Of a stretch of DNA of 64,000 nucleotides, positions 1 to 64,000 are shown piece after piece. Each line of letters starts with the position of its first letter. Positions within the stretch are counted from its first letter, which is position 1. This DNA comes from Armatimonadota bacterium (GTDB lineage Bacteria > Armatimonadota > Fimbriimonadia > Fimbriimonadales > Fimbriimonadaceae): positions 310,001 to 374,000 of the forward strand of contig WGMG01000006.1 of assembly GCA_016125185.1 (NCBI GenBank). The letters run 5' to 3'. The notes beneath the pieces were generated by a model, which did no database searches, had not been told where the DNA came from, and saw only the letters and a program-made list of their open reading frames with translations. The position numbers were made by a program, and so were the translations under genes.

Positions 1-2
1 CG

Positions 3-449
3 CTGATGGACCACACGGGGCTTCAGTTGGGCGTTATTGTTCTGCCCGAGCTTGGCGTGACCTTGTCGGCAGAGCGCGGCGGCGGAGCGTTTTGGAACGG
101 TGAGCCGATGCCGAAGATTGCGGCGGGCGAGATCGCGGTTTCCGACCTGGTGAGCGTCAACGAGACGTTGGCGAAACAGAAGGAATACGCGCTTTTGGGC
201 AAGTACCGGCTCAGTGGGGCATTTGTCATCGACGGAGCCTTTACGGTGAAGCAGTACTACCGGGCGCTATACGGCGTCAATGAGAAGCTTTACGACATTG
301 CGGCGTCGGTGCTGGCGGCGCGCGAGCTTGGCGCGGAGATCAAGTTTCTAGACGGGAGCGACTTCAACGAGCTCGACTGGGCACAGGACGTCAACATCCG
401 CAAGCCGTGGGGCATGTTTCCGGCGGGAAGCAAGCTACTTCGTTCGTAG
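3..449 (+). CDS. Inositol monophosphatase family protein (5' end missing)
   Basis: This is the C-terminal part of a gene entering from the left edge; the frame is open from base 3, so the true start lies outside the window. The motif YDIAASVLAARELGAEI matches the second signature of the inositol monophosphatase / fructose-1,6-bisphosphatase-like superfamily, where the usual form is WDxAAG...REAGG. That region carries a metal-ligand Asp. The first signature (DPxDGT) would be upstream and cannot be seen. Members dephosphorylate inositol phosphate, histidinol phosphate or 3'-phosphoadenosine phosphates with Mg2+; the substrate cannot be assigned here. The canonical Trp before Asp is Tyr and AAG is AAS, so this may be a divergent member. 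The stop overlaps the convergent peroxiredoxin-like gene by 15 bases. Confidence 0.75.
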   Translation: MMDHTGLQLGVIVLPELGVTLSAERGGGAFWNGEPMPKIAAGEIAVSDLVSVNETLAKQKEYALLGKYRLSGAFVIDGAFTVKQYYRALYGVNEKLYDIAASVLAARELGAEIKFLDGSDFNELDWAQDVNIRKPWGMFPAGSKLLRS

Positions 450-938
450 CAGGCGGGCGATCTCTTCGCCCGGAAGGTTATCGGCGATGTCCGAAGCATA
501 GTGGGCGAAGCTGACCTCGCCATCGGGATCGACACGGAAGACACCAGCCATCATCCACGGATCGTTTTTGAGCATTCCGGCGCGGTGTCCAGCTTTGAAT
601 GCGGCGATGGAACGTCGGGCCACCGTGGGACTGACGATTTGGCTGACGCTACCTCGACGGAGTCCGAACGCTTCGTAAAGCTGCTTGTTGGGGTCGGAGA
701 TGATGGTTTGAGGGATTTCCATCTTCGACTTGAATTCGGCGGCCTCGCTGACCTTGCCCATCGAGACAAGGACGATGTTTTCCTGCTTATACGGGCGTAG
801 ACCCGCGATTTGCTCGCGGCAGAACATGCACCCGAAGTGGCGCAGGAATACCAGCACCAAGGGGCGATCCTTGTAGAACTCACTAAGATCGCGAGTTTTG
901 CCACTATCGAGCGTCACTACGATTAACGGCGCGTGCAT
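435..938 (-). CDS. Peroxiredoxin-like (AhpC/TSA-type) protein
   Basis: A 167-residue thioredoxin-fold protein. Residues 26-40 form the central beta strand followed by FGCMFCRE, so C37 and C40 make a CXXC pair at the place where peroxiredoxin-like 'AhpC/TSA_2' proteins carry their redox cysteines. This arrangement is unlike classic AhpC, where the peroxidatic Cys sits in PxxxTxxC. A later segment (about 125-150, FRVDPDGEVSFAHYA) matches the conserved C-terminal strand pair of this family. It probably reduces peroxides or acts as a thiol oxidoreductase in the cytoplasm; no signal peptide is present. It follows the sigma-factor gene in the same direction with only 9 bases between them, so it may be the last gene of that transcript. 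Confidence 0.75.
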   Translation of the reverse strand: MHAPLIVVTLDSGKTRDLSEFYKDRPLVLVFLRHFGCMFCREQIAGLRPYKQENIVLVSMGKVSEAAEFKSKMEIPQTIISDPNKQLYEAFGLRRGSVSQIVSPTVARRSIAAFKAGHRAGMLKNDPWMMAGVFRVDPDGEVSFAHYASDIADNLPGEEIARLLRTK

Positions 939-947
939 CCTTTGTTT

Positions 948-1949
948 CTACGCGCAGTTTGCCGAATCGTCAAGCAGTTCTTTTAACGGTTTGATTCTCG
1001 ATGGGTGTTTGAGCTTCTTGAGGCTCTTTTGCTCGATCTGTCGAATTCGCTCGCGGGTCACACAGAAGTGCCGGGCAACCTCTTCGAGAGTGCGAGGCAG
1101 ACCATCGGTGAGACCGAACCGGAGCATGACGACTTCTTTTTCGCGCTCGGTGAGGGTGTCGAGGATCGACTCGATCTGGCCCCTGAGCACGGTTCGGAAG
1201 GCGGCGTCCATCGGCGTCTCCTGGTTGTTCTGGATGAATTCGCCCAGGGCCATGTCTTCGGCGTCGCCGACAGGCGAGTCGAGAGAGATGGTGCCTTGGG
1301 TGGCGCGATTGAAGTCTTGAAGACGGTCGACGCTGATGTTCAGCTTATTGGACAGTTCGCCGAGGGTGGCCTCGCGTCCGAGTTGCTGCTGCATCTGACC
1401 GGCGACCTTCATCATTCGGTTGACGGCTTCGAGTGTGTGGACGGGAACGCGGATGGTTCGGCCGTGGTCACAGATCGCTCGCGAGATGCCTTGGCGAATC
1501 CACCAAGTGGCGTAGGTGCTGAACCGGAAGCCGCGGCTGGGGTCGTATTTTTCGACCGCGCGGATGAGGCCCATATTTCCTTCCTGGATGAGATCCTGGA
1601 TGGACAAGCCGCGTCCAACGTAGCGTTTGGCGATGCTCACGACCAGTCGCAAATTCGACTCGATCAGAAGCTTTTTGCAATCCTCACAACCCTGAGCGGC
1701 GTGGTTCGAAAGTTCGAACTCCTGCTCCGGTCTGAGCAATGCGATTCTTCCGATCTTGCGGAACCACATGTGAACAGAGTCTTCATAACCCTCTTCGAGT
1801 TCGTCTAAGAACTCCTGCGGCTCGCCTTCTTCATCGAAGATGACCGGCTTCTGCCTTTCCAGATTCTCAAGCGCAATCCGTCTGGCAGGGCATCGAATGA
1901 AGTTCAGTCCGATGACTGCTGGTTCCCTTGGCCCTTCTTGTTCCGACAT
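948..1949 (-). CDS. RNA polymerase sigma factor, sigma-70 RpoD-type
   Basis: A 333-residue group 1/2 sigma-70 factor. Region 1.2 covers about residues 55-90. Region 2 (about 92-160) includes [34 protein letters not shown] and [17 protein letters not shown], which bind the -10 element and core polymerase. Region 3 follows (about 170-245), and region 4 (about 255-315) has the -35-reading helix-turn-helix [19 protein letters not shown]. The C-terminus [15 protein letters not shown] resembles the RpoD end. There is no long region 1.1. It lies downstream of dnaG on the same strand, as rpoD does in the rpsU-dnaG-rpoD macromolecular synthesis operon. A second RpoD-type factor lies at 36083-37243, so which is the housekeeping factor is open. 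The ATG at 1949 has only a weak upstream purine stretch. Confidence 0.93.
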
Positions 1950-2069
1950 AACGTCAATAAATCCGTAACTTCTGCTATCGGCGGAAACCGTTAGAAAAGT
2001 GTAAATTCATCTTACGAGATGTTGCACGGATTTCAGCGTCAAATTGGAACTTTTTTCGATAAATCTGTG

Positions 2070-3818
2070 TTATTCGTCGATTCCCTTGCGGTTCTTCAGT
2101 TTGTGGAAGTAGTCCCGTAGCGCGTCGTCGTCGGTCGCATCGATCTTCTCCTTTTCGAGGTCCAACTCGCGGTTTTTGGACTGCTGTTGGAGGGAATCCA
2201 CGGACTCTTGGACATAGGTGTCGTTGAGTTTTTCGACGCGGATGTCGAACTCTAGATCGGAGAACACTTGGCGCTTCGTCTCGTCCTCAATCTGCCCCAG
2301 CCATTGCACGGCGGGACCGGCGGGAGCGACTTCGCCGAAGGTTTCGAAGAGAACGCGCGCGATCTCGGAGCAGGTGCGGGTGACGAAGAGGGATGCCTGC
2401 TGGATGAGAGGCCAATATTTGGCACGGTAGGTCTCTTCGAGCAGGGCTTTGAGGAAGACGGCTTCGGCGGGTTGGACTTCGCGGACGATCGGCTTGGCGC
2501 TGGTACCGGTCTCCTGCGCGCGAGATTGGCCCCTGGGGCCCTTCTTGCGCAGACCATTGACTTCGCGTCGTAATGCGCCTACGGCGGCGGAAGGGCTCTT
2601 CAGAGTCGGGTGCTGGCCACCAAGGCGGAGGAGATGACGTTCGAGATCAAGCTCGGATGGGGCAGCGGCGAGGAGCTTGGGAACTTCGCGCCAGAATTCG
2701 TCGGATTCGATTCCAAGGTCGGTTTCAAGGCGTCGGACGCGGAAGTCGAACGGCGATTCGGCTTTGGCGATAACCTCACGGATGGCATCGGGGCCGCGGG
2801 ACTTGAGAAGAGTGTCTGGGTCGTCGCCTTTAGGCAGGAGGGCGATCTTGCAGGGGAGTTCGGCTTCTTCGAAGAGCTCGATCGCACGGGCGGCGGCCTT
2901 TTGACCGGCAGAATCACCATCGTAGAGGATCGTCACGCGGTCGGCAAAGCGCTTCATCAGCTTGACCTGGCCCTCGGCAAGGGCGGTGCCGCAACTAGCG
3001 ACGGCCTCGGTCACACCGGCGCGGTGGCAGGCGATGACGTCGAGATAGCCTTCGACGAGAACGGCGTGCCCGTCCTTCATCATCTTATCCTTGGCGCGGT
3101 GGATGCCGTAGAGGACCCGGCTCTTGTTGTAAAGCGGGGTTTCGGAGCTGTTGATGTATTTGGGGTGGCCGTCGCCGAGGATGCGCCCACCAAAGCCGAC
3201 AAGGTCGCCGCGCTCGTCGCGAATAGGGAACATGACGCGACCACGGAACTTGTCGCCGTAGCCCGAGTTGGGGTCGCCTTGAGTGAGGAACAATTCGGCG
3301 GCCGTGGCGAGGGATTTGCCTTCTTTAGAGAGATAGATGGCGAGAGCTTCGCCGACATCGGGTGCGTAGCCGAGCTCCCAGGTGTCTCGGATGGCGGCAT
3401 CGAGTCCGCGGCCATCGAGGTAGGAACTGGCTTGGGTGTTCCGCTTTAGCTCGTTGCGGAAAAAGATGAGGCCGGACTGCATGACGGCGAGCTGTTGCTC
3501 GCGCAAGGTTTTGTCGACCTTGGGGCCATCAAAAGATTTGGAGAGGACAACGCCGGCTTGATCGGCAAGCTGTTTGAGGGCTTCGCGGAAATCGAGCCCT
3601 TGGGTCTTCATGACCCAGGTGAAGATGTCTCCGGCTTCGCCACAGGCGAAGCACTTGTAGCGCCCAGTGGTTGGGCTGACGTTAAAACTCGGGGATTTGT
3701 CGTCGTGAAACGGACAAAGCCCCGAGTAATTTTTGCCAGATCGTTTGAGACGAACGCGCTGAGAGACTAGCTCGACAATGTCGATTCTTCGTCGTATCTC
3801 GTCGCGATCATCATTCAA
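2070..3818 (-). CDS. dnaG: DNA primase DnaG
   Basis: A 582-residue primase that makes RNA primers for the lagging strand, working with the replicative helicase. The N-terminal CHC2 zinc-binding domain is complete: C35, H38 (in CPFHDD), C56 and C59 (in CFACG). The catalytic core includes the TOPRIM domain with VLVEGYLDVIA (conserved Glu) and YDGDSAGQKAA (conserved acidic pair). The C-terminal part (about 430-582) is the poorly conserved helicase-interaction region. Length is normal for bacterial DnaG. It starts 7 bases after the upstream secreted-protein gene and is followed by a sigma-factor gene about 120 bases on, echoing the classic dnaG-rpoD gene pair. Confidence 0.97.
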   Translation of the reverse strand: MNDDRDEIRRRIDIVELVSQRVRLKRSGKNYSGLCPFHDDKSPSFNVSPTTGRYKCFACGEAGDIFTWVMKTQGLDFREALKQLADQAGVVLSKSFDGPKVDKTLREQQLAVMQSGLIFFRNELKRNTQASSYLDGRGLDAAIRDTWELGYAPDVGEALAIYLSKEGKSLATAAELFLTQGDPNSGYGDKFRGRVMFPIRDERGDLVGFGGRILGDGHPKYINSSETPLYNKSRVLYGIHRAKDKMMKDGHAVLVEGYLDVIACHRAGVTEAVASCGTALAEGQVKLMKRFADRVTILYDGDSAGQKAAARAIELFEEAELPCKIALLPKGDDPDTLLKSRGPDAIREVIAKAESPFDFRVRRLETDLGIESDEFWREVPKLLAAAPSELDLERHLLRLGGQHPTLKSPSAAVGALRREVNGLRKKGPRGQSRAQETGTSAKPIVREVQPAEAVFLKALLEETYRAKYWPLIQQASLFVTRTCSEIARVLFETFGEVAPAGPAVQWLGQIEDETKRQVFSDLEFDIRVEKLNDTYVQESVDSLQQQSKNRELDLEKEKIDATDDDALRDYFHKLKNRKGIDE

Positions 3819-3825
3819 TTCGTCC

Positions 3826-4719
3826 TTACTGCTTACCGGCTGCGACCACGATGCCAGTTACGACATGGGCCTTCTTACTGCTGAGCTGCGTCAGTCGGAA
3901 CGCAACGCGCTGTCGGGTCAGGAATCGGACGGTGAAGTTGTTTCCGCTGATGTCATAGCCATCTGGCTCCATCGACGGCGCATATGCCTTCATGACTTGC
4001 GAGAAGGTCGAGCCGAAGCCGACGCCTCGTCGGGTCTTGATGCGCTGATTTTGGAGACCGATCGCCTCGATCTGGATGACTCGATCAAACTTGTCGATGA
4101 CGAAAGCGAGCTTACAACCGTTTCGAGTGTAAGACCAGCGGGTGAAGACAGCCGCTTCGGTCGCGCCGGTTCCCGTGCCGCCAGGGCCAGAACCGCCCGC
4201 ACCAGGAGCGCCCGTGGGGCCACCTGTCGGTGCGCCGGTCGGACCTCGTCCGCCTTGTCCAGGAGCCGCGGTCGGACCCGACATACCGGGACCGCCCTGA
4301 GGACCCTTCTGCATATCCGGCAAGGTGTCGCCGAATGTGCCCGGGATCAAACCTCCGGGAATAAAGGAGTCGGCCGATCGCGATGTACCGCCGCTGCCAC
4401 CCGAGTTACCGGCTGCGCTGGGGCCGCCTCGACTTCCGCCAGGGGCACCGCCAGGGCCACCGAATCCTCCTGGAGGACCACCGGCACCGGGGTTCGACGT
4501 GCTCGTCGAAACGCTGACTGTCGTGATGCTGTCGGGGTTACCGTACAGCGAGATAACTCGAAGTCCGCTGTCGTAGAGCTTCACACCGAGAAGTCCGGTC
4601 TCAGGACCGCTGTACGATCCACTCGACTTCTTCTTCTGAGACATGCCGGCATCGGCGTACGATGCGACAAGGACGGAGCTCACGGCGATTGCGGTGAAAA
4701 TCTTTAATCCTTTATTCAA
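3826..4719 (-). CDS. Secreted protein with Gly/Pro-rich linker, unknown function
   Basis: I do not recognise a family. I place the start at TTG (4719-4717): GGAGG lies 10 bases upstream (4734-4730), and the product then opens with a textbook signal peptide (MNKGLKIFTAIAVSSVLVA, cut after YADA). The reading frame is open further upstream, but those starts have no ribosome binding site. The mature protein has a short N-terminal beta segment (about 35-70), a low-complexity stretch of about 100 residues rich in Gly, Pro, Ala and Ser with collagen-like GPxG and GGxG steps, and a C-terminal globular part (about 190-297). That last part begins FTRWSYTRNGCKLAFVIDKFDRVIQIEA. The same N- and C-terminal pattern suggests a split domain bridged by a disordered insert. 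It is followed immediately by dnaG on the same strand, probably by co-transcription rather than shared function. Confidence 0.6.
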   Translation of the reverse strand: MNKGLKIFTAIAVSSVLVASYADAGMSQKKKSSGSYSGPETGLLGVKLYDSGLRVISLYGNPDSITTVSVSTSTSNPGAGGPPGGFGGPGGAPGGSRGGPSAAGNSGGSGGTSRSADSFIPGGLIPGTFGDTLPDMQKGPQGGPGMSGPTAAPGQGGRGPTGAPTGGPTGAPGAGGSGPGGTGTGATEAAVFTRWSYTRNGCKLAFVIDKFDRVIQIEAIGLQNQRIKTRRGVGFGSTFSQVMKAYAPSMEPDGYDISGNNFTVRFLTRQRVAFRLTQLSSKKAHVVTGIVVAAGKQ

Positions 4720-4882
4720 ACCTATCTGGCCTCCAAAGTGACATTTAACCATGTCTACGGTTCGAAAGTATAGACGCAAGCATGCCTGAAGGGGTTACCG
4801 GGGCGAGAATTTTTCCTAAAGAAAGTGCGCACGCGACGGGTACCCTAAGCGTATCAACAAATTGGAGTAACCACATTAACCT

Positions 4883-5209
4883 ATGGCAGCAGAATTAGCA
4901 ATCAACAGCAGCGCAGAGTTCCAGGAGAAGGTCCTGGGATCGGACGTCCCCGTCCTCGTCGACTTTTGGGCTACGTGGTGCGGCCCCTGCCGAGCCATCG
5001 CTCCGGCCGTCGAAGAACTGGCGAGCGAGTACTCGGGCAAGGCGAAGGTCTTTAAGATCGACGTCGACCAGGTTGGCGAAATCGCCCAAAACTACGGCAT
5101 TATGAGCATCCCGGCGCTGTTGGTGTTCAAAGGCGGCAAAGTGGTCGACAAGCAGGTCGGCGCTGGCCCGAAGGCTCAAATCGCGGCGCTCATCGACCGA
5201 GCGCTCTAA
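4883..5209 (+). CDS. trxA: Thioredoxin
   Basis: A 108-residue cytoplasmic thioredoxin, the general disulfide reductant fed by thioredoxin reductase. The active site is WCGPC (W32, C33, C36) after the strand VLVDFWAT. The conserved cis-proline occurs in SIPALLVF, and the buried Asp of VDFWA is present. Length matches E. coli TrxA. It is transcribed divergently from the Gly-rich secreted protein. The gene is closed by a strong intrinsic terminator at 5236-5268, so it looks monocistronic. Confidence 0.96.
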   Translation: MAAELAINSSAEFQEKVLGSDVPVLVDFWATWCGPCRAIAPAVEELASEYSGKAKVFKIDVDQVGEIAQNYGIMSIPALLVFKGGKVVDKQVGAGPKAQIAALIDRAL

Positions 5210-5235
5210 ATATTTGGCGTTTTAAGCATAATTAG

Positions 5236-5268
5236 TACGTCCGTAACACCCCTTACGGACGTATTTTT
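5236..5268 (+). terminator. Rho-independent terminator of trxA
   Basis: An 11-bp perfect stem (TACGTCCGTAA at 5236-5246 pairing with TTACGGACGTA at 5253-5263) with a 6-base loop, followed by TTTTT. It lies 27 bases after the trxA stop and just before murJ. Confidence 0.9.
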
Positions 5269-5276
5269 GTTGATCC

Positions 5277-6956
5277 ATGCCCGACGAACCATTCGCCAAC
5301 GAACCAGAGTTGACTGAACCCCAACCTGAAGAGTCCCATTCACAAGTCAACGCCGGTGTCGCAAAAGCGGGCGGCATCATGGTCTTCTCCCTGTTGATGA
5401 GCCGCGTGCTCGGCATCTTCCGCGACATCATCATCACCTATATCTTTGGCATCAACGCCCACATGGACGCATACCGACTGGCGTTCATGCTCCCCGACGT
5501 GCTGTTCTATTTGATTTCGGGTGGCGCGCTGAGCTCCGCGTTCATTCCGGTCTTCACCGAGTATTGGCATACGGGGCGGCAGAAGGAGGCGTGGAAGGTC
5601 TTCAGCGGAGTGATGTGCACCATCTCGCTGATCTTGCTTCTGTTCATTCTTGCTTGCGGTGTGTTTGCCGATCCGTTGTATCGATACTTCCTCGCGCGGG
5701 GCTTGCAAGACAAGAGTCTGATTCCCGAGATCGTCAGCATGAGCCGGATTCTGTTGCCGGCGCAGTTCGCATTTTTCATCGGCGGTTTGATGATGGGGAC
5801 GCTGTACGTGCGAAGGGTTTTCGCGATTCCCGGGCTTGCACCAAACATCTACAACATCGGCATTATCTTTGGCGCGGTCGTTCTTTCGCGATTCGTCTCT
5901 CAGCCGCTTCAGGGCATGTGCTGGGGCGCGGCAGGTGGCGCCATCCTTGGCAACCTCTTGATTCCGTTCCTCCAGATCCGAAAGCTGGGAATGGAACTCC
6001 ACTTCAAGTTCTTCCTTGAGCACGAAGGCGTCCGGAAGGTCTTCAAGCTGATGCTCCCGGTCATCCTTGGGCTTTCCTTGCCTGCAGTTTTCGGCATGAT
6101 CATGCAGGGCTTTGCGACGTATTTTCCGCGTGGCACGAACTCGATTTTGGACTTGAGTACGAAGCTGATGCAGGCTCCGCTGGGCATCTTCGGCCAGTCG
6201 TTGGCGATTGCCGTATTCCCCGTCCTGACGCAGTTCTACGCCCAGGGCAAGATGGACATGTTCAAGTCCCAGCTTGACCGAACGATGCGAACGGTCATCT
6301 ACATTACGGTTCCGGTCTCGGTTCTCATGGCGGTTTTGGCCCCTCAACTTTCGGTTGGCTTGTACCTGAGCCGGAAGGTGCCGATCGAGCAGACGGAGCA
6401 GATTGCGGTCTGCCTTCAGATCTTCTGCATCGGAATTTGGGCCTGGTGTCTGCACCCAGTGCTGATGCGAGCCTTTTATTCGATTCATGATACGAAGACC
6501 CCGGTGATCATCGGTACGTTGACGACGGCGGTGTTTGTGGGCCTGCTGATGGTCCTGATGAAGACGCCTTTGTCTTACAAGGCATTGCCACTAGCCGGGT
6601 CCATCGCTCCGATGCTGATGGTGATGGCCATGTGCGCGGTCGTATCGAAGAAGCTGGGCGGATTCGACTACGTGGGCGTATTCCGCACGCTTGGAAAGGC
6701 TTTGGTGGGTTCGATCAGCGTCGCCCTGGTCTGCGCGTTGCTCGCGTGGACGCCGTTGCTGGACTACCTGATGAACCACGGGCCGTTTGCCCATCAAGTT
6801 TGGTGGCACAAGGTCGCTACTCTGCTCATGGTGCTGATCGGATTCTGCATCGCGATGTGGGTGTACTACTTCGTGACGAAGGCGATGAAGATGCCGGAAA
6901 GCGAGTACTTTGATCGCATGATGAAACGACTAGAGAGAAAGCGAGCCGCCGGGTAG
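5277..6956 (+). CDS. murJ: Lipid II flippase MurJ (MviN family)
   Basis: A 559-residue polytopic inner-membrane protein of the MOP exporter superfamily that flips lipid II to the periplasmic face for peptidoglycan synthesis. After a short acidic N-terminus (about 25 residues) the MurJ signature MVFSLLMSRVLGIFRDIIITYIFG appears in part as SRVLGIFRD, followed by AYRLAFMLPD and GGALSSAFIPVFTEY, typical of the first helices. Around 14 hydrophobic segments follow to the C-terminus, which ends in a basic tail. Length is slightly above the usual 510-530 because of the N-terminal extension. The start lies only 8 bases after the trxA terminator, so transcription must begin within or read through that region. 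Confidence 0.95.
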   Translation: MPDEPFANEPELTEPQPEESHSQVNAGVAKAGGIMVFSLLMSRVLGIFRDIIITYIFGINAHMDAYRLAFMLPDVLFYLISGGALSSAFIPVFTEYWHTGRQKEAWKVFSGVMCTISLILLLFILACGVFADPLYRYFLARGLQDKSLIPEIVSMSRILLPAQFAFFIGGLMMGTLYVRRVFAIPGLAPNIYNIGIIFGAVVLSRFVSQPLQGMCWGAAGGAILGNLLIPFLQIRKLGMELHFKFFLEHEGVRKVFKLMLPVILGLSLPAVFGMIMQGFATYFPRGTNSILDLSTKLMQAPLGIFGQSLAIAVFPVLTQFYAQGKMDMFKSQLDRTMRTVIYITVPVSVLMAVLAPQLSVGLYLSRKVPIEQTEQIAVCLQIFCIGIWAWCLHPVLMRAFYSIHDTKTPVIIGTLTTAVFVGLLMVLMKTPLSYKALPLAGSIAPMLMVMAMCAVVSKKLGGFDYVGVFRTLGKALVGSISVALVCALLAWTPLLDYLMNHGPFAHQVWWHKVATLLMVLIGFCIAMWVYYFVTKAMKMPESEYFDRMMKRLERKRAAG

Positions 6957-6966
6957 CCTTCTGGTC

Positions 6967-7740
6967 ATGCTTCCGCCGACCCAACGGTTCAGCGACCGAG
7001 TGGCAGACTATGTTCGCTACCGACCTTCGTATCCTGCCGATCTGGTACGCCGCATTATGGAGATTGGCGGACTGAACGAGGGCTCGGTTGTAGCAGACGT
7101 TGGGTGCGGGACGGGCATTTTTGCTCAGCTTCTGCTGGATACGGGCGTAAAGGTTTTTGGCGTCGAGCCAAATGCCCCAATGATGGAAGCGGCGGTCAAT
7201 CAGTTGGGCGGCTACCCGAAGTTTGCCATGCTGAACGGCACGGCAGAGGGCACAGGCTTAACGGCCGACTCGGTCGATGCGATCACGGCGGCGCAGGCGT
7301 TCCATTGGTTCGACCAAGAACCGACGCGGGCCGAGTTTCGGCGCATTTTGAAGCCTCGCGGTTGGGTATTCCTGCTTTGGAACGAACGGGACGACAAAGG
7401 AAGTGAGTTCTCGCGGCTTTACGAGCAGGCTCTGCTCGACTGTGCGCCGGAGTATGCGAAGGTCGGGCACCGAAACACGCCCGACGATGATGTCTTGGCC
7501 TGGTTTCAGAATCCCGCGGCGACATTAGAGCGGTTCGATAACTCTCAATTTTTGGATTTGGATAGCTTCTTGGGTCGGGCGTACTCGTCGAGCTATGTGC
7601 CAGCGGCGGGAACGGCGGAGAGGGAAGCGATCACGGCGAGGTTGACCGAGGTGTTTGAGCGTTGTCAGAGTGACGGGCTAATCGAACTGAAGTACGAAAC
7701 GAAGCTGTACTACGGGCAATTGGATTCTTTGTCCGCGTAG
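6967..7740 (+). CDS. Class I SAM-dependent methyltransferase
   Basis: A 257-residue methyltransferase of the Methyltransf_11/25 type. Motif I is VVADVGCGTGIFAQLL (about residues 39-54), followed by the acidic end of beta-2 (VFGVEPNAPM). Motif IV-like AITAAQAFHWFD and the post-motif strand RILKPRGWVFLLWNERD follow. The AQAFHWFD pattern is common in a group of small bacterial enzymes annotated as class I methyltransferases of unknown substrate, often compared with UbiE/TAM proteins. It starts 10 bases after murJ on the same strand, so it is probably co-transcribed. No substrate can be inferred. Confidence 0.85.
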   Translation: MLPPTQRFSDRVADYVRYRPSYPADLVRRIMEIGGLNEGSVVADVGCGTGIFAQLLLDTGVKVFGVEPNAPMMEAAVNQLGGYPKFAMLNGTAEGTGLTADSVDAITAAQAFHWFDQEPTRAEFRRILKPRGWVFLLWNERDDKGSEFSRLYEQALLDCAPEYAKVGHRNTPDDDVLAWFQNPAATLERFDNSQFLDLDSFLGRAYSSSYVPAAGTAEREAITARLTEVFERCQSDGLIELKYETKLYYGQLDSLSA

Positions 7741-7762
7741 CTCCCTCGAACGGGAGCTACGC
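7735..7762. terminator. Convergent hairpin between methyltransferase and ECF sigma genes
   Basis: An 11-bp perfect inverted repeat, GCGTAGCTCCC (7735-7745) and GGGAGCTACGC (7752-7762), with a 6-base loop. It includes the methyltransferase stop codon and lies between convergent genes. There is no T-tract, so it may act as a bidirectional transcript end or an RNA-stabilising stem. Confidence 0.5.
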
Positions 7763-7770
7763 TGAACGAC

Positions 7771-8322
7771 CTAAGCAGGGACGCCGCCAGAAAAGTTGCT
7801 GACGGACATCAAGCGTTTCAGATGAACGCATAGCCGATGAACTCTGGAACGAGCCGCACCGGTTCGGACGCCGAGTCGCTTGCCGATTTCTGCATGGGGC
7901 AGTCTTTCGACATAGGCGAGGCGTAACAGTTCTTGAGCCTGAGGCTCGAGGGTGGACAGGGCGGCTTCCAGCGCAGGATTGTTAGTCCCTTGGGTCAGCA
8001 GCTCTTCGACGAGTTTGTTGGGGTCGGCAAATTGCTCGAGCCCGCCCTCCTCGGCAAAAAACGACTCGCTGAGCGCCTGGATCCGGCGTCGCTCCTTCCG
8101 TTTCGTATCCACGAAAACGTTGTGAACGATGCGCATGAGCCAGTTGTCGAGTTTTGCTTCCGAGTGACAAGTGTCAAACGCGATGTACGCGCGCAGGAAT
8201 GCTTCCTGGGTGACGTCTTCGGCTTGATCACTGTTGTTGCAGAGCCGTTTCGCAAAATTGAACATCTTGGGATAGGACTCTTTGTAGACTTGTTCGAAGT
8301 ATCGATCCTTCGTCTCACTCAT
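7771..8322 (-). CDS. ECF-type RNA polymerase sigma factor
   Basis: A 183-residue sigma-70 factor with only regions 2 and 4. Region 2 (about 10-80) contains FNFAKRLCNNSDQAEDVTQEAFLRAY, where the SDQAEDVTQE stretch is typical of ECF region 2.2. Region 4 (about 115-170) contains LRLAYVERLPHAEIGKRLGVRTGAARSRVHR, the -35-binding helix-turn-helix. I chose ATG at 8322 because AAGGAG lies 6 bases upstream; an in-frame ATG 24 bases earlier has no ribosome binding site. No anti-sigma gene is adjacent on this strand; the small membrane protein at 8472 is divergent. Its signal and regulon are unknown. Confidence 0.92.
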   Translation of the reverse strand: MSETKDRYFEQVYKESYPKMFNFAKRLCNNSDQAEDVTQEAFLRAYIAFDTCHSEAKLDNWLMRIVHNVFVDTKRKERRRIQALSESFFAEEGGLEQFADPNKLVEELLTQGTNNPALEAALSTLEPQAQELLRLAYVERLPHAEIGKRLGVRTGAARSRVHRLCVHLKRLMSVSNFSGGVPA

Positions 8323-8347
8323 GATTAGCTCCTTAAGCAAACTCACT

Positions 8348-8363
8348 AGGGGATGATTCCCCT
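8348..8363. promoter_or_regulatory. Palindrome upstream of the ECF sigma gene
   Basis: The sequence AGGGGATGATTCCCCT is a near-perfect inverted repeat (AGGGG / CCCCT) about 25 bases upstream of the sigma-factor start. It could be an operator. No matching copy was noticed elsewhere in the window. Confidence 0.25.
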
Positions 8364-8471
8364 ACTTGAGTTGACATCTATTAAAGCGATGGCGTTCGGA
8401 GTCCGTGCATAGAATAGGAAATTTGCCTGTTAGAATTTTGTTAGAATCGTCAGATTTGGAGGTGAGCCGAC

Positions 8472-8681
8472 GTGGTCAGCAATATGGAGATGACGAAGTC
8501 CCTCAAACAACGCCTCTTGTGGTCGATGGTGACAGCGGCAGCCGGTGTTCTCGTATCTTACGGCGTGTCTCGGCTTAGGTCAAAGATGCTCGGCGAGAGT
8601 CGTCATGACCGCGACGAGCGAATCCTTGGCCGAGCGCTGATCGACTCGATGGATTGCAGCGACCCAGTGGCTAAGTACTAA
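8472..8681 (+). CDS. Small single-span membrane protein, unknown
   Basis: A 69-residue protein starting at GTG, with GGAGGTGAG at 8458-8466 as a clear ribosome binding site. Residues about 14-31 (LLWSMVTAAAGVLVSYGVS) form one hydrophobic span flanked by Lys/Arg, with a charged, presumably cytoplasmic C-terminal tail (ESRHDRDERILG). It is transcribed divergently from the ECF sigma gene about 150 bases away. It does not have the HxxxCxxC zinc anti-sigma motif, so a role as anti-sigma is not supported by the sequence. Function unknown. Confidence 0.6.
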   Translation: MVSNMEMTKSLKQRLLWSMVTAAAGVLVSYGVSRLRSKMLGESRHDRDERILGRALIDSMDCSDPVAKY

Positions 8682-8920
8682 TTTTTCTTTATCAGGTTGC
8701 TCTGACAATCGACAGGAGGATGAGTGCAACTTTGACGCTCGAATGTTGATAACGATTTCGCGGGATTCCTTTTATGGGCCGCAATATGAGCGGCAGGCAG
8801 CTTCATAAGATTTCTATATGAGAGGTCGGCGGGCATCATATTGTCGTCGATGACCGACCAAAATAGAGAGGGACGCTGGTCGTTTAAGGCTCTATATTTC
8901 AAGATTGCGAGCCTAATCTC

Positions 8921-8949
8921 GTTCGGTTTTCAAATGAAAATTGTCGAAC
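8921..8949. promoter_or_regulatory. Interrupted inverted repeat before the response-regulator gene
   Basis: GTTCG(G)TTTTCA, two central As, then TGAAAA(TTGT)CGAAC. The repeat ends 20 bases before the ATG of the KdpE-like regulator, a place where an autoregulatory binding site or leader hairpin would sit. The rest of the 287-base gap 8682-8968 holds no convincing ORF. Confidence 0.3.
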
Positions 8950-8968
8950 CAGCGTAGTTAGAAACACT

Positions 8969-9688
8969 ATGGACGATTCAGCCGCGAACAAGATGAAGGG
9001 CTCGATCTTGGTGATCGAGGACGACCCAGCTATTCGCCGGATGCTTAATATTGCGTTCCAGGACACGGGTCTCAAAGCCATTGAAGCAGAGACCGGTCAG
9101 GACGGGATTAAGGCGGTCGTCCACCATCAGCCCGATTTGATTCTGCTCGACATTGGCCTACCGGACATTTCCGGTTTGGAAGTGGTGCAGAACGTTCGGA
9201 CCTGGTCTAAAGTGCCGATCATCGTGTTGAGCGCGAACGGCCAGGAAAACCTGAAGGTTGAGTGTCTTGAGTCTGGTGCCGACGACTATGTGACGAAGCC
9301 GTTCGGAGTTGCCGAACTGCTGGCACGCATTCGAGTCGTGCTCCGGCGTGAAATCGCGGCCAAGAGCCCGACCGACAGTCCGGTCTTTGTGTCCGGCAGT
9401 CTGAAAGTCGATCTGGCGGCCCGCGAAGTGTTTTTGGCCGGTGAACGAATTCGCTTGACTCCGTTGGAGTACAAGCTCCTGACGACGCTGATCAAGCATG
9501 CAGGGAAGATCGTCACCCATCGGCAGCTTCTTTCTGAAGTATGGGGTCCAGACTACACCGAGGAGTCGCAGTACCTGCGGCTTTACATCGGGTACCTACG
9601 TAAAAAGCTCGACGATGGCGCTTCGTTCATCGTCAACGAGCCGGGTGTGGGCTATCGACTTTTGCTTACGGATTCCACAGCAAACTAG
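8969..9688 (+). CDS. OmpR/PhoB-family response regulator, KdpE-like
   Basis: A 239-residue two-component regulator. The receiver domain covers about residues 12-125, with the acidic pair in VIEDDP, the phosphoacceptor D61 (LLDIGLPD) and K110 (DDYVTKPF). The winged-helix DNA-binding domain is about 140-233 and contains RLTPLEYKLLTTL and HRQLLSEVWGPDYTEESQYLRLYIGYLRKKL. This last stretch matches KdpE more closely than PhoB or OmpR. No kdpFABC genes lie nearby, so the target may not be potassium uptake. The kinase at 9879 is the likely partner, about 190 bases downstream beyond a terminator. Confidence 0.93.
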   Translation: MDDSAANKMKGSILVIEDDPAIRRMLNIAFQDTGLKAIEAETGQDGIKAVVHHQPDLILLDIGLPDISGLEVVQNVRTWSKVPIIVLSANGQENLKVECLESGADDYVTKPFGVAELLARIRVVLRREIAAKSPTDSPVFVSGSLKVDLAAREVFLAGERIRLTPLEYKLLTTLIKHAGKIVTHRQLLSEVWGPDYTEESQYLRLYIGYLRKKLDDGASFIVNEPGVGYRLLLTDSTAN

Positions 9689-9706
9689 TTTATTAATCGA
9701 TTTGTT

Positions 9707-9749
9707 GGCCGGATGTCTCCTTCTCGGAGGTATCCGGCCTTCTCTTTTT
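9707..9749 (+). terminator. Rho-independent terminator after the KdpE-like regulator
   Basis: Stem GGCCGGAT (9707-9714) with ATCCGGCC (9732-9739), containing an inner CTCC/GGAG pairing in the loop, followed by TTCTCTTTTT. It separates the regulator from the kinase gene. Confidence 0.88.
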
Positions 9750-9878
9750 CGGTACGAGTACCAGAGATTCGGTTTGGATATGCAAATTAGGTTGTATTCA
9801 TAGGAAAATGATAAGGAACGAAAGCGAGTCCGCACCACGATCAACTTTGTTCGTAATACGTGTGTAGACTTTTTGGCG

Positions 9879-11792
9879 ATGAGGAAACTGCTCGAACTGA
9901 GTTTGTGGCAAATTCCACGCTGGGTGCCTTATACCAGCGGGGTTGTCCTCGTCGCGGCGATTACGATTTTCCGTTATCAGTCTTCGCCGTTCTTTGGCGA
10001 TAAGGGATCGCTCCTCTTCTTTACGCTTCCGATTGTCATTTCGGCGTTCATCGGCGGCTTTGGACCGGGCATCTTTACGGCGATTTTGAGCCTGCTGACG
10101 GCAAAGTTCCTCTTTATTCCCGACCTCTATTCGTTCAACATCGCCGACCCAGTCGCGAAGGTGGGCATGATGAGTTCGGCGATCAACTGGCTTGTTATCT
10201 GCATCATCTGCGAGCTGTTGCGTGAGGCGGCGCGGTCGTACCGCGGTGCGGCGTCGGAACGCGACTACCAAAGAGACCACCTGTCGGTGGTTTTGGACAG
10301 CATCAGCGACGGCTTTTTTGCGGTCGACAACGACTGGCGGATCACCCATGCGAATCGGGCCATGCGCGAAATGGTCGGTCAGTACGCAACGGTGGACAGC
10401 CAGGTGCTTTGGGATTTTCTTCCGCCCGAGCAGGAGCACATTAAGCAACAACTGATCGAGGCGAAGAATTCGAAACAGTTTGTGATTTTGGACGTTCCAG
10501 AGCGGGACGATGGGCCGCGATGGTTCCAGTTCCGCGCCTTTCCTGAGGAGCAGGGTGTTTTCGTTTATATGCAGGACATCACCGACCGAAAGGAAGCACA
10601 GATGCGGAACGAGCGGATTCTGGCCGACGAGCGGCGGGCGCGTAGCGAGGCCGAGAAGGCCAGCCGACTTCGCGACGAGTTTGTGGCGACGGTTTCGCAT
10701 GAATTGCGGACACCGCTGGTTTCGATTCTCGGATGGGCGGAGCTTCTGCAGAGACGCTCGCACGAGGACTCCTATATCAAGGAGGGCCTGTCGGCGATCG
10801 AGAGCAGTTCGAAGCAACAGGCGAAGCTGATTGAGGAACTTCTGGATATCAGCCGCATGAGCGCAGGCAAAGTGCCGATGAACATGGAGGTCGTTATGCT
10901 TCCGGTGGTTATCGAGGAGGCGGCGCTGGGATGCAGCCTGGCGGCCAACAACAAAGCGATCGAGCTACGAATCGATTTGCCCTCGCAGGACGTGCTGATT
11001 AATGGCGACGCGGGGCGCTTGCACCAGATCGTGACGAACCTGATTTCGAACGCGGTCAAGTTTACGCCTCGCGGCGGACATGTGACGGTAAAGCTGATTC
11101 GAGAAGGCAATTCGGCAATCTTGACCGTTCAGGACGATGGGGAAGGTATTCCGGCGTCGTTCCTGCCATTCGTGTTCGATCGGTTCCGACAAGCGAATGC
11201 GACGTTGACGCGCTCGCAGGGCGGCTTGGGCCTCGGACTCTCGATTGTGAAGCAGTTAGTGGAGTTGCACGGCGGAAACATCGAAGCGGCGAGCGAGGGG
11301 CCCGGAAAGGGAAGCTTATTTACGATCACGTTTCCCATCGACCCGATCTTGACGCAGGGACCTCGGGATGAGATTTTCGACATCAAGGCCAAGCCGCTTT
11401 CGAACGTGAAGGTAATGGTCCTGGACGACGACGAGGGGACGCGCGATTTGCTGGCGCTGATCCTGGCCGAGAGCGGAGCAGATGTGAATTTGGCGGGGGA
11501 CGCCGAGTCGGCGTTTCCGCTGATGGAATCATTCCAGCCGGACGTGCTGGTGAGCGACATCGGCATGCCGGGCGTGGACGGGTATCAGTTTATTGAACGT
11601 GTGCGCACGCTTTCCGAGGAGAAGGGCGGGAAGGTGCCGGCGGTGGCCCTAACCGCGTTTGCGCGCGAAGAGGACCGCGAGAGAGCCTTGAGCGCGGGGT
11701 TCCAGGAGCATTTGGCGAAGCCGATCGAGTCGTCGGTGCTGGTGCAGACGTTGAGCCGTCTGATTCGGTCGGAGCGACCGCATCTGATCTAA
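9879..11792 (+). CDS. Hybrid sensor histidine kinase (DUF4118-type membrane domain, PAS, HisKA, HATPase, REC)
   Basis: A protein of about 637 residues. Residues about 15-115 hold four hydrophobic segments of the KdpD-like DUF4118 type (FTLPIVISAFIGGFGPGIFTAILSLL region). A PAS domain follows (about 130-240, ending YMQDITDRKEAQ). The HisKA box has FVATVSHELRTPL, with the phosphorylated His at about 274. The HATPase domain shows N, G1 and G2 boxes (NLISNAVKFTPRGG, DDGEGIP, GGLGLGLSIVKQLVELHGG). A C-terminal receiver domain (about 510-635) has DDDEGTRD, the acceptor Asp in VLVSDIGMPG and K in HLAKPIE. I took the ATG; a TTG two codons earlier is equally open and neither has a good ribosome binding site. 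It probably pairs with the regulator just upstream. Confidence 0.9.
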   Translation: MRKLLELSLWQIPRWVPYTSGVVLVAAITIFRYQSSPFFGDKGSLLFFTLPIVISAFIGGFGPGIFTAILSLLTAKFLFIPDLYSFNIADPVAKVGMMSSAINWLVICIICELLREAARSYRGAASERDYQRDHLSVVLDSISDGFFAVDNDWRITHANRAMREMVGQYATVDSQVLWDFLPPEQEHIKQQLIEAKNSKQFVILDVPERDDGPRWFQFRAFPEEQGVFVYMQDITDRKEAQMRNERILADERRARSEAEKASRLRDEFVATVSHELRTPLVSILGWAELLQRRSHEDSYIKEGLSAIESSSKQQAKLIEELLDISRMSAGKVPMNMEVVMLPVVIEEAALGCSLAANNKAIELRIDLPSQDVLINGDAGRLHQIVTNLISNAVKFTPRGGHVTVKLIREGNSAILTVQDDGEGIPASFLPFVFDRFRQANATLTRSQGGLGLGLSIVKQLVELHGGNIEAASEGPGKGSLFTITFPIDPILTQGPRDEIFDIKAKPLSNVKVMVLDDDEGTRDLLALILAESGADVNLAGDAESAFPLMESFQPDVLVSDIGMPGVDGYQFIERVRTLSEEKGGKVPAVALTAFAREEDRERALSAGFQEHLAKPIESSVLVQTLSRLIRSERPHLI

Positions 11793-12102
11793 CTTGTCCT
11801 CCGGGCTGTTCAGCCCTTGAATTGAGGCGGTAATATGCGCCATCCTTCAATCGAGCCTTCGGCTGGGCTTCGCCCGGGTCGTCCCGGTATCCGGGACTCC
11901 TTGGAATACAGCTGTTTAGTTCTTTACCCAGTCCTGCGGGCTGGGCTAGCTTGAAGCGGGCTTACAGCCCTTCATTGGTAGCTTTGTCTTCAGCTGCCAA
12001 CTGCGAGAATTTCTATAAGTGGGAAGGCATCAAAAAAGGCATCAAAGTTTCAGAACTGCTAGGAGACCGAACCAAAATATGACCTATTTGAACCTGGCGA
12101 AG
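11793..12102. repeat. Palindrome-rich intergenic stretch, no gene seen
   Basis: About 310 bases with no convincing ORF. It is made of nested GC-rich inverted repeats: GGGCTGTTCAGCCC near 11803, GCCTTCGGCTGGGCTTCGCCC near 11857, CCCGGTATCCGGG near 11884, and GGGCTGGGCTAGCTTGAAGCGGGCTTACAGCCC from about 11938. The repeated 'GGGCT...AGCCC' units look like a dispersed intergenic repeat family or its decayed remains rather than a regulatory region. The last part, near the tRNA, is more A+T-rich and featureless. Confidence 0.45.
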
Positions 12103-12177
12103 TGGAGCCCCAGACAGGAATCGAACCCGCAACCTACTGATTACAAATCAGCCGCTCTACCGTTGAGCTACTAGGGC
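12103..12177 (-). tRNA. tRNA-Thr (anticodon TGT)
   Basis: A complete 75-base cloverleaf with encoded CCA. The acceptor stem GCCCTAG pairs with CTGGGGC (one G-U). The D arm is GCTCAACGGTAGAGC. The anticodon stem GCTGA/TCAGT holds the loop TTTGTAA with anticodon TGT. The T arm is GCGGGTTCGATTCCTGT. It reads ACA codons. It lies in the same orientation as, and 23 bases after, the gene at 12201. Confidence 0.95.
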
Positions 12178-12200
12178 GTCACTTCTATTATTGTGGCACG

Positions 12201-12617
12201 TTAGGCGCTTTTCTTTTTGCGCGTTCGTGTTTTCACAAGCTTAGCTTGACCGTCGGTACCGTAGGTCAGCTTGTAGCCCGCAGGAATGCTCTTGAGCGCG
12301 GCTTCAAGTTCCGGTGTGAGGGAAGCAGCGGATCGCGGCTTTCGGCCTCGCTTGCCCTTTCGGCCGGGGTTAAGGGCATTGAATGCGTCGGTGGCGTCGG
12401 TGGTCTTGTCCATTGCCTTCAGATCCTTACCCTCAACTTTGTAAAGCTCGGAGGAGGCGGTGAAGGAAAGGAACATGTAGTTGCCATCGCTCAGCATCCT
12501 AACCTTATGTGGCACTACGAATTTTTTGACTCCATATCGGATAGTCAACAGACCTTCCTTCTCGTCAGCTTTGAATTTCAAGCTGTTTTTGACCTTTTGC
12601 ACGTTTTTACTCATCAT
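12201..12617 (-). CDS. Basic protein with AT-hook-like tail, unknown
   Basis: A 138-residue protein that I cannot place in a named family. The start is one of two adjacent ATGs (12617 or 12614), with AGGA a few bases upstream. The first 75 residues are a Lys-rich beta-type domain (LLTIRYGVKKFVVPHKVRMLSDGNYMFLSF). A linker then leads to GRKGKRGRKPRSA (about 85-97), close to the AT-hook core RGRP and its Lys-flanked variants. The end is very basic (KTRTRKKKSA). This composition suggests nucleic-acid or nucleoid binding, which is inference only. The gene lies after panC on the same strand with a gap of about 30 bases. Confidence 0.65.
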   Translation of the reverse strand: MMSKNVQKVKNSLKFKADEKEGLLTIRYGVKKFVVPHKVRMLSDGNYMFLSFTASSELYKVEGKDLKAMDKTTDATDAFNALNPGRKGKRGRKPRSAASLTPELEAALKSIPAGYKLTYGTDGQAKLVKTRTRKKKSA

Positions 12618-12648
12618 GAACGTCCTGCGCCTTCGCGCTGCGACTAGT

Positions 12649-13467
12649 CTACCCAATAACTCTGACGTTATCGATTAGTCTAGTTGTTCCAAGCTTTGCC
12701 GCAACTATCAACGAAGCATTGTCATTAAGTTCCCGAATAGGGTGCATGGTAGAACGATCTACTAGGTCAAAGTAGTCTACGTTAAATGAATTTGACTTGA
12801 GGAATTCGATCTGCTCTTTTAGCGTCAAACTCGACTTCTTCCCGTTGAGAAGATCGTCCTTTGCCTGTATTAATGCTTGGTGAAGGCATGGGGCTAATAG
12901 CCTATCATGCTCGTTCAGATATGCGTTTCGACTCGATTTGGCCAAGCCGTCATTTTCTCGAATTGTATCGCAAAAGATAATCTTTATCCTAAAGTTCAAA
13001 TCTTCTACAAGTTTTGTAACTACCGCGCACTGTTGGAGGTCTTTTTCACCGAAGTAAGCGGTGTTCGGCGTCACTATATTGAATAATTTAGCGACAATAG
13101 TCGCGACACCATCAAAGTGCCCCGGCCGGTGTGCTCCCTCATATAATTCCGTGACATGAGGGACCTGAATTTTCGACGAGTTTTCTTTGTAAACATCCTC
13201 GACGGACGGGGCAAATACGATGTCGGCTCCGGCTTCTGATGCCATTTCGCAATCGCGTTCGAAAGGGCGAGGATATTTAGAAAGGTCTTCGTTTGGTCCG
13301 AACTGAGTCGGATTGACAAAGATACTGACGACGGTGCGGTCGTTTTCGCTTCGGCTTCGTTTGATAAGAGATATGTGGCCCTCATGCAAGGCACCCATCG
13401 TTGGCACAAAACCGGTTCTAATCGTGCTGTTCGCGGGGAAGTCTGCGACTGGCTTGATGATTCTCAA
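12649..13467 (-). CDS. panC: Pantothenate synthetase
   Basis: Condenses pantoate and beta-alanine with ATP to make pantothenate. I place the start at TTG (13467-13465), which overlaps the panB stop as TTGA and has GGAG 8 bases upstream. The product is 272 residues, near the usual 280. The longer open frame upstream runs inside panB and is not needed. ATP-binding signatures are FVPTMGALHEGHISLI (HxGH) and the KSSRN segment after DGLAKSSRN; GEKDLQQ and FVNPTQFGPNEDLSKYPR are also typical. The base composition is visibly more A+T-rich than the neighbouring genes. panB-panC form an overlapping pair. Confidence 0.96.
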   Translation of the reverse strand: MRIIKPVADFPANSTIRTGFVPTMGALHEGHISLIKRSRSENDRTVVSIFVNPTQFGPNEDLSKYPRPFERDCEMASEAGADIVFAPSVEDVYKENSSKIQVPHVTELYEGAHRPGHFDGVATIVAKLFNIVTPNTAYFGEKDLQQCAVVTKLVEDLNFRIKIIFCDTIRENDGLAKSSRNAYLNEHDRLLAPCLHQALIQAKDDLLNGKKSSLTLKEQIEFLKSNSFNVDYFDLVDRSTMHPIRELNDNASLIVAAKLGTTRLIDNVRVIG

Positions 13468-14249
13468 AAGGAGTTCTCCGAAGTCGGAAACTCGCCCTTT
13501 CGAACCAATTCGGTATAGGTTTTTGCGGCCTTGCCCATCTCGTCTCGCCCGTTGAAAAATACTTTTGTATGCTTGAACTGCTTTTCGGAAATGCCCATGA
13601 TGTCGTGCCAAACTTGAATCTCTCCACTGCAGTTTGGTCCGGCCCCGATTCCGATAGTCGGAATCGTGAGTTCTTGGGTTATCTGGCCGGCAAGATCGGC
13701 AGGAATAAGTTCTAAAACAATCGAAAAGGCTCCCGAAGCTTCGATGGACTTCGCTTTAGCGATCACGTCTTGCGACGCATCGCCCCGTCCTTGGACCTTG
13801 GCACCGCCAAAATTGTTGATGGACTGGGGAGTAAAGCCGATGTGACCCATAACCGGAATACCGGCCTTGACCATTGCTTCGATTTCTTGATGGTAATCGC
13901 CCTCTAGCTTTACCGCAGAAGCACCGGCTTTCATCAATTTGATGGCTGACTCAATGGCTTGCTCTTTGGAAATATTGTAGGAGCCGAAGGGAAGGTCGGC
14001 AACCAAGAGGGCGCGAGTCAGACCGCGGCGAACGATCCGGACGTGATAGCAGACGTCTTCGAGATCGACGGGTAACGTCGTATCGTGACCTTGAATGACA
14101 TTTCCGAGCGTGTCGCCAACGAGGACGACATCGACGCCAGCTTGGTCGGCAATTTGGGCCGAAGGGAAGTCGTAGGCGGTAAGACAGACGATTTTTTCGC
14201 CCGCCGCACGCATGCGCCCAAGACTCGGAGCGGTTATTTTTTCAGACAT
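13464..14249 (-). CDS. panB: 3-methyl-2-oxobutanoate hydroxymethyltransferase
   Basis: A 261-residue TIM-barrel enzyme that transfers a hydroxymethyl group from methylene-THF to alpha-ketoisovalerate, giving ketopantoate, the first step of pantothenate synthesis. Conserved segments are VCLTAYDFPSAQIADQAGVDVVLVGDTLGNV, GHDTTLPV, DLPFGSY, KLEGDYHQEIEAMVKAGIPVMGHIGFTPQS and GIGAGPNCSGEIQVWHDIMG, here quoted in part; together they span the Mg2+ and substrate sites. It precedes panC with a 4-base stop/start overlap. No panD or panE (ketopantoate reductase) is adjacent. Confidence 0.97.
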   Translation of the reverse strand: MSEKITAPSLGRMRAAGEKIVCLTAYDFPSAQIADQAGVDVVLVGDTLGNVIQGHDTTLPVDLEDVCYHVRIVRRGLTRALLVADLPFGSYNISKEQAIESAIKLMKAGASAVKLEGDYHQEIEAMVKAGIPVMGHIGFTPQSINNFGGAKVQGRGDASQDVIAKAKSIEASGAFSIVLELIPADLAGQITQELTIPTIGIGAGPNCSGEIQVWHDIMGISEKQFKHTKVFFNGRDEMGKAAKTYTELVRKGEFPTSENSF

Positions 14250-14272
14250 CGATTGTAATGAATGTACCTTCC

Positions 14273-15547
14273 CTAACTCGATAGGGTCGCTTCGAAGGCT
14301 TTTCGGATTCGGACAACGGCGTCGGAAACGATTTCTTCGGTAATGGTTAGTGGCGGCGTCAATCGGAAGGTCCGGTGGCGCGTTTCTTTGGTGAGAATTC
14401 CGTTCTTAGTGAGATTGACGCTGAGCTTGGAGGTGTCGACGGTGTCGTCGATTTCGAAGCCGATAAGCAGACCGCGTCCGCGAACTTCGATGATTTGATC
14501 GAACGGGAGGTCGCGAAGCTGGCTCATCATCAGATCGCCCATTTTGGTGCTGTTGCCGGCAAAATCATCCTGCTCCATGACGGCCAAGGCGGTGACGGCG
14601 ACGGCGGCGGCCAACGGATTTCCGCCGAAGGTGCTCCCGTGGTCGCCAGGCTGAAAGACTTCCATGACTTCGCGTCGGCCGACGGCGGCGGAGACGGGAA
14701 GGAGGCCCCCTCCGAGGGGTTTGCCAACGGCGAGAAGGTCGGGTTTGGCATCTTCGTACTGCCAGGCGAACCGTTTGCCCGTGCGGCAAAAGCCGGTTTG
14801 AACTTCATCCCAAATTAGCAGGACGTTGTTCTCGGTGCAGACTTTGCGGAGGTCGGCCATGAAGCCATCGGGCGGGATGATGATGCCACCTTCGGCCTGG
14901 ATCGGCTCGCCGAGGATGGCTGCCGTGTTCGGCGTGATTGCCCGTCGGACGGCGTCGATATCGCCGTAGGGGACGACCTTGAATCCGGGCGTGAAGGGCC
15001 CGAAGTGCGCCTTGTAGGCTTCCTCGGTTGAGAAGCCGACGATGGTGGTGGTTCGACCGTGGAAGTTGTCTTGGAAGACGATGATCTCGGCTTGATTATC
15101 CGGGACGCCTTTGACCGTATAAGCCCACTTGCGGGCCAATTTGATGCAGGTTTCGTTGGCCTCAGCGCCGCTGTTCATGGGGCAGACCATATCGAGGCTG
15201 CTGTAGTCGGCGAGCGCCTTGCAGAAAAGACCGACTTCGGCATTATAGAACGCCCGGGAGACGACGGCGACTTCGTCGAGCTGATCCTTTAGCGCTTTGA
15301 CGACGGTGGGATTAAGGTGTCCGTGAGCCGTGGCCGAGTAGGTGCCGATGAAGTCTAGGTATTCGTTGCCTTTTTCGTCCCACACACGGATACCGTCGCC
15401 TTTGACCAGATTGACGGGCAACGGCTTGTAGTTGTGGGTTGAGTAATTCTGGAAGAGCTCCTTGACCTGATCCAGCGAGAGGTCTTCGGCTAGGTGCCGA
15501 AAGCCCTGTTGGAGGACGTCTTGCCAAAAATTCTTCGTTGAACTCAT
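14273..15547 (-). CDS. rocD: Ornithine aminotransferase (class III, PLP-dependent)
   Basis: A 424-residue class III aminotransferase, taking ATG at 15547 as start; an upstream in-frame start would extend it by 19 residues of unrelated sequence overlapping the bcp gene. The segment HNYKPLPVNLVKGDG near residue 40 is characteristic of ornithine--oxo-acid aminotransferases, which have HNYxPLPV. PLP-binding parts are MNSGAEANE, FHGRT, the Asp of DEVQTG (about D247) and the Schiff-base Lys in VGKPLGGG (about K276). It would interconvert ornithine and glutamate semialdehyde. An acetylornithine-type role is an alternative. It follows bcp by 19 bases and precedes panB by 23. Confidence 0.88.
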   Translation of the reverse strand: MSSTKNFWQDVLQQGFRHLAEDLSLDQVKELFQNYSTHNYKPLPVNLVKGDGIRVWDEKGNEYLDFIGTYSATAHGHLNPTVVKALKDQLDEVAVVSRAFYNAEVGLFCKALADYSSLDMVCPMNSGAEANETCIKLARKWAYTVKGVPDNQAEIIVFQDNFHGRTTTIVGFSTEEAYKAHFGPFTPGFKVVPYGDIDAVRRAITPNTAAILGEPIQAEGGIIIPPDGFMADLRKVCTENNVLLIWDEVQTGFCRTGKRFAWQYEDAKPDLLAVGKPLGGGLLPVSAAVGRREVMEVFQPGDHGSTFGGNPLAAAVAVTALAVMEQDDFAGNSTKMGDLMMSQLRDLPFDQIIEVRGRGLLIGFEIDDTVDTSKLSVNLTKNGILTKETRHRTFRLTPPLTITEEIVSDAVVRIRKAFEATLSS

Positions 15548-15566
15548 GTCCTGAGTATATCTGGTG

Positions 15567-16022
15567 CTACTTGGCCGCCAAAAAGGCTCCAACTTCGGCG
15601 GCATGGCCGAGTGGGTTGACCTTTTCGTAAATCTTGACGATGATTCCGTTCTCGTCGAGGACGTAGGTCGTGCGTTCGACGCCCATGTATTTGCGACCCA
15701 TGAAGGTCTTTTGAACCCAGAGCCCGCAAGCGTCGATGAGGCTTCGCTCGGTGTCGGCCAGCAGAGGGAAATTCAAGTTGAACTTCTTGGCAAAGTTCTG
15801 ATGCTTCTTGGCCGAGTCTGGCGAAACACCGAACACGTGGGTGCCTGGGATCGCTTCGAGGCGGTCTCGGAATTCGCAGGCTTCGGCAGTACAGCCAGGC
15901 GTATTGTCCTTCGGATAGAAGTAGATGACAGCCTTCGACCCTTTGAGGTCATCGTTCGTCCATGTTTTCCCGTTTTGGTCGGAGAGGGAAAAAGAAGGAA
16001 ATGGGGCGCCTTCGCTCAGCAT
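15567..16022 (-). CDS. bcp: Thioredoxin-dependent peroxiredoxin, Bcp/PrxQ type
   Basis: A 151-residue atypical 2-Cys peroxiredoxin. The peroxidatic C44 and resolving C49 are both seen in TPGCTAEACEFRD, the Bcp signature in which the two cysteines are five residues apart. Conserved Arg and the strand AVIYFYPKD precede and follow. It detoxifies hydroperoxides with electrons from thioredoxin. It lies between the CBS-domain gene (9-base gap) and rocD in a co-directional run. Confidence 0.95.
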   Translation of the reverse strand: MLSEGAPFPSFSLSDQNGKTWTNDDLKGSKAVIYFYPKDNTPGCTAEACEFRDRLEAIPGTHVFGVSPDSAKKHQNFAKKFNLNFPLLADTERSLIDACGLWVQKTFMGRKYMGVERTTYVLDENGIIVKIYEKVNPLGHAAEVGAFLAAK

Positions 16023-16031
16023 GATTAGGTT

Positions 16032-16430
16032 CTACGCTTTCCTCGACGCATCCATCATCAGGGCTTGAAGCAAATCGACGCGAAGCACAACGCCGGCCAG
16101 GCGTCCGCTGTCGGTGACAGGGAGGATCGAGATTCCGCTGGCAAGCATGCGGTGGAGTGCATCGGAGATTTCCTGGTTCACATCGGCGACGGTCGGATCC
16201 TTGGTGGCGATCATGATCGCGGGTTCGGCGCTGAGCGTAAGGACGCTATCGCGGCGAGAGGCTTCGCGGCAGATATCGCCCTCGGTGATGACGGCGATGG
16301 GTTTGAGGTCTTGGTTGGTGACGACCAGGGCGGGGAACTGGTAGATGTCCATTTTGTCCACCGCCTCGCGAACCGTGCTGGACTCCGTGAGGGTGGGGAT
16401 GTGGGCGTGCAGCACTTCGCGAAGGATCAC
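16032..16430 (-). CDS. Tandem CBS-domain protein
   Basis: About 132 residues made almost wholly of two CBS motifs (a Bateman module). The first is roughly residues 1-60 (LTESSTVREAVDKMDIYQFPALVVTN...IAVITEGDICR) and the second about 68-125 (TVADVNQEISDALHRMLASGISILPVTD...AGVVLRVDLL). Such modules bind adenosine nucleotides and can sense cell energy or act in signalling; no partner domain is fused. I chose GTG at 16430 because the protein then begins directly with the CBS fold (VREVLHAH-like). ATG at 16472 is also open, but it would overlap the divergent phosphorylase start codon. Confidence 0.8.
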   Translation of the reverse strand: MILREVLHAHIPTLTESSTVREAVDKMDIYQFPALVVTNQDLKPIAVITEGDICREASRRDSVLTLSAEPAIMIATKDPTVADVNQEISDALHRMLASGISILPVTDSGRLAGVVLRVDLLQALMMDASRKA

Positions 16431-16470
16431 AGTGATAGTTTGGCCGATTTCGGGCCATAATCGCCTTATC

Positions 16471-17205
16471 ATGGAGTTCGACGTCGCAATCATCGGAGGG
16501 ACAGGCATTGGGTCGCGACTGGTGGCGCGGGGAGGAACTCCGGTCCATATTCCGACGCCGCGAGGCACCATTCGGGGACGGCACCTTCAGCACGGCGACA
16601 CGAACCTTTTGCTCCTGAGCCGCCACTCGGCGGGGCACAAGGTGCCGCCGCACAAAGTGAACTATGTAGGCATGGCGACGGCCCTTCAGCAGGTGGGCGT
16701 GAAGTACTGCCTATCTTCGGCAGCGGTCGGGAGCCTGCGGCCCGAATGGGGGCCGGGCACGATGGTGGTCTGCTCGGACTTCTTCGATTTCACGTTTCGC
16801 AACACGACGATGTTCGACGAAACAGTCGTACACACGGACTTCACCTATCCTTTTGCGAGGAGCGTGCGAGCGGCCATGCAGTCGGCAGCTTCGGCCGAGA
16901 ATGAGAGCGTTGAGGACCACGGTATTTATGTCTGCGGGAACGGACCACGGTATGAAACGCCGGAAGAGATCAAGCTTTATGCCCGCGTGAAGGGCGACGT
17001 GGTGGGCATGACGGCAGCTTCGGAAGCGATCGTGATGCGGGAGGCGGGGGTCGATTACGGCTGCCTGGCGGTCGTGACGAACCTAGCGGCGGGCATCGCC
17101 TACCAAGAGCTGAGCCACCAAGAGGTCGAAGACGAAATGAAGCGCTCGGGAGAGAAGGCGGTGCGAGTTCTGCTTCGCGCCGCGAGTTTGGTTCGATCCT
17201 CATGA
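16471..17205 (+). CDS. MTA phosphorylase / purine nucleoside phosphorylase family
   Basis: A 244-residue PNP_UDP-type phosphorylase of the trimeric class. VAIIGGTGIGSRL provides the phosphate loop, SRHSAGHKVPPHKVNY is typical of MTA phosphorylases (RHGxGHxxPPHxINY), SSAAVGSLRP follows, and VVGMTAASEAIVMREAG forms the purine/ribose site. It cleaves methylthioadenosine or another purine nucleoside with phosphate. In MTAP the segment reads VxGMTxxPEAxLA; here it is TAASEA, so the substrate preference is uncertain. It is transcribed divergently from the CBS gene and overlaps the DprA-like gene by ATGA. Confidence 0.85.
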   Translation: MEFDVAIIGGTGIGSRLVARGGTPVHIPTPRGTIRGRHLQHGDTNLLLLSRHSAGHKVPPHKVNYVGMATALQQVGVKYCLSSAAVGSLRPEWGPGTMVVCSDFFDFTFRNTTMFDETVVHTDFTYPFARSVRAAMQSAASAENESVEDHGIYVCGNGPRYETPEEIKLYARVKGDVVGMTAASEAIVMREAGVDYGCLAVVTNLAAGIAYQELSHQEVEDEMKRSGEKAVRVLLRAASLVRSS

Positions 17206-18020
17206 GCCTTTCCCGTCGGACCTTCACCCTGACCTTGGCGATGACGCCGGGGATCGGCGGTCGGTCGGTGGTGAAGGTGTTGGCGAGGAACGACCTGTTG
17301 GGCCGGTCGGCAGAAGAATTCTTTGCCCTGAGCTTTGAGACTTATGTCGAGGAGTACGGCCTCCTGCGCAAAGCGGCTGAATACCTGTCGCAACATCGCG
17401 AAACACTGGTGCAGGAAGTTGAACCGCTGGAGAAGCGTCTTGAAACGCTCGGGGTTCGGTGGTTTGTTATCACCGATGCGGGCTATCCGGAGCAGTTGGA
17501 ACAGTTCGACCCTGACCCACCAGCGATGGTTTTCCTGTATGGAAATACCAAACTCCTTTCAGCTAAGACGTTTGCGGTGCTGTCTTCGCGTCAGGCATCG
17601 GAGCAAGAATTGTACGAAATCGAACGGCTGACCGAGGAGGGAGTTTTGAATGGCGAGATCCTGGTGTCGGGTCATGACCGACCGGAGTACCAGCGGTCAG
17701 CGGTGGTGCCACTTCGGTGGGGAGCGCCGAGAATTTTGTGCTTGGACCGAGGCTTGTTTCAGGTTTTGGGCGAGGACCTGAAGAACGAGGCTTTTCGGAT
17801 GGCGCGGCTATGGCGGTATGAATTTGACCCGTCGACGGATCTGGTGGTCTCGCCCTTTCGCCCGGAAGCAAAGTTTGTGGGCGTCAACAACCAGGTTCGC
17901 GACCGCCTGGTGGCGGGTTTGGCTAACCGCATCGACTTCGTGAAGGTGTCGCCGGGCGGCAACATGGAAAAGCTTGCGAAGCTAGCAGAAAAGGCGGCGC
18001 GACCGGTTCGCTTGTTTTAG
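17202..18020 (+). CDS. Divergent DprA/Smf-like protein
   Basis: A 272-residue protein with the architecture of DprA, the RecA loader in natural transformation. An N-terminal helical part with TPGIGGRSVVKVLARND resembles the HhH/SAM-like domain. Then FVITDAGYPEQLEQFDPDPPAMVFLYGN matches the DprA entry segment (YP..L....PP..L...G), and a Rossmann-type core follows. However, the usual VAIVGTRxxS and SGxAxGIDxxAH signatures are degraded: I see AVLSSRQASEQ, then LVSGHDRPEYQRSAVVPLRWGAPRILCLDRGL. It may be a repurposed DprA paralogue that no longer binds ssDNA in the same way. Start overlaps the phosphorylase stop (ATGA), implying translational coupling. Confidence 0.65.
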   Translation: MSLSRRTFTLTLAMTPGIGGRSVVKVLARNDLLGRSAEEFFALSFETYVEEYGLLRKAAEYLSQHRETLVQEVEPLEKRLETLGVRWFVITDAGYPEQLEQFDPDPPAMVFLYGNTKLLSAKTFAVLSSRQASEQELYEIERLTEEGVLNGEILVSGHDRPEYQRSAVVPLRWGAPRILCLDRGLFQVLGEDLKNEAFRMARLWRYEFDPSTDLVVSPFRPEAKFVGVNNQVRDRLVAGLANRIDFVKVSPGGNMEKLAKLAEKAARPVRLF

Positions 18021-18391
18021 CGGACCAACTCTTCGATGGGTGAAAGCCGCTCCTCGTACGTGTGTTGCGTGTTAAGGATGTGCATGGGACCCGGAGCTTG
18101 ATTCCAAATCGGTTCGCGATGGCCGACATAGCAGATGTAGACCAGTCCACCCTCGCGGGTTTTTGCCCATCGATTGATACCGGAGCCGGTGTAGACCAAG
18201 ACGAACGCGCCCGGATGGATCAGTTCCTCGTCGGTGAAGGCGTAGAGAGCGTCCAGCGAGTAGTGAGACAGGTAGGACTCGGACATCAATACGTGCCCAC
18301 GAAGCTTCAGTCTCAGCGATGAGTGGTTTTGAAGCAGTACAAATTCGTTCGCGACGTTATCCGATCTCTGAATGCCCACTATCCGTAGCAT
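18017..18391 (-). CDS. Small lamin-tail-like domain protein, unknown
   Basis: A 124-residue protein. The pattern I...G......NEFVLLQN....LRLKLRGHVL, then FTDEELIHPGAFVLVYTGSG and a late aromatic/Asn segment (REPIWNQAPGPMHILN) resembles the beta-sandwich of lamin-tail domains, which read N.EyVel.N....v.L.GW.l and l.PG..v.v.tG. The match is weak and was judged by eye. No signal peptide is seen. It ends 4 bases into the convergent DprA-like gene and lies about 45 bases downstream of the MarR gene. Confidence 0.5.
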   Translation of the reverse strand: MLRIVGIQRSDNVANEFVLLQNHSSLRLKLRGHVLMSESYLSHYSLDALYAFTDEELIHPGAFVLVYTGSGINRWAKTREGGLVYICYVGHREPIWNQAPGPMHILNTQHTYEERLSPIEELVR

Positions 18392-18436
18392 GGCAGTCTC
18401 CTTATTGGAGGGGACGCACGATCTGTGGATATCGCT

Positions 18437-18871
18437 TCAAAAAACTTCTACTTTAAGAGAATTAAGTACTTTGCGAAGCGTTTTCGAGGCCGCTTCCGCT
18501 TCTTTGGCGCTGATTTTCCCTTCGATCTCGGTCTGAATGCGGCGCATTTCGGTGAGGACAGCCTTCACTTTTTTGTGGCCCTCGGGGGTCAATTCGAGGT
18601 TGACGGCGCGGGAATCGAGTTCAGAAGGTCGGCGGACGACGTAGCCTGAATTAGCGAGGCTGGTCACGGCTTCGCTGATGGTGGCGCGGGAGAGCCCGAG
18701 GCGCTTCCCGATCTCGGCTTGGGTCTCGCGACCATCGGCGGCCCATATAGCGGAGAGGAGGTCAAACGACGCCGAGGTCAGGCCCTGTGAGGCAATCGCC
18801 GGTCGAGTCGCTTGCGCAACAAGGTCGTTCACCTGGCAGGCCAGGCCAATGAGATTCTCGATGGAGGACAT
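18437..18871 (-). CDS. MarR-family transcriptional regulator
   Basis: A 144-residue winged-helix repressor or activator. Helices 3-4 and the wing are seen in LLSAIWAADGRETQAEIGKRLGLSRATISEAVTSLANSGYVVRRPSELDSRAVNLELTPEGHKKV (quoted piecewise: TQAEIGKRLGLSRATISE is the recognition helix region; SRAVNLELTPEG is the wing). The flanking helices form the dimer interface. Its start codon shares one base with the stop of the upstream TlpA-like gene (TAATG), so the two are probably translated together. The regulated genes and ligand are unknown. Confidence 0.9.
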   Translation of the reverse strand: MSSIENLIGLACQVNDLVAQATRPAIASQGLTSASFDLLSAIWAADGRETQAEIGKRLGLSRATISEAVTSLANSGYVVRRPSELDSRAVNLELTPEGHKKVKAVLTEMRRIQTEIEGKISAKEAEAASKTLRKVLNSLKVEVF

Positions 18872-19494
18872 TATTTCTCCGCTAAAAGCCCCTCGATTTG
18901 CTTGCGGAACTCATCGAAGTGTTGGGGATCGTAGCCGATCTTGATGTTGCGAATATTGCCTTGTTTGTCAATGACGACCACGAAGGGAATAGCGTCGCAA
19001 CCGTAGGCTTCGAAGTTATCCGCCCCACCGTACATCACCGGCCACGGAATCTTGTGTTCCTTGATGAAGTCGCCCATGCGGTCAAATTCCGTGTCCTGGG
19101 GCATGTCTCGCTTCTCGCGGTTTTCCTTGCCATAGTAGCCGTAATATTTGGTGATGCCCACGACTCGGAGTCCCTTCGGCTGGAGGTCGGCGTACATCTT
19201 CTCCATCTCAGGGAACGAGGCGATGCAGGGACCGCACCAGTGGGCGAAGAAGTCGAACAAGACTACTTTTCCGACATAGCTGTCTTCGTCGAAGGTACCG
19301 TGACCCTTGGTGAATTTGAGGGCGGGGTAGGGTTGGCCCATAATGGCCTTTCGCTTCTTTTCGAATGCGAGTTTTCGCGCCTCTTTGGGATCCTGTTGCG
19401 GGGTTTGAGTGAGGAGTTCCGGGGCGATCGTCGCGATGATGTTTGGTTTGCAGGCACACAAAAACAGAAGCGGTGCAAGGGGCATGATGTTCAT
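18871..19494 (-). CDS. TlpA/ResA-like thioredoxin lipoprotein
   Basis: A 207-residue exported thioredoxin-fold protein when started at ATG 19494; an upstream open frame gives an unconvincing 31-residue extension. The N-terminus MNIMPLAPLLFLCAC is a lipoprotein signal with C15 as the probable lipidated residue. The AhpC/TSA-Redoxin domain begins about residue 60 (GQPYPALKFTKG) with VVLFDFFAHWCGPCIASFPEMEKMY, the CGPC redox centre. A C-terminal IPFVVVIDKQGNIRNIKIG holds the cis-Pro and strand pair. It would act as a membrane-anchored thiol reductant outside the cytoplasm, for example in cytochrome c maturation or thiol repair; no cytochrome biogenesis genes are adjacent. It is coupled to the MarR gene. 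Confidence 0.85.
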   Translation of the reverse strand: MNIMPLAPLLFLCACKPNIIATIAPELLTQTPQQDPKEARKLAFEKKRKAIMGQPYPALKFTKGHGTFDEDSYVGKVVLFDFFAHWCGPCIASFPEMEKMYADLQPKGLRVVGITKYYGYYGKENREKRDMPQDTEFDRMGDFIKEHKIPWPVMYGGADNFEAYGCDAIPFVVVIDKQGNIRNIKIGYDPQHFDEFRKQIEGLLAEK

Positions 19495-19576
19495 TATAGC
19501 TTCGGCCTCCGAACGATGCAAGGGAGCGAAGCATAAGAAGCGTAGGAAGCGGTGGAAGGGGAAGAAGCGCGAGCAA

Positions 19577-19933
19577 TTAGCCTTCAAGCTTATGGATGAG
19601 GCTTGAAATCATCTTCGCGTCCTGGTCTAGCTCGTTCAACATGGTTGGGGCGCCAATTTGATACCCAATCTCGTCCGATATCTCGACAAGTGTCTCTAGT
19701 TCGCGAATAGATCCGAGGGCAATGTATAGAAATCGAGCGAAATCAGCATTGGAGTTTCGGCCGTGACCTTCGGCAATGTTAGAAGGAACAGATATGGCCG
19801 CGCGCTGAACTTGAGCGACGACCCCGTACTTTTCTGTCTCGGGAAGGTTGTCAGTTGCGTTGTAAAGCGCTACGTAGATGGCTTTACCTTTCTGCCAAAC
19901 GAGCAAGTCCCGGAAGCTCGATCTCCTCAACAT
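19577..19933 (-). CDS. Four-helix-bundle protein (23S rRNA IVP-like family)
   Basis: A 118-residue all-helical protein of the family first seen in 23S rRNA intervening sequences. The signatures are FRDLLVWQKGKAIYVALY near the N-terminus, then VAQVQRAAISVPSNIAEGHGR, and the last helices (FARFLYIALGSIRELETLVEIS). The SIxxNIAEG-type motif is the family hallmark. Function is unknown; in many genomes it stands alone outside rRNA, as here. It is transcribed divergently from thrS. Confidence 0.9.
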   Translation of the reverse strand: MLRRSSFRDLLVWQKGKAIYVALYNATDNLPETEKYGVVAQVQRAAISVPSNIAEGHGRNSNADFARFLYIALGSIRELETLVEISDEIGYQIGAPTMLNELDQDAKMISSLIHKLEG

Positions 19934-19985
19934 GATCGGCCCAAGTTACTTCTTTCGCTTCCCGCGCTCGTTTCGCTTGCTACGC

Positions 19986-19991
19986 TATAAT
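19986..19991 (+). promoter_or_regulatory. Probable -10 box of thrS
   Basis: A perfect TATAAT at 43 bases before the thrS ATG. No good TTGACA match is present at the expected distance. A strong ribosome binding site (GGGAGG) follows at about 20021-20026. I see no T-box leader between promoter and start; the leader is too short for one. Confidence 0.5.
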
Positions 19992-20033
19992 TTCTATTGA
20001 CAGCATCAATCCCTTGGTAAGGGAGGCACAACC

Positions 20034-21821
20034 ATGAACGAAAAATACGAAGATTCCTATCTTTACCGTTTGCGGCATTCCGCCGCCCACTTGATGGCTC
20101 AAGCCGTCACCGAACTCTATCCCGGCGCGAAGCTGAGCATTGGACCTCCAATCGAGAACGGCTTCTACTACGACATTGACTTTCCGACTCCGCTGAAGGA
20201 AGAAGACCTCGAGACGATCGAGAAGCGGATGAAGGACTTGGCGAAGCTGGATCAGCGAATCGAGCGCACCGAAGTCAGCCGTGAGCAGGCGAAGGCACTG
20301 ATCCTCGACGACACCATCCCTGGTATGGGTGAGGCCGTTGCGGACTACAAGCTACAGCTCCTCGACGCGATCCCGGCGGGCGAAACGATCTCGTTCTACA
20401 ATCAGCAACGGACTGACCGCGAGGGAACACAACACCGGTTTCTCGACCTCTGCCGGGGTCCGCATGTGGAATCGACCAAGGAGATCAAGGCGTTTAAGCT
20501 GATGAGCTTGGCAGGTGCATACTGGCGCGGCGATGTAAAGAACAAGCAGTTGACCCGCATTTACGGAACCGCTTTCGAGACGAAGGAAGAGCTGGAAACC
20601 TACCTGGCCCACATCGAAGAGGCGAAGAAGCGCGACCACCGAATCTTGGGTCGCGAGCTTGGGCTCTTCATGTTTAGTGCGAGGGTCGGTACCGGCCTGC
20701 CCCTTTGGTTGCCAAAAGGTGCCCAACTTCGGATGACCTTGTCCGACTTTATGAACCACGAGCAAATGCGTCGCGGCTATCAGCCGGTCGTCACGCCGCA
20801 CCTCGGCAATGCGAAGCTGTGGGAAACGTCAGGACACATCTACAACTATAAAGAGAAGATGTTCCCGTTCATGGAGGATGAGGAAAAGGAAACGTACATC
20901 CTCAAGCCGATGAACTGTCCGTTCCACATCGAGATCTATCGATCTCAGATGCGGTCCTACCGTGACTTGCCGGTCCGACTCTGCGAGATGGGGACGGTCT
21001 ATCGCTATGAGCAGAGCGGCGAAGTTACCGGCATCTTGCGGGCAAGAGGATTTACGCAGGACGACGCTCACTTGTTTGTTCGTCCCGACCAACTACTCGA
21101 AGAGTTCACCAACGTGGTCGACCTCATGCAGGCGGTCCTGTCAAAGCTGGGCCTGTCGAACTATCGAGCCCGCGTAGGAACCAAGGATCCGGCCTCGGAC
21201 AAGTACATCGGCGACGACGAAAACTGGAAACTAGCGACGGACGCAATTTTCCAAGCGTGCGATGCAAAGGGATTGGAGTACGAAGTGTCGCCCGGCGACG
21301 CGGCGTTCTATGGCCCCAAGCTGGACATGATCATCAAGGATGCCCTTGGCCGAGATTGGCAGATGGGAACGGTTCAGGTGGACTACAACCTGCCCGAACG
21401 GTTCGAACTGGAATACATCGCCGAGGACAGCAAGCCACACCGGCCGGTGATGATCCACCGCGCGCCGTTTGGCTCTTTGGAGCGAATGATTGGGCTGTTG
21501 ACCGAGCAGTATGCAGGCGCTTTCCCGTTCTGGTTGGCCCCGGTTCAGGTCGCGATTCTTCCGATTGCGGACCGACACAACGAAGCAGCGACAGAGATTG
21601 CCTTGAAGTTGCGCGACGAAGAAGGGTTCCGTATAGAGGTCGACGACCGGCGAGAGACGCTGGGCAAGAAGATTCGCGAGAGTCAACTCCAGAAGATTCC
21701 GTTCATGCTTATTCTTGGCGACAAGGATATCGAGAACGGAACGGTTGGCGTGCGGAGCCGAGAGGACGGTGATCTCGGCGCGATGACGGTTGCCGAGTTC
21801 GTAGCGAAGGCCAACGGCTAA
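20034..21821 (+). CDS. thrS: Threonyl-tRNA synthetase lacking the TGS domain
   Basis: A 595-residue class II synthetase that charges tRNA-Thr. It begins directly with the second-additional/editing region (RLRHSAAHLMAQAVTELYPGAKLSIGPPIENGFYYDI; HSAAHLMAQA holds metal-binding His of the editing site). The catalytic core follows: motif 2 region CEMGTVYRYEQSGEVTGILRARGFTQDDAHLF, PMNCPFHIEIY (zinc Cys) and motif 3 MIHRAPFGSLERMIGLL. The anticodon-binding domain (about 490-595) starts APVQVAILPIAD. The usual N-terminal TGS domain of about 60 residues is absent, and the strong GGGAGG site makes this start convincing. A tRNA-Thr(TGT) gene is also in the window. Confidence 0.96.
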   Translation: MNEKYEDSYLYRLRHSAAHLMAQAVTELYPGAKLSIGPPIENGFYYDIDFPTPLKEEDLETIEKRMKDLAKLDQRIERTEVSREQAKALILDDTIPGMGEAVADYKLQLLDAIPAGETISFYNQQRTDREGTQHRFLDLCRGPHVESTKEIKAFKLMSLAGAYWRGDVKNKQLTRIYGTAFETKEELETYLAHIEEAKKRDHRILGRELGLFMFSARVGTGLPLWLPKGAQLRMTLSDFMNHEQMRRGYQPVVTPHLGNAKLWETSGHIYNYKEKMFPFMEDEEKETYILKPMNCPFHIEIYRSQMRSYRDLPVRLCEMGTVYRYEQSGEVTGILRARGFTQDDAHLFVRPDQLLEEFTNVVDLMQAVLSKLGLSNYRARVGTKDPASDKYIGDDENWKLATDAIFQACDAKGLEYEVSPGDAAFYGPKLDMIIKDALGRDWQMGTVQVDYNLPERFELEYIAEDSKPHRPVMIHRAPFGSLERMIGLLTEQYAGAFPFWLAPVQVAILPIADRHNEAATEIALKLRDEEGFRIEVDDRRETLGKKIRESQLQKIPFMLILGDKDIENGTVGVRSREDGDLGAMTVAEFVAKANG

Positions 21822-21840
21822 GTCCTTCGCATAAAAAAGA

Positions 21841-21870
21841 GAAGGGTTGCGAGTGATCGCAACCCTTCTT
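21841..21870. terminator. Bidirectional terminator between thrS and pilin cassette 1
   Basis: A 12-bp perfect stem GAAGGGTTGCGA / TCGCAACCCTTC with loop GTGA. On the minus strand it is followed by TCTTTTTT, a good T-tract ending cassette 1; on the plus strand by TTCATTT after thrS, a weaker one. Confidence 0.88.
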
Positions 21871-21893
21871 CATTTACGAGGAGCCTCTCGTCG

Positions 21894-22094
21894 TTAGTTA
21901 CCGGGCGTGCCGGTCTTGACTCCGGGAGGAGCCGCCATCGGCGACATTCGTGCTGCACCGGCCTGCTTGTTTTGCGGCAATCCGGCACCCTGATTGGTGT
22001 CACGCTGTGCGCCAACCGTGACGCCAGGATCGGAGCCACAGCCAACCGCAAGGATCGAACCGACGAGAATCAAAAGAGCGAGAGTCTTCTTCAT
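21894..22094 (-). CDS. Mini-lipoprotein of pilin cassette 1
   Basis: A 66-residue lipoprotein: signal MKKTLALLILVGSILAVGC, with lipobox AVGC and Cys19 as the lipidated residue. The mature part is only about 47 residues and has no predicted fold; it starts GSDPGVTVG and ends PPGVKTGTPGN. Both ends recur in the products at 23219 and 24534, so this is one of three paralogues. It lies 3 bases after the prepilin-type gene on the same strand, so the two are surely co-transcribed and perhaps translationally coupled. I know no characterised family; the conserved pairing suggests it works with the pilin-like partner at the cell surface. Confidence 0.8.
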   Translation of the reverse strand: MKKTLALLILVGSILAVGCGSDPGVTVGAQRDTNQGAGLPQNKQAGAARMSPMAAPPGVKTGTPGN

Positions 22095-22097
22095 ATA

Positions 22098-22934
22098 TTA
22101 GAGGCTGAGGTCGTTGAGCGTACCGTCGAGGTCCCAAAGGTACTTCGTGATGTCCGTCACAACCGCGTTGTCGCCGGTGGCGGTGCCGAAGTCGGTACCA
22201 GCAGCCAGAGCGCCGTCCTTCATGAACTTAGCGTGGCCATCGACGAAACCAACGATCGCGCCGTCGTAGATAGCGGTTCGCGTGCTAGCCGTGACGTGAG
22301 GGGTCACGTCGGCGTGCCAGTTGCTCTGACCGGAAGCGCCAACCCAGATACAAGCATTCGGAGCCGGGAGGATGACCGGATAGGCACCCGGAGCGTTAGC
22401 GCCTTCGTAACCGAGGTTCGAAGAGGACGAGAACGCCTGCGAAGAGGTGAACATGACGGTTTCGGCCGGAGCGACAGCAGCGGTGCCCGATCGAGCAACC
22501 GACGTGTCACAGGCATACCACGGCGACAGGAACATATAGTTGTAACCGTACTGCGGGAAGATATCTTGGTTTGCCCACCAAGCATAAGGACCGTTGCCGA
22601 AGATGTTGTCGCTGTCGCCCTTGCCCGGATCGACGAGGATGGTCAGGTTCTTTTGGTACGGCTGGATGAGGTGAACCCAGGTGTAGGCCGGGGTCGTTCC
22701 ATCGGACATGTACGGCCAGCTGGCGTAGGTCTGAATGTTCAGCGGGAGCATGTCGTCGACGTCGCCTTCGTACATGATGCCAGCGAGAGCGATTTGCTTC
22801 TGGTTGCTGATGGACGAAGCCTTCTTGGCAGCCTTCTTGGCTTGGGCGAAGACAGGGAAGAGGATTGCAGCGAGGATCGCAATGATAGCGATGACCACGA
22901 GCAACTCGATAAGAGTAAATGCACGATTTCGCAT
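22098..22934 (-). CDS. Prepilin-type H-X9-DG protein, cassette 1
   Basis: A 278-residue type IV pilin-like protein. The N-terminus [14 protein letters not shown] carries the prepilin peptidase site (cut after the residue before F6, with E10 at mature position 5) followed by a hydrophobic helix and [16 protein letters not shown]. The large periplasmic domain includes [20 protein letters not shown] and ends with the H-X9-DG type segment ([11 protein letters not shown]) known from prepilin-associated proteins abundant in Planctomycetota and Armatimonadota. GGAG lies 7 bases before ATG. It is one of three close paralogues here; no pilus assembly genes (pilB, pilC, pilD) lie in the window. Confidence 0.92.
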
Positions 22935-22995
22935 GAATGATCTCCGTATCGAGCAGACGGAATCTGCACGAACGATGGGGAGATTATAACGAGGC
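22935..22995 (-). promoter_or_regulatory. Promoter and leader of pilin cassette 1
   Basis: TATAAT (22988-22983) sits in a block, CGTTATAATCTCCCCATCGT, shared with the other two cassettes. The leader contains a stem GCAGA/TCTGC before the ribosome binding site. Confidence 0.65.
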
Positions 22996-23164
22996 TTTGT
23001 TTTCAGGCGACCGTAAGTGTTTGGAGCGAAGTCGTTAGATTTCGATATGGGCTTTTGCTCGAAATACCCGGTGAGAATACATGCAGCGGCAGGCTGAGCA
23101 GGTTCGGATAAGGTGGTTCTGAACCCGATCTAAGGGACCAAAAATCTCAATAGAACTTCGTTAG

Positions 23165-23210
23165 AAAAGCGAGACCCGATGCGGATATGGTGGTCCGCAC
23201 CGGGTCTCGT
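23165..23210 (-). terminator. Rho-independent terminator of pilin cassette 2
   Basis: A long stem with 15 of 16 pairs: bases 23170-23185 (CGAGACCCGATGCGGA) with 23194-23209, and an 8-base loop. On the minus strand it is followed by CTTTTCT. Confidence 0.85.
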
Positions 23211-23218
23211 TCGGACGG

Positions 23219-23419
23219 CTAGCCGCCCGGAGTGCCGGTTTTCACCCCGGCAGGTGCAGGCGTCGCCGTGTCATCGGCGATGCCCTTCTTGGCTTTATCG
23301 GACATTTGACTAGTATCTTGTCTCTTCTGTCCCACGGTAACACCGGGGTCAGAACCACATCCAATCAACGAAATAGAAATCGCCGCGAGGATGGTGAAGA
23401 TCAGAGTCTTTTTCATCAT
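23219..23419 (-). CDS. Mini-lipoprotein of pilin cassette 2
   Basis: A 66-residue lipoprotein starting at one of two adjacent ATGs (23419 or 23416). The signal KKTLIFTILAAISISLIGC ends in lipobox LIGC. The mature part starts GSDPGVTVGQKRQDTSQMS and ends APAGVKTGTPGG, nearly identical to the cassette 3 product and clearly related to cassette 1. It follows the pilin-like gene by 4 bases. The open frame extends further upstream inside the pilin gene but without a ribosome binding site. Function unknown. Confidence 0.8.
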   Translation of the reverse strand: MMKKTLIFTILAAISISLIGCGSDPGVTVGQKRQDTSQMSDKAKKGIADDTATPAPAGVKTGTPGG

Positions 23420-23423
23420 GTCT

Positions 23424-24275
23424 TTAGAGCGAGAGGTCGTTGAGCGTGCCGTCGAGGTCCCAAATGTACTTGGTGATATCCGTGACCTGAGCGCCTTCGT
23501 TGCCATTGCTGGAAAGGGCGGTGCCGAAGTCGGTACCGGCTGCCATTGCGCCGTCCTTCATGAACTTGGTGTGACCATCGACGAATCCGACGACTGCGCC
23601 ATCGTAAGTCTTCACGCGAACGCTGGACGTGATGTGCGGAGTCTGACCGCCGGACCAGTTACCCGATCCTTGGTTGCCGTCCCACCAAATACAAGCGTGC
23701 GGTGCAGGAAGGATGATCGGCCAAGCGCCAGGAGCGTTGGCATCGAACCAACCGACTCGGTCGTTAACCGTGAACACCTGCGAGGTGGTGAACATGACGG
23801 TTTCGGCCGGAGCAACTGCAGCCGTGCCCGATCGAGCAACCGACGTGTCGCAATCGTAGAACGGCGAGAGGAACATGTAGTTGTAGCCGTACTGCGGGTG
23901 TCGGTTCTGGTTGTAGGACCAGGCGTTGGGACCGCTGCTGAACTCAGAGTTGGTGTCGCCGACGCCCGGGTCAACCATGATCTGAAGGTTCTTCTGGTAA
24001 GGCTGCATAATCCAGACCCAGCTATTGGTGCGGAGTGCAGGATCGGCGTTTCCGAGCTGGCCGTAGCTGCCGCTCAGCGACAATGGGAGCATATCGTCCA
24101 CGTCTGCCTGGTACATGATGGCAGCGAGGGTGATTTGCTTATCGTTGCTGATCGAAGAAGCCTTCTTAGCGGCTTTCTTAGCTTGGGCGAAGACAGGGAA
24201 GAGAATAGCGGCCAGAATCGCAATGATAGCGATGACCACGAGCAACTCGATAAGAGTAAATGCACGATTTCGCAT
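23424..24275 (-). CDS. Prepilin-type H-X9-DG protein, cassette 2
   Basis: A 283-residue paralogue of the cassette 1 pilin. I start at the ATG giving [12 protein letters not shown], because GGGAG lies 7 bases upstream, rather than the in-frame ATG six codons earlier. Same order: class III signal with E5, hydrophobic helix, [36 protein letters not shown], and [14 protein letters not shown] near the C-terminus. The first 50 residues and the C-terminal third are almost unchanged between copies, while the middle third diverges, the usual sign of surface diversification after duplication. Confidence 0.92.
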
Positions 24276-24332
24276 GAATGATCTCCCGTTCATACGTTAT
24301 TCATATGAACGATGGGGACATTATAACGAGCT
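24276..24332 (-). promoter_or_regulatory. Promoter and leader of pilin cassette 2
   Basis: TATAAT (24325-24320) in the shared block CGTTATAATGTCCCCATCGT. The leader carries the inverted repeat GTTCATA...TATGAAC just upstream of GGGAG. Confidence 0.65.
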
Positions 24333-24486
24333 TTGCAAAATCGGCCTAACAGAATCCTGTAAGAAAACGGGAAACGAGGAACAATACCAGCACGGTGGTT
24401 TAGCTTCGAACGATTCGATATGGGCCTTTCGGCTCACATGTCATCTGTGTTCGCACATATGCACTTTCTAATTTATCAAGCTCAAT

Positions 24487-24520
24487 TTCATACGGAGCCC
24501 TTCACAGAACTCCGTATGAA
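24487..24520 (-). terminator. Hairpin after pilin cassette 3
   Basis: An 11-bp perfect stem TTCATACGGAG / CTCCGTATGAA with a 12-base loop, 14 bases beyond the cassette 3 lipoprotein stop. The following bases on the minus strand (ATTGAG) are not a T-tract, so termination is uncertain. Confidence 0.5.
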
Positions 24521-24533
24521 ATGTCCGGTTGGA

Positions 24534-24731
24534 CTAGCCGCCCGGAGTGCCGGTTTTCACCCCGGCCGGTGCGGGCATCGCCGTGTCGTCGGCGATACCC
24601 TTCTTGGCTTTGTCAGACATTTGACTAGTATCTTGTCTCTTCTCTCCAACGGTCACTCCAGGGTCGGATCCACATCCGACCAACGACACGGAGATTGCCG
24701 TAAGAATGGTGAAGAACAGAAACTTTCTCAT
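24534..24731 (-). CDS. Mini-lipoprotein of pilin cassette 3
   Basis: A 65-residue lipoprotein, MRKFLFFTILTAISVSLVGC with lipobox LVGC. The mature part GSDPGVTVGEKRQDTSQMS ... APAGVKTGTPGG differs from the cassette 2 product at few positions. It follows the cassette 3 pilin-like gene by 4 bases. The same gene order and spacing as in the other two cassettes argue for a fixed functional pair. Confidence 0.8.
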   Translation of the reverse strand: MRKFLFFTILTAISVSLVGCGSDPGVTVGEKRQDTSQMSDKAKKGIADDTAMPAPAGVKTGTPGG

Positions 24732-24735
24732 GTTA

Positions 24736-25590
24736 TTAGATGCCAAGGTCAGTCGTGGTTCCGTCGAGGTCCCACAGATACTTGGTGATGTCCGTGATCT
24801 GTGCGCCATCGCTGCTGTTGCTCTTGATCGCGGTGCCGAAGTCGGTACCAGCGGCGAGAGCGGCGTCCTTCATGAACTTGGTGTGGCCATCGACGAAGCC
24901 GGTGACAGCGCCATCGTAAGTCTTCACACGAGTGCTCGATGTGATGTGCGGAAGCTGACCGCCGGACCAGTTACCCGATCCTTGCGTACCGTCCCACCAG
25001 ATACAAGCGTGAGGAGCCGGAGCCGTGATCGGCCAAGCGCCAGGAGCGTTTGCAGCGTACCAACCGACTCGGTCGTTAACAGTGAACACAGCCGAAGTCG
25101 TGAACATGACGGTTTCTGCCGGAGCGATCGCCGCCGTAGCCGAGCGAGCAAGGCCGTAGTCGCAGTCGTACCAAGGACCAAGGAACAGGTAGTTGTAGCC
25201 ATACTGAGCGTGTCGGTTCTGGTTGTAGGACCATGCGTTGGGGCCGCCACCGCTGAACTCAGAGTTGGTGTCGCCGACGCCCGGGTCGACCATGATCTGA
25301 AGGTTCTTCTGATAAGGCTGAAGAATCCAAACCCAGGTGTTGGATCGGAGGCTAGCGTTGGCATTGCTCAGATTGCTATAGCTACCGCTCATTGAAACGG
25401 GAAGCATGTCGTCCACGTCTGCCTCGTACATGATGGCAGCGAGGGTGATCTGCTTGTCGTTGCTGATAGACGAAGCCTTCTTAGCGGCTTTCTTAGCTTG
25501 AGCAAAGACAGGGAAGAGGATTGCGGCCAGAATCGCGATGATAGCGATGACCACGAGCAACTCGATAAGAGTAAATGCACGATTTCGCAT
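24736..25590 (-). CDS. Prepilin-type H-X9-DG protein, cassette 3
   Basis: A 284-residue prepilin-type paralogue, started at the ATG giving [12 protein letters not shown] with GGGAG 7 bases upstream. It is closest to the cassette 2 product (shared segments [25 protein letters not shown] and the [12 protein letters not shown] stretch) and differs in the middle, for example [10 protein letters not shown] where the others have [10 protein letters not shown] or similar. H-X9-DG-like end [15 protein letters not shown]. Probably surface-exposed and assembled by a type II/IV pilus machinery encoded elsewhere. Confidence 0.92.
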
Positions 25591-25648
25591 GAATGATCTC
25601 CCGTTCATATGAGATTCATATAAACGTTGGGGTCATTATAACGACCTT
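25591..25648 (-). promoter_or_regulatory. Promoter and leader of pilin cassette 3
   Basis: TATAAT (25640-25635) in the shared block CGTTATAATGACCCCAACGT. Its leader stem is GTTTATATGA...TCATATGAAC, different in sequence from cassettes 1 and 2 but in the same place. Bases 25649-25811 hold nothing else I can identify. Confidence 0.65.
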
Positions 25649-25811
25649 TTGGCTTTCTTCCTATAGGTTTCAAACAAAAAAGTGACATTCTCATACAAAT
25701 ACGGGACCATGGGGTCCTGTCGGCGGGGCACCGAGTCGATTCTGATGGGAGACCTTAGGTTCAAATGACCTAAATCTTTTCAAATTCTAACGGGAGCATC
25801 TGCACCAAATC

Positions 25812-26930
25812 TCAGGCCAGAGCGGTCTTCCAGGCGAGGTCGTGGAACTTCGGACGGAATTGGATGATTTTGGTGTTCTCGCTCGTCGGGTGGACCCTGT
25901 TCGTGAGGAGAATAGCAAAGGCTCTGGCCTCGGGGTCGCACCAGACTGAGGTTCCGGTGTATCCGGTGTGCCCGAAGGACTTCGGGCCAAAGTATTGGCC
26001 AGCAGATGAGCCTTTGGGCGATTTGGTGTCCCAGCCCAGGGCCCGGGTGCTGATGTCGCCTTGCTTTTGGATGAATTGGTTGCGGACCTCGGGGTCGATG
26101 ACCTTGGGTTGGTCGAGGAGAAAGTTCTCCATGAACCGACTGAGGTCGCCGACGGTCGAGAAAAGCCCTGCATGTCCGGCGACGCCATCGAGAACGGTGG
26201 CGGTGGGGTCGTGGACCTCGCCTTGAATGAATTCGGGGTTCCTGCCAAAGAGTTTTTCGGAGCCGAGCGCGCCATAGCGCTTGAGGCGCAGGGCTCTTCG
26301 CCAGTCTTCGGTTTTTTCGGTTGGCACGCAATCGTCTCGTTTGACCTCTGTGCCGAAGGCGGCGTGGTCCAGACGGAAATAGCCCGTGTGGTCCATGCCG
26401 AGCGGCGCGAAGACGCGCTTGCGAAGGTAGTCCTCGAGGGGAAGCCCGGTGAGCCGGTGGATCGCTTCGGCCATCAGGATCATGCTGAGGTCGCTGTAGA
26501 CGGACTTGGTTCCGGTTTCGTAGACAAGCTTTTCGTTGTAGATTGCCTTCATCACGTCGGCAGCCTCGGTGTACGTCTTGTGATACGGGCGAAAGGCGAT
26601 CAGGCCGGAGTCGTGGACCAGGAGGTTTTGGAAAGTGATCTTGTCCTTGTCGTTGACGCCGAACTCGGGGATGACGCTTGCGACGGGGCTCTCAATGTCG
26701 AGCTTGCCCTCATGCACCAGGATCATAGTGGCGGTGGTGGTTCCGATGACCTTGCTGACGCTGGCCATATCCCAGATGCAGTCGGTTGTGGTCTTGGGGG
26801 AATCGGGATCGTAGGTTTGGTGTCCGACCGCGCCCTGAATCATGCGACCTTCCCGCCAAACGGCATAGGCCGCACCTGGGAAAACTCCCTCGTGGATAGC
26901 CGTCCGAAGGAGATCGTCGAGTGGTTCCAC
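25812..26930 (-). CDS. Serine hydrolase of the beta-lactamase (class C / PBP4*) family
   Basis: A 372-residue beta-lactamase-fold protein (Pfam Beta-lactamase, PF00144). Catalytic motifs are SVSK (S57-K60 in DMASVSKVIG), YSD (Y145-D147, in place of Y-A/S-N), and HTGYTGTS near residue 320 for the KTG-like third box. There is no clear signal peptide. Family members include esterases, D-aminopeptidases and cell-wall enzymes, so antibiotic resistance should not be assumed. It starts 5 bases after the DUF1552 gene, making it the third gene of an operon with 26936-30579. Confidence 0.9.
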   Translation of the reverse strand: MEPLDDLLRTAIHEGVFPGAAYAVWREGRMIQGAVGHQTYDPDSPKTTTDCIWDMASVSKVIGTTTATMILVHEGKLDIESPVASVIPEFGVNDKDKITFQNLLVHDSGLIAFRPYHKTYTEAADVMKAIYNEKLVYETGTKSVYSDLSMILMAEAIHRLTGLPLEDYLRKRVFAPLGMDHTGYFRLDHAAFGTEVKRDDCVPTEKTEDWRRALRLKRYGALGSEKLFGRNPEFIQGEVHDPTATVLDGVAGHAGLFSTVGDLSRFMENFLLDQPKVIDPEVRNQFIQKQGDISTRALGWDTKSPKGSSAGQYFGPKSFGHTGYTGTSVWCDPEARAFAILLTNRVHPTSENTKIIQFRPKFHDLAWKTALA

Positions 26931-26935
26931 TGGCT

Positions 26936-28279
26936 CTAGAAGAGCCCCTGCAGACGGCCGGTCGAGTCGCCGAGCGATTCGAGCTTGACGCCCACGCGGT
27001 CGAGCATCGTTACGAATAGGTTGTTGAGCGGTGTATGGTCGTTGTAAACCACGTGCTGGCCCGACTTGTAGCCTCCACCATGACCAGCGACGAGGATCGG
27101 TAGATTATTGTGGTTGTGGGCGTTGCCGTCACTAATGCCGGCTCCGTAGACCAGCAAGGTGTTGTCCAGCAGCGTCGAGCCGTTCTCCTTGATCGATTTC
27201 ATCCGCTTGAGGACATAGGCTAGTTGCTCGATATGGTACGTGTCGATTTTTTGCTTTTTGGCAAGCTTTTCGGGTTGGCCGCCGTGGTGGCTGACGTCGT
27301 GGTGACCGTCGCTGACGCCGATCTGAGCGTAGGAGCGGTTTGAGCCATCGTTGGCAAACATAAACGTGCAGACACGAGTGAGGTCGGCTTGGAAGGCCAG
27401 CACCATCATGTCGCCCATGAGGCGAAGGTGCTCACCGTAGTCGCCGGGGATGCCTTTGGGCTTGCCGACTCCGGCGGCGGCTTCCAGTTTGGCCTGACTT
27501 TCGAAAGCGAGTAGTCGGTGCTCGATTTCTCGCACCGCGGTGAAGTACTCGTCCATCTTCATTTGGTCGCGTTTGCCCAGCCGAGATTTGAGGTTGGCGG
27601 CGTCTTCCATCACAAAGTCGAGGATCGACTTGTTGAAGAGATCGCGGCGAGCCATGCTTTCGTCCTGTTCGCTTTTGGAGCCGTTGCCGAACAGGCGCTC
27701 GAAGACGAGGCGAGGGTTGACTTCTTTGGGGACCGGCGTCGTGTCGCTCCGCCACGCAATGTTGCTGGAGTAGGCGCAGGAGTAGCCGCTGTCGCAGTCG
27801 CCCGCAAGACCGCTACGCTCGCATCCGATTTCGAGCGATGGGAAGCGAGTTTGCTTGCCGATCGACTGAGCCGCGACTTGGTCGACCGAGATGCCGTTTT
27901 TAATGTCGGCGCCCGACGTCTTGCGCGGATGCACGCCGGTGAGCCAAGCGGCGGTCGAACGGGCATGGTCGCCGGGCCCATCGCCAAGGGCGAAAGCATT
28001 CTGCTGAGACAAGCCGGTGAGGATCGAGATATCGTTTTTGAGCTCAGCCAATGGCTGAATGATCGGAGTGACCTCAAGTGCGCCTGCAGCTTGCGGCGTC
28101 CAGTGGGCCATGTCGATGCCGTTTGGCACAAAAAGGAACGCCATTCTCGTTGGATTGGCGGCAATCGCGCCCGAGCCGCTGGCGTAAGCGAGCGGAGCCA
28201 TAGCGTCCAAGACGGGGAGCGCCATCAGGGTTCCCACCCCTTTGAGGAACGTACGACGATTGAGAGGTGTTTGGCTCAT
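26936..28279 (-). CDS. DUF1552 domain protein with Tat-type signal
   Basis: A 447-residue protein with a twin-arginine-like signal (NRRTFLKGVGTLMALPVLDAMAP). The body matches DUF1552: FVPNGIDMAHWTP, ISILTGLSQQNA, DHARSTAAWLTGV, and a C-terminal GAGISDGNAHNHNNLPILVAGHGGG-like segment quoted here only in part (GNAHNHNNLPILVAG). DUF1552 proteins resemble the sulfatase-like DUF1501 group and are exported; their chemistry is not established. It is encoded 2 bases after the CXXCH protein gene, the standard pairing in Planctomycetota and other bacteria. Confidence 0.93.
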   Translation of the reverse strand: MSQTPLNRRTFLKGVGTLMALPVLDAMAPLAYASGSGAIAANPTRMAFLFVPNGIDMAHWTPQAAGALEVTPIIQPLAELKNDISILTGLSQQNAFALGDGPGDHARSTAAWLTGVHPRKTSGADIKNGISVDQVAAQSIGKQTRFPSLEIGCERSGLAGDCDSGYSCAYSSNIAWRSDTTPVPKEVNPRLVFERLFGNGSKSEQDESMARRDLFNKSILDFVMEDAANLKSRLGKRDQMKMDEYFTAVREIEHRLLAFESQAKLEAAAGVGKPKGIPGDYGEHLRLMGDMMVLAFQADLTRVCTFMFANDGSNRSYAQIGVSDGHHDVSHHGGQPEKLAKKQKIDTYHIEQLAYVLKRMKSIKENGSTLLDNTLLVYGAGISDGNAHNHNNLPILVAGHGGGYKSGQHVVYNDHTPLNNLFVTMLDRVGVKLESLGDSTGRLQGLF

Positions 28280-28281
28280 GG

Positions 28282-30579
28282 TTATCCCTTTCTCTTGGTA
28301 AACGGGTCGCTTTCGGCGATGCCTTCGACGATGCTAGAAAACTTGTAGTTGTTGGCGGCCGCGCGCTTGACGACGTCATCGACGAAACACTTGTCGTTGT
28401 CGTCAACGCCACGTCCGAGGGCGAACGTCATCATTTTCTCGACGAAACTGCGGCAGAAGTCCTGTTTATTGCCCATCAGAACAGCCTTGAGTTGAGTTGG
28501 TCCAGTGAACTTGCGGCCATCGGGAAGAGTGGCGGAGCTATCGATGGCGAGATTGCCGTCTTTGGTTCGCCATCGACCGACAGCGTCGTAATTTTCGAAT
28601 CCGAACCCGAGGGCGTCCATTTTGGTGTGGCAGGCGGCGCACATTGGGTTCTTGCGGTGGACTTCCATCTTTTGGCGGAGACTGAGGCTAGCGTCGACCT
28701 TACTGCCTTCGGCCAAATCTCCGACGCCGGGTGGTGGCGGTGGCGGAGGGGTACCAAGAATCTGTTCGAGAATCCACTTGCCACGCTTGGTGGGGCTGGT
28801 GCGGGTTGGGTTTGAGGTGATGGCGAGGACGGACGCCTGGGTGAGGACGCCGCCACGGCCGGTGCCTTCGGTGCTGACTCGGCGGAAGTTATCGCCGGTA
28901 ACGCCGGTCATGCCGTAGTGTTTGGCGAGGGCGGCGTTGACGAACGTGTACTTGCTGTCGATGAAGTCGAGGATCGGACGATCTTCGGACATCACGTTCT
29001 GGAAGAACATCTTCGATTCCTGAAGCATGGCGTTCATCAGGTCATCGCTGTATTCCGGGAAGAGCTTTTTGTCCGGCTGGAAGTTGTAGAGCTTGCGAAG
29101 TTGGAGCCACTGCATGGCGAAGTCATCGACCAGCGAATCCGCTTTCGGGTCTTTCAGCATTCGCGCGACTTGTTCCTTTAGCACGGCAGGTTTCCGCAGT
29201 TCGCCACTCTTGGCTACGTTGTAAAGGGTCTTGTCGGGCAGCGAAGACCATAGGAAGTAGCTGAGCCGGGACGCAAGTTCGAAATCGTTAAGGTCGCGCG
29301 CCCTGTTTGACGCGTCGAGTTCGACCCGAAACAGGAAGTTGGGGTTGCAGAGGACGGCTTGGCAAGCGATCTGCATGGCTCGCTCATAGCCTTCGTCGGC
29401 CTTTGCGCCCATCTGGAAGACGACCATCAGTCGGTCGAGCTCTTCGGTTGTGATTGGACGTCGGTAGGCTCGGCTGGCGAACCACTCCAGCGACTTGCGG
29501 GCCTCGGTTTCCCATTGGTCTTTGGGAGGAACCGTGGGAATTAGTTCGCGCTGAAAAGCGGTGCGGATCGGGTTGTCCTCGACCGGGCCAACCAACTGCA
29601 ATTCATACACACCAACGTTACGGTCTTGGGCGGGTTGGTTGCCCTGAGGAGCGACGTAATAGTCGTTGGTGAAGGTGACGCCGACGGTCCAGTCGCCGGG
29701 TGTCAACTTGGTGGGGAAGACATAGCTTCCGGGCTTGGCGTAAGGGTCGGTGATCTGGAAAGTAGTGAGGACGTCTCGGTTGAGCTTCAGTTCCAGGCGG
29801 GCGTTTTCGGGGCCTGCGTGCATTTCGCCGGCTCGAACCTGGATTCGATACCAGCCGCTCTGCTTAACGGAGAACTTTGTGGAGGCAGTACCGTTGGAGA
29901 ACATCGACATCATGCCTTCGCGAGCGGTGCCGCCAGAGGTGACGTTGAGAGCCTCGCCGGAGACGGTCTGGATTTTGGTTTTAGGAAGTCGAATGGCGTC
30001 CTTGACGACCTTTTCCGAAGCCGAGAGGTACTTCTCCATGAGCAGCGGAGACATGGAGAGGACATCGCCGATGTTATCGAAACCGTAGCCCACGTCGTCG
30101 TTGGGGAAGTCGTCTGCGGGTCGGATCGAGACGCCAAGGAGGTCACGGACCGAGTTGTTGTATTCCTCACGATTAAGGCGGCGGAGGGTGACTCGACCGG
30201 GGTCGGCAAGGTCGCAGTTCTGTTTGAAAGCGGTGTCGATCCACTCCACCATGCGCTGACGCTGGGCGTCGGATGGCGCTGGCGATTTGGGTGGCGGCAT
30301 GTGCTTGCTCGCCACATTTTTGGCGATGCGCTGCCAAAGGGCGGGGTCTTTGAGGGCGAGTGTGCCCGTCATGCCTTTCGTCAGGCGAACGCCGCCTGGA
30401 GCGTCTTTGTCGTCGTGGCAGTCAACGCAATACTTGTTGACGATCGGTGCGACGTCTTGCTCAAAGCTCGGGACGTGAGTCGCCGGTTTTTTCTTTTGAG
30501 CGGGCGACGTGAAGGGAATTGCGACAGCGGCGCAAATGAGTAGCGAAGCTACAGACAGAGTCAGGCTGCCTCGTTGCAT
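28282..30579 (-). CDS. Cytochrome-like DUF1587/1592/1588/1585/1595 protein
   Basis: A 765-residue exported protein. A signal segment (LSVASLLICAAVAIPF) is followed by a cytochrome-c-type haem site CVDCHDD in the first 60 residues (PSCyt1-like). Then come DUF1587 (LRRLNREEYNNSVRDLLG), DUF1592 and DUF1595 (RAYRRPITTEELDRLM; FELASRLSYFLWSSLPD), DUF1588 with a second CXXCH (MCAACHTKMDALGFGFENYD) and DUF1585 (DNDKCFVDDVVKRAAANNYKFS) at the end. These multi-domain proteins always travel with DUF1552 proteins; a redox or polysaccharide-related surface role has been suggested but not shown. It leads the three-gene operon. Confidence 0.92.
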   Translation of the reverse strand: MQRGSLTLSVASLLICAAVAIPFTSPAQKKKPATHVPSFEQDVAPIVNKYCVDCHDDKDAPGGVRLTKGMTGTLALKDPALWQRIAKNVASKHMPPPKSPAPSDAQRQRMVEWIDTAFKQNCDLADPGRVTLRRLNREEYNNSVRDLLGVSIRPADDFPNDDVGYGFDNIGDVLSMSPLLMEKYLSASEKVVKDAIRLPKTKIQTVSGEALNVTSGGTAREGMMSMFSNGTASTKFSVKQSGWYRIQVRAGEMHAGPENARLELKLNRDVLTTFQITDPYAKPGSYVFPTKLTPGDWTVGVTFTNDYYVAPQGNQPAQDRNVGVYELQLVGPVEDNPIRTAFQRELIPTVPPKDQWETEARKSLEWFASRAYRRPITTEELDRLMVVFQMGAKADEGYERAMQIACQAVLCNPNFLFRVELDASNRARDLNDFELASRLSYFLWSSLPDKTLYNVAKSGELRKPAVLKEQVARMLKDPKADSLVDDFAMQWLQLRKLYNFQPDKKLFPEYSDDLMNAMLQESKMFFQNVMSEDRPILDFIDSKYTFVNAALAKHYGMTGVTGDNFRRVSTEGTGRGGVLTQASVLAITSNPTRTSPTKRGKWILEQILGTPPPPPPPGVGDLAEGSKVDASLSLRQKMEVHRKNPMCAACHTKMDALGFGFENYDAVGRWRTKDGNLAIDSSATLPDGRKFTGPTQLKAVLMGNKQDFCRSFVEKMMTFALGRGVDDNDKCFVDDVVKRAAANNYKFSSIVEGIAESDPFTKRKG

Positions 30580-30611
30580 GTCCCCAAAAGCATTCTACTG
30601 AACCTTTTCGG

Positions 30612-31031
30612 TTGAGAGTTGCAGAACTGGACCAAAAAGCCCTTTGTTGGAGGCGAGACCATGGTGTATTCGACTCCGAACCTAGCGAAATTACTATAAG
30701 TCGTAAGAAATTAGTAATAAAATGCTCTGGCCCTGCTCAATGGAGGAACATTTGCCGAAAGATCAATATTCAAAGGAAGCAAGTGACCTACTGGAAGCGG
30801 GACAACGGAGATTGGATCGTTTTTGAGAAGTACGAAGGGGAGCAGAAAGCCCATTATTTTGGGTACGAGTTCTTCCTATTCTTCTCGGAGAATTTTCGCG
30901 CCTGGTTCCTGATGTACGACGACACCGGCGAGACCTTGGATGCCGGCGACGTTGAGCGGTGGGACGAGATGCCTTCGGCTGAGCAAATCCGTACCGCCGT
31001 CGAGAACTTCCTCGTTTTGAAGATGGCCTAA
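30612..31031 (+). CDS. Hypothetical protein
   Basis: A 139-residue ORF that I do not recognise. The C-terminal 90 residues look like a real soluble domain: alternating strands (VTYWKRDNGDWIVFEKYEG, YFGYEFFLFFSENFRAWFLMYDD) followed by helices (PSAEQIRTAVENFLVLKM). The first 40 codons are A+T-rich and the TTG start has no ribosome binding site, so the start may lie further in. It is divergent from the CXXCH protein and convergent with the small membrane protein, overlapping it by 4 bases. Confidence 0.5.
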   Translation: MRVAELDQKALCWRRDHGVFDSEPSEITISRKKLVIKCSGPAQWRNICRKINIQRKQVTYWKRDNGDWIVFEKYEGEQKAHYFGYEFFLFFSENFRAWFLMYDDTGETLDAGDVERWDEMPSAEQIRTAVENFLVLKMA

Positions 31032-31300
31032 GGCTTCTTCAACGATTTGATCGCTTCGCCGATCACGATTCCGACTCCAGCTATGAGCCCAATCCAGGCT
31101 CCGTTTGCGAGCCCCAATCCGATGCCGAGTTGTTGGCTGTTGTAGGTATGGGGGCCATACATTGCCTCGCGAGCAGGATTGACCAGCAGAACCGAGCAGA
31201 AGTCCGGCGCAACGGTGCCAATCAGAACCCCAAAGAGGAAACCCAATCCAATTCCACCGATCACGCAACCGAGGACGATGGCGATGGATCGGGTAGGCAT
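31028..31300 (-). CDS. Small two-span membrane protein
   Basis: A 90-residue protein with two Gly-rich hydrophobic segments: about residues 5-30 (IAIVLGCVIGGIGLGFLFGVLIG) and 58-80 (LGIGLGLANGAWIGLIAGVGIV), with a short loop between and a basic end. The quoted segments are listed in full only for orientation of the helices. Its ATG shares one base with the sufD stop (TAATG), so it is the last gene of the suf unit. No function can be assigned. Confidence 0.65.
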   Translation of the reverse strand: MPTRSIAIVLGCVIGGIGLGFLFGVLIGTVAPDFCSVLLVNPAREAMYGPHTYNSQQLGIGLGLANGAWIGLIAGVGIVIGEAIKSLKKP

Positions 31301-32631
31301 TATGCTAGCTTATCGAATAGTCGAGCTTCGAGGGCTTCGCGGACCGAGTCGATCTCGATCTTCTCGAGGACTTCGGCAGCAAAGGCATAGACGAGTAGAG
31401 CTTGCGCTTTCGATTTTTCGACGCCGCGAGCACGAAGGTAGAACAGCGCATCTTCGCGAAGCTGGCCGATGGTCGCGCCGTGGGTGCACTTGACGTCGTC
31501 GGCAAAGATTTCGAGCTGAGGCTTGGTGTTCATCGTCGCGGTAGGCGACAAAAGGATGGCCTGATTGGTCTGCTTTGCGTCGGTCTTCTGCGCATCTTCG
31601 TAAACGAAGATTTTGCCGTTGAAGACGCCTTCAGCCTTGTCCTTCAAGATCGACTTATAGACCTCGAACGACTGACAATTCGGCATCGCGTGGTCGATTC
31701 GAGTATGGTTGTCGATGACCTGGGCACCGACGCCGACATTCGCGCTATTGAGCCACGTTTCGGCGTATTCGCCGTTCACGTAGGCGTTGATGTCATTGCG
31801 GGCGACCTCGCCGCCAAAATTGACGTTGTTCGACGTGTAAACCGACTGCGATTCCTGGTGCACGTAGGTGTTGGCAACGTGGATGGTTTCGAGCGACTCG
31901 TCTTGGTAGCGGGTGTGCTCTAGCCGGGCCGAGCGGTCCAGTCGGACTTCAGTCACTGGGCAAGTGAAGCCGAATCCGGCCAGCGTGACGTAGCTCTCAA
32001 TGACCTTCGCTTCCGCGTTCTCGCCAAGAATCACGAGTGAGCGGGGGGCCGAGAAGACGCCTTCTTCGCGGTCAGCGGTGATGAATTGAAGGTGGATCGG
32101 CTTCTCGCAAGTCACGCTCTTGGCGATGTGAACGACGGCGATGTCACCCAGGTACGCGGTGTTGAGGGCGACAAAGCGCTCGTCGTTAGTCGAGCCGAGC
32201 TTGCCCTGGAGCGTCGCGATCTTGCCGAAGTGAGCTTCAACCGCATCAGAGAGGTCGTCAGGAAGTTCGGAAATCGGTCCGGCGAAAACGCCTTTCGGCA
32301 GATGATCGTGGGTTGAAATCTCAGGGGCGTACTGGCCATTCACGAAGCTGACCGTGATGGCGTCGATTTGGCCGAGGGTGAAGTCGGCGAGGTCTTCGCG
32401 CTGAGTGTTGGCGCCAAAGCCAAAGCGGAACTTCTTCTCTTCGAGGGCTCGAAGCGATGTGTACTTGAACTCCTCGTCGTGGCGGTTCGGCAAGCCGAAT
32501 TCTTGATAGGTTCGGATCGCTTGCTCGCGAAGCGGGCCAAACCAAGCGGGCCCCTCGATATCGAGAAGCGACTTGATGTCGGCGTAGCCCGCAACAAACG
32601 GATCAGAATTTCGTTCCAAGGAAACCATCAT
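31300..32631 (-). CDS. sufD: Fe-S cluster assembly protein SufD
   Basis: A 443-residue SufB/SufD-family beta-helix protein. The N-terminal helical part ends with PNRHDEEFKYTSLRAL (the W-Y.TD.. region of SufD). The C-terminal conserved block contains RIDHAMPNCQSFEVYKSILKDKAEGVFNGKIFV in part, then QTNQAILLSPTATMNTKPQLEIFADDVKCTHGATIGQL, typical of SufB/D (ADDVKCTHGAT is diagnostic). It works with SufC, and usually SufB, as the scaffold on which Fe-S clusters are built. It follows sufC by 17 bases. No sufB lies in this window, which is unusual for a suf operon. Confidence 0.95.
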   Translation of the reverse strand: MMVSLERNSDPFVAGYADIKSLLDIEGPAWFGPLREQAIRTYQEFGLPNRHDEEFKYTSLRALEEKKFRFGFGANTQREDLADFTLGQIDAITVSFVNGQYAPEISTHDHLPKGVFAGPISELPDDLSDAVEAHFGKIATLQGKLGSTNDERFVALNTAYLGDIAVVHIAKSVTCEKPIHLQFITADREEGVFSAPRSLVILGENAEAKVIESYVTLAGFGFTCPVTEVRLDRSARLEHTRYQDESLETIHVANTYVHQESQSVYTSNNVNFGGEVARNDINAYVNGEYAETWLNSANVGVGAQVIDNHTRIDHAMPNCQSFEVYKSILKDKAEGVFNGKIFVYEDAQKTDAKQTNQAILLSPTATMNTKPQLEIFADDVKCTHGATIGQLREDALFYLRARGVEKSKAQALLVYAFAAEVLEKIEIDSVREALEARLFDKLA

Positions 32632-32648
32632 TATGCTTTAGTTTCGCC

Positions 32649-33407
32649 CTACGCCTTGGCGGCGAGTTCCTCTTTGATGAAGTCGTAACCCTTCTCTTCG
32701 AGTTCGAGGGCGAGTTCCTTGCCACCGGACCGAACGATGCGGCCATCGACGAGGACGTGCACGAAGTCGGGAACGATGTAGTCGAGGAGGCGCTGGTAGT
32801 GGGTGATCACCAACGTCGCGCGCTCAGGCGAGCGGAGTGTGTTGACGCCGTTGGCGACGATCTTCAGGGCGTCGATGTCGAGGCCAGAATCGGTCTCGTC
32901 GAGAACGGACAGCTTAGGATCGAGGACGGCCATCTGGAAGATTTCGTTTCGCTTCTTTTCTCCGCCAGAAAAGCCTTCGTTGACGGATCGGGTGAGCATC
33001 GACGCATCGAGCTCCATCAGGGCGGCCTTCTCCTTCACCAAGTTCATGAATTCCTTGGCCGAGATGTCTTCCTGTCCGTGGTACTTGCGGATGGAGTTGA
33101 CGGCGGAGCGAAGGAAGTAGGTGTTGGTCACGCCCGGAATCTCAACCGGATATTGGAAGGCGAGGAAGAGGCCCTCGGCGGCTCGCTCTTCAGGATCGAG
33201 TTCGAGCAGGTCCTTGCCGTCGAAATCGACACTACCTTCGGTGATCTCGTAGTCGTCTTTTCCAGCGAGGACGCTTGCCAGGGTCGACTTGCCGGATCCG
33301 TTCGGGCCCATGATTGCGTGGACTTCGCCGGCCTTGATGACCAGGTTCACTCCCTTTAGGATCTCTTTTTCCTCGACCGAGGCGTGCAAATTGGTAATCG
33401 TCAGCAT
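32649..33407 (-). CDS. sufC: Fe-S cluster assembly ATPase SufC
   Basis: A 252-residue ABC-type ATPase. Walker A is [14 protein letters not shown], the signature is [10 protein letters not shown] (the SufC form), Walker B is [17 protein letters not shown], and the His switch is [12 protein letters not shown]. SufC powers conformational change in the SufBCD scaffold. It is the first gene of a sufC-sufD-small membrane protein unit. A candidate promoter/operator region lies at 33429-33463. Confidence 0.97.
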
Positions 33408-33428
33408 AGGGGGACTTTTGTTTCCTAC

Positions 33429-33463
33429 GTTATATTGCGCCGAAAAGTTGACAAAAAAGTCAA
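33429..33463 (-). promoter_or_regulatory. Probable suf promoter with inverted repeat
   Basis: On the minus strand, TATAAC (33434-33429) is preceded 13 bases upstream by the palindrome TTGAC-A6-GTCAA (33448-33463). The spacing does not give a standard -35/-10 pair, so the palindrome is better read as an operator, perhaps for an Fe-S or redox sensor. That reading is inference. Confidence 0.35.
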
Positions 33464-33595
33464 GGTGGGCGAGTCCCCTCGATGAACCTCATCTGAAGCG
33501 AAAAGATTTGAGACCTAAACTGGTAATAATCGATTTCCCTCGAAGTCAAATTCAGCGTATGATGAGGGCATGTTTGTTTGGGGTTGGATAGAAGA

Positions 33596-34033
33596 ATGAT
33601 GATGGTTGCGGAAGCCTTACGGCAGGTTATCGAAGGTGACGACTTTGCTTCGCCGCGAGGGCTGCTCCGATCGATCAAGGCGGAAACCGCCGTGATTGTG
33701 CCGCTGGGCGCTCCTTACTCGATTGCCACCAATGTGGCTCACGCCAAGATTTGGCAGGAAGCTTGGCTTTGCCGCTTGCGCGGGGTTCAACTGCCAAAGA
33801 TTGTGATGGGGCAGGACTTTCCTGAGGTTTCGGAGAAAGAATGGGCGGATGTGCGCAAGGAGTTTTGCGATGGCTTGGATCAGGCGTACGAAATTGCCCA
33901 GCGCGACCCGTTTACTCACTTTGCGAAGGATGACGAGGCGGCGGTGCGGACCCTGCTTCGTATTGCCGCGCATGGGGCGTACCATGTGGGCCAGGTTGCT
34001 TTGCTCAAGCGAATGATTACGGCGAGCAACTGA
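33596..34033 (+). CDS. DinB-family protein
   Basis: A 145-residue four-helix protein. The first conserved His lies in ATNVAHAKIWQ, and a second pair in AAHGAYHVGQVALLKR near the C-terminus, matching the three-His metal site of the DinB/YfiT fold. There are three in-frame ATGs in a row at 33596-33604; I use the first. Family members include metal-dependent thiol transferases and damage-inducible proteins. It stands alone between suf and an Lrp-type regulator. Confidence 0.82.
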   Translation: MMMVAEALRQVIEGDDFASPRGLLRSIKAETAVIVPLGAPYSIATNVAHAKIWQEAWLCRLRGVQLPKIVMGQDFPEVSEKEWADVRKEFCDGLDQAYEIAQRDPFTHFAKDDEAAVRTLLRIAAHGAYHVGQVALLKRMITASN

Positions 34034-34225
34034 TTTTCGGTCCAGCCTCGGTCTATTTTGCGAAATTGACAGGAATGCCACACGATCTTAGGATCAAGGT
34101 CGCGGGTAACGTCGTCCAACTTCGAGGGTGGACCATAATTTGTTAAGATTCGACGATCCCGGCCTTAGGACCTCATTTCTCGACGGTGAGAGACGAAAAG
34201 TAAACTTTCTGGAAACCGAAGCGAA

Positions 34226-34690
34226 ATGAAAACACAGCTCGACGAGACCGACATTCAGATTCTGGGCATTTTACAAAAGGATGGGCGGATCACCAACGCC
34301 GATTTGGCGAAGGCGGTCGGGCTGAGCGCGCCGAGCGTCCTTCAGCGCGTCCGGATCCTTGAGAAGTCGGGGATCATCAAGAATTACGTGGCCATCCTGG
34401 ACGCGGAGCGGCTTGGCCGCAAGCTGATCGCATTCGTGAATGTGTCGCTCGCTCTGCACGAGAGTCAGCCGATCGAGCGATTTCGCAAAGCGGTGCAGGA
34501 GATTCCCGAGGTTGCCGAGGTTTACAACATCACCGGCGAGTACGACTTCATGCTGAAGGTTCAGGCGCGGGATATGCGCCACTACGAAAGCATTCTTCGA
34601 GATAAGATCACCAAGATTCGAGGCATCGGCAAGCTGAACACGTCGATCGTGTTGGGCACATCGAAGCACACAACAGAAATTCCTCTGTAG
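34226..34690 (+). CDS. Lrp/AsnC-family transcriptional regulator
   Basis: A 154-residue regulator. The N-terminal helix-turn-helix is LDETDIQILGILQKDGRITNADLAKAVGLSAPSVLQRVRILEKSGII (DIQILGILQKDGR and LAKAVGLSAPSVLQRV are the diagnostic parts). The C-terminal RAM/AsnC effector domain spans about 65-145, with NITGEYDFMLKVQARDM. It usually senses an amino acid and controls amino-acid or nitrogen genes. It precedes the cysteine desulfurase gene by 94 bases in the same direction, so that gene is a possible target, although this is only positional. Confidence 0.93.
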   Translation: MKTQLDETDIQILGILQKDGRITNADLAKAVGLSAPSVLQRVRILEKSGIIKNYVAILDAERLGRKLIAFVNVSLALHESQPIERFRKAVQEIPEVAEVYNITGEYDFMLKVQARDMRHYESILRDKITKIRGIGKLNTSIVLGTSKHTTEIPL

Positions 34691-34784
34691 ATTGCAGACT
34701 GTCCTTCGCGGGATTGGAAGCCGACTTACGAAATTCAGAGAAGTGTTTCAGTATCGGATGAGCGCAAATATCTCATAATAAGGC

Positions 34785-35849
34785 ATGCATGAGCGGTATT
34801 TCGACAATGCGGCAACGACGCCGGTCGATCCTCGGGTTGTGGCAGAAATGCTCCCTTACTTCACCGAGTTTCCGGGCAACGCGGCAACCATCCACCACTA
34901 TGGCCAGAAGGCCAAGGCGGCCATCGACCTCGCCCGCGAACGCATCGCCGCACTGATCGGAGCCGAAGATCCTTCGCAGGTGACCTTCTGCTCGGGTTCG
35001 TCAGAAGGGAACAACTGGGTTCTTTCCAACTTTTATGAGGGTCGCGTAGCGGTCTCGCCGTACGAGCACAGCAGTATCATCAAAATCGCCAAACGCGACG
35101 GGTTTACGATCCTGCCTCCTTTTGAGGAGTGTTTGCCCGAGGGGTTCGACATCGTGGCGCTCATGTCAGTGAACAATGAGGTCGGCACGATCTTCGATAC
35201 CGAGCTCATCCGCACTCGCACCCATAGCAAGAATCTTTTGGTCGATGTAACCCAATCGGCAGGCAAACTTCCGACGACGGTCGGCAACATCGACTACATG
35301 TCGGCGAGCGGCCACAAGTTCTATGCGCCCAAGGGTGTGGGCTTCCTCTATCAGAAGGAAGTGAATCTAAAGCCCTATTTGTTGGGTGGCGGACAAGAAA
35401 TGGGACGACGGGGTAGCACGGCCAATGTTCCGGGCATCGTGGCCCTCGGCGCGGCGGCGGCGATCGCCATGGATGAGTTGGACGAAAGGGTGGCTCACGC
35501 GACCCAATTGAAGGCGATTGTGACCGAAGCGATCAGCAAAATTTCGGACACGCAGATCAACGGTCCGGGCGTCAAATCGCCGTACGTTTTGAATGTCAGT
35601 TTCAAGGGAATTCAGGGTGAAACTCTGCTTGTCGAACTCGATCAGGCGGGGTATTGTTGCAGTGCCGGGGCGGCGTGCAGCAGCACCAGCAAAGAGCCTT
35701 CTTCGGTTTTGATCGCGTTGGGCTTGTCTCCCGAATGGATGCGGGGTACAGTGAGGATCAGTTTTGGTAAGTTCAACACTCCCGAGGCCGCGGCAGACCT
35801 CGGTCGAGACATCACGCGAATCGTGGAAAAACTACGGGCTTTGAAATAA
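34785..35849 (+). CDS. Cysteine desulfurase, NifS/IscS type
   Basis: A 354-residue class V aminotransferase. YFDNAATTPVDPRV opens the protein, PLP is bound at K178 (SGHKFYAPKGVGFLY), and the catalytic Cys loop is CSAGAACSS (C298 in the NifS/IscS position, with extra C291 and C292). The loop is long, as in group I (IscS-like), rather than the short SufS type. It removes sulfur from cysteine for Fe-S cluster or tRNA thiolation. It is slightly shorter than IscS (about 400). Together with sufCD it suggests this locus serves Fe-S assembly, although the genes are divergent and separated by DinB and Lrp genes. Confidence 0.93.
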   Translation: MHERYFDNAATTPVDPRVVAEMLPYFTEFPGNAATIHHYGQKAKAAIDLARERIAALIGAEDPSQVTFCSGSSEGNNWVLSNFYEGRVAVSPYEHSSIIKIAKRDGFTILPPFEECLPEGFDIVALMSVNNEVGTIFDTELIRTRTHSKNLLVDVTQSAGKLPTTVGNIDYMSASGHKFYAPKGVGFLYQKEVNLKPYLLGGGQEMGRRGSTANVPGIVALGAAAAIAMDELDERVAHATQLKAIVTEAISKISDTQINGPGVKSPYVLNVSFKGIQGETLLVELDQAGYCCSAGAACSSTSKEPSSVLIALGLSPEWMRGTVRISFGKFNTPEAAADLGRDITRIVEKLRALK

Positions 35850-35963
35850 AGTCGTTTGAACTTGAAACTTTACGCCGACTAGAGTGCGTCATATAGAATT
35901 GCTGCAAAAACCGGTAGGACTTTGGTATTCAGAAGACCCCGGTCTTTTTGGCACGCGTTTAGC

Positions 35964-35992
35964 TTGACAAATCCTGGAAAAGCGTGATTGAA
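35964..35992 (+). promoter_or_regulatory. Possible promoter of the SigA-like gene
   Basis: TTGACA at 35964-35969 followed after 17-18 bases by a weak -10 (ATTGAA/TTGAAT). If real, it places the start of translation downstream of the GTG at 35984, consistent with the low third-position G+C of the codons before 36083. Confidence 0.35.
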
Positions 35993-36082
35993 TTAGCCGA
36001 TCACGGAGTCGCAAGGGCTTGTTCCAGGGAACCGGATATTACAGGCGAAGCTTGCGCGACATTTGGAGTAGATAAAAGTAAG

Positions 36083-37243
36083 ATGCCGATTGAAAATGGA
36101 TTGCCGACGCAGCCGCGACGAGGCCGAGCGATTACCGTTCGAACACCTGGACGCACCTCAGGGTTTATGGACCCCAATGTTTCTGCGCTCGAAGATCCTA
36201 CGCTAGATGGCGAAGACATGATGGATGTCGATGCCAGCGACGAAGAGCTTGAAGAGCTTGAGGCCGAGGGTGTCCAAGACGATTCTGAAGAGCTAGAGAT
36301 GTGGATGCGGCAGACTCGCCGCGCTCAGCTTTTGACGCCGGAGCAGGAAGTTCACCTCGCCGTTCTCGTCATGGCCAAAGAACTGGCCGAGAAAGGAAAG
36401 GAGAAGGAGCTTCTGAAGCTTCTTCAGCGCCGAGATATCACGCACCCGGTCGGAAAACCGACGGAGTTGAATCAGTTTATCATCACTCGCGTAGTGAACG
36501 AGGGTATCGAGGCGAAGCGCCACCTGATCGAGTCGAACCTTCGACTGGTTGTGTCGATCGCCAAGAAGTACAACGCTCGTGGAATTCCGCTTGCCGACCT
36601 GATCCAGGAAGGCAACCTCGGTTTGATCCGCGCGGTTGAGAAATTCGACTGGTCGAAGGGCTTCCGCTTCTCGACTTACGCGACTTGGTGGATTCGACGT
36701 GCGATTGCTCGCGCGATCATCAACCAGGGCCGAACGATCCGCATTCCGGTGTACGTGGCCGAACTGATCAACAAGGTTGTGAAGACGGCGTCGCGACTTC
36801 AGCAGGAGCTGCAGCGCGAGGCGACCGAGGAAGAGATCAGCCGTGAGGTTGGCCTGTCGGTTGATCGTGTCCGCGAAATGATGCGCGTGGCGGTCGAGCC
36901 GATCTCGCTTGAGACTCCGGTCGGTGAGAAGGACAACTCGTCCATCGGCGACTTCGTGCAGAGCCAGAACATGCCGACGCCGGGCGACGTCACTTGGAGC
37001 CTTATCCGACGCGAAGAGATCGACGGCATTCTCGGACGACTGACTGGCCGCGAGCGCGACGTGGTTCGCCTACGGTTCGGTCTAGACGATGGCCGCGCCC
37101 GAACCTTGGAAGAGGTCGGCGCTGAGTTGAACGTCACCCGCGAGCGAGTTCGACAGATCGAGCTTCGAGCGATGAAGAAGCTTCGCCACATCGGGCAAGA
37201 GCTTTCTTCGCAGGGCTTCACGGTTACGTCGAACCCGAACTAA
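36083..37243 (+). CDS. RNA polymerase primary-type sigma factor (SigA-like)
   Basis: A sigma-70 factor of about 386 residues. An acidic N-terminal stretch ([20 protein letters not shown]-type) precedes region 1.2. A helical non-conserved insert lies between 1.2 and 2.1. Region 2 ([45 protein letters not shown]) and region 3 ([40 protein letters not shown]) resemble primary sigma closely. Region 4 ([32 protein letters not shown]) reads the -35. The frame is open to GTG 35984, but those 33 codons look non-coding and a TTGACA overlaps them, so I start at ATG 36083. It ends with a strong hairpin at 37247. Confidence 0.9.
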
Positions 37244-37246
37244 GTT

Positions 37247-37288
37247 GACATGACAAGGGCCGCGCGAATGCGCGGCCCTTGTCATGTC
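37247..37288 (+). terminator. Strong hairpin terminator after the SigA-like gene
   Basis: A 19-bp perfect stem beginning GACATGACAAGGG (37247-37265 with 37270-37288) and loop GAAT, directly after the stop codon. No T-tract follows. Confidence 0.75.
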
Positions 37289-37387
37289 TGAGGCTTCTGG
37301 CTTCAGCTTTGAATCTAGAATTGTTCGACGACACCATTGTTGTGACGTCCTAGGGTGTAAATTCGAGAAAATTGAAAATTTTTCGAT

Positions 37388-37424
37388 CCATCCCAACTTT
37401 TCCCGCAAAGCCTGCGACTGATAG
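37388..37424 (+). promoter_or_regulatory. Repeat copy 1: putative ECF promoter of the sigma/anti-sigma operon
   Basis: AACTTTT (-35-like, 37394-37400), then CGCAAAG, then CCTGCGACTGATAG (-10-like CGACT, ending 37424). The 30-base core matches copy 2 (38409-38438) at 27 positions with identical spacing. AAC at -35 and CG at -10 are hallmarks of ECF promoters. Confidence 0.6.
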
Positions 37425-37512
37425 TCAGGTGCAAAACTCGGAAACCTTTGGGTTGCGCGAATGGGTGGAGTGGAAAGTTACAGGTCGATCCAAGAAAGAA
37501 CTGCATGCTGAG

Positions 37513-38001
37513 ATGCCTCCCTTCGAGGAATTGATTCGGACCTATGGAACCGAACTGCGCCGTTTTGTCTATCTGAAGGTCGAAGCCGAAGCGGTGGAAG
37601 ATGTTCTTCAGGAGGTATGGGTTGCCGCTTGGCAGGGATATTCGGGAGTTCAGAACCCTACTACCATCCGGGCCTGGATCTACGGCATCTGTCTTCACAA
37701 ATGCCACGACCATTATCGAGATAAGGCGAGGGAGAGTAGCCATGTGGCTATTGCCGGTCTCGAAATCCTGGATCCGGGCCCTTCACCAGAGGGGTTGGCG
37801 GTTGATTCGGCACGGGTATCGGCCTTGCTCAAGAATCTGGACGACTCGCAACGCGAGGTTGTCGAACTGTATTACTATGCGCAACTGACGCTGGCCGAGA
37901 TATCCGAACTTCTGAAGCGAAACATGAACACGGTGAAGTACCAATTCTATCGGGCGCATACGACCCTGCTCGAGGTCGGACGGCGGGAGGAGCTTCTATG
38001 A
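37513..38001 (+). CDS. ECF sigma factor linked to PEP-CTERM protein
   Basis: A 162-residue ECF sigma factor when started at the ATG that gives MPPFEELIRTYGTELRRFVYLK, the usual first helix of region 2.1. The frame is open another 47 codons upstream, but that part overlaps the promoter-like repeat at 37388-37424, so it is unlikely to be translated. Region 2.2 is AEAVEDVLQEVWVAAWQGY, and region 4 is LDDSQREVVELYYYAQLTLAEISELLKRNMNTVKYQFYRA. The stop overlaps the next gene's start as ATGA, typical for a sigma/anti-sigma pair. It probably drives its own promoter and that of the PEP-CTERM gene. Confidence 0.9.
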   Translation: MPPFEELIRTYGTELRRFVYLKVEAEAVEDVLQEVWVAAWQGYSGVQNPTTIRAWIYGICLHKCHDHYRDKARESSHVAIAGLEILDPGPSPEGLAVDSARVSALLKNLDDSQREVVELYYYAQLTLAEISELLKRNMNTVKYQFYRAHTTLLEVGRREELL

Positions 38002-38435
38002 ACTGCCAGCAGCGCGAAACGGACCTGCTGATGCTGGTCCATGGCGAAGCCAAGGGATGGGTGAATCTGCGAACCCGCCTGCACATTCTCGGTTGTCGGC
38101 GCTGCCGAAGCAAGCTAGCCGAGTTTTACGTTTTGTCACAGGGTCTAGCCAACGATTTGGAGAATCCCCGCTTGGGCTCGCGGCGCATTATTCGGCCATC
38201 GTTGGCTGGTTTTGCCGCCGCGATGGTGGGGCTACTCGTGCTTTTGATTGCGGCGGGCGGTTTGGTTACGGTTTGGGTGCGGAGCACGACCGTCACGCCA
38301 CCCTGTAGCTCGGAGCCGCCCAGCGCAAGGAGGGGACCGATTGCAGTTAACGAAGCGTCACCCGTGATGCCGATGGTCCCGAAGAAGAAGGAAGTTTTGG
38401 CACCATCCAACTTTTTTCGCAAAACCTGCGACTGA
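37998..38435 (+). CDS. Zinc-type membrane anti-sigma factor (ZAS-like)
   Basis: A 145-residue protein. The cytoplasmic N-terminus has HILGCRRCRSKL, an HxxxCxxC zinc-binding anti-sigma motif, preceded by MNCQQRETDLLMLVHGEAKG, the usual first helix. One membrane span lies at about residues 70-93 (FAAAMVGLLVLLIAAGGLVTVW). The extracytoplasmic tail is short and Pro-rich, with no known sensor domain. It would hold the ECF factor inactive until a signal arrives. The final codons (NFFRKTCD, stop) are inside promoter copy 2, so coding and promoter sequence overlap. Confidence 0.85.
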   Translation: MNCQQRETDLLMLVHGEAKGWVNLRTRLHILGCRRCRSKLAEFYVLSQGLANDLENPRLGSRRIIRPSLAGFAAAMVGLLVLLIAAGGLVTVWVRSTTVTPPCSSEPPSARRGPIAVNEASPVMPMVPKKKEVLAPSNFFRKTCD

Positions 38436-38438
38436 TAG
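38403..38438 (+). promoter_or_regulatory. Repeat copy 2: putative ECF promoter of the PEP-CTERM gene
   Basis: AACTTTTTTCGCAAA then ACCTGCGACTGATAG, ending 43 bases before the PEP-CTERM ATG. It overlaps the anti-sigma stop codon. Same -35/-10 spacing as copy 1. Confidence 0.6.
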
Positions 38439-38481
38439 CCCGTGGGAGGGACGCAGTCTCTCCTCGCCATAGGTAGAAACC

Positions 38482-39036
38482 ATGACTCGATCAGTCCTTA
38501 CTTTGACGGCTTTATTTGCCTTAGCGGCCGCCTCTCTTGCGCAAACGAACGCAGAGGGCTTCATCACCTATACGCAGAACAACTCGCTGTTCACTTACGA
38601 CATCACGCTCCACAATACGGGCACGACCAATATCGGAACCCTTTGGTATGCCTGGGTGCCGGGCCAGGACTACCTGCCTGTACCGCCTTCCTCAACTTCT
38701 AGCCCTTCCGGTTGGACGTTTACGCAGACGACCAGCCTAGGCTTTGGAACTGGTCTACGATGGACGGCTCCGGGAGCCTTGGAGATCGCGCCCGGCGACA
38801 CAATGTCCGGCTTCGAGTTCACCACGACAACGACCCCAGCCGAGTTGGCGGGGCTGTCGATTTTTGGGGCTCATCCTCCGGTAGGGACAAGCTTTGTGTA
38901 TGAGCATGCTTTCTCTGGCTTGAACTCGTCGGGTGGCTTTACATCGATTGTGATCAATCCGGTGCCGGAGCCGGCGACCTTCGGTGCGCTTGGACTCGGT
39001 GCCTTCTGCCTGGTGCGCCGTCGCCGACGAGGATAA
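38482..39036 (+). CDS. PEP-CTERM surface protein
   Basis: A 184-residue exported protein. Signal peptide MTRSVLTLTALFALAAASLAQ; Thr/Ser-rich beta-type body with the LHNTGTTNIGTLWYAWVPGQDY and IAPGDTMSGFEF segments, typical of small secreted PEP-CTERM proteins. The C-terminus VPEPATFGALGLGAFCLVRRRRRG is the sorting signal (here given for its parts: VPEP motif, short hydrophobic span, Arg-rich end), recognised by an exosortase. No exosortase gene lies in the window. It lies directly downstream of an ECF/anti-sigma pair and repeat copy 2. Confidence 0.92.
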   Translation: MTRSVLTLTALFALAAASLAQTNAEGFITYTQNNSLFTYDITLHNTGTTNIGTLWYAWVPGQDYLPVPPSSTSSPSGWTFTQTTSLGFGTGLRWTAPGALEIAPGDTMSGFEFTTTTTPAELAGLSIFGAHPPVGTSFVYEHAFSGLNSSGGFTSIVINPVPEPATFGALGLGAFCLVRRRRRG

Positions 39037-39142
39037 GACTTCAACGTTCCGGTTTGCCCATCGGAACTCCTGCCTCCAAAAAGAAAGGGGCGTTTACTCA
39101 GCAGACTATCTGGCCAAACCATTCGGATGATATGCTCACAGC

Positions 39143-39613
39143 ATGATTCCGATCCTGCTGATGGCAGCCTGGCTGCCAACGCCCCAAAACCCTACGGCCA
39201 ATACCGAGGACGTCAAGAGTGAAGACGCCATCATCAAGGCCGTGTATGACGTCATTTCCGGACCGGCGGGCAAGGCCCGCGATTGGGACCGTTTTCAGTC
39301 GCTTTTCGATGCTAAAGGCACCCTTTGCGCCGTGGTGAAGAATCGCCAGGGCAAGAAGGTTGCGATCACGATGACGCCGGACGACTATGTGAAGAATTCG
39401 GGTCCGTACTTGGAGAAGAACGGCTTCTTTGAGCGTGAATCGAAGCGAAAGTCGATGCGCTCGGGAGATTTGGTGATGGTGTTCAGCGATTATGAGTCGC
39501 GCAACAAGCCTGACGACAAGAAGCCGTTCGAGGTTGGGACGAACTCGCTTCAGTTATTCACCGATGGGACTCGGTGGTATGTTCATTCGATTTTGTGGCA
39601 GGGCTCAGACTAA
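39143..39613 (+). CDS. Exported NTF2-like (SnoaL-type) protein
   Basis: A 156-residue protein with a short N-terminal hydrophobic segment (MIPILLMAAWLP). The body resembles the nuclear-transport-factor-2-like fold: AIIKAVYDVISGPAGKARDWDRFQSLFDAKGTLCAV at the start and VGTNSLQLFTDGTRWYVHSILWQ at the end, the usual first-helix and last-strand parts. These folds are often binding domains or small enzymes; no catalytic residues can be named. It overlaps the convergent MFS gene by 4 bases. Confidence 0.7.
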   Translation: MIPILLMAAWLPTPQNPTANTEDVKSEDAIIKAVYDVISGPAGKARDWDRFQSLFDAKGTLCAVVKNRQGKKVAITMTPDDYVKNSGPYLEKNGFFERESKRKSMRSGDLVMVFSDYESRNKPDDKKPFEVGTNSLQLFTDGTRWYVHSILWQGSD

Positions 39614-41544
39614 CTCGCAGTTTCATCGTGCGGGATGAAGTTGAGGGTGAGGAGGCCCGGTATAGCGAAGAGCAGGGCGGCGAGGAAGACGGTTCGATAT
39701 CCCTCGCTTGATGCCTGGATGACGCCGCCGATAATGCCGGAGAGGGCAATGAACGTGGCTCCGAGACCGGTACCGATGGCGTAATGAGCGGTTCGGTGGT
39801 TGCCGCGTTGGGCGACAGACATCAGGTACACGGCATAGCCAGCGTAGCCGAGACCGTAGCCGAATTGGTCCATGAATTCGACGAAGCCAATGAAGGCCAT
39901 GTTCGATGGCTGGGCCATGGCGGCGTAGAGGTAGAGGAAGATGGGCAGGTGCATGAGGATGGCGATCACCCAGAAGCCCCGCTTGAGTCCGATTTTGCTC
40001 GCGAGGACGCCGCCGACAATGCCGCCAAGGATGATGCCGCCGACGCCGATCGTGCCTTTGATGAAGCCGAACTGAGCGTTGTTGAGGGCGAGGCCGCCTT
40101 TGGCGAGATCGTCCTTGAGGAATAAGGCAGACATCTTGGCGACCATCGCCTCGGAGAACCGGTAGAAGGTGAGGAATCCCAGGATAGGGATGACACCGGA
40201 CTGCCGGAAGAAGCTTGAGAAAGCCTCGCCCATGGCAGTGCCCCGCAGGGATTTTCGAAGAATGATCACGAGAGCGACGGCGATGGGGATGCAAACGAGG
40301 ACCTGAATGATCTCGGCGGTGAGGCCGGACATATGGACGTCGATGCCGAAGGCCATTGCTTTCATGGGGAGAAGCCAACCTTTCAGGGCCACCGGATTGA
40401 GGCTGGCGAGCGTGTTCGCGGCGATTTTCCATGTCCCGCTGAGGGCGAAGTAGGTTGCCGCGTAGAAGCCGAGGATGGCGAGGGTGCGATTGAGGTTTCC
40501 CCGGAATTGGCCGAGCTGAGCCTCGTCTGGGCTCTTGTCCTGCGACGGGGCGGGAACGAGGAAGCGAGCCGGGACCATGAGCAGAGCGTAGAGGACGGCG
40601 ACGGCAAAAAGCGAAATGAACCAGGCGGTTGGCGCGGACATCGCCCGGGTGGCGGGTTGTCCGGTGAACGAGTCGGCGGGATCGCCGGTTGGGTAGCTGG
40701 TGAGTTTGGCCGTGCTGTCGGAGGGCTTGTCGGAGATGACCTTGCCGAGTTGGTACAGCCCAAGAGTGACCTGCTTGCCCGCAACTTCCAGTTTGCCGTT
40801 CTGAATATTGAACTGATTTTCGACGCCGGGAATCGCGACGGGAGAGCCCTTGTCATCCAAGAGTTTCTGCCCTTGGTCGGTGGTCAATTCGCCTTGGTCG
40901 AGGTGGAAAGTGGCGGTCTTGAGGTAGCTCGGCGACTTGTCGGCTGGCCCCTTGACGGAGAAGTAAAGATTGCCCTGAGTCTGAACCGTGACGGGGTTGA
41001 ACCGCATGAAATACCCGACCAGGAAGGGAACCAACGCCATGCAAATGAGGCGTCCGGCACGGTAGCAGGCGGTCTGAATTCCTGCGAAGGAGGCCTGGAC
41101 GGTTTTAGGAAAGGCGAGCAGGTAGAAGCCATCGGTGGCGATGTTGGTCATTGCCGAGACAAAGGCGGTTCCCCCGAGGAAGATCAGCGAAACGGTGAAC
41201 GCCTTTTGGCCGGGGAGCAAGAGGAACGGCGCAAGGGCCAGGCACGCGGTGAGGATCAGTTGACCGAGGAGAATCCACTTACGCTTTTGGGCGCTGAGGT
41301 CGACGAGGGGACCCAACAGGAATTGGAGCGACCAAGGCAAGGCGATGATGGACGTCCATGTGGCAATCTGCTCGTTGGGGATGCCAAGGTCCTTGTAGAA
41401 GACGGTCGAAAGTTCGGAAATGATGGTGACCGGAATGGCCTGCATCACATACAGCAATGGGACGAACTTCCAGGGATTGTAGGTCTCGACCGGGGCCGGG
41501 GTGGTGTCCACGCTTGGCTGAACGACTTCCGTGTCTTCGGACAT
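39610..41544 (-). CDS. AmpG-like MFS transporter with large insert
   Basis: A 644-residue permease. The N-terminal half has the AmpG/PAT-family layout: FVPLLYVMQAIPVTIISELSTVFYKDLG, then PWSLQFLLGPLVDL and MTNIATDGFYLLAF. AmpG imports GlcNAc-anhydro-muropeptides for wall recycling. After about helix 6, residues about 185-300 form a hydrophilic insert (with TDQGQKLLDDKGSPVAI), absent from ordinary AmpG (about 490 residues), before the remaining helices. The match is moderate and the substrate could differ. There is no neighbouring cell-wall recycling gene. Confidence 0.75.
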   Translation of the reverse strand: MSEDTEVVQPSVDTTPAPVETYNPWKFVPLLYVMQAIPVTIISELSTVFYKDLGIPNEQIATWTSIIALPWSLQFLLGPLVDLSAQKRKWILLGQLILTACLALAPFLLLPGQKAFTVSLIFLGGTAFVSAMTNIATDGFYLLAFPKTVQASFAGIQTACYRAGRLICMALVPFLVGYFMRFNPVTVQTQGNLYFSVKGPADKSPSYLKTATFHLDQGELTTDQGQKLLDDKGSPVAIPGVENQFNIQNGKLEVAGKQVTLGLYQLGKVISDKPSDSTAKLTSYPTGDPADSFTGQPATRAMSAPTAWFISLFAVAVLYALLMVPARFLVPAPSQDKSPDEAQLGQFRGNLNRTLAILGFYAATYFALSGTWKIAANTLASLNPVALKGWLLPMKAMAFGIDVHMSGLTAEIIQVLVCIPIAVALVIILRKSLRGTAMGEAFSSFFRQSGVIPILGFLTFYRFSEAMVAKMSALFLKDDLAKGGLALNNAQFGFIKGTIGVGGIILGGIVGGVLASKIGLKRGFWVIAILMHLPIFLYLYAAMAQPSNMAFIGFVEFMDQFGYGLGYAGYAVYLMSVAQRGNHRTAHYAIGTGLGATFIALSGIIGGVIQASSEGYRTVFLAALLFAIPGLLTLNFIPHDETAS

Positions 41545-41620
41545 TGGACCCTGATTGTATCACCGTTTCTTGCGGTGCGAGTGCGAGTGCAACGGTATGG
41601 GCAAGGGCAAGGGTATGGAC

Positions 41621-42244
41621 TTATAGCTCCCTTGCCGGATCGATTGGGGTGCGATACCGAGCGTGAGCGTCCAAATACGCGACCACGAATCCGTTGCCGT
41701 GAGCAGACGCGAACCCTGAGGTTGTCTTCGGGGCATCTTTGCTCGCCGTCGAGATGCTGTCTCGGAGCCAAGGTACGGTTGATGGCGACGTTACGGCTTT
41801 CGAATCCAAAACACGATTTCCGTCGGAAAAGTGGGGAATCTGGCCTTTGAAAGAAAGGCAGTGGACGTAGTCGAGGGTATTGGGTATGCCTTCGAAGAGA
41901 TTTACTTGAATGCCTTCGCCCTTATCCCTCTCTACCTTCGGACAAATAAATAGCTGACGTTTCTTCAGGTAGGGGTCTAGGGAGTCCATGAATGCGTGCT
42001 GGGACTCGGTTGAATCGAAGGTGTAGTACGGTGGGAGCCGGTCGTCATAATCCGACAAATAGAATAACTGGCCGGTACCAATTTGCTTGAGGTTACTCAT
42101 GCAGACGGACTTGGTTGCTGGATATCCGTGCGTAAAAAGGGTCGGAAGGTAGATTGCGTCCAGACCACCTATGAGAACCAGCACGCCGATGATCTGCCAG
42201 GTCACCTTAAACAAGTTCATCTCTTCGCGCGGCTTCATGATCAC
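41621..42244 (-). CDS. H-X9-DG-like membrane protein, array member 4
   Basis: About 205-207 residues (start GTG 42244 or ATG 42238). One N-terminal membrane span (WQIIGVLVLIGGLDAIYLP) is followed by CMSNLKQIGTGQLFYLSDYDDRLPPYYTFDS, LFICPK, YVHCLSFKGQIPHFSDGNRVLDSKAV and an end HGNGFVVAYLDAHAR. The order matches the three upstream genes and, more distantly, the prepilin-type proteins at 22-25 kb, but the class III prepilin cleavage motif is missing. The final DG is DA here. It overlaps the upstream gene's stop by 4 bases (GTGA). Confidence 0.75.
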   Translation of the reverse strand: MIMKPREEMNLFKVTWQIIGVLVLIGGLDAIYLPTLFTHGYPATKSVCMSNLKQIGTGQLFYLSDYDDRLPPYYTFDSTESQHAFMDSLDPYLKKRQLFICPKVERDKGEGIQVNLFEGIPNTLDYVHCLSFKGQIPHFSDGNRVLDSKAVTSPSTVPWLRDSISTASKDAPKTTSGFASAHGNGFVVAYLDAHARYRTPIDPAREL

Positions 42245-42873
42245 AAATGGTGCGAGACGTCGAGCACCTTGTCGGCCTTCACATGGCCGTCCAGGTATCC
42301 AATGACGAAAATCTCGGCGTGGGGGGAAAAGAGAGCGGGCTTTTCGTCCTTGGTTTTGCCCGAGCCTCGAACCGGGTCACGAACATAGGCAACCGAGGCA
42401 GGATTCTCAATGCCGTTGGTGTAGAGAACTCGCCCGCCGTTGCTAAAGTCGGTGACATAGCCTCGTAGGTTCAGCGGATTGACGTAGGACATGACACCAG
42501 CCAAGCCTTCCACGTTGCCAGTCGGTGGATTCTTGTCTGCGGGACAGAGAAATGTGTTTTCGTTCTTTGCGTAAACGAGCAACTGCGACTTCAGTCTTCG
42601 GCTGGGATGGAGCCGATCTTTGTCGGCATCCGAGAGGGTGTCCCAGTTTGCCGGGAGATCGAAAGTGTAGGCATCTGGCGCACAGTGGTTATTGTCGTCG
42701 GCATACATCAACATTGCCAGCGACAGTTGCTTCACTTGACTTATGCAGGACTTGGGGTTTCCGCTCGGAGCCTTCGCAAAAATGGGGACCATTATTATCC
42801 CGAATACGAGGAGGACAAGGACAATTGCGATCCAAGTTCCGATCGGTCGGCGCTTGCGAGTTTCGACGACCAT
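42241..42873 (-). CDS. H-X9-DG-like membrane protein, array member 3
   Basis: A 210-residue relative of its neighbours. The N-terminal span (GTWIAIVLVLLVFGIIMVPIFA) lacks any FTLIE motif. Then CISQVKQLSLAMLMYADDNN, FLCPAD, YVNPLNLRGYVTDFSNGGRVLYTNGI, and a complete H-X9-DG signature in SPHAEIFVIGYLDGHVK. The two cysteines of CISQ and FLCP recur in the other members and could form a disulfide outside the cytoplasm. Gene 4 starts inside its stop codon. Confidence 0.75.
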   Translation of the reverse strand: MVVETRKRRPIGTWIAIVLVLLVFGIIMVPIFAKAPSGNPKSCISQVKQLSLAMLMYADDNNHCAPDAYTFDLPANWDTLSDADKDRLHPSRRLKSQLLVYAKNENTFLCPADKNPPTGNVEGLAGVMSYVNPLNLRGYVTDFSNGGRVLYTNGIENPASVAYVRDPVRGSGKTKDEKPALFSPHAEIFVIGYLDGHVKADKVLDVSHHL

Positions 42874-42954
42874 CTAGAACTCCGGTGATACGTCCATTGG
42901 CCATATTCTGATCTTCATACCACCACCTTAATTCATATCTTACAGAGATTTGTG

Positions 42955-43545
42955 CTACAAATCTGACGAAAGTTCAACCATCTTTTTGCTTTTCGCGTGG
43001 CCATCGAGATAGCCAACCATGAAGTAGTTTCCGTGCGGCGAGAGGAGCTTTTGACTGCCGTTGCTATCGGCAACCAGTACGTCGCGGATGTAGCCGATAT
43101 TGGCCCCGTTATCCACCAAGGATGAGAGCGAGAGAATCCGATTTCCGCTGGCGAAATCGGGAATGACGCCTTTAAGCGTCAGGCAGTGGGCGTACGCGAA
43201 GTCGCTCGAAACAGGTTCCATTGGAATGAGGTTGGGATGCCGAGTCGGATTCAAATGAATCGCTGGGCACTTGAATATTGGGTAATGTTCATCCCCTTTA
43301 CAGTAGAGCTTCATGCAATCGACATATCGCTCGCTATCGGCGGGACCATCAAAAGAGTAGTAGGGAGGAATTCGGTCGCCGTTGTCCGCGGCGTATTGTG
43401 GCAGCGCATAAACCTGTTGCTTGATATTCGATAAGCAACTGAATCTGATGGTGACGTCCTTTGATACTTCGGTTGGGAAGAGAATGAAGAATCCGCCACA
43501 AAGGAGAAGGCAAATGAGGAGACCGAAAACAAATTTGCGGTTCAT
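42955..43545 (-). CDS. H-X9-DG-like membrane protein, array member 2
   Basis: A 196-residue member. It has an N-terminal span (FVFGLLICLLLCGGFFILF), then CLSNIKQQVYALPQYAADNGDRIPPYYSFDG, FKCPAI, YAHCLTLKGVIPDFASGNRILSLSSL and SPHGNYFMVGYLDGHAK with perfect H-X9-DG spacing. Four conserved Cys positions are shared with neighbours. Its ATG overlaps the stop of array member 1 (ATGA). An 81-base gap separates it from member 3. Confidence 0.75.
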   Translation of the reverse strand: MNRKFVFGLLICLLLCGGFFILFPTEVSKDVTIRFSCLSNIKQQVYALPQYAADNGDRIPPYYSFDGPADSERYVDCMKLYCKGDEHYPIFKCPAIHLNPTRHPNLIPMEPVSSDFAYAHCLTLKGVIPDFASGNRILSLSSLVDNGANIGYIRDVLVADSNGSQKLLSPHGNYFMVGYLDGHAKSKKMVELSSDL

Positions 43546-44174
43546 AGGTCTGTGCTTTGGTCGATGACCTTGATCGTTTTGACGTGGCCGTCAATAAAAC
43601 TGATCGTAAAGGCGCCAACGCCTGTTCTCTTGTGGGGCGAAACGAAGGAAGGTTTCCCACCGATCACTTGGGTGCCGCGAACTGGATCACGAAAGTAGTG
43701 GGTTTGAGCGGGCTCCTCAACCTTTTGCGAGTCAAGCGCCCGATTGCCATTTCCATATTTGGGAATCACGGCCATTAGGCTCAAGCAATGGACGTAGGAG
43801 TTGACACCGGGCACCCCTTCCATCGATGGATCGTAAGGCTTTTTCGCGTTCGCCTGGTCGTCGTCTTGGGGGCAAAAATTGATCTCGTTATTCTTGCTGT
43901 AGGGCGCGATGGTGGCAAAAAAGGAGCGGGTCTTCTCGGGAGACTCGAAGGTATAGTACGGCGGCAAAACGTCCGAATTGTCGGCACCGTACATGATGGT
44001 GGACAACGCGAGCTGTCTCATATGGCTCATGCAGGCGGAACGATGGGAGCCTCGGTCTTGGGCAAATACGGGATAGAGGATGGCACCCAAGATGGCGAGA
44101 CACAGAAGGGCCAAGACCGTTTCGAGTATGATTTGGAACTTCGACTTGCTTCCCCTTTCGCTGAAGATTCTCAC
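43542..44174 (-). CDS. H-X9-DG-like membrane protein, array member 1
   Basis: A 210-residue first gene of the array and the one closest to true prepilins: its span ends LAILGAILYPVFAQDRG, clearly cognate with [14 protein letters not shown] of the prepilins at 22-25 kb, but the preceding FTLIELLVV is replaced by KFQIILETVLALL, with no Gly/Ala-Phe cleavage site. Then CMSHMRQLALSTIMYGADNSDVLPPYYTFES, NFCPQD, YVHCLSLMAVIPKYGNGNRALDSQKV and SFIDGHVK. The spacing between the last His and DG is longer (SPHKRTGVGAFTISFIDG). This supports decay of the prepilin signal by descent. Confidence 0.78.
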   Translation of the reverse strand: MRIFSERGSKSKFQIILETVLALLCLAILGAILYPVFAQDRGSHRSACMSHMRQLALSTIMYGADNSDVLPPYYTFESPEKTRSFFATIAPYSKNNEINFCPQDDDQANAKKPYDPSMEGVPGVNSYVHCLSLMAVIPKYGNGNRALDSQKVEEPAQTHYFRDPVRGTQVIGGKPSFVSPHKRTGVGAFTISFIDGHVKTIKVIDQSTDL

Positions 44175-44221
44175 AGTCCCACCCTAACGGCATTATACGA
44201 AAGCCATTCATAATTGAGAAC

Positions 44222-45196
44222 ATGGATATCCTTGTGCTCGGTGGTACTCAGTTCATCGGTAAAGCGATCGTCGAAGAACTGTTGCGCCGCGGCCATCATG
44301 TCGCGATCTTCCACCGTGGCAAAACCGGGGCCGGGCTCTTTCCCGAGTGCACCCATATCCTTGGCGACCGTAACACCGACCTCGACCGTGCCGACACGCA
44401 AGAGTGGGATGCGGTTATCGATGTTTCGTGCTACACCCCGGACCAAGCTCGATCCGCCGCCAAGTTGAGGACCAAGTACTTCGCGTTCATCTCGACGATC
44501 TCGGTGTACGACTTCACGACCGAAAAGCAACCCTACGACGAGCAGACGCCGATGGTGCCGGGGCAGGAGGGCAACGAGGTGACGATGGCGACTTATGGTC
44601 CACTCAAGGTTCGATGCGAAGAAGTCTTCGCCGAGGCCTTCGCCGGACGCCTGGGAATCGTTCGTCCGGGCATCGTGTTTGGACCGTACGATCCGACCGG
44701 TCGATTTCCATATTGGATCACCCGGTTGGACGAATTTGAAGAGGTGTTGATTCCCGACGTGCGAAGTAATCCTGTTCAAGGCATCGACGTATTCGACCTC
44801 GCCGAGTTTACGGTTGAGGTGACGGAGAAGAGCCTGGCGGGGACATGGAACGCGGTTGGTCCCAAGGTGACGTTCGGCGACGTGATCGACGAGATTCGGT
44901 CGCAGGTGGGCAAGGAGCATCATCTGGTGCTGGCATCGGTCGAAGAACTCAACGAAAACGAAGTGAAGACGTGGTCGGAACTTCCTCTGACCTTTGAGCC
45001 AGGCACACGAGAGTCAGTGTTCAACTTTAACCCTCAGCACGCCTTTGAGGCGGGCCTCAAGCACCGCACGATTCAGGAGACGATTCGTGCGACCTTGGCG
45101 TGGACACGCTCGGGCGACTATCCGAAGGACGCTAAGTACGGCATGAGTCGCGAGAAGGAAGTCGCGGTTCTGGAGAAGCTGAAGGCAAAGGCATGA
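44222..45196 (+). CDS. NAD-dependent epimerase/dehydratase family protein
   Basis: A 324-residue extended short-chain dehydrogenase/reductase. The nucleotide motif is MDILVLGGTQFIGKAIVEELLRRGHHVAIFHRG (GGTQFIG), followed by VSCYTPDQ and the substrate-site segment FISTISVYD with a later YGPLK...(YxxxK). The GGTQFIG form is typical of a group including isoflavone-reductase-like and chloroplast CSP41-like proteins. Substrate unknown. Its stop overlaps ubiX by ATGA, so the two are translated together. Confidence 0.85.
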   Translation: MDILVLGGTQFIGKAIVEELLRRGHHVAIFHRGKTGAGLFPECTHILGDRNTDLDRADTQEWDAVIDVSCYTPDQARSAAKLRTKYFAFISTISVYDFTTEKQPYDEQTPMVPGQEGNEVTMATYGPLKVRCEEVFAEAFAGRLGIVRPGIVFGPYDPTGRFPYWITRLDEFEEVLIPDVRSNPVQGIDVFDLAEFTVEVTEKSLAGTWNAVGPKVTFGDVIDEIRSQVGKEHHLVLASVEELNENEVKTWSELPLTFEPGTRESVFNFNPQHAFEAGLKHRTIQETIRATLAWTRSGDYPKDAKYGMSREKEVAVLEKLKAKA

Positions 45197-45789
45197 GCAC
45201 GGGGCGGTTGGTTGTAGCGGTGACAGGAGCGAGTGGGGCGATTTACGCTCGCCGACTCCTGATTCATGCGGCCAAACACTACCAGGAAATCTTTCTGTGC
45301 CTCAGCACGCAGGCGATCCAGGTTGCCGAGACAGAACTTGGTGTCACGCTCGATCGAAAGAACTTCCAGACACGCGAATGGCTGGGAGCGGAGTATCCGC
45401 AGATTCGGCTCCTCGACGAAAAGAACTTCTTCACGCCACCGGCGAGCGGTTCGTTTCGGCACGACGGGATGGTCATCGTGCCGTGCTCGATGGGTACGGC
45501 CGGACGCATCGCGAATGGCATCAGCAATGATTTGGTCACCCGGGCCGCCGATGTCTGCCTGAAAGAAGGGCGCAAGCTCATACTGGTTCCGCGTGAAATG
45601 CCGTGGAACCTCATTCACCTTCGGAACATGACGCAATTGGCCGAAGCTGGGGCCACGATTCTGCCTGCTTGCCCGGCTTGGTACACCAGTCCGACCTCGC
45701 TTGAGGAACTTGCCGACACAGTCGTCGCGCGCATCCTGCAGAACCTGGGAATCGAGCAAAAAATCCAGGGCGAATGGATGGCCGAGTAG
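45193..45789 (+). CDS. ubiX: Flavin prenyltransferase UbiX
   Basis: A 198-residue flavoprotein that makes prenylated FMN for UbiD-type decarboxylases. Signatures are VAVTGASGAIYARRLL, IVPCSMGTAGRIANGISNDLVTRAADVCLKEGRKLILVPREMPWNLIHLRNM (quoted for the known UbiX blocks: PCSMGT, RAADV-LKE, REMP) and the C-terminal PAWYTSPTS. UbiX usually has P-A-F-Y-x-x-P; here it is PAWY. No ubiD is adjacent. Confidence 0.93.
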   Translation: MSTGRLVVAVTGASGAIYARRLLIHAAKHYQEIFLCLSTQAIQVAETELGVTLDRKNFQTREWLGAEYPQIRLLDEKNFFTPPASGSFRHDGMVIVPCSMGTAGRIANGISNDLVTRAADVCLKEGRKLILVPREMPWNLIHLRNMTQLAEAGATILPACPAWYTSPTSLEELADTVVARILQNLGIEQKIQGEWMAE

Positions 45790-45846
45790 TCGAAATTCGG
45801 CCTTCAGAACGGCCCCGTGACCACCGATAATTCGGTAGGCCAACTT

Positions 45847-47418
45847 ATGACTCCCGAGTTCTCAAATGAGGAACAAACCGCTGTTCGGGAAGCACAGCAA
45901 ATTATCCGCGATGCGGGACGGTCGGCCCCTGCCTTGCTAGAGTCTCTGGCCGAGCGGTATCAGAGTGAAGGGAAGACGGTTTGCGCCTTCGAAGTTCGCC
46001 GGATGCAATGCTTTGCACTCATCGGGAATTTGGAGTTTCGGCTGGCGGTGGAGAAGATCGAACTGCTGATGCATGAAGCCGCCGCCGCGGAAATGCCGAG
46101 GTTTGTGGGCGTCGGCGAAATGTACCGTGGGTTGGTTTGGCTCGACATCGGCCAGAGTCATCGCGCGATCGAGTGCTTTGACCGTGCGATTCAGATCGGC
46201 ATCGATACCGAAGACCTCGACCTGATCTATCGGGTTCAGATCAACCTGTCGTTCGCCCAGTCGATGCTGGAGCAGTACGAGGAATCGCTAGAGACGCTGA
46301 AGCAAAGCATCCAATTTTCCGATAGTCTGGTGACGAAGAAGCCAGGTGGATCGAAAGCCTACAACATGGCCGCCGCCGAGGTTCAGGTCGCCTACCAGGC
46401 TCGGGAGCGTGGTTCGCTGAGCCAGTCTCAAATTCAGGCGGTTCGCCGATCGCTTGATCGGGCAGAGGCGGATTGCAAGGACGAGTTCTATCTCCCAAGG
46501 CTGCTGGGCATTTTTCGCGCACTCTTTGTGGGCCTAGACGAAGGCTTTGACAAAGGCATCGAGCAGCTTCGTCAGCTTCGGCCCGAGATTGAGACCGGCG
46601 CTTCTGTGCATCTCATCACTTACCTTCTTGGGGAGACCCGGATTTTAGAGGCAGCCGAGCGATGGGAAGAACTCCGGTATTCGGCAACCGAACTGATCGA
46701 CCGAATGAAAGAATCGGGCTGGCTCGCGGCGATTCGAATTGCCTTGAAGCGGGCGTCGAAGGCGAGCGCCAAACTTGGCGATTACCAAACCGCCTACGAA
46801 CTCCTCAACGAACTCGTGAGCATTGAGGGCCAATCGGCGGGAAGCAATCGCGACTCGACCAGCGTTTACTTCGAGCAGGAAGTTCTGCGCATGTGCAACC
46901 GCGCTTTGGTCGAGCGGAACAAGATTTTGGAGCAGGAGGCGCGGTTCGACCGCCTTTCGGGAATTCTCAATCGCCGGGGCATGGAAGAGGCGTTGGCGGA
47001 ACTGACTCAGCGCTCGGGACAACATCGGTTGGTGGTGGCGATGCTCGACATCGACTACTTCAAGCGGATCAACGACCAGTTTGGCCATGCAGTTGGGGAT
47101 CAAGTGATTCAGGAGTTTGCGGCTTGCCTTGCTAACTCGAAGACCAAGCCGTCACGTCTGGGCCGTTGGGGTGGAGAAGAGTTTGTGCTGGTGTACGAAG
47201 AAGAGGCGGCGGATCCATCTCAACTGGGTGCGACGCTGATGGATGAGGTTCGACATTATCCGTGGGAGCATGTCCGTTCGGGCATGGCGGTTACGGCCTC
47301 TTGCGGCTTGGCGATTTGGAGTCAGGGCGACTCGATCGACCACACGATTCGGGTGGCCGACGACATGATGTACGCCGTCAAACATCAGGGCCGTAATAAT
47401 TGGCGCTTAGCGGCCTAG
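45847..47418 (+). CDS. TPR-repeat diguanylate cyclase (GGDEF), copy 1
   Basis: About 523 residues. The N-terminal 330 residues are helical tetratricopeptide-like repeats (for example GLVWLDIGQSHRAIECFDRAIQIG and AQSMLEQYEESLETLKQSIQF). A linker with RNKILEQEARFDRLSGILNRRG leads into the GGDEF domain (about 355-520): DIDYFKRINDQFGHAVGDQVI for metal/substrate binding and RWGGEEFVLV with the active GGEEF motif. It would make cyclic di-GMP, probably in response to a protein partner bound by the repeats. I start at ATG 45847, which aligns with copy 2, rather than GTG 45817. No transmembrane segment. Confidence 0.9.
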   Translation: MTPEFSNEEQTAVREAQQIIRDAGRSAPALLESLAERYQSEGKTVCAFEVRRMQCFALIGNLEFRLAVEKIELLMHEAAAAEMPRFVGVGEMYRGLVWLDIGQSHRAIECFDRAIQIGIDTEDLDLIYRVQINLSFAQSMLEQYEESLETLKQSIQFSDSLVTKKPGGSKAYNMAAAEVQVAYQARERGSLSQSQIQAVRRSLDRAEADCKDEFYLPRLLGIFRALFVGLDEGFDKGIEQLRQLRPEIETGASVHLITYLLGETRILEAAERWEELRYSATELIDRMKESGWLAAIRIALKRASKASAKLGDYQTAYELLNELVSIEGQSAGSNRDSTSVYFEQEVLRMCNRALVERNKILEQEARFDRLSGILNRRGMEEALAELTQRSGQHRLVVAMLDIDYFKRINDQFGHAVGDQVIQEFAACLANSKTKPSRLGRWGGEEFVLVYEEEAADPSQLGATLMDEVRHYPWEHVRSGMAVTASCGLAIWSQGDSIDHTIRVADDMMYAVKHQGRNNWRLAA

Positions 47419-47431
47419 GACCTTGAACTTT

Positions 47432-47471
47432 CAGTCCTAGGACTGGCGTATGAATTATTAGGCGGGCATAC
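47432..47471. promoter_or_regulatory. Palindromes before GGDEF copy 2
   Basis: CAGTCCTAGGACTG (47432-47445) is a perfect palindrome and also pairs with CCTAGGAC 18 bases earlier (47414-47421). CGTATG (47447-47452) and CATACG (47466-47471) form a second inverted repeat. It could be a terminator for copy 1 or a control site for copy 2. Confidence 0.35.
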
Positions 47472-47511
47472 GTTTTTGACCCAAAATGCCTGATAATTTT
47501 ACTGGGTCCAT

Positions 47512-49131
47512 ATGACTGTACAAGACCCTCAGGAACAGGAAGCCATTCGGAAGGCAAAGCAGCTCATCCACATCTCGCCCAAAGAGGCGCCACGGTTGCT
47601 TGCGTCTCTCGTTAAGTCCTACGAAAAGGAAGGACTAACTGGGTGTGCCTTACAGGCCCGCCGCTACCAGTGCTATGCCCTCATGGGCAATTTGCAATAC
47701 GAGAGAGCGCGGCGGTGTCTCGAAGTCCTCTTTGTCGAGGCAAATGAAGCCGACGAGAAGCGATTTGTCGGCATCGGTGAGATGTATCTCGGCATCATCG
47801 CGACCGAACTGGGTGAAATCGACGTAGCAGCCGAAAGCTTCGACCACGCCATCCGCATCGGTACCGAACTTGAAGATATCGACCTGATTTACCGCGTGCA
47901 ACTGAACCTGGGTTACGCCCAAATTGTGATGGAAAGGTACGACGAGGCGTTGGCGACGCTCAAATTGACTATCCGGCAATTTGAGAACGGCAACACCCAA
48001 ACTAATGCCGTCGCATACAAAAACATTGCGCTCGCCACCACTTGGCTGGCCTTCGACGCCGCCGTCAAGGGGCGGTTGACGGACGAACTTCTTTCGGATG
48101 CACGACGTTCGATCGAGGCGGCAAGAGCCGCCTGCATTGGCGATTTTCGGTTGGAATCGCTGGTCGCCTTACTGCAGGCTCTTTACGTAGGCATGGCCGA
48201 GGGGCCGGAAGTTGGTCTCCGCGAATTGGCGCACGCAAAGGAGTCGGTCTTCCAACGAGCTGCCCTTTCGGTGTCGCTATCGTTCATCGGCGTCGAATGC
48301 AATCTTCACGAGCTTGCCAAGGACTGGCCAAATCTGCAGCGCAAGTCGATGCTTCTCCTTCGCACGATGAAGAAGTATCGATCCCTGGCTCAGTATCAAA
48401 CCTTTGCACGTCAGGCGGCTAGGGCCTATGCCGAGTTGGGGCGGTACAAAACGGCTTACCGGCTGTTGCAGGAGTCTTCGGACTTCCTTTCGACGGTTCG
48501 AAGCTCGGTTGGACTGCACAGTGCGCACATTGTCAATTTGCGCTACGACTTGGAGCAACGCGCGTTCGACGAGGTGATCCTGCGAATGCGGAATCAGACC
48601 TTGGTGGAGCGCAACAAGGTGTTGGAACATGAGGCCCGATTCGACCGATTATCAGGTGTTCTAAACCGGCGCGGAATTGAAGAGAGCATTTTGGAATACG
48701 CTGACGAACGGCTGAGCAGCACGCTCGCCATTGCCCTTCTCGATATCGATTTCTTTAAGCGCATCAACGATGTGTATGGCCATGCGACCGGCGACCGAGT
48801 GATCAACGAGTTCGCGACGGTCCTGACCAATTCGGGAAGCCGTCCGCTTCAGGTCGGACGATGGGGTGGCGAGGAGTTTCTTGCGCTCTTCGACATCGAG
48901 TCTCCAGACGAGATGGATGCCCTCGGCGAGAAGCTCATCGAGGAGATTCGTCGTCATCCCTGGCAGCGCATTCAGAAGGGCCTCAAGGTGACGGCCTCTT
49001 GCGGACTGGCCATGTGGAAGCGCGGACGATCGGTCGACACCGTGACCCGCCTCGCCGACGAGATGATGTACGATGTGAAGCAGAATGGCCGCAACGGTTG
49101 GCGGGTCGCGAGCTTCGATCACGCCGCTTAA
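47512..49131 (+). CDS. TPR-repeat diguanylate cyclase (GGDEF), copy 2
   Basis: A 539-residue paralogue of the preceding gene over its whole length: the same helical repeats (CALMGNLQYERARRCLEVLF; LGEIDVAAESFDHAIRIGTELEDIDLIYRVQLNLGYAQ corresponds to copy 1 segment by segment), the same linker ARFDRLSGVLNRRG, and an active RWGGEEFLAL motif with DIDFFKRINDVYGHATGD. The GGDEF part is more conserved than the sensing part, suggesting different inputs. Cytoplasmic. Confidence 0.9.
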   Translation: MTVQDPQEQEAIRKAKQLIHISPKEAPRLLASLVKSYEKEGLTGCALQARRYQCYALMGNLQYERARRCLEVLFVEANEADEKRFVGIGEMYLGIIATELGEIDVAAESFDHAIRIGTELEDIDLIYRVQLNLGYAQIVMERYDEALATLKLTIRQFENGNTQTNAVAYKNIALATTWLAFDAAVKGRLTDELLSDARRSIEAARAACIGDFRLESLVALLQALYVGMAEGPEVGLRELAHAKESVFQRAALSVSLSFIGVECNLHELAKDWPNLQRKSMLLLRTMKKYRSLAQYQTFARQAARAYAELGRYKTAYRLLQESSDFLSTVRSSVGLHSAHIVNLRYDLEQRAFDEVILRMRNQTLVERNKVLEHEARFDRLSGVLNRRGIEESILEYADERLSSTLAIALLDIDFFKRINDVYGHATGDRVINEFATVLTNSGSRPLQVGRWGGEEFLALFDIESPDEMDALGEKLIEEIRRHPWQRIQKGLKVTASCGLAMWKRGRSVDTVTRLADEMMYDVKQNGRNGWRVASFDHAA

Positions 49132-49149
49132 ACGACCTTCTGGAGCCGT

Positions 49150-50028
49150 TTGAACAAGAAAGTCGTCATCTGCGGAGGAAGCGGGCTGATTGGGCAAGCC
49201 CTCGATAAGCGTCTGACCGACTCTGGATACGACGTCGTCACCGTATCTCGCCACCCGAAACTGGGCGAAATTAGTTGGGACGATCTCGGTCGCGCGATCG
49301 ACGGCGCGACCGCCGTTATCAACCTTTCTGGTCGTCCGATTGCTTGCAAATTCACCGAATCGAACAAGCGAGAGATTCTGAATTCTCGTGTTGAGTCCAC
49401 GCAAAAGGTTGCTAAGGCGTTCGCGACGTGCACAAACCCTCCTGCCAAGTGGATCAACGCATCGGCGGTTGGATTTTACGGAAATCGCGGCGACGAGACG
49501 ATGACCGAGGCGAGTTCGCCGGGCTCCGGTTTCGTGGTCGACGTCTGCCGGGCATGGGAGGATGCATGTCTCAAATCGGAAGCAAATTGCGCCAAGACGG
49601 TGCTTCGAATCGGCGTGGTGCTTACATCGAACGGGGGAGCGATGAGCAAGCTCATGCCGCTGACGAAAGCCTTTTTGGGCGGAGCGGTGGGGAATGGATT
49701 GCAGTGGATGTCTTGGATTGCCCTAAAGGATTTGGTCCGGCTCTTCGAGTGGGTGATTGAGAACGACGCGCCATCCGTCGTCAATGCTTGTGCACCGGAA
49801 CCGATTCGTAATGGGGACTTTATGGCTTGGCTTCGACGACAGTTGCGTCGGCCGTGGTCGCCGCCGGTGCCGGCATTCATGATGAAGCTGCTTGGGCAGA
49901 CCGTCGGGCCGGATGCCTCGCTCTTGCTGGATTCCACCCGAGCGATTCCGACGCAGACTGGAGATTTCCAGTTCATGGTTCCGTCGCTCGAAAATGCCCG
50001 CTTGGACGATCTCTCAGTCCCTAGCTAG
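49150..50028 (+). CDS. TIGR01777-family NAD(P)-binding epimerase-like protein
   Basis: A 292-residue short-chain dehydrogenase-like protein of the YfcH type. It starts at TTG with GGAG 5 bases upstream. VVICGGSGLIGQALDKRLTDSGYDVVTVSR is the nucleotide-binding motif, and INLSGRPIACKFTESNKREILNSRV, WINASAVGFYGNRGDETMTE and LRIGVVLTSNGGAMSKLMPL are diagnostic segments of this family. Its role is unknown. It lies between the GGDEF pair and tig. Confidence 0.92.
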   Translation: MNKKVVICGGSGLIGQALDKRLTDSGYDVVTVSRHPKLGEISWDDLGRAIDGATAVINLSGRPIACKFTESNKREILNSRVESTQKVAKAFATCTNPPAKWINASAVGFYGNRGDETMTEASSPGSGFVVDVCRAWEDACLKSEANCAKTVLRIGVVLTSNGGAMSKLMPLTKAFLGGAVGNGLQWMSWIALKDLVRLFEWVIENDAPSVVNACAPEPIRNGDFMAWLRRQLRRPWSPPVPAFMMKLLGQTVGPDASLLLDSTRAIPTQTGDFQFMVPSLENARLDDLSVPS

Positions 50029-50088
50029 CCGCCCCCTGCATTGGGTAACCTTCTACGTTCATTGACCGCTGATAGCGCATTTATTGCC

Positions 50089-51474
50089 ATGCAAGTAACT
50101 CGAGAAGATTTGAATCCCTGTACCGTGCGATTGAGCATCGTTTGCTCAACGGAACAGGTCGCCGACGCCTTCGACCGGGCCCTGAAGACCATTACCAAGG
50201 AAGTCCGATTGCCGGGATTCCGCCCTGGCCATGCTCCGAAGCACATGGTTGAAAAGCTGGTCAACGAGCGAGATCTCTATAATCAGGCCGCCGACGAATT
50301 GGTTCGCCGCACCTTCCAGAAAGCAGTTGAATCCGAGAAGATTCAGCCCGATCCGGGCGTTCGCCCGTCGATCGAAATGCAGGAACTGGATCGCGACGCC
50401 AAGAAGGCAACCTACTCGGCCAAGATTCCGCTTCCCCCTCAGATCGAATTGGTTGAATATAAGGGTCTGGCCGCCACTCGTCCGCCCGTCGGCGTGACCG
50501 ATGATGAAGTCGAATTTCAGATTACCGAGCTCCGCAAGAAGCAGGGAAGCCGTGAGGCCGTCACCGACCGAACCGCCCAGGAAGGCGACTACGCGGTGGT
50601 CAACATCAAGCCTGAAGGCGAATCGAGCGACGGCAAGAATTTCATGGTCGTGCTTGGACAGTCGTTCCCGGATCTCGACAAGGCTCTGACCGGCATGACA
50701 GCCGAAGAGATGAAGAGCGTGGATCTCGACGTTCCGGACACCTTCAGCGACAAGGGGCTGGCGGGCAAGAAGATCAAAGCCCAGGTGACCCTCAACTCGC
50801 TCAGTGCGATCAAGTTGCCGGAGTTGGACGAAGAGTTCGCCAAATCGGTTCAGACAGACTCGGTGGAGGACCTGAAGGTCCGAATGCGAGACAGCATTGT
50901 CGCCGCCAAAGAGCAGATGGTGCGAGACATGCTCCAGGACCAGCTTCTGGAGGACCTGCGAACCAAGTCGAAGATTCAGGTGAGCGACAACATGTGGGAA
51001 GCGCTTGCCAACCAGCGGCTGGGCGAAATTCAGCAGCAGCAGGCTCAGCAGGGCAAGTCTCTTGAGCAATATGCGCAAGAGAACGGCATGACCCTCGAAG
51101 ACTTCGTGAAGGCTTGGCATGAGCAGGCCAAGCTCCATGTAGAGCGAGCGATGGTCGTGCGAGAAATCTTCGCCAAAGAGAAGCTTCAGATTACGAATGA
51201 AGAACTGAATAACGAGCTGTTCTTTATGTCGCAGGAGTTCCAGATCGATCCGATGGAACTTCTTGAGTACATGCGCAAGAACGATTCGCTTCAGGAGTTG
51301 CACTTCCGCTCGATCTCGCGCAAGGTGACCAACTTCCTCATCGACAACGCAGAGGTTAGCGAAGAAGCCGCCGACACCAAGCCAGCAAAGGCAACCAAGG
51401 CGAAGAAGGAAGCTGCGGCTGACGCCGAACCGGCCGCCGAAAAACCTAAGAAGGCTCCAGCCAAGAAGAAGTAG
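50089..51474 (+). CDS. tig: Trigger factor
   Basis: A 461-residue ribosome-associated chaperone and prolyl isomerase. The ribosome-binding tail (about 1-110) has EVRLPGFRPGHAPKHMVEK, a variant of the G-F-R-x-G-x-x-P signature. The PPIase domain (about 150-235) has GDYAVVNIKPEG. The C-terminal helical domain runs to about 430. The last 35 residues are a Lys/Ala/Pro-rich tail (KPAKATKAKKEAAADAEP), longer than in E. coli and probably disordered. Start at ATG 50089 (MQVTRED), which matches the family start; the upstream TTG is not needed. Confidence 0.95.
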   Translation: MQVTREDLNPCTVRLSIVCSTEQVADAFDRALKTITKEVRLPGFRPGHAPKHMVEKLVNERDLYNQAADELVRRTFQKAVESEKIQPDPGVRPSIEMQELDRDAKKATYSAKIPLPPQIELVEYKGLAATRPPVGVTDDEVEFQITELRKKQGSREAVTDRTAQEGDYAVVNIKPEGESSDGKNFMVVLGQSFPDLDKALTGMTAEEMKSVDLDVPDTFSDKGLAGKKIKAQVTLNSLSAIKLPELDEEFAKSVQTDSVEDLKVRMRDSIVAAKEQMVRDMLQDQLLEDLRTKSKIQVSDNMWEALANQRLGEIQQQQAQQGKSLEQYAQENGMTLEDFVKAWHEQAKLHVERAMVVREIFAKEKLQITNEELNNELFFMSQEFQIDPMELLEYMRKNDSLQELHFRSISRKVTNFLIDNAEVSEEAADTKPAKATKAKKEAAADAEPAAEKPKKAPAKKK

Positions 51475-51484
51475 GCAACAAATT

Positions 51485-51512
51485 GCCCGAGCTAGTTGGC
51501 TCGGGCTTTTTT
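51485..51512 (+). terminator. Rho-independent terminator of tig
   Basis: Stem GCCCGAGC / GCTCGGGC with a 6-base loop, followed by TTTTTT, starting 11 bases after the tig stop. Confidence 0.93.
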
Positions 51513-51579
51513 GTGCCTGAAGTGTTCAATATATAAAAATCTATCAAGAATTTGGAATTCGTCGTATACTTGGGAGACC

Positions 51580-52113
51580 GTGGAGGCCCTTCTGAGTGAA
51601 TCGAAACAGTGGAAAGCAGTCATGCACCCGCTTCGAATGGCGATTCTGAAGACTTTGGGCGCCAATGAACTAACTAACCAGGAGATCGCGAATGAACTTG
51701 GGGTGGCGGCAGGCAAACTCCACTTCCATACTCGGAAGCTGCTCGATGCCGGTCTGATCGAGCTTGCGGGCACCCGCCAGGACGGTCCGCGAACAGAGAA
51801 GCTTTATCGACGTACGTTACGGTCGAACTTCCGCATTCCGCAGGTGGAGGACGGAAGCGCGCCACCGCTCCGACACTACATTCAGAACGCCCTTGCGATG
51901 TACGAGCAGACGTGGTTGGACTTCGGCGAAAAGGGATTCTCGCAGTACGGTTTTCACCAGGTGTACTACGTGTCCCCCAAGACCTTTGCCGAGCTTCAGG
52001 CCGGGGTGATCGAGCTGATGCGCAAAATCGAGGCCGAGAGCATCGAGGACGAGCAGGAGGACACGATGTTTGTTTCGTTGGCCGCGCTCCTGCACGAACT
52101 TCCTGCCCGGTGA
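51580..52113 (+). CDS. ArsR-type winged-helix transcriptional regulator
   Basis: A 177-residue protein started at GTG 51580 with GGAG just upstream. Residues about 15-80 hold the winged helix (MHPLRMAILKTLGANELTNQEIANELGVAAGKLHFHTRKLLDAGLIELAGTR, with LTNQEIANELGVAAGKLHFH as the recognition part). The C-terminal 90 residues are helical and resemble the ligand or dimer domain of ArsR-like helix-turn-helix regulators. No metal-binding Cys cluster is seen. The longer open frame upstream would overlap the tig terminator and is rejected. Confidence 0.85.
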   Translation: MEALLSESKQWKAVMHPLRMAILKTLGANELTNQEIANELGVAAGKLHFHTRKLLDAGLIELAGTRQDGPRTEKLYRRTLRSNFRIPQVEDGSAPPLRHYIQNALAMYEQTWLDFGEKGFSQYGFHQVYYVSPKTFAELQAGVIELMRKIEAESIEDEQEDTMFVSLAALLHELPAR

Positions 52114-52195
52114 ACTTTGCCTGGCAAATATAACAGGCATTGAGTGTTTCTGCCGCCGGTGGTAGAATTTCGCACCAACCGTTCTGGGGGATTTC

Positions 52196-54088
52196 TTGCT
52201 CAGTCTGTCATTTGTTTTCGCGCTTATCACTAGCCAATCACACCCTCCGGTCGAGCATCGGGGCAAACTGGGGACCTGGTACTGGTCGTCACCTGGAGGC
52301 GAGGCGCCATCGGACGACGATGACGCGGGGCAAGAGGTACCGATCCTGGAGAAGGTTGGCGACCCTTACGTGCGGTTGCCACAACGGACTTACTCGGTCC
52401 CGGCAAGAGTTCGGCTGTCGTCGCTGACCAGCGTTCAGGTGAACGTCGATGCGCAGGGGCACAACGTCGTGGGCGACGCCGCGAATGAGCCCTCGCTGGC
52501 AGTCGATCCGACGAATCGGAACCACATCGCGGTGGGTTGGCGGCAGTTCGACACCGTCACCTCTAACTTCCGTCAAGCCGGCAACGGGTACTCGCTCGAT
52601 GGCGGAATGTCGTGGAATCCGCACCAGGTTTTCACGCCCGGCACCTTCCGAAGCGATCCAGTTTTGGTTCCCGATGCCAACGGTACGTTTTACTACAACA
52701 GCCTACAACAGACCTTTTACACCGACGTCTTTACATCGACGAACGCGGGTCTCGATTACCAATTGGTTGGCCCGGCGAAGGGCGGTGACAAACAGTGGAT
52801 GACTTGCGACCGGTCGAAGAGCATTGGGCGCGGATTCCTCTACGAGCACTGGAGCACGGCGGGAAACAACTACAACGGGCGACAGTTCAGCCGATCCGTC
52901 GATGGTGGCACCACGTGGATGAACCCGATTAACATTCCCGGCTCGCCGATCTGGGGCACGCTCGACGTTGCGGCGAATGGCGACCTGTACCTTTGTGGTC
53001 TCTCAAACGGCAATTTTCGATTCAACCGGTCAGTGAACGCGCGCAACGCATCTGTGACTCCAACGTTCGACCGTTCGGTGACGGTCAACCTCGGAGGGGC
53101 AATCATTTACGGCTCAACCATCAACCCGGACGGCTTGATGGGGCAGGCATGGATCGCATGCGACAAGACGAATGGACCGTATGCGGGCAATATCTATATG
53201 GTGTGTTCGGTGGGTGTGGATACCGCTAATCCATGCCAAGTGAATTTCGTCAAGAGCAGCGACGGCGGCCTGACGTGGACGACTCCACGAACTCTCAACA
53301 CCGACACCCCCAATGTCGGAGCGAGCCACTGGTTTGGAACTCTGGCCGTGGCTCCGAGTGGGCGCATCGACGTTTGTTGGTTCGATAACCGAGCCAACCC
53401 TGCTATTTCTAATTCGGCTCTGTACATCACCTCCAGCTACGATGGCGGTGCGACTTGGACGCCCGAGGTGCAAGCCTCACCAAGCTTCAACCCTAACATC
53501 GGTTACCCTAACCAGAACAAGATGGGCGACTATCTTGGAATGGTTTCAGATGGGCAAGGAGCAAACATTGCCTATGCAGCGACCTTTAACGGCGAAGAAG
53601 ACATTTGGTTCCTGCGAGTGCCGGATGACATCGCCATGCCGACCAACGCTACCGCCATTGCTCCAAGCCCGGGCAAGGTCAAGAGCGGGAGTCTGAGCGA
53701 CGTTTGGAGCCCGGATGGCAATAGTTACACGATGCTCTCGGCTTCGGATCGAAAGTTCGGCAACATCGCTGCGGCCGAGACTTACTTCGTGCTTCCCACC
53801 ACCGACGTGGGGAGTATCAAGGTGAAGGTTCGGGGAACGACGACTCGCTCGACTCGGCTGATCGTGTGGCTTTGGAACTGGCAGAAGCAGATATGGGAAG
53901 GAAAGCAGACGGCAGACTGGACGGGCGGAAGTGTGAACAATACGACGATCACGTTTGGACCAGGTGTGAATCCGTACGTTTATGGAAATGGGACCGTGCG
54001 GTGCCTCGTTCAATCGGTCGATCCTGCTGGCCTCACGCCGTCCCAATTCACGGTCCAATACGATCAAATCCAGTTGCTGTTTGGGTAG
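52196..54088 (+). CDS. Secreted BNR/Asp-box (sialidase-fold-like) protein
   Basis: A 630-residue exported protein. It starts at TTG 5 bases after GGGGG, with a short hydrophobic leader (LSLSFVFALITSQ). The body shows several Asp-box repeats (YSLDGGMSW, RSVDGGTTW, KSSDGGLTW, SSYDGGATW), the hallmark of sialidase-type beta propellers, with the preceding block EPSLAVDPTNRNHIAVGWRQFD common in uncharacterised exo-alpha-sialidase-like proteins. The last 130 residues are a separate beta domain. Catalytic Arg triad residues cannot be assigned by eye, so enzymatic activity is uncertain. Confidence 0.75.
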   Translation: MLSLSFVFALITSQSHPPVEHRGKLGTWYWSSPGGEAPSDDDDAGQEVPILEKVGDPYVRLPQRTYSVPARVRLSSLTSVQVNVDAQGHNVVGDAANEPSLAVDPTNRNHIAVGWRQFDTVTSNFRQAGNGYSLDGGMSWNPHQVFTPGTFRSDPVLVPDANGTFYYNSLQQTFYTDVFTSTNAGLDYQLVGPAKGGDKQWMTCDRSKSIGRGFLYEHWSTAGNNYNGRQFSRSVDGGTTWMNPINIPGSPIWGTLDVAANGDLYLCGLSNGNFRFNRSVNARNASVTPTFDRSVTVNLGGAIIYGSTINPDGLMGQAWIACDKTNGPYAGNIYMVCSVGVDTANPCQVNFVKSSDGGLTWTTPRTLNTDTPNVGASHWFGTLAVAPSGRIDVCWFDNRANPAISNSALYITSSYDGGATWTPEVQASPSFNPNIGYPNQNKMGDYLGMVSDGQGANIAYAATFNGEEDIWFLRVPDDIAMPTNATAIAPSPGKVKSGSLSDVWSPDGNSYTMLSASDRKFGNIAAAETYFVLPTTDVGSIKVKVRGTTTRSTRLIVWLWNWQKQIWEGKQTADWTGGSVNNTTITFGPGVNPYVYGNGTVRCLVQSVDPAGLTPSQFTVQYDQIQLLFG

Positions 54089-54107
54089 GTCATAGTGGGG
54101 TGGAAAA

Positions 54108-54127
54108 CCACCTCATGGTGGCGTTTT
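54108..54127 (+). terminator. Weak terminator after the BNR-protein gene
   Basis: CCACC-TCAT-GGTGG followed by CGTTTT, 19 bases after the stop. The stem is short. The rest of 54128-54279 holds no gene I can support. Confidence 0.4.
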
Positions 54128-54279
54128 CGAACATAATTTGGCGGAAATTTGTCCGTTTTGGGTGAATTCAATTGAACCTAGGTCTGATTGCCCTGAGATC
54201 GCTACTGGGGTAGACCGATATCAATACTTCGTGTCACAATAACACGTTTCGTCATTATTGTTTGTTTGAGGAAGGTCAA

Positions 54280-54318
54280 ATGAACACCCGAGTGCGTAGC
54301 CAAGCTAATAGGAGGTGA
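54280..54318 (+). CDS. Arg-rich 12-residue leader peptide ORF upstream of the 3D-domain gene
   Basis: A short ORF, MNTRVRSQANRR, with its own good ribosome binding site (GAGGAAGG, 4 bases before ATG). Its last two codons and stop (AGG AGG TGA) are exactly the Shine-Dalgarno of the 3D-domain gene, whose ATG follows 6 bases later. Ribosomes ending here would cover or re-initiate at the next start, a typical set-up for translational coupling or a leader-peptide switch. Chance occurrence is possible since the ORF is so short. Confidence 0.4.
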   Translation: MNTRVRSQANRR

Positions 54319-54324
54319 CCCCGA

Positions 54325-54969
54325 ATGCGCAACTACTCCCATAAGGTGAGTGCAACAATTTTGGCTCTTACGTTCGCAATCGTCGCGAACGCCGGGGGCA
54401 GAAAGGATGAAGTAACCAAAACGGTTACTGAAACGTCAGCGATCAAGGCCGACGTTGTTTACGAATTCAGCCGATCGGTTGGAATCGGTCGTATCGTCAA
54501 GGCCAAAGATGGCAAAGACGGTTCCATTACCAAGGTCTACAAAGTGACCAAGAAAGACGGAAAGGTCGTCAACAAGGACCTCGTTCGAATCGAAAAAATC
54601 GAAGCCGAAAACACCGTCTACCACATCGGAAAAGGTGGATACCAATCCAGTCGTGGAATTTCGTCGTTTAAGAAAGTCAAGGTCTTGAAGATGCAGGCAA
54701 CGGCCTATGAGCCCGGTCCTTCATCCAACGGAAGATGGGCAGGAAGAACCACGCTTGGCGTGAAACCTGCGTTCGGCATTGTGGCCGTCGATCCCAAGGT
54801 TATTCCGTTGGGAACTCTGCTCTACGTTGAAGGTTATGGATTTGCCTACGCCGCCGACACCGGTGGCGCGATCAAGGGCAACCGTATTGACCTCTGCTTC
54901 ACCACCCAAGCCCAGTGCAATCAATTCGGGCGAAAAGCCGTTACGGTTCACGTCCTGTCTTCCCGGTGA
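54325..54969 (+). CDS. Exported G5-like/3D-domain protein (YabE-like)
   Basis: A 214-residue secreted protein with signal ATILALTFAIVANAG. Residues about 40-115 form a G5-like beta region (VGIGRIVKAKDGKDGSITKVYKVTKKDGKVV). The C-terminal 3D domain (about 120-214) has MQATAYEPGPSS, TLGVKPAFGIVAVDPKVIPLGTLLYVEGYGFAYAADTGGAIKGNRIDL with the three conserved Asp (VDP, ADTGG, RIDL). The fold matches lytic transglycosylase MltA-type catalytic domains and resuscitation-promoting relatives, implying peptidoglycan cleavage. The neighbour rsmA starts inside its stop codon (GTGA); Bacillus yabE also sits beside rnmV-ksgA, so the linkage is conserved. Confidence 0.9.
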   Translation: MRNYSHKVSATILALTFAIVANAGGRKDEVTKTVTETSAIKADVVYEFSRSVGIGRIVKAKDGKDGSITKVYKVTKKDGKVVNKDLVRIEKIEAENTVYHIGKGGYQSSRGISSFKKVKVLKMQATAYEPGPSSNGRWAGRTTLGVKPAFGIVAVDPKVIPLGTLLYVEGYGFAYAADTGGAIKGNRIDLCFTTQAQCNQFGRKAVTVHVLSSR

Positions 54970-55793
54970 ACCTAGCAGACCGCGGAGAGCTTGTCGGCTT
55001 TCTCCGCAAGCATGGACTAAAGGCCGACAAAAGTTTGGGGCAGCACTTCTTGTGCGCCCCAAACGTCGTTAAGGCCATCGTTTCCGCTGCCGAACCATTC
55101 CAAGGCTGTTTAGAAATCGGCCCTGGTCCCGGAATTCTCACCTCATTTCTCGATCGCCACGCCGAGGCGATGACGGCGATCGAGTTCGACGAACGGATGC
55201 TCCCGCTTTTGGCCGACTCGGCACCGACCTGTCAGGTGATTCACGGCGACGCTCTTAAAGTCGATCTGGAACCCGTCTTGATGGCGCTGCCCGAGCCCCG
55301 CGTGTTGGTGAGCAACATGCCGTACTACATTACGGGGCCGCTGATCGCGAAGTTCTCCGAGGTTCGACACCTGCTTTCGGGTTTGGTCCTGATGATGCAG
55401 AAAGAGGTGGGGGAAAAGATCATCGCCCAACCCAGCAACCGCGAACGGGGTTCGCTTTCGGTTAACGTCCAAGCCCAATTCCACGTCAGCCAAGTGGTGA
55501 AGGCTCCTTCGGGGTGCTTCATGCCGCCGCCCAAGGTGGATAGCGTGGTGCTGAAGTTTGTGCCTCGGGCCGACGAATTTCCTGAGGCTTTCCCCAAGGT
55601 CGTCAAGGCGGGTTTTATGCAGCCCCGCAAGACTCTGCTCAACAATCTTGGCGCGACCTTTCGCCAGGACCGATCGGCGGTTGCAGCGGTTCTTGCCGAG
55701 CATGACTTTCCCGAAACCGCTCGGGCGTTCGAGCTGACCGAAAGCCAATGGATCGACTTGGCCACGAGTATCATGAAGCTCGGATGGCCCTGA
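54966..55793 (+). CDS. rsmA: 16S rRNA dimethyladenosine transferase
   Basis: A 275-residue KsgA/RsmA enzyme that dimethylates two adjacent adenines near the 3' end of 16S rRNA. I start at GTG 54966, overlapping the 3D-gene stop as GTGA. Signatures are KADKSLGQHFL, LEIGPGPGILTSFL (SAM motif I), AIEFDERM and SNMPYYITGPLI (motif IV, NxPY). The C-terminal domain has FMQPRKTLLNNL. Length is normal. It overlaps queG by 10 bases. Confidence 0.95.
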   Translation: MNLADRGELVGFLRKHGLKADKSLGQHFLCAPNVVKAIVSAAEPFQGCLEIGPGPGILTSFLDRHAEAMTAIEFDERMLPLLADSAPTCQVIHGDALKVDLEPVLMALPEPRVLVSNMPYYITGPLIAKFSEVRHLLSGLVLMMQKEVGEKIIAQPSNRERGSLSVNVQAQFHVSQVVKAPSGCFMPPPKVDSVVLKFVPRADEFPEAFPKVVKAGFMQPRKTLLNNLGATFRQDRSAVAAVLAEHDFPETARAFELTESQWIDLATSIMKLGWP

Positions 55794-56728
55794 TCGATGC
55801 GACACTAGCCAAGCAGAAAGCGATCGATCTCGGCTTTACGACCGTCGGTGTGACTGCCGCCGAGCCGATTCCCGAAGCAATGGCTACTTACCGAGCATGG
55901 CTGGAAGCGGGATATGAGGGCGAGATGGCTTACATGGCCCGTCACGAGGATTTGAAAGCCGACCCAAAGACTCTGCTGCCTTCGGCCCAGTCGGTGGTCG
56001 TCGTGACTCTCAACTACTATCAGGACCCGCCCGCTGATGTGAAGATCGCGCGTTATGCCCTCGGTCGGGACTATCACAAGGTTCTTCGGGCGATGCTGAA
56101 GGGGCTTCAGACGGAGCTGACGAAGAGCTATCCGGACGCTTCATTTCGTATATGCGTCGATAGCGCACCGATCCTTGAGCGGGCGTACGCCCTTCAGGCG
56201 GGGCTCGGCTGGTTTGGCAAGAACACCATGCTCATCGACTCGAAGCGGGGAAGTTGGTTTTTCATCGGCGCGCTCCTGACCTCGATACCGTTCCAACCCG
56301 ACGAGCCGTCAGTCGGTGGTTGTGGAACCTGCACGAAGTGTATCGATGCTTGCCCGACGGGCGCTATCGTCCGCCTGGGCGAGCGGTGGCAGGTTGATTC
56401 GCGTTCCTGCATCAGCTACCAAACCATCGAGAAACGGGGCGAACTCGATCGCGACACCGACGGATGGGTTTTCGGGTGTGACGTCTGCCAGGAAGTGTGT
56501 CCGTTCAATCAGCCGCGGAGCAGTCAGCCGCTTCGCGCTGTGACGACGACAAACGTTGGTTTTCTCGACCGCCGCCCTATACCGAAAGCCGAGGTCCTTG
56601 CCGAGATCGGCGAAGACCAATGGGATGGCCTGACGCAAGGCTCCGCCATGCGTCGAACAGGCTATGAAGGTTTGAAGCGGAACGCTCGGGCGGCGCTTAG
56701 GCCATTACCCGGCCAGCGCGGCGAGTAA
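55784..56728 (+). CDS. queG: Epoxyqueuosine reductase QueG
   Basis: A 314-residue cobalamin- and Fe-S-dependent enzyme making the last step of queuosine in tRNA. The N-terminal domain has GFTTVGVTAAEP and YEGEMAYMARHEDLKADP; RYALGRDYHKVLR, DSAPILERAYALQAGLGWFGKNTMLI and GAL..SIP follow. Two 4Fe-4S clusters are bound by CGTCTKCIDACPTGAI and CDVCQEVCPFN. Start ATG 55784 is inside the rsmA 3' end. It overlaps the convergent glgA by 32 bases. No other queuosine genes are nearby. Confidence 0.95.
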   Translation: MALIDATLAKQKAIDLGFTTVGVTAAEPIPEAMATYRAWLEAGYEGEMAYMARHEDLKADPKTLLPSAQSVVVVTLNYYQDPPADVKIARYALGRDYHKVLRAMLKGLQTELTKSYPDASFRICVDSAPILERAYALQAGLGWFGKNTMLIDSKRGSWFFIGALLTSIPFQPDEPSVGGCGTCTKCIDACPTGAIVRLGERWQVDSRSCISYQTIEKRGELDRDTDGWVFGCDVCQEVCPFNQPRSSQPLRAVTTTNVGFLDRRPIPKAEVLAEIGEDQWDGLTQGSAMRRTGYEGLKRNARAALRPLPGQRGE

Positions 56729-58139
56729 CCGCCTTCTCGTAAAGCTCGATGTAGCGCTTGGCGCTGTTTCGCCAACCGAAGTCCTGCTTCATGGCTTTCA
56801 GCGTCATGTTTCGCCAGCCAGCCGTGCCGTAGAGGTCTTTGGCGCGTTGAACTGCCTCGACCATCTCCTTGCGAGATCGCTGATTGAACACGAAGCCATT
56901 GACTCGGTCCTGCACAGTGTCTTTGAGACCGCCAGTGGCGCGCACGATCGGCAGAGTGCCATAGCGCATCGCGATCAACTGACCAAGGCCGCATGGCTCA
57001 AACGACGACGGCATGAGGAACGCATCGCAACCCGAATAGATGTGCTGGGCGAGAACCTCGTCAAACGCGTTGAGGAACCGGAACTGGTTGGGATAGCTCT
57101 TCTCAATAAAGCGGAAACCTTCGATGATGGCGGGGTCGCCAAGACCTTGTACAACGAGTTGGATCGGCATCTCGAAGAGGTCGTGAGCGGCGCTTAGCAA
57201 CAGGTCGAAGCCCTTCTGGCTGGAGATGCGACTGATCATGCCGATCAGCGGCGCTCCTTCGATGGGTTCCAACCCAAGTTCGCGCATCAGTTCTTCGCGG
57301 CACGCCTGTTTGCAGTCTAGCGATTCCGCTGAGTAGTTGGCGAAGATTCGCGAATCCGTCTTGGGGTTCCAAACATCATAATCCAGGCCGTTCAGGACGC
57401 CGAATAGGCGGTCGTTTTCAGCCAAGTAGCGGCTGAGGCCTTCGAGCCCGCAACCGTACTCTTCGGTTTGAATTTCCTGGGCGTAGTTTGGGCTGACGGT
57501 GTTGACGATGTCCGAAAACGCCATGCCGGCCTTGAGGAAGTTGACCTGACCCCATGCCTCGACTTGCTCAAAATTATAGAGGTCGTGCGATAGGTCGAGC
57601 CAGTCGAGCGACTCGACGCCGAACTCGCCCTGGTAGGCCATGTTGTGAATCGTGAAGACGCTGCCGGTGCGGTCCCAGATCGGGCCCACCTTTTCCTTCA
57701 GCATGACGGGCAGGAAGCCCGTGTGCCAGTCGTTTGCGTGGACGACGTTGGGAATCCATTTGATGAGTTCCATCGCCCGAAGAACGGCGGCCACGAAGAA
57801 GGCGTGGACTTCGCCGCCGGGCTGATAGAGGCTGGCGCTCGACTTCGACTCGGTAAACCACTCATCGGTCTCGATGAAGTAGTAGATCATTCCCTCGAAT
57901 TCGAGTTGGTGGAGCGAAGCTTTCTTCGTCCACAGCGGATTCATGGTGACTTGGAAATCTTTGACGACGACCTGGGTCTTCCAGCGAGGATTTTCCGCAA
58001 TAAGCTGATAGTAGGGAAGAATAACTCGGCAATCGGCGCCCAAGGCTCGAATAGCCTTCGGCAACCCTGCCGCTACATCGGCCAACCCGCCAACCTTGGC
58101 GAACGGCGCGACCTCCGCTGATACGTAAAGAACCCTCAT
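56697..58139 (-). CDS. glgA: Glycogen/starch synthase (GT5)
   Basis: A 480-residue GT5 glucosyltransferase elongating alpha-1,4-glucan from ADP-glucose. The N-terminal signature MRVLYVSAEVAPFAKVGGLADVAAGLPKAI contains the KxGGL substrate motif (KVGGLADV). HANDWHTGFLP, TIHNMAYQGEF and, in the C-terminal half, FLMPSSFEPCGLGQLIAMRYGTLPIVRATGGL are typical. I take ATG 58139 (MRVLYV), the family start; the frame is open 24 codons further with a weak ribosome binding site, so a short extension is possible. Other glycogen genes are not in the window. Confidence 0.93.
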   Translation of the reverse strand: MRVLYVSAEVAPFAKVGGLADVAAGLPKAIRALGADCRVILPYYQLIAENPRWKTQVVVKDFQVTMNPLWTKKASLHQLEFEGMIYYFIETDEWFTESKSSASLYQPGGEVHAFFVAAVLRAMELIKWIPNVVHANDWHTGFLPVMLKEKVGPIWDRTGSVFTIHNMAYQGEFGVESLDWLDLSHDLYNFEQVEAWGQVNFLKAGMAFSDIVNTVSPNYAQEIQTEEYGCGLEGLSRYLAENDRLFGVLNGLDYDVWNPKTDSRIFANYSAESLDCKQACREELMRELGLEPIEGAPLIGMISRISSQKGFDLLLSAAHDLFEMPIQLVVQGLGDPAIIEGFRFIEKSYPNQFRFLNAFDEVLAQHIYSGCDAFLMPSSFEPCGLGQLIAMRYGTLPIVRATGGLKDTVQDRVNGFVFNQRSRKEMVEAVQRAKDLYGTAGWRNMTLKAMKQDFGWRNSAKRYIELYEKAVTRRAGRVMA

Positions 58140-58290
58140 TGCGTCAAGCCCGGGCATCAAAGAATGCCACTGAATGAGGTCTTCCATCATAGCTTCCGTA
58201 GGCTGCCTCATGTTTTTACCAGATATTTCGATTGCGGGAAGTCGTGCCTAGCATGAAACTATTCCACAGGTGTATGACGTACGACCAGCT

Positions 58291-59037
58291 ATGAAGGGAT
58301 ATATTTGGCTTCTTGCCCCGTTGGCGCTGGTAGGTTGCGGTGATCTTAAAGTTGGTATCAACCTCCATGGGCTAGAGGGCCTAGACCAAAAAAACACGAC
58401 AGTGGGAAATGGGACAGTCAAGGAAGAAAGTCGAACGGTAGCCGCGTTCGAAAAGGTCGCGGTCGGATCTGCGTTCCAGGTCGAGGCGACAGAAGGGAAG
58501 CAAACGCCGCTGACGATCTCGGCTGATAGCAATCTTTTGAGCCACATCAAAACCGAAGTGAGAGACAAAGTTCTTTACGTTGAAATCGATGGCTCTGTTT
58601 CGACTAAGCAGCCGATGAAGCTGAAGCTCTCGACGCCGACCCTTAAGGGTTTTGAGGCATCGGGGGCTACAAAGGTCAAAGTTCATCTGGCATCAGCCCA
58701 CGACTTCGATCTGGGCGACTCTGGCGCATCAGAAGTTTCGGTGGATGGAACTGTTCGCAACCTGACGGCCGATCTTTCGGGTTCGAGTAAAGCCGATATT
58801 TCGGGGCGTTCATTCGGGAAAGTCACGCTGACCCTGAGCGGAGCGTCGCAAATGGAACTGGGTGGCCGTGCCGAAGCCCTTAACGCCGATTTGTCGGGTG
58901 CGTCGTCTTTGACTGGTGGTCTCAGCGGCAAAAGCGCCCAACTTGAGCTTTCTGGCGCTTCGAATGCTAAGCTCGGAAAGTTTGATGCGATGGCCAAGCA
59001 GACGTCGGGGGCGAGTTCCGTGTCCAGCGGTGACTAG
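58291..59037 (+). CDS. GIN-domain (DUF2807) lipoprotein
   Basis: A 248-residue lipoprotein. Signal MKGYIWLLAPLALVGC with lipobox LVGC. The mature protein is a beta-helix-like GIN domain: FEKVAVGSAFQVEATEGK at its start, then repeated [LV]..SGAS.. turns (LTLSGASQMELGG, DLSGASSLTGG, ELSGASNAKLG). These proteins are common in Bacteroidota and others as putative auto-transporter adhesin-like surface proteins of unknown role. It overlaps the convergent HD-GYP gene by 4 bases. Confidence 0.88.
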   Translation: MKGYIWLLAPLALVGCGDLKVGINLHGLEGLDQKNTTVGNGTVKEESRTVAAFEKVAVGSAFQVEATEGKQTPLTISADSNLLSHIKTEVRDKVLYVEIDGSVSTKQPMKLKLSTPTLKGFEASGATKVKVHLASAHDFDLGDSGASEVSVDGTVRNLTADLSGSSKADISGRSFGKVTLTLSGASQMELGGRAEALNADLSGASSLTGGLSGKSAQLELSGASNAKLGKFDAMAKQTSGASSVSSGD

Positions 59038-60086
59038 GCAACCTGGTTTTCGGGTCGCTCCAGGCACCGCATGAATGCTTCGACGACGTTGGGATCGAAC
59101 TGAGCTCCCGAGTTTTCGCGGATGGCTTCTAGCGCGGCTTCGGTCGTCCACGCCTGCTTGTAGCTCCGTTCGTGGGTTAGAGCGTCGAAGACGTCGATCA
59201 CGGCAACGATACGCCCAGATATCGGGATGTCGTTACCTTTCAGCCCACACGGGTAGCCACGGCCGTCCCATCGCTCATGGTGGGAAAACGCAATCTGCTC
59301 GGCCATTGCCATCACGGAAGAATTGCTGCCCGAAAGAATCGACGCGCCGATCTCGGTATGTCGTTTCATCATCTCGAATTCCTCGGGAGTTAGCTTGCCC
59401 GGCTTGAGGAGTATTTCGTTAGAGATTCCGATCTTGCCGACATCGTAAAGCTGCGCAGCGAGTTGGATGTCGCGGACGAATGCTTCGTCCATTCCCAGTT
59501 CGGCGGCGAGAGCCGCCGAGAGAGTCCCGATGCGCTCACGATGGGTCTTGGCGTCTTCTTGAGGACATTCTGAGGGGCTAGCAAGCTTGCCGACAATCTC
59601 AAGTTCTTCGCGCTCGCGAAGTCGAAGCCGACTCTTCAACTCGGTTTCCGGCATGTTTCCTTCGACCGCAAGCTTTTTGAGAGCAAGCCTCATGCGGAGC
59701 AGGTTTTTGACCCTCATCGCTACTTCGATGGCTTCGAAAGGCTTGGTCAGGAAGTCGTGGGCTCCGAGGTTGATGGATTGTCGCCTGGTGGTGATGGTCG
59801 CATCGGCGGTCAGCACCATGATCGGGGTGAAAATCGTTTCTTCGTTTTGTGGCTTCAGCCGCTCAAGAATCTCCAGGCCAGAAATCTTGGGCATTTGGAG
59901 ATCTAGAGCCAACAGGTCGATTTCGTTGCTGGTGATGTAATCCCAGCCCGCTCGAGGATCGGTGAAGCTGACGACGTTTGAGTAACCCGAGTATTCGAGA
60001 ATACGCTGCAGCAGCAGAACGTTCGCCGGCTCATCGTCGATGATGCAGATACCGGCTTCAAGAAGATCCGAATCCCGCAGGATCAT
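59034..60086 (-). CDS. Response regulator with HD-GYP domain
   Basis: A 350-residue protein. The receiver domain (about 10-130) has IIDDEPANVLLLQRIL, the acceptor Asp in LLALDLQMPK and K in DFLTKPFE. A linker helix leads to the HD-GYP phosphodiesterase domain (about 165-345), with YDVGKIGISNEILLKPGKL, MMKRHTEIGASIL and HHERWDGRGYPCGLKGNDIP, where HHERWDGRGYP is the HD-GYP signature. It would degrade cyclic di-GMP when phosphorylated. It overlaps the upstream kinase gene by ATGA and is its obvious partner. Confidence 0.94.
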   Translation of the reverse strand: MILRDSDLLEAGICIIDDEPANVLLLQRILEYSGYSNVVSFTDPRAGWDYITSNEIDLLALDLQMPKISGLEILERLKPQNEETIFTPIMVLTADATITTRRQSINLGAHDFLTKPFEAIEVAMRVKNLLRMRLALKKLAVEGNMPETELKSRLRLREREELEIVGKLASPSECPQEDAKTHRERIGTLSAALAAELGMDEAFVRDIQLAAQLYDVGKIGISNEILLKPGKLTPEEFEMMKRHTEIGASILSGSNSSVMAMAEQIAFSHHERWDGRGYPCGLKGNDIPISGRIVAVIDVFDALTHERSYKQAWTTEAALEAIRENSGAQFDPNVVEAFMRCLERPENQVA

Positions 60087-62509
60087 GCTGCTTTTCTTTC
60101 CTCGGAAAAGAGGCTGACCAGACTGTTAACATCAACAGGCTTTGTCACAAATTCGTCGGCTCCGAGGTTCAAAAGCTCCTCGACGACGTGCGGATTGGTC
60201 TCTGCGCTCATGATGACGATACGGGTTCCACCGACAGCTTCGTCGCTGCGGAGGCTGCTTAGGACGTCTCGACCGTTGATGTCGGGAAGGTCCAGATCGA
60301 GCAGAATCAAGTCTGGTTGGTGGGCACGGGCCATTTCGATGCCAATGCCGCCTTCTTTGGCGCTCAGGAGCGCGACTCCGCTCATTTTCTCGACAACCTT
60401 GGAGACATAGCGAAGGTTGACGACGTTATCTTCGACAAGCAGAATTTTGAAGGCGTTTGGATCGATGAATCCGACCTCGCTCGCTTCGTTAGAGTCCTTC
60501 GCCTCGGATTCGGACTTGACGATCGACGACTTGCGGAAGTGGATGGCGAAGGTTGAACCTTTGCCGTAGGTGGATTGGACTTCCATGCTGGCACCCATCG
60601 CCTCGACGAGGGTCTTCGACAGGGCCAATCCGAGCCCGCTTCCTTCTACCTGCGAGTTATCCGAACCCAGGCGGTCAAACGGCGTAAAGAGGCGGTCGAG
60701 ATATTGCGATTCGATGCCGATGCCATTGTCGCTGACTTCGAGGATGAGTCCCTCGGCATGGTGATGCGCTCGCACTGTCACGCGGCCGCCAGCCTGGTTG
60801 TACTTGATGCCGTTTGAGAGCAGGTTGAGTGCAACTTGCTTCAAGCGTTGACGATCTGACCAAACGTCCGGGCAATTCAGGTCTTCGATCTCTAAGGTGA
60901 TGCTGTTCTTGGTCGCGATAGGACCCAAGAGGGCGAAGGATTCTTCGATCACTTCGCGCAGGTTCACCTTCTCGACCGAGAGGTTTACCTTTCGGGTTTC
61001 GATTCGTGCGATGTCGAGAATGTCGTTGACCAAGTTGAGCAAGTGCCTACCCGCAATGAGGATTTGGCCAACGTTTTCTGCCTGGCGGTCCGAAATGACT
61101 TCCATTTCGAGGAGCTGACCGAAGCCGAGGATCGCGTTGAGCGGCGTTCGAAGCTCGTGGCTCATTCGCGAAAGGAATTCGCTCTTTGCCTCGTTGGCTT
61201 TCTCGGCTGCCTTCTTCGAAGCCAAAATATGGTCCGTTGCGTGCTTTCGGAGTTCGATATCGTGCGCAGTGACCACAATACCGTTGATTTCCGGTACGTC
61301 GGTCATGTTGGAAACCGTCACTTCGTACCAGCGGAATTCGCGATCCTTGTTCTCAAAACGGATTTCGATCGTCGCTTCCTGCATCGAGGTTTCGCGGGCA
61401 GCTTCGATGGCTTCCTTGAGGGCCAGCCGATCGTCATGATGGATGAAAAGCCCGATGTCGACGTTGAGGTAGTCGACTTCCTTCCAGCCCAGTTGGCTAG
61501 TGATTCGGCCGAGAACGTAGTCTACGGTGCCATTTTCGTCGGTGATCCAAACGATGCGTTGGACCAGACTGCCGATCAAACGTCGCTGTCGATCTCGTCC
61601 GCGTCGTCCAGAACGAATCAAAAAGAAGATGATCGTCCAGATACCGGCAATGAGCACAAGCGGAAAATCGAAGGCTTGGCGAGCTTGGGGCAAGTTCCAA
61701 ATCGTTGAGAGTGGGTAGTCGCTCCAAAGTCGCCAGTCTGAGAACATGTGCGACTGTGCCAACCTTCGAGCCGAAGAGTAAAAATCGTTCGGGACAACCT
61801 CACCGTGCATCAGCTTGTCGCGGGTCGCGTCATCCAGGGCGTCCGTTGCACTCTGGGCTATGTACGAAGACGAGTTTGCTTCGACAAGATAGGTGCCTAC
61901 GGGCAATCGCGAGCGGACCAACGTGGTCGGAATGGTTGACCAAGCGAGTCCAATAATTTTGCCATCGGATGAAATGATTGGCAAGGTCTTGCCGAGACTG
62001 CGACCATCGTTGAAGAGCGACATCGAGCCGTACTCCTCAATCGCCTTTGGATTGATGCCGTGGAGGTTGAGATCGGTCAACTGCTTCCAATGGCTCGCCA
62101 GGAATTCATCGAAACCGTACGCCTCGAGCGGCTTTTCCGGTCGATCCGTCATGACCGGGATGACGCGATGATCGGAAGGGTCGGTGGATACGAGTCCGTT
62201 TCGCTTGTGGTCGAAGAACCAGGCGTGGCCGCCGCTGGTGTTCGGATTATTGACAAAATGGGTTGTGCGCTCGAAGTCGGCATCGAACTGAGCATTTAGC
62301 TGAGCTTCGGCGAGACGAAGATTGAGATGAATCTCTTTTCGAGTCTCGTCGCGAAGAAAAAGGACGTTGCCGATGGCCCAGCTAATAACAATAGCCGTAA
62401 AAAATGCTCCTATGCCGAGCGGCAATAGGAATACCGTCATATTCGAGCGCAGGAATCGTGCCCAAATCCTTCTGCCAAACGCTCGAAAGTCCTTCGTCCT
62501 TGAAACCAT
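60083..62509 (-). CDS. Hybrid sensor histidine kinase (CHASE4-like sensor, PAS, HisKA, HATPase, REC)
   Basis: About 808 residues. Two membrane spans (about 24-50 and 283-303) enclose a 230-residue extracytoplasmic sensor that resembles CHASE4-type domains in layout. A PAS domain (about 315-425) ends GIVVTAHDIELRKHA. The phosphorylated His (about 451) is in FLSRMSHELRTPLNAILG, and ATP-binding boxes are NLLSNGIKYNQAGG, DNGIGI and GSGLGLALSKTLVEAMG. A C-terminal receiver domain (about 690-805) has LLVEDN, LLDLDLPD and TKPVD. I start at ATG (MVSRTK); the TTG four codons earlier is possible. It is translated just before the HD-GYP regulator. Confidence 0.92.
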   Translation of the reverse strand: MVSRTKDFRAFGRRIWARFLRSNMTVFLLPLGIGAFFTAIVISWAIGNVLFLRDETRKEIHLNLRLAEAQLNAQFDADFERTTHFVNNPNTSGGHAWFFDHKRNGLVSTDPSDHRVIPVMTDRPEKPLEAYGFDEFLASHWKQLTDLNLHGINPKAIEEYGSMSLFNDGRSLGKTLPIISSDGKIIGLAWSTIPTTLVRSRLPVGTYLVEANSSSYIAQSATDALDDATRDKLMHGEVVPNDFYSSARRLAQSHMFSDWRLWSDYPLSTIWNLPQARQAFDFPLVLIAGIWTIIFFLIRSGRRGRDRQRRLIGSLVQRIVWITDENGTVDYVLGRITSQLGWKEVDYLNVDIGLFIHHDDRLALKEAIEAARETSMQEATIEIRFENKDREFRWYEVTVSNMTDVPEINGIVVTAHDIELRKHATDHILASKKAAEKANEAKSEFLSRMSHELRTPLNAILGFGQLLEMEVISDRQAENVGQILIAGRHLLNLVNDILDIARIETRKVNLSVEKVNLREVIEESFALLGPIATKNSITLEIEDLNCPDVWSDRQRLKQVALNLLSNGIKYNQAGGRVTVRAHHHAEGLILEVSDNGIGIESQYLDRLFTPFDRLGSDNSQVEGSGLGLALSKTLVEAMGASMEVQSTYGKGSTFAIHFRKSSIVKSESEAKDSNEASEVGFIDPNAFKILLVEDNVVNLRYVSKVVEKMSGVALLSAKEGGIGIEMARAHQPDLILLDLDLPDINGRDVLSSLRSDEAVGGTRIVIMSAETNPHVVEELLNLGADEFVTKPVDVNSLVSLFSEERKAA

Positions 62510-62596
62510 TTCGCGCCCCAATAAGGGAGTCCAAGTACTTTATCGGAATCCCAATAGGGCGTCATCACGTTTTATCGAAATTTTGAGGGGAATCTC

Positions 62597-63781
62597 TTAC
62601 GGGATTGCTTCAATGAGAACGGCGGTTGCTTCGCCGCCCCCGATACAGGGGGTCGCGATTGCATACTTGCCGCCTCGGCGACGCAGTTCAAACATGGCCG
62701 TCATCACAAGGCGTGCCCCGGTCATTCCAATGGGGTGGCCGAGAGCCACGGCACCGCCGTTGACATTCAGTTTTTCATGGGGAATTCCAAGCTTATCGCC
62801 ACATCCAAGGGCGACCACCGCGAACGCCTCGTTGATCTCGAAAAGGTCGATGTCGCCTACGGTTAATCCGGCTTTGTCGAGCACCTTTTGGATCGCCACC
62901 GCTGGGGCCGTAGTGAACTTCACCGGCTCTTGGGCGTGGGTGGCGTAACCCCTTACTTTTGCCAGCGGTTTGATGCCTCGCTTGGTCGCCTCTTCGGACG
63001 ACATGAGTACGAGTGCGCCGCCGCCGTCGTTAATCGAACTGGCGTTACCGGCGGTTGTCGGTCCCTCCTTGCTGAAGGCTGGGCGTAGGGAAGCGAGTTT
63101 GGCGAGGTCGCCGCCGCGCGACGGTTGTTCGTCCTGGGAGAACACGATGGGATCCCCCTTTCGCTGAGGGATTTCAACCGAAACAAGCTCGTCGTTGAAC
63201 CTTCCCTCGGCTTGCGCAGCCTTGGCGCGAGCAAAGGATTCTGCTGAGAAAGCGTCGAGCTGTTCTCGAGAGTATCCGAGTTCGTTGGCGGTCGAATCTC
63301 CGCAGGTGCCCATGTGGCAGTTATTGTAGGGGTCCCAAAGGCCATCATGGATCATCGAATCGATGATGGTGCCGTTGCCCATTCGATATCCGGCGCGGGC
63401 TTTGTCCAGCACGTACGGCGCATTGGTCATCGACTCCATTCCGCCCGCCACCACCACGTTCGAGTCGCCAAGCGCGATGGATTGGGAGGCTAACATGACG
63501 GCCTTCATGCCCGATCCGCAGACCTTGTTGATAGTCAGGCACGGGACATGGGTAGGCAATCCAGCGTAGATTGACGCTTGGCGGGCCGGAGCTTGACCCA
63601 TTCCACCGGTTAAGACACAACCCATGATGACTTCGTCCACGTCGTCTGGAGCGATTCCGGCTCTCTCGAGAGCGGCCTTGATGGCGAGAGCGCCGAGGCG
63701 CGGAGCAGGGAAGTCGGCGAGAGAACCCTGAAAGCTCGCGATCGGAGTTCGGGCGGCGGAAACAATCACTACGTCGTGCAT
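62597..63781 (-). CDS. Acetyl-CoA C-acetyltransferase (thiolase)
   Basis: A 394-residue thiolase that reversibly condenses two acetyl-CoA or cleaves acetoacetyl-CoA. The acylated C88 is in NKVCGSGMKAV. The catalytic His is in GGAVALGHPIGMTGAR, and the second Cys in ATPCIGGGEATAVLIE. NEAFA is present. Length is typical. It stands alone here, so whether it serves fatty-acid breakdown, ketone metabolism or isoprenoid/PHB synthesis is not shown. Confidence 0.95.
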   Translation of the reverse strand: MHDVVIVSAARTPIASFQGSLADFPAPRLGALAIKAALERAGIAPDDVDEVIMGCVLTGGMGQAPARQASIYAGLPTHVPCLTINKVCGSGMKAVMLASQSIALGDSNVVVAGGMESMTNAPYVLDKARAGYRMGNGTIIDSMIHDGLWDPYNNCHMGTCGDSTANELGYSREQLDAFSAESFARAKAAQAEGRFNDELVSVEIPQRKGDPIVFSQDEQPSRGGDLAKLASLRPAFSKEGPTTAGNASSINDGGGALVLMSSEEATKRGIKPLAKVRGYATHAQEPVKFTTAPAVAIQKVLDKAGLTVGDIDLFEINEAFAVVALGCGDKLGIPHEKLNVNGGAVALGHPIGMTGARLVMTAMFELRRRGGKYAIATPCIGGGEATAVLIEAIP

Positions 63782-63836
63782 GTCGATTTCTACTCCTAAG
63801 GGTACCCTTCAAGCTCAAAATTGAAACAGAAGGACC

Positions 63837-63866
63837 TTGTTTTCCGTAGTGCAAATTTGGTATTAT
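63837..63866 (+). promoter_or_regulatory. Possible sigma-70 promoter of rpoZ
   Basis: TTGTTT (63837-63842) and TATTAT (63861-63866) with an 18-base spacer, 22 bases before the rpoZ start. Confidence 0.4.
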
Positions 63867-63888
63867 TCAAATTCGCGCCTCTTGTCCT

Positions 63889-64000
63889 ATGCTTCCCAAT
63901 CCTGACATCCTAAACGACTATTCCCTCGGAAAGTTTGTGCTCTCCAATCTGGCCGCCAAGAGAGCCAAGCAACTTCGAGAGGGTGCGTTGCCGTTAGTTC
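63889..64000 (+). CDS. rpoZ: RNA polymerase omega subunit (3' end missing)
   Basis: The first 37 codons of a gene running off the right edge: MLPNPDILNDYSLGKFVLSN followed by LAAKRAKQLREGALPLV. This matches the omega subunit start, in which a short polar leader is followed by F.L....A.RARQL..G..P, and the RAKQLREGA-LPLV segment corresponds to the conserved AxRAxQL motif that contacts beta'. Omega helps fold beta' and assemble RNA polymerase. It is transcribed divergently from the thiolase gene. Confidence 0.85.
   Translation, partial: MLPNPDILNDYSLGKFVLSNLAAKRAKQLREGALPLV

Follow-up and report, generated by a model that had tools for sequence, protein, structure and literature searches.

ECF sigma factors are typically accompanied by an AAC -35 box, a CGT -10 box, a co-transcribed anti-sigma factor, and autoregulation (PMC8103513). 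For PEP-CTERM genes, control via RpoN and probably PrsK-PrsR is documented, with pepA of Aquincola tertiaricarbonis as the example (PMC9850573). The locus described here lies in a 64,000-nucleotide stretch of an Armatimonadota genome (hereafter the window) and resembles autoregulated ECF systems with HxxxCxxC anti-sigma factors in its sigma2-sigma4 protein, its adjacent and overlapping anti-sigma reading frame, the AAC of its -35 element, and a putative autoregulatory promoter before the operon. It differs from the systems of PMC8103513 in its -10 element, which reads CGA(C/T/A) and not the hallmark CGT, in a predicted second promoter that sits within the anti-sigma 3' end, and in its presumed target, an exosortase-sorted surface protein. 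An alternative sigma factor controlling PEP-CTERM surface proteins is common to the Aquincola system and to this locus, although the former employs sigma-54 with a probable two-component system, whereas the latter would employ an ECF sigma factor with its anti-sigma factor in Armatimonadota. Literature searches returned no paper combining PEP-CTERM with 'ECF sigma' and none combining TIGR03118 with 'sigma factor', an absence that is not proof of novelty. The system is thus of a familiar type, although its target class is apparently undescribed. We consider it likely that the locus is an autoregulated ECF/anti-sigma switch with two promoters, P1 and P2, and one dedicated exosortase-sorted target in the source genome (Table 1).

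Table 1. Features of the putative switch and its surroundings (positions in the window)
Feature	Position	Strand	Basis and remarks
RpoD-like primary-type sigma factor gene, context outside the switch	36083..37243	+	Pfam Sigma70_r2, r3, r4; start inferred from G024 homolog
Perfect 19-bp hairpin directly 3' of the RpoD-like gene	37247..37288	+	-41.6 kcal/mol, z -9.0; without T run
P1, predicted ECF promoter CCAAC-N17-CGAC	37393..37421	+	Matrix score 27.3, window excluded from training; spacing-conserved pattern at 24/34 sigma loci
ECF sigma factor gene, probable GTG start	37429..38001	+	Pfam, NCBIfam; N-terminus conserved with G024
Single-pass anti-sigma gene, 145 aa, HILGCRRC at residues 29-36	37998..38435	+	HxxxCxxC plus a transmembrane stretch, features shared by most clade operons
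P2, predicted ECF promoter within the anti-sigma 3' end	38407..38435	+	Matrix score 27.8; same-place site in G024 (20.8) and G003 (18.6)
PEP-CTERM surface protein gene, 184 aa, presumed P2 target	38482..39036	+	PF07589 and TIGR02595 above cut-off; sorting motif ~38959-39027
156-aa protein gene, no Pfam match	39143..39613	+	Next gene conserved in G024, which has no PEP-CTERM gene here

The first-pass annotation drew attention to two 30-bp blocks, 37395-37424 and 38409-38438, with AAC and CGACT in the layout of an ECF promoter. Direct alignment of the 30-mers confirmed that they are identical at 27 of 30 bases without a gap, whereas about 2e-4 such matches would be expected by chance per 64-kb window of random bases. 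AAC occupies 37395-37397 and 38409-38411, CGAC occupies 37415-37418 and 38429-38432, and the core motif begins two bases earlier than the 30-mers, with CCAAC at 37393 and 38407. When up to three mismatches were allowed, the 4.52-Mb source genome held these two copies only and the 84 other genomes of the family held none. A pattern scan of 37200-39200 returned neither sigma-70-type promoters nor intrinsic terminators; the hairpin that follows the RpoD-like gene is probably a transcription end that would isolate P1 from that gene. Elsewhere, the segment 22107-25640 of the window contains long direct repeats, nearly identical and recurring about every 1.3 kb, which are suggestive of genes duplicated in tandem.

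The gene after the first copy encodes an ECF sigma factor, with Pfam matches to Sigma70_r2 (2e-9, residues 54-120) and Sigma70_r4_2 (4e-9, residues 148-195) and no region 3; the TIGR02937 superfamily model was the sole one over its cut-off among the 25 best NCBIfam matches. Because G024, the nearest relative, conserves the initial VQNS..FGLR, the gene probably starts at the GTG at 37429, about 10 bases past the -10 element, and the message would then be leaderless or nearly so. The next in-frame ATG is at 37513, ahead of region 2. The following reading frame overlaps the 3' end of the sigma gene and has no Pfam match; it encodes HILGCRRC, an HxxxCxxC motif, and one transmembrane stretch.

From the family and the phylum Armatimonadota we gathered 34 related sigma loci, and 32 of the 34 sigma factors form one group in a tree (support 91/93), separate from the family's control ECF factors. 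The pattern C(A/G)AC-N17-CGA was present upstream of the sigma gene at 24 loci, against one to six loci for each of the other spacings from 10 to 25 and a mean of 1.8 (maximum 5) for shuffled upstream regions. The match in G067, counted among these 24, could be fortuitous; its aligned site has N18, like those of G072 and G131. A weight matrix built from ten ortholog sites, with the window left out, gave its two highest scores in the window to the two copies, and the next best was 14.0. Given the conservation of the N17 pattern upstream of sigma genes and the scores from the window-excluded matrix, P1 is very probably an autoregulatory promoter. The same evidence bears out the proposal of the first-pass annotation that both repeats are promoters of ECF type, very probably those of the neighbouring ECF sigma factor.

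An anti-sigma-like reading frame lies downstream of nearly all sigma genes of the clade and encodes HxxxCxxC in 24 of 31 cases; the frame adjacent to the ECF sigma gene in the window has the features of its predicted cognate anti-sigma factor. A cysteine occurs within the last 12 residues in 21 of the 31 clade anti-sigma factors examined, and it is possible that this tail cysteine acts as a redox or metal sensor. The external tails of the clade often end in ...DKCR, ...RCD, or ...HCK (for example, window 37998-38435, L289, L287, and L050).

The repeats could in principle have a coding origin, as the first-pass annotation itself allowed: both would be conserved 3' ends of anti-sigma genes, ending in NFFRKTCD-stop and NFSRKACD-stop, with the first copy a remnant of a lost gene. 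The second copy does end the anti-sigma gene, whose frame runs through P2 to N-F-F-R-K-T-C-D-stop, and the first can be read likewise. However, the frame through the aligned P2 of G024, where the gene order is the same and the site lies at the same place, is shifted by one and reads P-T-I-Y-R-A-K-T-T-E-A-K. Compared with its counterpart in the window, the G024 element is longer by three bases (1 + 2) in its early part and shorter by three further on, which leaves the 12-base gap between the outer blocks intact, and the G024 anti-sigma factor ends in ...RAKTTEAK without an NFFRKTCD-type peptide. Moreover, many genomes keep the first copy ahead of the sigma gene with the same internal spacing. 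The coding origin is ruled out for practical purposes by the different frame and the compensating 3-base indels of the G024 site, and at P2 it is the DNA, as judged from this alignment, that appears to be conserved and not the peptide. We also regard it as very improbable that the repeats are the sites of another regulator or copies of a small mobile repeat. Within the source genome, P1 and P2 share 9 of 12 spacer bases, which goes beyond the needs of a promoter, but local copying between the two sites would be the simplest account of this likeness. The genome-wide count of two and the lack of any Rfam family match for the element speak against a mobile repeat or a foreign site, as does the conservation of the AAC and CGA blocks at a fixed distance among orthologs while the spacers between them vary.

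A further possibility concerns P2 and its target. P1 could be a real autoregulatory promoter while P2 serves whatever gene lies downstream, so that the PEP-CTERM gene would be there by an accident of insertion and would be no special target. P2 is indeed kept in G024, where it points to the homolog of the 156-aa gene, and the site that G003 carries at its anti-sigma end is followed by a PhyH-type gene. We nevertheless consider such an accident unlikely, because surface-protein genes recur beside the sigma clade and because the only close homolog of the window PEP-CTERM protein among 291 genomes, in G006, also adjoins a sigma gene of the clade. Even if accidentally acquired, the PEP-CTERM gene would be under the control of the sigma factor. 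The two-promoter switch with a dedicated target is our preferred reading.

The PEP-CTERM protein matched PF07589 at 28.6 bits (1.4e-6; cut-off 20.7) and TIGR02595 at 23.9 (cut-off 16), and a hydrophobic N-terminus is visible by eye in its sequence. With one exosortase detected in the source genome (PF09721, E 2e-47), the protein has the features of the predicted exosortase substrate class. Its AlphaFold model, with a mean pLDDT of 44, was too poor for a structure search. The Pfam matches of the sigma factor and the PEP-CTERM protein, together with the HILGCRRC motif and transmembrane stretch of the anti-sigma factor, agree with the gene identities assigned in the first-pass annotation.

It had also been supposed that the same element might mark other PEP-CTERM genes, and this did not hold. 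Pattern searches and matrix scoring of individual PEP-CTERM loci covered the about 70 PEP-CTERM proteins of the source genome that exceed the cut-off, and a convincing upstream site was found at one gene only, that of the window; the next upstream score was 13.1, and one match of 17.8 sits about 120 bases inside a predicted PEP-CTERM reading frame. Sites within two mismatches numbered 13 genome-wide, against 18 for the reversed control pattern. A genome-wide PEP-CTERM regulon is thus rejected, and these searches leave the sigma operon itself and the PEP-CTERM gene as the sole clear targets in the source genome. An ECF regulon for a surface protein is likely for this single target and is joined by recurrent links in the clade, but it does not extend across the genome.

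Outside the sigma loci, a search allowing a single mismatch at most gave seven sites in the clade genomes and five for the reversed control, and most of these distant sites may be due to chance. Family-wide, clade genomes had 16 sites against five for the control and the other genomes had nine against 21 (Fisher p 0.002), an enrichment to which the sigma loci that supplied the pattern contribute most. One distant site in G024 (L215, G024:C56:666-694) precedes a gene for a secreted YHS-domain protein, and one in G012 (L196, G012:C70:26754-26782) precedes a gene for a Cys-rich protein with a weak, below cut-off MerB match. Together with the tail cysteines, these genes, one example of each, give no more than a hint of a thiol or metal theme.

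The link between surface proteins and the sigma factor is recurrent within the clade. PEP-CTERM or TIGR03118 genes, the latter belonging to a family that often carries PEP-CTERM, adjoin nine sigma loci (G000, G006, G007, G021, G022, G043, G105, G130, and G131). In G007, G021, and G022, a TIGR03118 gene and the sigma operon are divergently oriented, with their sites placed back to back; in G043, G105, and G130, a TIGR03118 gene comes after the anti-sigma gene, with a PEP-CTERM motif on it in G043 and G105. A protein with a PEP-CTERM-like end, whose Pfam motif score is below the cut-off, follows the anti-sigma gene in G131. In G012, a TIGR03118/PEP-CTERM gene is on a different contig from the sigma gene and has a site (18.1) about 50 bases before its probable start. 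The window target belongs to a different, rare 184-aa family; its G006 homolog (42-45% identity) is encoded immediately ahead of the sigma gene, at a locus where no promoter of the C(A/G)AC/CGA type was recognised. The five TIGR03118 genes from family genomes that lack the sigma clade bore no site, and the same was true of the TIGR03118 genes in G000 and G024. Adjacent PEP-CTERM or TIGR03118 genes are lacking at roughly two thirds of the clade loci, and most surface-protein genes that follow the anti-sigma gene in other genomes have no P2 of their own.

An adjacent surface-protein gene at nine of 34 loci compares with a rough expectation of one or two; the binomial p for eight or more is about 7e-5 at 2% per slot, which is a rough guide only, as the 2% is an estimate and related loci are counted. 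No PEP-CTERM gene lay within 1.5 kb of twelve other ECF loci from the family, and a search of named genomes, the contigs of G024 and G056 aside, yielded distant ECF factors with no TIGR03118 gene nearby. The surface-protein label requires about six to seven changes on the sigma tree, and this suggests repeated recruitment or loss of surface-protein genes at the sigma loci. It is conceivable, although we lean slightly against it, that one Armatimonadota ECF clade with a fixed CCAAC-N17-CGA promoter is a locus-bound switch to which different surface proteins (PEP-CTERM families and TIGR03118) have repeatedly been recruited, with the cysteine-bearing external tail of the anti-sigma factor as the sensor. 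Other kinds of genes were also seen at these loci. Genes with a pseudopilin-type N-terminus lie beside the sigma operon in several genomes, upstream in L286, L287, L288, L289, and L291 and downstream in L042 and L051. PhyH-type dioxygenase genes recur after the anti-sigma gene in G003, G002, and G103 (L038 2626-3468, L039 1141-1965, and L286), and another neighbours the YHS gene of G024 that carries a site (L215 3' part).

In the switch that we propose, the single-pass anti-sigma factor would normally hold the ECF sigma factor, which would be freed by a signal at the envelope, perhaps one that the external anti-sigma tail detects. The freed sigma factor would then transcribe its own operon from P1, forming a positive feedback loop, and would also transcribe the PEP-CTERM gene from P2, whose identity as a promoter is supported by conservation. 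Judging from its motifs, the PEP-CTERM product would be exported, and the single detected exosortase would sort it to the cell surface. P2 would untie the amount of the surface protein from the anti-sigma message. Read-through from P1 into the PEP-CTERM gene is possible, as the scan revealed no terminator in between, and the 156-aa gene is possibly cotranscribed with the PEP-CTERM gene. In relatives, other surface proteins often occupy the PEP-CTERM slot beside sigma factors of the same clade.

The fixed motif would allow target prediction for this sigma clade in new genomes. More generally, the conserved promoter and the sigma clade may provide a testable handle on when the little-studied Armatimonadota deploy exosortase-sorted surface proteins.
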